Shown: piece by piece, positions 1 to 10,244 of the stretch | How the letters are laid out: each line of letters starts with the position of its first letter | Position numbering within the stretch: position 1 is the stretch's first letter | Assembly: GCA_019347585.1 (NCBI GenBank) | Contig: JAHWLC010000020.1 | Coordinates: 1 to 10,244 of the forward strand | Direction: 5' to 3' | DNA length: 10,244 bases | DNA from: Actinomycetota bacterium | GTDB lineage: Bacteria > Actinomycetota > Acidimicrobiia > Spongiisociales > ZC4RG35 | Translations under genes and position numbers: made by a program | The notes under the pieces: generated by a model | What the model saw: the letters and a program-made list of their open reading frames with translations, nothing else | What the model was told of the DNA's origin: nothing | The model's database searches: none

Positions 1-1
1 C

Positions 2-346
2 TTCCGTTTCGAGGGCCAGGTGTCGGTGTTCGCTCCATATGAGGGGCCGTGTTATCGCTGTCTATACCGTCAGCCGCCCTCCCCCGAGCTCGCACCGACC
101 TGTGCCGAGGCCGGAGTGATCGGGGTGGTGCCAGGAGTGATCGGCTCGATCCAGGCGATGGAGGCGGTCAAGATCCTGCTCGGAATCGGCGACACCCTGG
201 CGGGGAGACTCCTCGTCTATGACGCCCTGGACCAGGATTTCACCACGGTGTCGGTCCGCCGTGACCCCGATTGCCCGGCATGCGCCGAGCCGGGGCGGCC
301 GCCGGCGCTGGTCGACTATGACGAGACCTGTCTTCCACCTGTCTGA
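2..346 (+). CDS. ThiF/MoeB/MoeZ-family adenylyltransferase, C-terminal part (5' end outside window)
   Basis: This is the last 114 residues of an E1-like enzyme that adenylates the C-terminal glycine of a small ubiquitin-fold sulfur carrier (MoaD, ThiS or CysO type). The reading frame is open from base 2, so the gene starts before the window. What is visible: a first zinc CxxC (PCYRC, about residues 16-20), the family signature CAEAGVIGVVPGVIGSIQA followed by MEAVKILLG, and the second zinc CxxC (CPAC, about residues 91-94). The protein ends about 20 residues after this second zinc pair. The C-terminal rhodanese domain found in MoeZ-type members is therefore absent, and sulfur would have to come from another protein. 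The stop lies inside the downstream JAMM peptidase gene (29-base overlap), which implies co-translation and joint function. The choice between MoeB, ThiF and MoeZ cannot be settled without the N-terminal half. Confidence 0.88.
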   Translation, partial: FRFEGQVSVFAPYEGPCYRCLYRQPPSPELAPTCAEAGVIGVVPGVIGSIQAMEAVKILLGIGDTLAGRLLVYDALDQDFTTVSVRRDPDCPACAEPGRPPALVDYDETCLPPV

Positions 347-716
347 GGATCTCGCCGACCGGATCATCGCCCATTGCCTCGCCGCGCTGCCCAACGAGGG
401 CTGCGGCCTGTTCGCGGTAGACGAGGACCGGGTGGTCGCGGTCTATCCGACGTCGAATCAATCACCGTCCCCGGTGTCCTACACCGTGCCCCCGGAGGAG
501 CATTTCGCCGCGTTGGAGGACGCCGAGTCACGGGGGTGGAGATTGGGAGGCGTGTTTCACTCCCATCCTTACGGCTCGGCGGAGTTGTCGATGGTCGATC
601 TCCAGGCCGCCATCGAGCCGGAGTGGGCCTATCTGGTCGTCGGCATGCGGGGCGAGCCCGAGATACGCGCCTGGCGAGCTCGGGACGGCGAGGTCGAGGA
701 AGTGGAGATCGCATAG
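318..716 (+). CDS. JAMM/MPN+ metallopeptidase, Mec-like (CysO-cysteine hydrolase type)
   Basis: This 132-aa single-domain zinc metallopeptidase has a complete JAMM signature: an upstream Glu (E27 in NEGCG) and H-S-H-P-x6-S-x2-D (H81, H83, S91, D94). The family cleaves after a C-terminal Gly-Gly of ubiquitin-like proteins. Small actinobacterial members such as mycobacterial Mec release cysteine from the CysO-cysteine adduct. The adjacent overlapping ThiF/MoeB gene fits that pathway: the E1-like enzyme activates the carrier and the peptidase hydrolyses the product. No carrier protein or CysM-type synthase is in the window, so they may lie upstream or elsewhere. The ATG at 318 is the first start that gives a normal JAMM N-terminus. 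The open frame runs further upstream, but only as a shadow inside the ThiF gene. No clear ribosome binding site is seen, consistent with translational coupling. The family call is firm; the exact substrate is inferred. Confidence 0.9.
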   Translation: MTRPVFHLSEDLADRIIAHCLAALPNEGCGLFAVDEDRVVAVYPTSNQSPSPVSYTVPPEEHFAALEDAESRGWRLGGVFHSHPYGSAELSMVDLQAAIEPEWAYLVVGMRGEPEIRAWRARDGEVEEVEIA

Positions 717-727
717 AGGCTCGGTTC

Positions 728-750
728 CTGTCACACCCACCTCGTAGCTT
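728..750 (+). promoter_or_regulatory. Upstream copy of a PafBC/RecA-NDp-like DNA-damage promoter
   Basis: The element reads cTGTCAcac, then 8 bases, then TAGCTT. This fits the mycobacterial RecA-independent damage promoter as I remember it (tTGTCRgtg-N8-TAnnnT), in which TGTCR replaces a normal -35 and TAnnnT is the -10. The copy matches the TGTCA core and the spacing but not the trailing gtg. It shares CTGTCAC-N7-TCGTA exactly with the copy 52 bases downstream, which makes chance less likely. The predicted start of transcription is about 755-758, upstream of the small ORF at 825. Confidence 0.4.
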
Positions 751-766
751 GCTGGTTAGCGGGCGT

Positions 767-785
767 TGACAGGAGTTTTCTGTCA
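767..785. repeat. Inverted repeat TGACAG-N7-CTGTCA, possible operator
   Basis: The arms TGACAG (767-772) and CTGTCA (780-785) are perfect reverse complements around a 7-base spacer. There is no T-run after it, so it does not look like a terminator. The right arm is the TGTCA core of the proximal damage-type promoter, so a dimeric DNA-binding protein sitting here would overlap the promoter. The third CTGTCA at 728-733 has the same orientation as the right arm. Confidence 0.4.
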
Positions 786-802
786 CTGACGGGTCGTACC
801 GT
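780..802 (+). promoter_or_regulatory. Proximal PafBC/RecA-NDp-like DNA-damage promoter
   Basis: The element reads cTGTCActg, then 8 bases (789-796), then TACCGT (797-802). It matches the remembered consensus tTGTCRgtg-N8-TAnnnT in the TGTCA core, in the tg of the last triplet, in spacing and in the -10 pattern. Predicted initiation is near 807-812, giving a leader of about 15 bases before the ATG at 825, just long enough for the AGGGGG ribosome binding site. The context supports the call: it drives a DUF222/HNH gene, and 13E12-family genes in mycobacteria are, as I recall, among the DNA-damage-induced genes with such promoters. Its TGTCA is also the right arm of an inverted repeat (767-785). 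Confidence 0.55.
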
Positions 803-824
803 TGGTGTGATGAGAGGGGGAAGC

Positions 825-1049
825 ATGTCACGACAGAGACGTCGGGCCATCATGAGGAGGCTCGAGAAGATCCAGGCACGCGACGTCGGGTCCCAATCCA
901 CCGACCAGTTGGTGGGTGACCTGATCACGATGGACAGGCTGCGGAACGAATGGCGGACGCTCACGATCGAGATGTTGGAGCAGCAGCCCTTCTTGTCGCC
1001 TGCACTTGCCAGGCTTTACCGGCACTACAAAGGAATCGGTCGACCGTGA
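825..1049 (+). CDS. Small basic hypothetical protein coupled to HNH endonuclease gene
   Basis: This 74-aa protein belongs to no family I recognise. The N-terminus is strongly basic (MSRQRRRAIMRRLEKIQARD), followed by a mixed, probably helical middle and a basic, aromatic end (ARLYRHYKGIGRP). It has no signal peptide, membrane segment or cysteine motif. ATG 825 is preferred over GTG 807 or ATG 810 because a GA-rich ribosome binding site (AGGGGG, about 815-820) sits at proper distance before it. Its TGA overlaps the GTG of the DUF222/HNH gene (GTGA at 1046-1049), so the two are almost certainly translated together. A basic protein of this size could bind DNA or modulate the nuclease, but that is inference from position and charge only. 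It lies directly behind two damage-promoter-like elements. Confidence 0.6.
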   Translation: MSRQRRRAIMRRLEKIQARDVGSQSTDQLVGDLITMDRLRNEWRTLTIEMLEQQPFLSPALARLYRHYKGIGRP

Positions 1050-2173
1050 GCGCCTTGCGATCAGCGATCGATGAATTGGCCTCGGTGCCCGACGAGGAGT
1101 TGAGCGACGAGGAGCTGGACGCGAACCTCGGCGAGGTCGCTCATGCCCGGGATCGGCTTGATGTCTTGCAGACTCGGTGGATGAGACTGCAGTCAGAGCG
1201 GCGCGGGCATGACAGGCTGGGTTATTCCTCTCCGACCGCCTACTTGAAGGATCGGGGGCGGATGTCGGCCGGTCACGCCAGACGCATCGTTTCCATGGCC
1301 AATGTCATGGTGAAGGCTTCGGTGGTGACCCGGGCCTGGTCGGATGGCCGCATCTCCACCGACCAGGCCGGTCTGCTCCTCTCGCTGGTCGAGGTGGTTC
1401 CCGAAGAGTTCGCCGCCGCCGAGGAAGCTCTGGTGGAGATCGTCGAGCCGTTGAGCGTCTCCGACACGGGACGGGCCCTGGAGTATTGGCGTCAGTCGGT
1501 GGACGGTCCCGGGGAGCTCTCCGAGGAGACCCAGCTTGCCCGTCGCGGCGTCTCGCTGTCGAAGACGATGGGAGGGATGCGTCGGGTCGACGGGTGGATG
1601 ACCGCGACAGCCGGTCATGCCCTCGAAACGGCCCTCGAAACGCTGATGCCGCCGCCCGGAGAAGACGAGGAGCGGTCGCCAGGGCAGCGTCGTCACGATG
1701 CCCTGGAAGACCTGGCTCGCTCCCATCTCGACCATGGCGACACGCCGACCGTCGGTGGGGAGAAGTCACACATCATGGTGCTCGCCGATCCCGACGCACT
1801 GAAAGGCATCGCCGGAGGCACCCACGAGAGCCTCGACGGGGAGGTTTTCGACGTGGAGACCATCCGACGTCTCGCCTGTGACTCGTCGGTCTCCCGGATC
1901 GTCTTCGGCCCCCAATCGGAGATCCTCGACGTGGGACGCAAGACCAGAGTGTGGAGCCCGGCGCAGCGCCGGGCCATCATCGCCCGGGACCGCCACTGCG
2001 TCGAACCCGGCTGTGACCGCCCGCCCGACTGGTGTGACATCCACCACAAGACCCATTGGGCCGACGGCGGCGACACTTCGGTGGACAGCGGCGAGCTCCG
2101 CTGCCGCTACCACCACACCAAAGAACACAGCCGACAGGCACGCGCCCACCTCAGGGAACGACGACGAACCTAG
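1046..2173 (+). CDS. DUF222 / HNH endonuclease domain protein (13E12 repeat family)
   Basis: This 375-aa protein has the DUF222 (13E12) architecture: an N-terminal helical region (about 20-250, with the typical SAGHARRIVSMA and RAWSDGRISTDQAGLLL segments), then a C-terminal HNH nuclease (about 305-365). The zinc and catalytic residues appear as CVEPGC (318-323), WCDIHH (His 333-334), HWADGG and CRYHH (353-357). At the central HNH Asn position the protein has Ser (about 348, in TSVDSGELRC). The open frame extends upstream to 950, but the GTG at 1046, overlapping the TGA of the preceding ORF as GTGA, is the best start. Family members occur in many copies in actinobacterial genomes and are linked to DNA-damage induction and phage attachment; their biological role is not settled. 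A GC-rich hairpin follows the stop. Confidence 0.9.
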   Translation: MSALRSAIDELASVPDEELSDEELDANLGEVAHARDRLDVLQTRWMRLQSERRGHDRLGYSSPTAYLKDRGRMSAGHARRIVSMANVMVKASVVTRAWSDGRISTDQAGLLLSLVEVVPEEFAAAEEALVEIVEPLSVSDTGRALEYWRQSVDGPGELSEETQLARRGVSLSKTMGGMRRVDGWMTATAGHALETALETLMPPPGEDEERSPGQRRHDALEDLARSHLDHGDTPTVGGEKSHIMVLADPDALKGIAGGTHESLDGEVFDVETIRRLACDSSVSRIVFGPQSEILDVGRKTRVWSPAQRRAIIARDRHCVEPGCDRPPDWCDIHHKTHWADGGDTSVDSGELRCRYHHTKEHSRQARAHLRERRRT

Positions 2174-2194
2174 GGGTGGCTCCTCCCCCACCCC
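2173..2194 (+). terminator. GC-rich hairpin after HNH gene
   Basis: GGGGTGG (2173-2179) pairs perfectly with CCACCCC (2188-2194) around an 8-base loop, starting on the last base of the HNH stop codon. No T-run follows, so if it terminates transcription it is of the T-less kind often proposed in actinobacteria. It sits between two convergent genes and could act on both strands. Confidence 0.35.
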
Positions 2195-2230
2195 CTCCCG
2201 TGGAATATCCTCGACTGATCTCCAAACGGT

Positions 2231-2785
2231 TCAGCGCGATCCCCGGAACAGCCGCTTCAGCCAGGCCCACAGCGAAGCGAAGAACAGCGATAGGCCTTTC
2301 ACCTCGTCGGCTTTGATGGCGCCCGCCTCTTCCTCGGTGGTCGCGCCCAGCTTGGCTTCGAGGCATTCCACGAACTCGCTGATCAGCCGTTTCGAAATCT
2401 CGTTGATGAGCCCGGTGCGGCCGAATTGGGCGGCAGGCCCGGAGAGCATGATGTCGGCATCCACCGTCACTTCCGACCCCTCGTCGGCTTCCGTTATCCG
2501 GTAGTCCACCTTGACCTGGCCCCTCGACCCTCCTCTCTTGTCGACCCCCCTGCCCTCGATTTTCGCCGAGCGAAACCCGGCATCGGGCTCGATGGTGGCC
2601 TTTCCCTCGAAGTTGGCCGTCATCGGGCCCAGCTTGACCGACACCACTCCGGCGTAGGTGCCGTCGCCCTTGGCTTCCTTCAATTCGGCGCCCGGCAGGC
2701 AATCGGCCACCGCCGGGACGTCCTGGAAGAAGTGCCACACGACGTCGGGTGGCCGCGCCACGACGAAACTCTGCGTGATCTTCAA
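2231..2785 (-). CDS. coxG: CoxG-like SRPBCC family protein
   Basis: This 184-aa protein has the SRPBCC/START-like fold typical of CoxG, a membrane-associated factor needed for assembly or anchoring of aerobic CO dehydrogenase and related molybdo-hydroxylases. The N-terminus shows the family pattern (TTG-initiated KITQSFVVARPPDVVWHFF, then DVPAVADCLPGAEL), with the core strands to about residue 150. The C-terminus ends in an aromatic, basic amphipathic stretch (LFFASLWAWLKRLFRG), a likely membrane-binding tail. The start is TTG at 2785: AGGAGG lies 9 bases upstream and no ATG competes. It follows mogA by 69 bases on the same strand, which supports a molybdo-enzyme role. No cox structural genes are in the window, so the symbol is by family. 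The general SRPBCC call is secure. Confidence 0.85.
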   Translation of the reverse strand: MKITQSFVVARPPDVVWHFFQDVPAVADCLPGAELKEAKGDGTYAGVVSVKLGPMTANFEGKATIEPDAGFRSAKIEGRGVDKRGGSRGQVKVDYRITEADEGSEVTVDADIMLSGPAAQFGRTGLINEISKRLISEFVECLEAKLGATTEEEAGAIKADEVKGLSLFFASLWAWLKRLFRGSR

Positions 2786-2854
2786 GCGGCCTGTCCTCCT
2801 GGGTCCGGAACTGCCCCGACGGTAGCCCTCGTCCCGGCCCTGCTCAATCGGGGA

Positions 2855-3340
2855 TCAATGATGGCCGGTGTCGCCTGCGAGCAGTCTCAGGGCGTGGGGA
2901 AGGACGCCGATGATCGCCTGCAGGCTCTCGGTCGCCCCCCTGGGCGAGCCGGGGACATTGACGACGAGACAAGCGCCCACGCTCCCGGCGCGCGCCCGGC
3001 TCAACGCGGCCAACGGGGTCGACTCCAGGCCCGCGGCGACCATCGCCTGCACCAGCCCGGGAGCCTCCCGCTCCAGAACCGCAAGGGTCGCCTCGGGGGT
3101 CACGTCCCTGGGGCCGAACCCGGTCCCACCGGTGGTGACGATCAACGAGACCTCGGCGGTCGCTCGTCGTATCGACTGGCTGATCTCGGCCAGCTCGTCG
3201 GGCACGAGATCCCGCGTCACCACGTATCCCTCGGCGGAGAGCATCTCTGCCAGCGCCTCACCCGAGAGGTCGTCGCGGGCTCCTCCCGAGACTCCATCGC
3301 TGACCGTGATCACCCGGGCGGCGGGACCGTCTACCCCCAT
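2855..3340 (-). CDS. mogA: Molybdopterin adenylyltransferase, MogA/MoaB family
   Basis: This 161-aa enzyme activates molybdopterin by adenylation before molybdenum insertion during Mo-cofactor synthesis. Family motifs are clear: ITVSDGVSGGARDDLSGEAL near the N-terminus, TTGGTGFGPRDVTPEAT (about 69-85) and NVPGSPRGATESL (about 134-146). The length is normal for the family. The frame is open far upstream, but ATG 3340 gives the standard N-terminus. It lies 10 bases inside the end of the upstream membrane-protein gene (stop 3333-3331), with GGAGG a little farther upstream than ideal, so translation is probably coupled. The coxG-like gene follows. MogA and MoaB cannot be told apart by eye, but in actinobacteria this protein usually serves the adenylation step. 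Confidence 0.9.
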   Translation of the reverse strand: MGVDGPAARVITVSDGVSGGARDDLSGEALAEMLSAEGYVVTRDLVPDELAEISQSIRRATAEVSLIVTTGGTGFGPRDVTPEATLAVLEREAPGLVQAMVAAGLESTPLAALSRARAGSVGACLVVNVPGSPRGATESLQAIIGVLPHALRLLAGDTGHH

Positions 3341-4173
3341 CGGCGCGGATCGACCTCCACACCCCCCTGGAGGATCACCAGATGGATGACGAGGAGGACC
3401 AGAAGGGTGGACAGCAGACCCCAGGGCCACTCGGTGGTCCGCTCGTCGTCCGGGCCATGGACCGAGGTGGTCCCCGGGGCGGCCGCCACCGTGGCCAGGA
3501 AGATCACCGCGGTCAGCGGGAGCGATCTGATCACCATGCTCTCGGTGTCCGGGAGGAAGAAGGGGATGGCGAGGAAGGCAGCGGCCACGGCGGGGATGAG
3601 CGCGATCCACATGGTGAAGTTGAAGCGCCGTCGCCCCGTGGAGATGATCCTGCGTTGGGGGGCGAAGCCGAGAAAGGCCGAAGCCGCCGAGAGGGCGACC
3701 AGGAGGAGACCGACCCCGCCTGCGGCCGCGATGACCAGGTCCAGGCCAGCAGGAAGATCGAAGGTGGCGTAGGCCTGCGCCAGCTGGCTGTCGGGCTCGA
3801 ACGGCAGGAGGGCGGCTTGGCCCAGCGCCTGTCGCAGCACATGGAGCAGAACCCAGAGCATCACCAGACGCGACGTCCCGTGACCCCTCGCCGTGGGATA
3901 GGCGAAGAGGAGGAAGAGGCCGACGATCACAGAGAGGGCGAAACCGCCTCCCAGGGCGAGGTCCGACCCGCCGAACACCTCGGCCCGGTTGTTGTAGAGG
4001 ACCGCCCGCCCTCCGAGCAGCTCTGCGAGGAGGCCGTCCCCGAAATCGTCGAGGAACTGGGCGAAGAGGATTCCGAAGGTCGAGGCGAGGGCCGAGGCAA
4101 GCACCAACGGCGGGCCGATGCGGCTTATCTCCCTCGGCGCGAGAGTGTCGGAAGTCGATACCTCACCGGGCAC
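3331..4173 (-). CDS. Seven-helix integral membrane protein of unknown function
   Basis: I do not recognise this family. From GTG 4173 it is 280 aa, with about seven hydrophobic segments at roughly 19-38, 73-92, 101-124, 144-170, 188-207, 216-233 and 250-268. The loops include a basic patch (APQRRIISTGRRRFNF, about 171-186) and an acidic, charged stretch before the last helix (HGPDDERTTEW). It ends GGVEVDPRRWG. No HExxH, cysteine-pair or transporter signature is seen. The frame is open to ATG 4284, but that would overlap the divergent thioesterase gene. GTG 4173 has TACCAT 8 bases before it, consistent with leaderless expression. Its last codons overlap the mogA start, so it belongs to the mogA-coxG unit. 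A role in molybdate or molybdo-enzyme biology is only inferred from that neighbourhood. Confidence 0.72.
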   Translation of the reverse strand: MPGEVSTSDTLAPREISRIGPPLVLASALASTFGILFAQFLDDFGDGLLAELLGGRAVLYNNRAEVFGGSDLALGGGFALSVIVGLFLLFAYPTARGHGTSRLVMLWVLLHVLRQALGQAALLPFEPDSQLAQAYATFDLPAGLDLVIAAAGGVGLLLVALSAASAFLGFAPQRRIISTGRRRFNFTMWIALIPAVAAAFLAIPFFLPDTESMVIRSLPLTAVIFLATVAAAPGTTSVHGPDDERTTEWPWGLLSTLLVLLVIHLVILQGGVEVDPRRWG

Positions 4174-4181
4174 GGGAATGG

Positions 4182-4187
4182 ATGGTA
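4182..4187 (-). promoter_or_regulatory. Possible -10 element for leaderless membrane protein/mogA/coxG unit
   Basis: On the minus strand TACCAT (fits TAnnnT) ends 8 bases before the GTG at 4173. The same TACCAT + 8 bases + start arrangement occurs before nfuA. No good -35 box is seen, so this rests on the -10 and its position. Confidence 0.35.
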
Positions 4188-4218
4188 GATGTGTGATTGC
4201 TGCCTTCCCGGTCTCCGT

Positions 4219-4224
4219 TACGGT
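4219..4224 (+). promoter_or_regulatory. Possible -10 element for thioesterase gene
   Basis: TACGGT ends 10 bases before the ATG at 4235, with a weak TTGCTG 16 bases upstream (4197-4202). There is no ribosome binding site in front of the ATG, so leaderless or near-leaderless expression is plausible. Weak evidence. Confidence 0.25.
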
Positions 4225-4234
4225 TTGTCGGGCG

Positions 4235-5053
4235 ATGCCGGCAGAACCTGAAGGGGTATACCTCCCGACCGACGATCCATCCACCTACGAGTCCACCGAG
4301 CTGGCCGGCGCCGGGTGGTACCAGGAGGGCCAGCACGGCGGGGCGCTCTCCGCCCTCATCGCCGGGCACATCGAATCGATCCCGACTCTGACGCCCATGG
4401 AGATCGCCCGTCTGACCGTGGAGATCTTCAGGGTCGTCCCCCTGGTCCCCCTGCGCATCGAGACACGGGTGGTGAGAGAGGGAAAGAGAATCCAGACCAC
4501 CGAAGCCACGGTGTACGGGCCCGACGACACCCTGCTCTCCATGGCCACGGTGCAGCGGCTGCGCATCGCCAAGCTCGAGCTGCCCCCCGACGCCGAAGGC
4601 CCGCCGCTGGAGCTGACCACGCCCGACCGGATCGAGCCGTTTTCGGGCCAAGGCTGGGGCGTCGGCGAGCCGGGAAGGGTGCTCTTCCATCGCCACGCCA
4701 TCGAGGTGCGGGAGATCCATGGCGGATTCACCACCAAGGGGCCCGGCGCGATCTGGCTCCGGCTCACCAAGCCGATCGTCGCCGGAAGAGGGATCACCCC
4801 GGCGCAGAGGGCGATCGCCACCGCCGATTTCTGCAACGGGATCTCGCGGCGGGTCGAAGTCTCCGATTGGGTCTTCATGAACAGCGACCTCACCGTCCAC
4901 CTCGCCCGATATCCGGCCGGGGAGTGGGTGGCTCTCGACGCCGAGTCGGTGTACTCGCCGGGCGGTAGAGGAGTGGCCACCGGGTCGCTCTGGGACCTCG
5001 ACGGCGCCCTGGGACGCTCCACCCAGACTCTCTACCTCGACCAGGCCACCTAG
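4235..5053 (+). CDS. Acyl-CoA thioesterase-like protein (double hotdog, 4HBT_3/TesB-like)
   Basis: This 272-aa protein resembles tandem-hotdog thioesterases that hydrolyse acyl-CoA esters. The first hotdog (about 1-115) contains the characteristic WYQEGQHGGALSALIAGHIE segment on the central helix, and strands such as ARLTVEIFRVVPLVPLRIET and KRIQTTEATVY. The second hotdog (about 150-270) contains AIWLRLTKPIVAG, an ATADFCNGISRR helix and LTVHLARYPAGEWVALDAES. The length is right for the two-domain type. ATG 4235 is chosen because the protein then starts just before the conserved part and clears the divergent gene. Upstream in-frame starts (4118, 4178) would overlap that gene's 5' region. No ribosome binding site is seen. 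Substrate chain length cannot be judged. It is followed within about 50 bases by the DUF3179 remnant. Confidence 0.82.
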   Translation: MPAEPEGVYLPTDDPSTYESTELAGAGWYQEGQHGGALSALIAGHIESIPTLTPMEIARLTVEIFRVVPLVPLRIETRVVREGKRIQTTEATVYGPDDTLLSMATVQRLRIAKLELPPDAEGPPLELTTPDRIEPFSGQGWGVGEPGRVLFHRHAIEVREIHGGFTTKGPGAIWLRLTKPIVAGRGITPAQRAIATADFCNGISRRVEVSDWVFMNSDLTVHLARYPAGEWVALDAESVYSPGGRGVATGSLWDLDGALGRSTQTLYLDQAT

Positions 5054-5061
5054 ACCCCGGA

Positions 5062-5474
5062 ATCCAGGCGACCCTCATCGCGGTTGACAGAGATGATGAG
5101 AACCAAAGGCCTACCCGTTCTCGATCATGGCCGAGAGGGGCGTGGTCAACGACGAGATCGGGTCTCAGCCGGTGGCTGTCTTCTGGGGAGCAGCCGACAC
5201 AACCGACGCCCTCGACGCCGGAGAGATCTCCGAGGCGGCCGCGGTCGGCACCGGAATCGCCTACGACCCGGTGGTCGACGACCGGCGCCTCACCTTCGAG
5301 AAGTCGGGCGAAGACATGTTCTCCGACATCGAAACCGGCTCCACCTGGACCATCCTGGGCAACGCTACGGGCGGTGCGCTTGAAGGCGCCCAGTTGGAGC
5401 CCCTCCCCCATCGCAACGACTTCTGGTTCGCCTGGCAAGCCTTCGTCCCCGAGGCCGAGGTGTACGAGGGCTGA
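5062..5474 (+). pseudogene. DUF3179 protein, N-terminally truncated and frameshifted remnant
   Basis: The frame from 5100 to 5474 encodes the C-terminal portion of a DUF3179 protein: EPKAYPFSIM, VVNDEIGSQPVAVFW, LTFEKSGEDMFSDIETGSTW, GGALEGAQLEPL and FWFAWQAFVPEA. The only start in this frame is ATG 5127, which has no ribosome binding site and would cut off the conserved AYP segment. An in-frame TGA at 5097-5099 precedes EPKAYP. In the next frame, about 5062-5099 reads IQATLIAVDRDDE, which fits the residues expected just before EPKAYP, so a one-base frameshift around 5094-5100 is likely. Upstream, the thioesterase gene occupies the space where the rest should be. The CPLCGS motif of classical members is replaced by GAADTTDAL, as in a variant subgroup. 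A short expressed 115-aa protein from 5127 cannot be excluded. Confidence 0.65.
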
Positions 5475-5480
5475 AACCGC

Positions 5481-6047
5481 TCACACCACCCCGGCCCGCT
5501 CCGCCACCGTGCGGTACCAATCGGCCAGGCTGGCTACCGTCTCGCGGGCGTTGAGGCCGCTCGGGTTGGGCACGACCCAGAGCTCGGACCCGGCCAGCGA
5601 CTCCCCCTGCTCGCCGAGGTCGGCGGAGCGGTCCCCGAAAGCGGTCCGATAGGCGGTCACCCCGGCCACGGCGACCACCTTGGGCTCGTGGACCGACACG
5701 ATCTCCGCGACCCGCTTCTTTCCCTCCTCCAACTCGTCGCGGCCCAGCTCGGAGGCGCGCACGGTCGCCCGATTGACCAGGTTGGTGATGCCGATCCCCC
5801 GCTCCTTCAGGTCGTCTCGCTGCTCGTCGACCATCCCGGTGTCTGGGTCGACCACCCAGTCGATGATCCTGGCCCGTTTCAGGGCCGGGTAGAACCGGTT
5901 CGAGGGATGGCAGAAATGGGTTTTGGTGGCCGCGGTCCACAGCCCGGGATTGATCCCCACGAAGAGAAGACGGACCTCGGGGCCGATCAGGTCGTCGACC
6001 GGCTCGCCGCGGAACGACTCCAGCTCGTCACGCGACCAACGGGCCAT
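5481..6047 (-). CDS. mug: G/U mismatch-specific DNA glycosylase (Mug)
   Basis: This 188-aa enzyme removes uracil (and related damaged bases) mispaired with guanine, the first step of base excision repair. The Mug signature motifs are present in order: GINPG (31-35, with the catalytic-type Asn 33), HPSNRFY (about 47-53), ITNLVNRATVRASEL (about 87-101) and VVPNPSGLNA (about 158-167). Length and motif spacing match E. coli Mug. The open frame continues far upstream only as an antisense and shadow frame. ATG 6047 starts 8 bases after the nfuA stop, with a purine-rich AGAAGAAGTAGGGG just before it serving as ribosome binding site. It is therefore the second gene of an nfuA-mug unit. It ends 6 bases from the DUF3179 remnant, with no hairpin between. 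Confidence 0.92.
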   Translation of the reverse strand: MARWSRDELESFRGEPVDDLIGPEVRLLFVGINPGLWTAATKTHFCHPSNRFYPALKRARIIDWVVDPDTGMVDEQRDDLKERGIGITNLVNRATVRASELGRDELEEGKKRVAEIVSVHEPKVVAVAGVTAYRTAFGDRSADLGEQGESLAGSELWVVPNPSGLNARETVASLADWYRTVAERAGVV

Positions 6048-6055
6048 GGCGGCCC

Positions 6056-6670
6056 CTACTTCTTCTGGCTCTCGTAGTAGGGGTTGTCGCCCGAAGCGTG
6101 GTCGGTGACGTCGACCACCTGGCTCAGCTCGGGGATCGACTCGAGGAGGATTCTCTCGATGCCCTGCTTCAGGGTCACCTGAGCCAGGCCGCAGCCCTGG
6201 CAGCCCCCGAACAGCCGCAGATAGGCGATGGTCCCATCGACCGAGACCAGCTCGGCGCCTCCGCCGTGAGCGGCGATCGCCGGGTTGACTTGCTCCTCGA
6301 TCACCTGCTGCACCCGTTCGACCAGCGGGCCGCTGAGGTCCCCGGCCGGCGCCGACATGCTGGGGGGAGCCGGGCTGTTGGGATTGTTCATCGCCAGCCC
6401 CTGCTCGGTGAGCTCCAAGACGGCGCCGTCGAGCTTGCCGGTATCCATCTTGGGGAAGATCAGCGCCAGATCCCCGTGCCGCTCCTCGACCCAGTCCTCT
6501 CTCTTGTCGGAGAGCGGCGTGAAGGCGAGCTCGTAGGAGAACCGGGGGCCGGAGAATCCGGTCACCTCGATGGAGAGGGCGAACTCCTCGTCTCCCGGCT
6601 CGTTGTCCCTCAACTGGAGGATCATGTCGAGGGCGTCCGGTGTGATGGACAGGACCGTTTGCTCGGACAT
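6056..6670 (-). CDS. nfuA: NfuA-like Fe-S cluster carrier protein
   Basis: This 204-aa protein stores and delivers iron-sulfur clusters to apo-enzymes. The C-terminal NifU-like domain (about 115-190) has VNPAIAAHGGGAELVSVDG and the cluster-binding CxxC in FGGCQGCGLA (Cys 157, Cys 160). The N-terminal domain (about 1-95) resembles an A-type (HesB/IscA) fold but contains no cysteine, as in E. coli NfuA, where it is a degenerate targeting domain. A Pro/Ser-rich linker (NNPNSPAPPSMSAPAG) separates them. ATG 6670 is the family-like start. Upstream extension would run into the divergent ATP-grasp gene. No ribosome binding site is seen, but TACCAT lies 8 bases before the ATG, suggesting a leaderless transcript shared with mug. 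The N-terminal half is the less certain part of the call. Confidence 0.88.
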   Translation of the reverse strand: MSEQTVLSITPDALDMILQLRDNEPGDEEFALSIEVTGFSGPRFSYELAFTPLSDKREDWVEERHGDLALIFPKMDTGKLDGAVLELTEQGLAMNNPNSPAPPSMSAPAGDLSGPLVERVQQVIEEQVNPAIAAHGGGAELVSVDGTIAYLRLFGGCQGCGLAQVTLKQGIERILLESIPELSQVVDVTDHASGDNPYYESQKK

Positions 6671-6678
6671 ATGCCACG

Positions 6679-6684
6679 ATGGTA
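6679..6684 (-). promoter_or_regulatory. Possible -10 element for leaderless nfuA-mug transcript
   Basis: On the minus strand TACCAT ends 8 bases before the nfuA ATG, the same geometry seen before the membrane-protein gene at 4173. No recognisable -35 or ribosome binding site is present. The whole divergent gap to the ATP-grasp gene is only 33 bases. Confidence 0.35.
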
Positions 6685-6703
6685 CCGCCAACCAGCCAGA
6701 ACC

Positions 6704-7900
6704 ATGCCCCGAGCCGTCGTCGTCCTCCCCAGCACCACCTATCGGGCCCGGGATTTCGTCGAGGCCGCCGAGGCCCTCGGGGTCGACCTGGTGGTCGCCT
6801 CCGAGCAGCCTCCGCCATTCGAAATGGGCGAGGGCTACGTGCAGATCGACTGCTCCGACCCCCATCGGGCCGCGGAGACCATCGTCGCCCTCGGCGACGA
6901 GGTGCCCCTGGACGGCGTGGTGGCCGCCGACGACGCCGGCGTGGTGGTGGCGGCGCTCGCCGGGAAGGCGCTGGGCGTGGCGGCGAACGACCCCTCAGCG
7001 GCGGCCGCGACCCGGGACAAGCTGGAGATGCGGCGCCGCTTTGCGGCATCGGAGATCTCCCAGCCCGAATTCGCCGTGATCGAGCCCGGAAGCGCCATCG
7101 ACGATCGGGGCGTCGGGTACCCGGCGGTGGCAAAGCCCCTGAACCGTTCGGCGGGCCAAGGAGTGATCCGTGTCGACACGCCGGACCACCTGAGCGCCGC
7201 GGTGGGTAGGATCCGTTCGATCATCGGAGACCAGCAAGCTCCGGTCCTCATCGAGTCGTTCCTCGTGGGTGACGAGCTGGCGCTCGAGGGCCTGGTCCGC
7301 GGGGGCGAGCTCGCGGTACTCGCCGTCTTCGACAAGCCGGGCCGGCCCACCGGCCCCTACTTCCCGGAGACGATCCTGGTGACGCCGAGCCGTCTCCCCG
7401 GGCCGGTGCAGTCGGAGGCGACCCGGGTGGCGCAGCGTGCGGTGGAGGCGGTGGGCATCGAGCACGGCCCGGTGCACATCGAGCTGATGGCCGACGAGGG
7501 GAAGGTGAGAGTCATCGAGCTGGCAGCCCGTTCGATAGGGGGCCTGTGCTCGCGCAGCCTCAACTTCGGCCTCATGGGAACCACGCTGGAGACCTTGGTG
7601 CTGCGCAACAGCCTCGGCTTGGACAAGCCGGAGCTGCGGAGAGAGCGGGCTGCCAGCGGGGTCCTCATGATCCCCATCCCGCGCTCGGGCACCCTGGACG
7701 CCGTCGATGGCATCGACCGGGTCAGGGAGATCGAAGGGATCACCGGGACCGACCTGACCATCCAACCCGGATCGCAGGTCCTGAGCCCCCCGGAAGGCGA
7801 CAGATACCTCGGTTTCGTCTTTGCCCGGGGCGACACTCCCGACCAGGTCGAGAGCCTCCTGACCAGGGCGAATGCCCTGATCGACGTGAAGGTGTCGTGA
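6704..7900 (+). CDS. ATP-grasp ligase with LAL_C2-like C-terminal domain
   Basis: This 398-aa protein joins a carboxylate to an amine or similar nucleophile through an acyl-phosphate, by family. It has an N-terminal pre-ATP-grasp domain (about 1-95, starting AVVVLPSTTYRARDF). The ATP-grasp core (about 100-300) has DKLEMRRRF, the ATP-binding lysine in YPAVAKPLNRSAGQGV (K144), VLIESFLVGDELALEG, and the Mg-binding carboxylates in HIELM (E260) and IELAARSIGG (E272). The tail (about 315-395, SGVLMIPIPRSGTLDAVDGI to FVFARGDTP) resembles the LAL_C2 domain of amino-acid ligases. No substrate can be assigned. ATG 6704 gives the family-like N-terminus. An in-frame ATG at 6671, immediately next to the nfuA start, would add 11 residues. 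Neither has a ribosome binding site. The gene is divergent from nfuA-mug and followed by a hairpin. Confidence 0.83.
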   Translation: MPRAVVVLPSTTYRARDFVEAAEALGVDLVVASEQPPPFEMGEGYVQIDCSDPHRAAETIVALGDEVPLDGVVAADDAGVVVAALAGKALGVAANDPSAAAATRDKLEMRRRFAASEISQPEFAVIEPGSAIDDRGVGYPAVAKPLNRSAGQGVIRVDTPDHLSAAVGRIRSIIGDQQAPVLIESFLVGDELALEGLVRGGELAVLAVFDKPGRPTGPYFPETILVTPSRLPGPVQSEATRVAQRAVEAVGIEHGPVHIELMADEGKVRVIELAARSIGGLCSRSLNFGLMGTTLETLVLRNSLGLDKPELRRERAASGVLMIPIPRSGTLDAVDGIDRVREIEGITGTDLTIQPGSQVLSPPEGDRYLGFVFARGDTPDQVESLLTRANALIDVKVS

Positions 7901-7936
7901 GGCTCTCCAACCCTCGACCTCAACTGGAAGGTGAGC

Positions 7937-7968
7937 TCTTACCCGCGTTATCGCGCGTAAGACGATTT
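7937..7968 (+). terminator. Rho-independent terminator-like hairpin after ATP-grasp gene
   Basis: TCTTACCCGCG (7937-7947) pairs with CGCGCGTAAGA (7952-7962): 10 of 11 pairs with one C-C mismatch and a TTAT loop. It is followed by CGATTTTGTCATT, which includes a short T-run at 7965-7968. It lies 36 bases after the ATP-grasp stop and 33 bases before the next start, so it could end the upstream transcript or form a leader structure for the next gene. Confidence 0.55.
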
Positions 7969-7994
7969 TGTCATTCTCAGCAGGGCGGGCAGCG

Positions 7995-8633
7995 ATGACT
8001 GCGGAGATCGTCCTCATCCTCGCCGGTGGCGAGGCGACCTCGCCGGAGACCTCGGCCGACCTCCCCCGCGCCGATCTGGTGGTGGCGGCAGACTCCGGCT
8101 ACGACGCAGCAGTCGAGCTCGGTCTGCCCGTCGACGTGCTGGTAGGAGACCTGGACTCGATCCAGAGCGCCGACATCCCCGACCACGTGGTGGTGGAACG
8201 CCACCCCCCGGACAAGGACGCCACCGATCTAGAGCTTGCTCTGGAGCTGGTCTCCAGGGAGGCACCCGTTCGGGTGGTCGTGGTCGGTGGCTCGGGGGGC
8301 CGGCTCGACCACGAGCTGGCGGTCGCCGCCCTGCTCTGCTCCGATCGCTGGGCGAACATCGACGAGATCGACTGGCGCTCCGAGCGGGGATGGGCCTATG
8401 TGGTGCGGCGGAGACGGGTACTCCATGGCGATGCCGGCGCCACCGTGACGATCCTCGCAGTGGGTGGAGACGCCGACGGGGTCACCACCCGCGGCCTCAA
8501 GTGGAATCTGAAAGAGGAGACGCTCGCCCCCGGCAGCACGAGAGGGGTGTCGAACGTGATGACCGGGCCGGTGGCCGACATCAGGGTGGAGGGCGGCGTC
8601 CTCCTGGTGATATTCCCCGATCCGCCGGGCTAG
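7995..8633 (+). CDS. thiN: Thiamine pyrophosphokinase-like protein
   Basis: This 212-aa enzyme transfers pyrophosphate from ATP to thiamine to give thiamine diphosphate. Family motifs are in order: ADSGYDAAVELGLPVDVLVG (about 32-51), GDLDSI (51-56), KDATDLELAL (74-83), GGRLDHELA (101-109), GLKWNL (167-172) and a C-terminal STRGVSN (181-187), which corresponds to the substrate-binding S/T-x-SN region. The length is normal. ATG 7995 is chosen over TTG 7968 because the conserved protein begins there and a weak AGGGCGGG precedes it. TTG 7968 would sit on the terminator tail. No TPP riboswitch is recognisable in the 94 bases upstream, only the hairpin. Its TAG stop overlaps the stop of the convergent pckA gene. 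Some actinobacterial members may act on other substrates, so the reaction is by family. Confidence 0.82.
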   Translation: MTAEIVLILAGGEATSPETSADLPRADLVVAADSGYDAAVELGLPVDVLVGDLDSIQSADIPDHVVVERHPPDKDATDLELALELVSREAPVRVVVVGGSGGRLDHELAVAALLCSDRWANIDEIDWRSERGWAYVVRRRRVLHGDAGATVTILAVGGDADGVTTRGLKWNLKEETLAPGSTRGVSNVMTGPVADIRVEGGVLLVIFPDPPG

Positions 8634-10162
8634 CCGCCGAGGCCGTCGAGGATCGACGGGTCGAGCGCGGGGAAGGCGGAGAGGTACTCGACCCTCTCCT
8701 TCTTGAGCCGCGCCACGATGCCCTCGTACTCGTCACTTCGCCCCTGGCTCTCGTAGAGCCGGCGGGGCTGGAGCAGCTCGACTTCGTCCACCCCGGGCAC
8801 CGCGGCGGCCACCTGGTAGCCGAAGTCCTGGTCCACGCTCCAGTCGATGGTGCCCTCGACGATTCCCTGGACGATCGCCGAGGAATCGGAGATGCGGACG
8901 TTCTTCGAGCCTTCGCCGGTCCCACCCACCCTGCCGGTGTTGAGCACGTACGCCTCCAGGTCGGGCATGGTGTCGAGGAGCTCGAGGAGCCGGTTCCCCT
9001 GCAGGGAGTCGTCGTTGAAGAAGAACGGGTTGGTCCCAGGCACGCGCAGGCTCTTGCCCGCCTCGGCCGCGCCCCCCGCCGAGGTGCCCTTGGTCTCCCC
9101 CAGCATGAAGTAGGCGGGGATCTGGTGACGCTCGAGACGGGCCACCGCCGGTATCACGTGCTCGGAGCGATTGAGGATGAGCAGGTAGCCGGCAGAGGGA
9201 ACCGAGCGAGGATCCCGGTGGGGGATATTGCCGATGGGGAAGGTGCACCGGCCGTTGGCGGTGTAGGCGGTGTCGAAGAAGTCGACCTTGCCGTCGGGAG
9301 TCACCGACACGTTCTCCAGCCAGGCGTCGGGGCGGGTGGTGCCTCCGTAGATGATGGGCTCGTCGTCCGGGTCGAGCCCGTAGGTCTTGGCAAAGCAGCC
9401 CGCCTCGGTGGTGTGGACCACCCCGCCGGGCATGAGCGCAACGAAGTCGTCCTGGACGGGGAGTGACCCCGCCTGCTGGCGGAAGGTGGTCGTGGTCTTG
9501 CCCGTGCCCGAGAGCCCGATGATCAGCATCGACTCCTCGACGCCGGAGCGGGTCGAGTCGGAAGGGAAGGTCTTGAGGCCGGCATGGAGTGCCAGGCCCC
9601 CTTCGTCGTAGACCAGCTTGTTCCACATCCGCAAGCCCCCCATCTTGGACTCGCCGAAGTAGTCCGAGCCGAAGACCCTGGTCACGCCGTTCTCCAGGTC
9701 GACGATGATGAGCCGGTCGTCGGGCTTGCCCGGGGCGCGAAGTGTGGGGGTGTAGATGACGGTCAGCTCCGGCTCCCATCCCGCGTCACGGGGGAAGTAG
9801 AGCTGGCTCTGCATCCCGGCGATATTCGGCTGGGTCGCCTCGATGTAGAGGCGGCAGCCGGTGCGCAGCTCGGCATCGGGGCCGATGTACCCCTCCACCA
9901 GCAGCATGTCGCGTCCCGCGATGTGCTCGTCCTGTCTCGCCGCCCACTCCTCGGCCTCGGCTCTCGGGATCCGGTTCTGGTGGATCTCGGTATCCGACAC
10001 GAAGAATGTGGAGTTCTTGAGCCGGGCGGTCATCTCGGCCCGATAGTTGAGATTCCCGAACTCGGTCTTGGTGACGCGGGGCATCACGGCCAGCGTCAGC
10101 TCGCGGAGTCGCTCCTGTCCGGGATTCACCTCCACTGAACGGGCTTCGGGCAGATCGGGCAT
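8630..10162 (-). CDS. pckA: Phosphoenolpyruvate carboxykinase (ATP)
   Basis: This enzyme converts oxaloacetate and ATP to phosphoenolpyruvate, CO2 and ADP, the entry to gluconeogenesis. From ATG 10162 it has 510 aa. Visible features: YFGESKMGG with the active-site lysine (about K173), ALHAG with the metal-binding His (about 193), the P-loop GLSGTGKTT (216-224), QDDF acidic pair (238-239), EAGCFAKT (with K259), NGRCTFP (with R305) and VRISDSSAIV near the adenine site. It is divergent: the GRSPKDK substrate loop of E. coli PckA has no close match near ARLKNSTFF. ATG 10162 has GGAGAG 7 bases upstream. In-frame ATGs at 10177 and 10234 are alternatives (10234 gives 534 aa). The stop overlaps the convergent thiN-like gene by 4 bases. 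Many actinobacteria use the GTP-type enzyme instead. Confidence 0.9.
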   Translation of the reverse strand: MPDLPEARSVEVNPGQERLRELTLAVMPRVTKTEFGNLNYRAEMTARLKNSTFFVSDTEIHQNRIPRAEAEEWAARQDEHIAGRDMLLVEGYIGPDAELRTGCRLYIEATQPNIAGMQSQLYFPRDAGWEPELTVIYTPTLRAPGKPDDRLIIVDLENGVTRVFGSDYFGESKMGGLRMWNKLVYDEGGLALHAGLKTFPSDSTRSGVEESMLIIGLSGTGKTTTTFRQQAGSLPVQDDFVALMPGGVVHTTEAGCFAKTYGLDPDDEPIIYGGTTRPDAWLENVSVTPDGKVDFFDTAYTANGRCTFPIGNIPHRDPRSVPSAGYLLILNRSEHVIPAVARLERHQIPAYFMLGETKGTSAGGAAEAGKSLRVPGTNPFFFNDDSLQGNRLLELLDTMPDLEAYVLNTGRVGGTGEGSKNVRISDSSAIVQGIVEGTIDWSVDQDFGYQVAAAVPGVDEVELLQPRRLYESQGRSDEYEGIVARLKKERVEYLSAFPALDPSILDGLGG

Positions 10163-10244
10163 GCTCGAACTCTCCATGGATCCGTTGGTCGTGGTGAGGG
10201 TAATCGTGCGAATCTCGCTAGCGACCGTCGTCATGGGCGCCGAC

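Follow-up and report, generated by a model that had tools for sequence, protein, structure and literature searches.

What do two near-identical motifs do in the 93 nt between the stop codon of a JAB/JAMM-like gene and the ATG at 810, where a small ORF followed by a DUF222-HNH gene begins? The window, the whole 10,244-nt stretch analysed here, is contig 122 of an actinobacterial metagenome-assembled genome of 1,399,202 bases in 265 contigs, 75.6% complete. A sequence-only reading of this DNA took the two motifs for tandem promoters of the DNA-damage type activated by PafBC, for which the mycobacterial RecA-NDp/PafBC consensus is tTGTCRgtg, 8 nt, TannnT (accessible part of PMC5656591).

Sequence, score and setting of the two sites

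The copies read CTGTCACACCCACCTCGTAGCTT at 728-750 and CTGTCACTGACGGGTCGTACCGT at 780-802. They had been described as CTGTCAC-N7-TCGTA at 728-746 and 780-798, each continuing into a TAnnnT hexamer at an equal distance, and this description is exact: the 12 fixed bases have two exact matches in the window, and both hexamers (Table 1) stand at the same offset from TGTCA. With up to two mismatches, the 12 fixed bases match three times against 0.49 expected, a count of at least three being reached in 4 of 200 shuffles, and the third-best match differs at two positions. At an offset of 52 bp and with unlike N7 spacers, the pair does not have the look of a recent duplication. The earlier wording, strongly damage-responsive and phased, goes further than the sequence does: among the loci compared, tandem strict sites recur at one distinct locus (L033, the same as L152), with a spacing of 56 bp.

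Agreement with the mycobacterial consensus is partial. The TGTCR core, present as TGTCA in both copies, and the TAnnnT hexamer 11 nt past it (gtg plus 8 nt) stand; the weakly conserved letters, t before and gtg after the core, are absent from both copies, where C precedes and CAC replaces GTG. The letter following TGTCR is C in 70% of 94 sites from relatives, and the core in the host's order is mostly TGTCACA(C/G)(C/G). Letters past TGTC vary by lineage, being mostly GG-G in one genome (G128) and mostly ACA(C/G) in the host's order. Within the recognition helix of PafB, AF-x-R(M/T)FERDK, one residue that may set specificity reads by eye as H or R in four relatives and as S in G128, and the helix of another genome (G161) reads SFN.

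A weight matrix was built from the 94 sites, which come from seven other genomes of the order, the own genome being left out; its fixed letters are set by construction, so that the extra information sits in the free columns. The scanned set comprised the window and 12 stretches of the own genome (11 whole contigs and 5,000 of the 14,073 bases of contig C254), picked for motif matches or pafBC content. Over 179,028 positions, the distal copy, P1, scored 25.07 bits and the proximal copy, P2, 21.84 bits (ranks in Table 1), and neither score was attained at any position of 100 simulated windows. Searches of 600-2300 found no sigma-70-type promoter, a weak negative given 0.3 expected by chance, and no terminator (0.5 expected). 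A TTGACA at 766-771, between P1 and P2, is probably a chance occurrence, no -10 being found at 16-18 nt.

Table 1. Features in and around the intergenic region of the window
Feature	Position	Strand	Basis
JAB/JAMM-like gene (Prok-JAB), upstream neighbour	318..716	+	Pfam PF14464, 6.2e-18
Putative promoter P1: PafBC-type element TGTCACACC 729-737, -10 TAGCTT 745-750	729..750	+	Matrix rank 1
Putative promoter P2: PafBC-type element TGTCACTGA 781-789, -10 TACCGT 797-802	781..802	+	Matrix rank 5
Small ORF	810..1049	+	79 codons from leaderless ATG 810, 74 from in-frame ATG 825
GTGA overlap: DUF222 GTG start on small-ORF TGA stop	1046..1049	+	Sequence
DUF222 (13E12-type) protein, C-terminal HNH-like region	1046..2173	+	PF02720, 4.4e-34

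The two sites differ in what follows them. ATG 810 starts 7 nt past the P2 hexamer, and with a start expected at about 809-810, P2 predicts a leaderless mRNA beginning at that codon. For P1 the predicted start lies at about 757-758, and a leadered transcript is predicted because a start codon 6-8 nt past the hexamer is missing. The second candidate start of the small ORF, ATG 825, has the purine-rich GAGAGGGGGA ahead of it at 812-821. The small ORF matches no Pfam family, and a search of the 59 other genomes gave nothing; its sole homologue in the protein database, P0001 (73 aa, 68% identity over 96%), has its N-terminus aligned to the residue of ATG 825, and on this homologue the ORF looks coding-like. 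Translational coupling between the small ORF and the DUF222 gene is what we infer at the GTGA overlap.

The DUF222 protein has an N-terminus that is MSALRS-like in its nearest relatives. In its HNH-like region, compared over nine aligned sequences, the His columns are invariant and the central Asn column is Asn in six; at this column (residue 348 of the window protein) the window has Ser, as does L033, and L031 has Lys. Presumably these columns form the H-N-H catalytic triad, and the nuclease activity of the window protein may be altered. The JAB gene also occurs near DUF222 in L031/L150, L036 and L156 (61-65% identity; three distinct loci).

PafC and the leaderless form of the motif

As regards the regulator, whose two genes the sequence-only reading wanted confirmed, the genome contains a complete pafC and the end of pafB. 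They form a WYL-domain gene pair in a contig with the order pafB-pafC-tatA-tatC-helY, which we take to be common to mycobacteria; pafB is visible only from inside its WYL domain because the contig stops there. PafC matches HTH_PafC (PF19187) at 1.1e-28 and, in sequence, the solved PafBC chain 6sj9 at 1e-33. Each of the 60 genomes in the relatives search has an HTH_PafC match, which is above the cut-off in 57 and at 1e-10 or better in 56; four have weak matches only.

Genome-wide counts used the bare motif TGTCR-N11-TAnnnT, the reversed pattern as a control, and a leaderless criterion that was suggested by reading the sites, namely a start codon 6-8 nt past the hexamer. The own genome holds 15 bare matches against 5 in the control, and 12 against none once the start codon is included. 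Over 60 genomes (the own and 59 relatives), the bare motif is in mild excess (2181 against 1801), whereas a start codon follows 839 matches against 144 in the control, with counts above control in all 60. Matches lacking a start codon are rarer than control, and for this reason the real sites of the lineage look mostly leaderless. This geometry makes PafBC regulons findable from sequence alone, the enrichment being 5.8-fold over control as against 1.2-fold for the bare motif in the same 60 genomes.

The leaderless pattern favours P2 and counts against P1, which has no such start codon. P2 alone might then be the working PafBC promoter, and P1 might have decayed, have arisen by chance or give little transcript; the single other tandem locus points the same way. 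Yet P1 has the top score of all scanned positions, and the motif has been kept in P1 and P2 while their spacers diverged, which leaves a solitary working P2 a serious though rather unlikely reading.

A different activator that recognises this motif could also act at the sites, or they could work without an activator: the P1 motif is spoken of as ClgR-recognised in M. smegmatis in the accessible part of PMC5656591. A further 148 genomes of the phylum, from a search restricted to 90% completeness, were used to weigh this. The 78 with PafC at E<=1e-20 contain 1156 leaderless-motif matches against 154 in the control (7.5-fold), and the other 70, in which PafC is weak or not found, 322 against 245 (1.3-fold). 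The motif excess differs between the groups with a Mann-Whitney p of 1.6e-16, a value overstated because the genomes are mutually related, and exceptions run both ways (an excess of 2 or less in 14 of the 78, of at least 5 in 9 of the 70). Since motif excess tracks the presence of PafC, use by ClgR or another activator, or by none, is improbable.

DUF222 genes and LexA-type boxes

Actinomycetota have many DUF222/13E12 proteins, to which, as far as we know, no function has been assigned. Conservation in relatives, proposed earlier as a check on the promoters, is found upstream of their DUF222 genes. Of 53 DUF222 matches in six genomes, 38 have the motif and its start codon within 350 nt, compared with 0.09 expected from site density. 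A second set consists of named DUF222 loci, the best 80 of 584 relatives, 71 of them with enough upstream sequence; several come from one genome or genus, so the set is not a random sample. (For relatives, a contig scan with a single protein query gave no match, and an alignment query gave matches.) The strict motif lies upstream in 40 of these 71 loci and is missing in 31; it occurs in none of the 71 on the reverse strand or inside the gene. Motif-bearing loci include Acidimicrobiia, Blastococcus, Geodermatophilus and Micromonospora; the leaderless form stands at a DUF222 gene of Micromonospora lupini Lupac 08 (L227) and of Micromonospora alfalfae MED01 (L214).

A start codon follows 5-8 nt on in 31 of the 40. 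For 25 of the 31, this leaderless start is in frame with DUF222; in the remaining six and in the window it opens a separate ORF. Among these seven, the TGA of the separate ORF overlaps the DUF222 start by one base (RTGA) in five, with ORFs of 79 codons in the window, 5 in L150 and L152, 7 in L164 and 8 in L188; the overlap is not present in L185 and L209.

Five HNH genes of M. tuberculosis, which we assume to be 13E12 genes, bear on the suggested membership of 13E12 genes in the PafBC regulon. RecA dependence is reported for these five putative HNH endonucleases in the accessible part of PMC8151990, so 13E12 would not simply be a PafBC family.

In the own genome lexA has three perfect GAAC-N4-GTTC boxes directly upstream, which makes this sequence the likely LexA operator. 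At the second DUF222 gene of the own genome and at the ortholog L031, a perfect box covers the -10 hexamer, L031 having one PafBC-type site and a box rather than two sites. The operon might accordingly be a LexA/SOS gene, or be under dual LexA/PafBC control like several of its DUF222 relatives. The window promoter, however, has no LexA-type box: a box with at most one mismatch occurs in the window only at 5310, and the best match within 701-1100 is 6/8, so that LexA control of this operon is highly improbable. Chance likeness in GC-rich intergenic DNA can be set aside as extremely improbable, for although the bare TGTCR-N11-TAnnnT is frequent in relatives and barely above control, neither site's score arose in simulation, and location and conservation ahead of DUF222 genes speak against it.

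Together, the matrix ranks, the presence of pafC and part of pafB, the conservation at DUF222 genes and the co-occurrence of motif and PafC make it probable that 728-802 comprises two tandem PafBC (RecA-NDp)-type promoters driving the small-ORF/DUF222-HNH operon.

Fusion of a LexA-type box into a PafBC-type promoter was seen in L023 (own contig C101, 380-401, minus strand), L031, L119-L123 and L236-L268. The box sits over the -10 hexamer or the start codon; in the second case its letters form the opening codons of the protein (ATGTTCGA, M-F-D). A collection of 122 distinct leaderless sites, in which DUF222 loci are heavily represented, contains 17 with a perfect box nearby; by reading, 16 of these precede DUF222 and one a RadA-like gene (a crude automatic HNH flag marked 7). 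At 17 further DUF222 upstream regions in G075, the box is perfect in all 17, and the strict motif is present in 13, where the box covers the start codon. G128 has the motif in 11 of 16 DUF222 upstream regions, and 10 of these 11 have a box of at least 7/8 over the -10 or start codon, two of them perfect; among 20 other motif sites of its 42, a box of at least 7/8 falls in the same range in 4, with one perfect and one at the start codon. A damage-type promoter that is common across the DUF222 family, often with a fused LexA-type box, ties the family to the DNA damage response, and this tie becomes testable in cultured strains.

Two further DUF222 settings were noted. One locus (L032 in G012; 56% identical) has, by eye, no PafBC-type site upstream of DUF222; it has TTGACA-N18-TACAAT, a housekeeping-type promoter, with the start codon 7 nt past TACAAT and a LexA-type box over that codon. 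G075 (2.46 Mb in one contig) has 20 dispersed DUF222 matches, 16 of them with near-alike leaderless promoters (e.g., L119-L123), and its DUF222 set looks like an expanded or mobile family. In viral contigs, DUF222 gave just one 31-residue edge match.

A proposed route of expression, its precedents and other targets

PafBC is described as working by sigma adaptation and being activated by single-stranded DNA (accessible part of PMC11804915). If the mycobacterial mechanism applies here, damage would produce single-stranded DNA, and PafBC bound to it would join sigma-A RNA polymerase, PafB reading the TGTCAC element around -26 instead of a -35, with transcription beginning about 7 nt past TAnnnT. 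From P2 this would give the leaderless mRNA, on which translation would pass through the small ORF and start anew at the overlapping GTG 1046, yielding the DUF222-HNH protein; from P1 would come a second, leadered mRNA, translated from ATG 825 (or 810).

Both kinds of transcript have counterparts in M. tuberculosis, in the accessible part of PMC2897130. The RecA-NDp gene Rv1955 has a mapped start about 49 nt ahead of its start codon; it is thus not leaderless, unlike P2, and offers a precedent for a leadered transcript of the P1 kind. M. tuberculosis lexA is described there as leaderless, the start codon being the transcript start as predicted for P2. The window differs from that case on two counts: it is in this geometry that PafBC-type sites of its lineage exceed the control, and the leaderless reading frame is a short cistron with a stop codon overlapping the gene behind it.

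It is tempting, though tentative, to join these elements into one broader picture. The PafBC regulon of the order would be built on leaderless mRNAs, with DUF222-HNH genes as a leading, in some genomes the largest, class of targets, frequently combined within the same 45 bp with a LexA operator that covers the -10 or the start codon. The window gene would have dropped LexA control and carry two PafBC promoters giving leadered and leaderless mRNAs of one operon, on which the leaderless small cistron would load ribosomes for the HNH protein through the stop/start overlap. This may be the state of affairs, but the odds lie somewhat against the combination as a whole.

The kind of promoter is known; what sets this one apart is the leadered/leaderless pair in tandem, the form taken by the motif in the lineage and the link to DUF222. 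With the mycobacterial RecA-NDp/PafBC promoter it shares the TGTCR core, the exact spacing, TAnnnT and no -35 found, as well as pafBC genes in the genome and repair-type targets. It differs in the missing gtg, the order's core TGTCACA(C/G)(C/G), the two copies, and the proximal copy that sets a start codon at the predicted transcript start. Like the M. tuberculosis HNH genes (accessible part of PMC8151990) it has an HNH-type protein behind a damage-linked promoter, and it differs from them in having PafBC-type sites and no LexA-type box. The earlier suggestion that the locus extends the motif beyond mycobacteria is not new, RecA-NDp outside them being already in print (PMC8223512, accessible part). 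Among the matches listed, mostly open-access literature, none describes PafBC promoters at DUF222 genes or a leaderless PafBC regulon, and nothing was found in the literature searched on the 13E12 repeat together with mitomycin.

Other targets of the motif include repair-type genes. For the 12 sites of the own genome, nine downstream proteins were scanned against Pfam and six had matches: two SbcD-type phosphoesterases, a PD-(D/E)XK nuclease, thymidylate kinase (tmk), the second DUF222 protein and a DJC28-domain protein. Three had no Pfam match, two of them reading by eye as HerA-like and ComF-like. The site in contig C84 precedes a short ORF only, a GyrB-like frame lying 79 nt further on. In G037, 24 of 27 sites were read by eye: seven precede proteins that read as DUF222, others apparent UvrB, a RecB-like nuclease and a ComM-like protein, and five open ORFs of fewer than 40 codons and may be chance. 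On the minus strand of L022, a locus in the own genome, a 45-codon leaderless ORF stands behind a PafBC-type site and has a TTGA overlap with a helicase-like ORF, whose frame runs down from plus-strand position 465.
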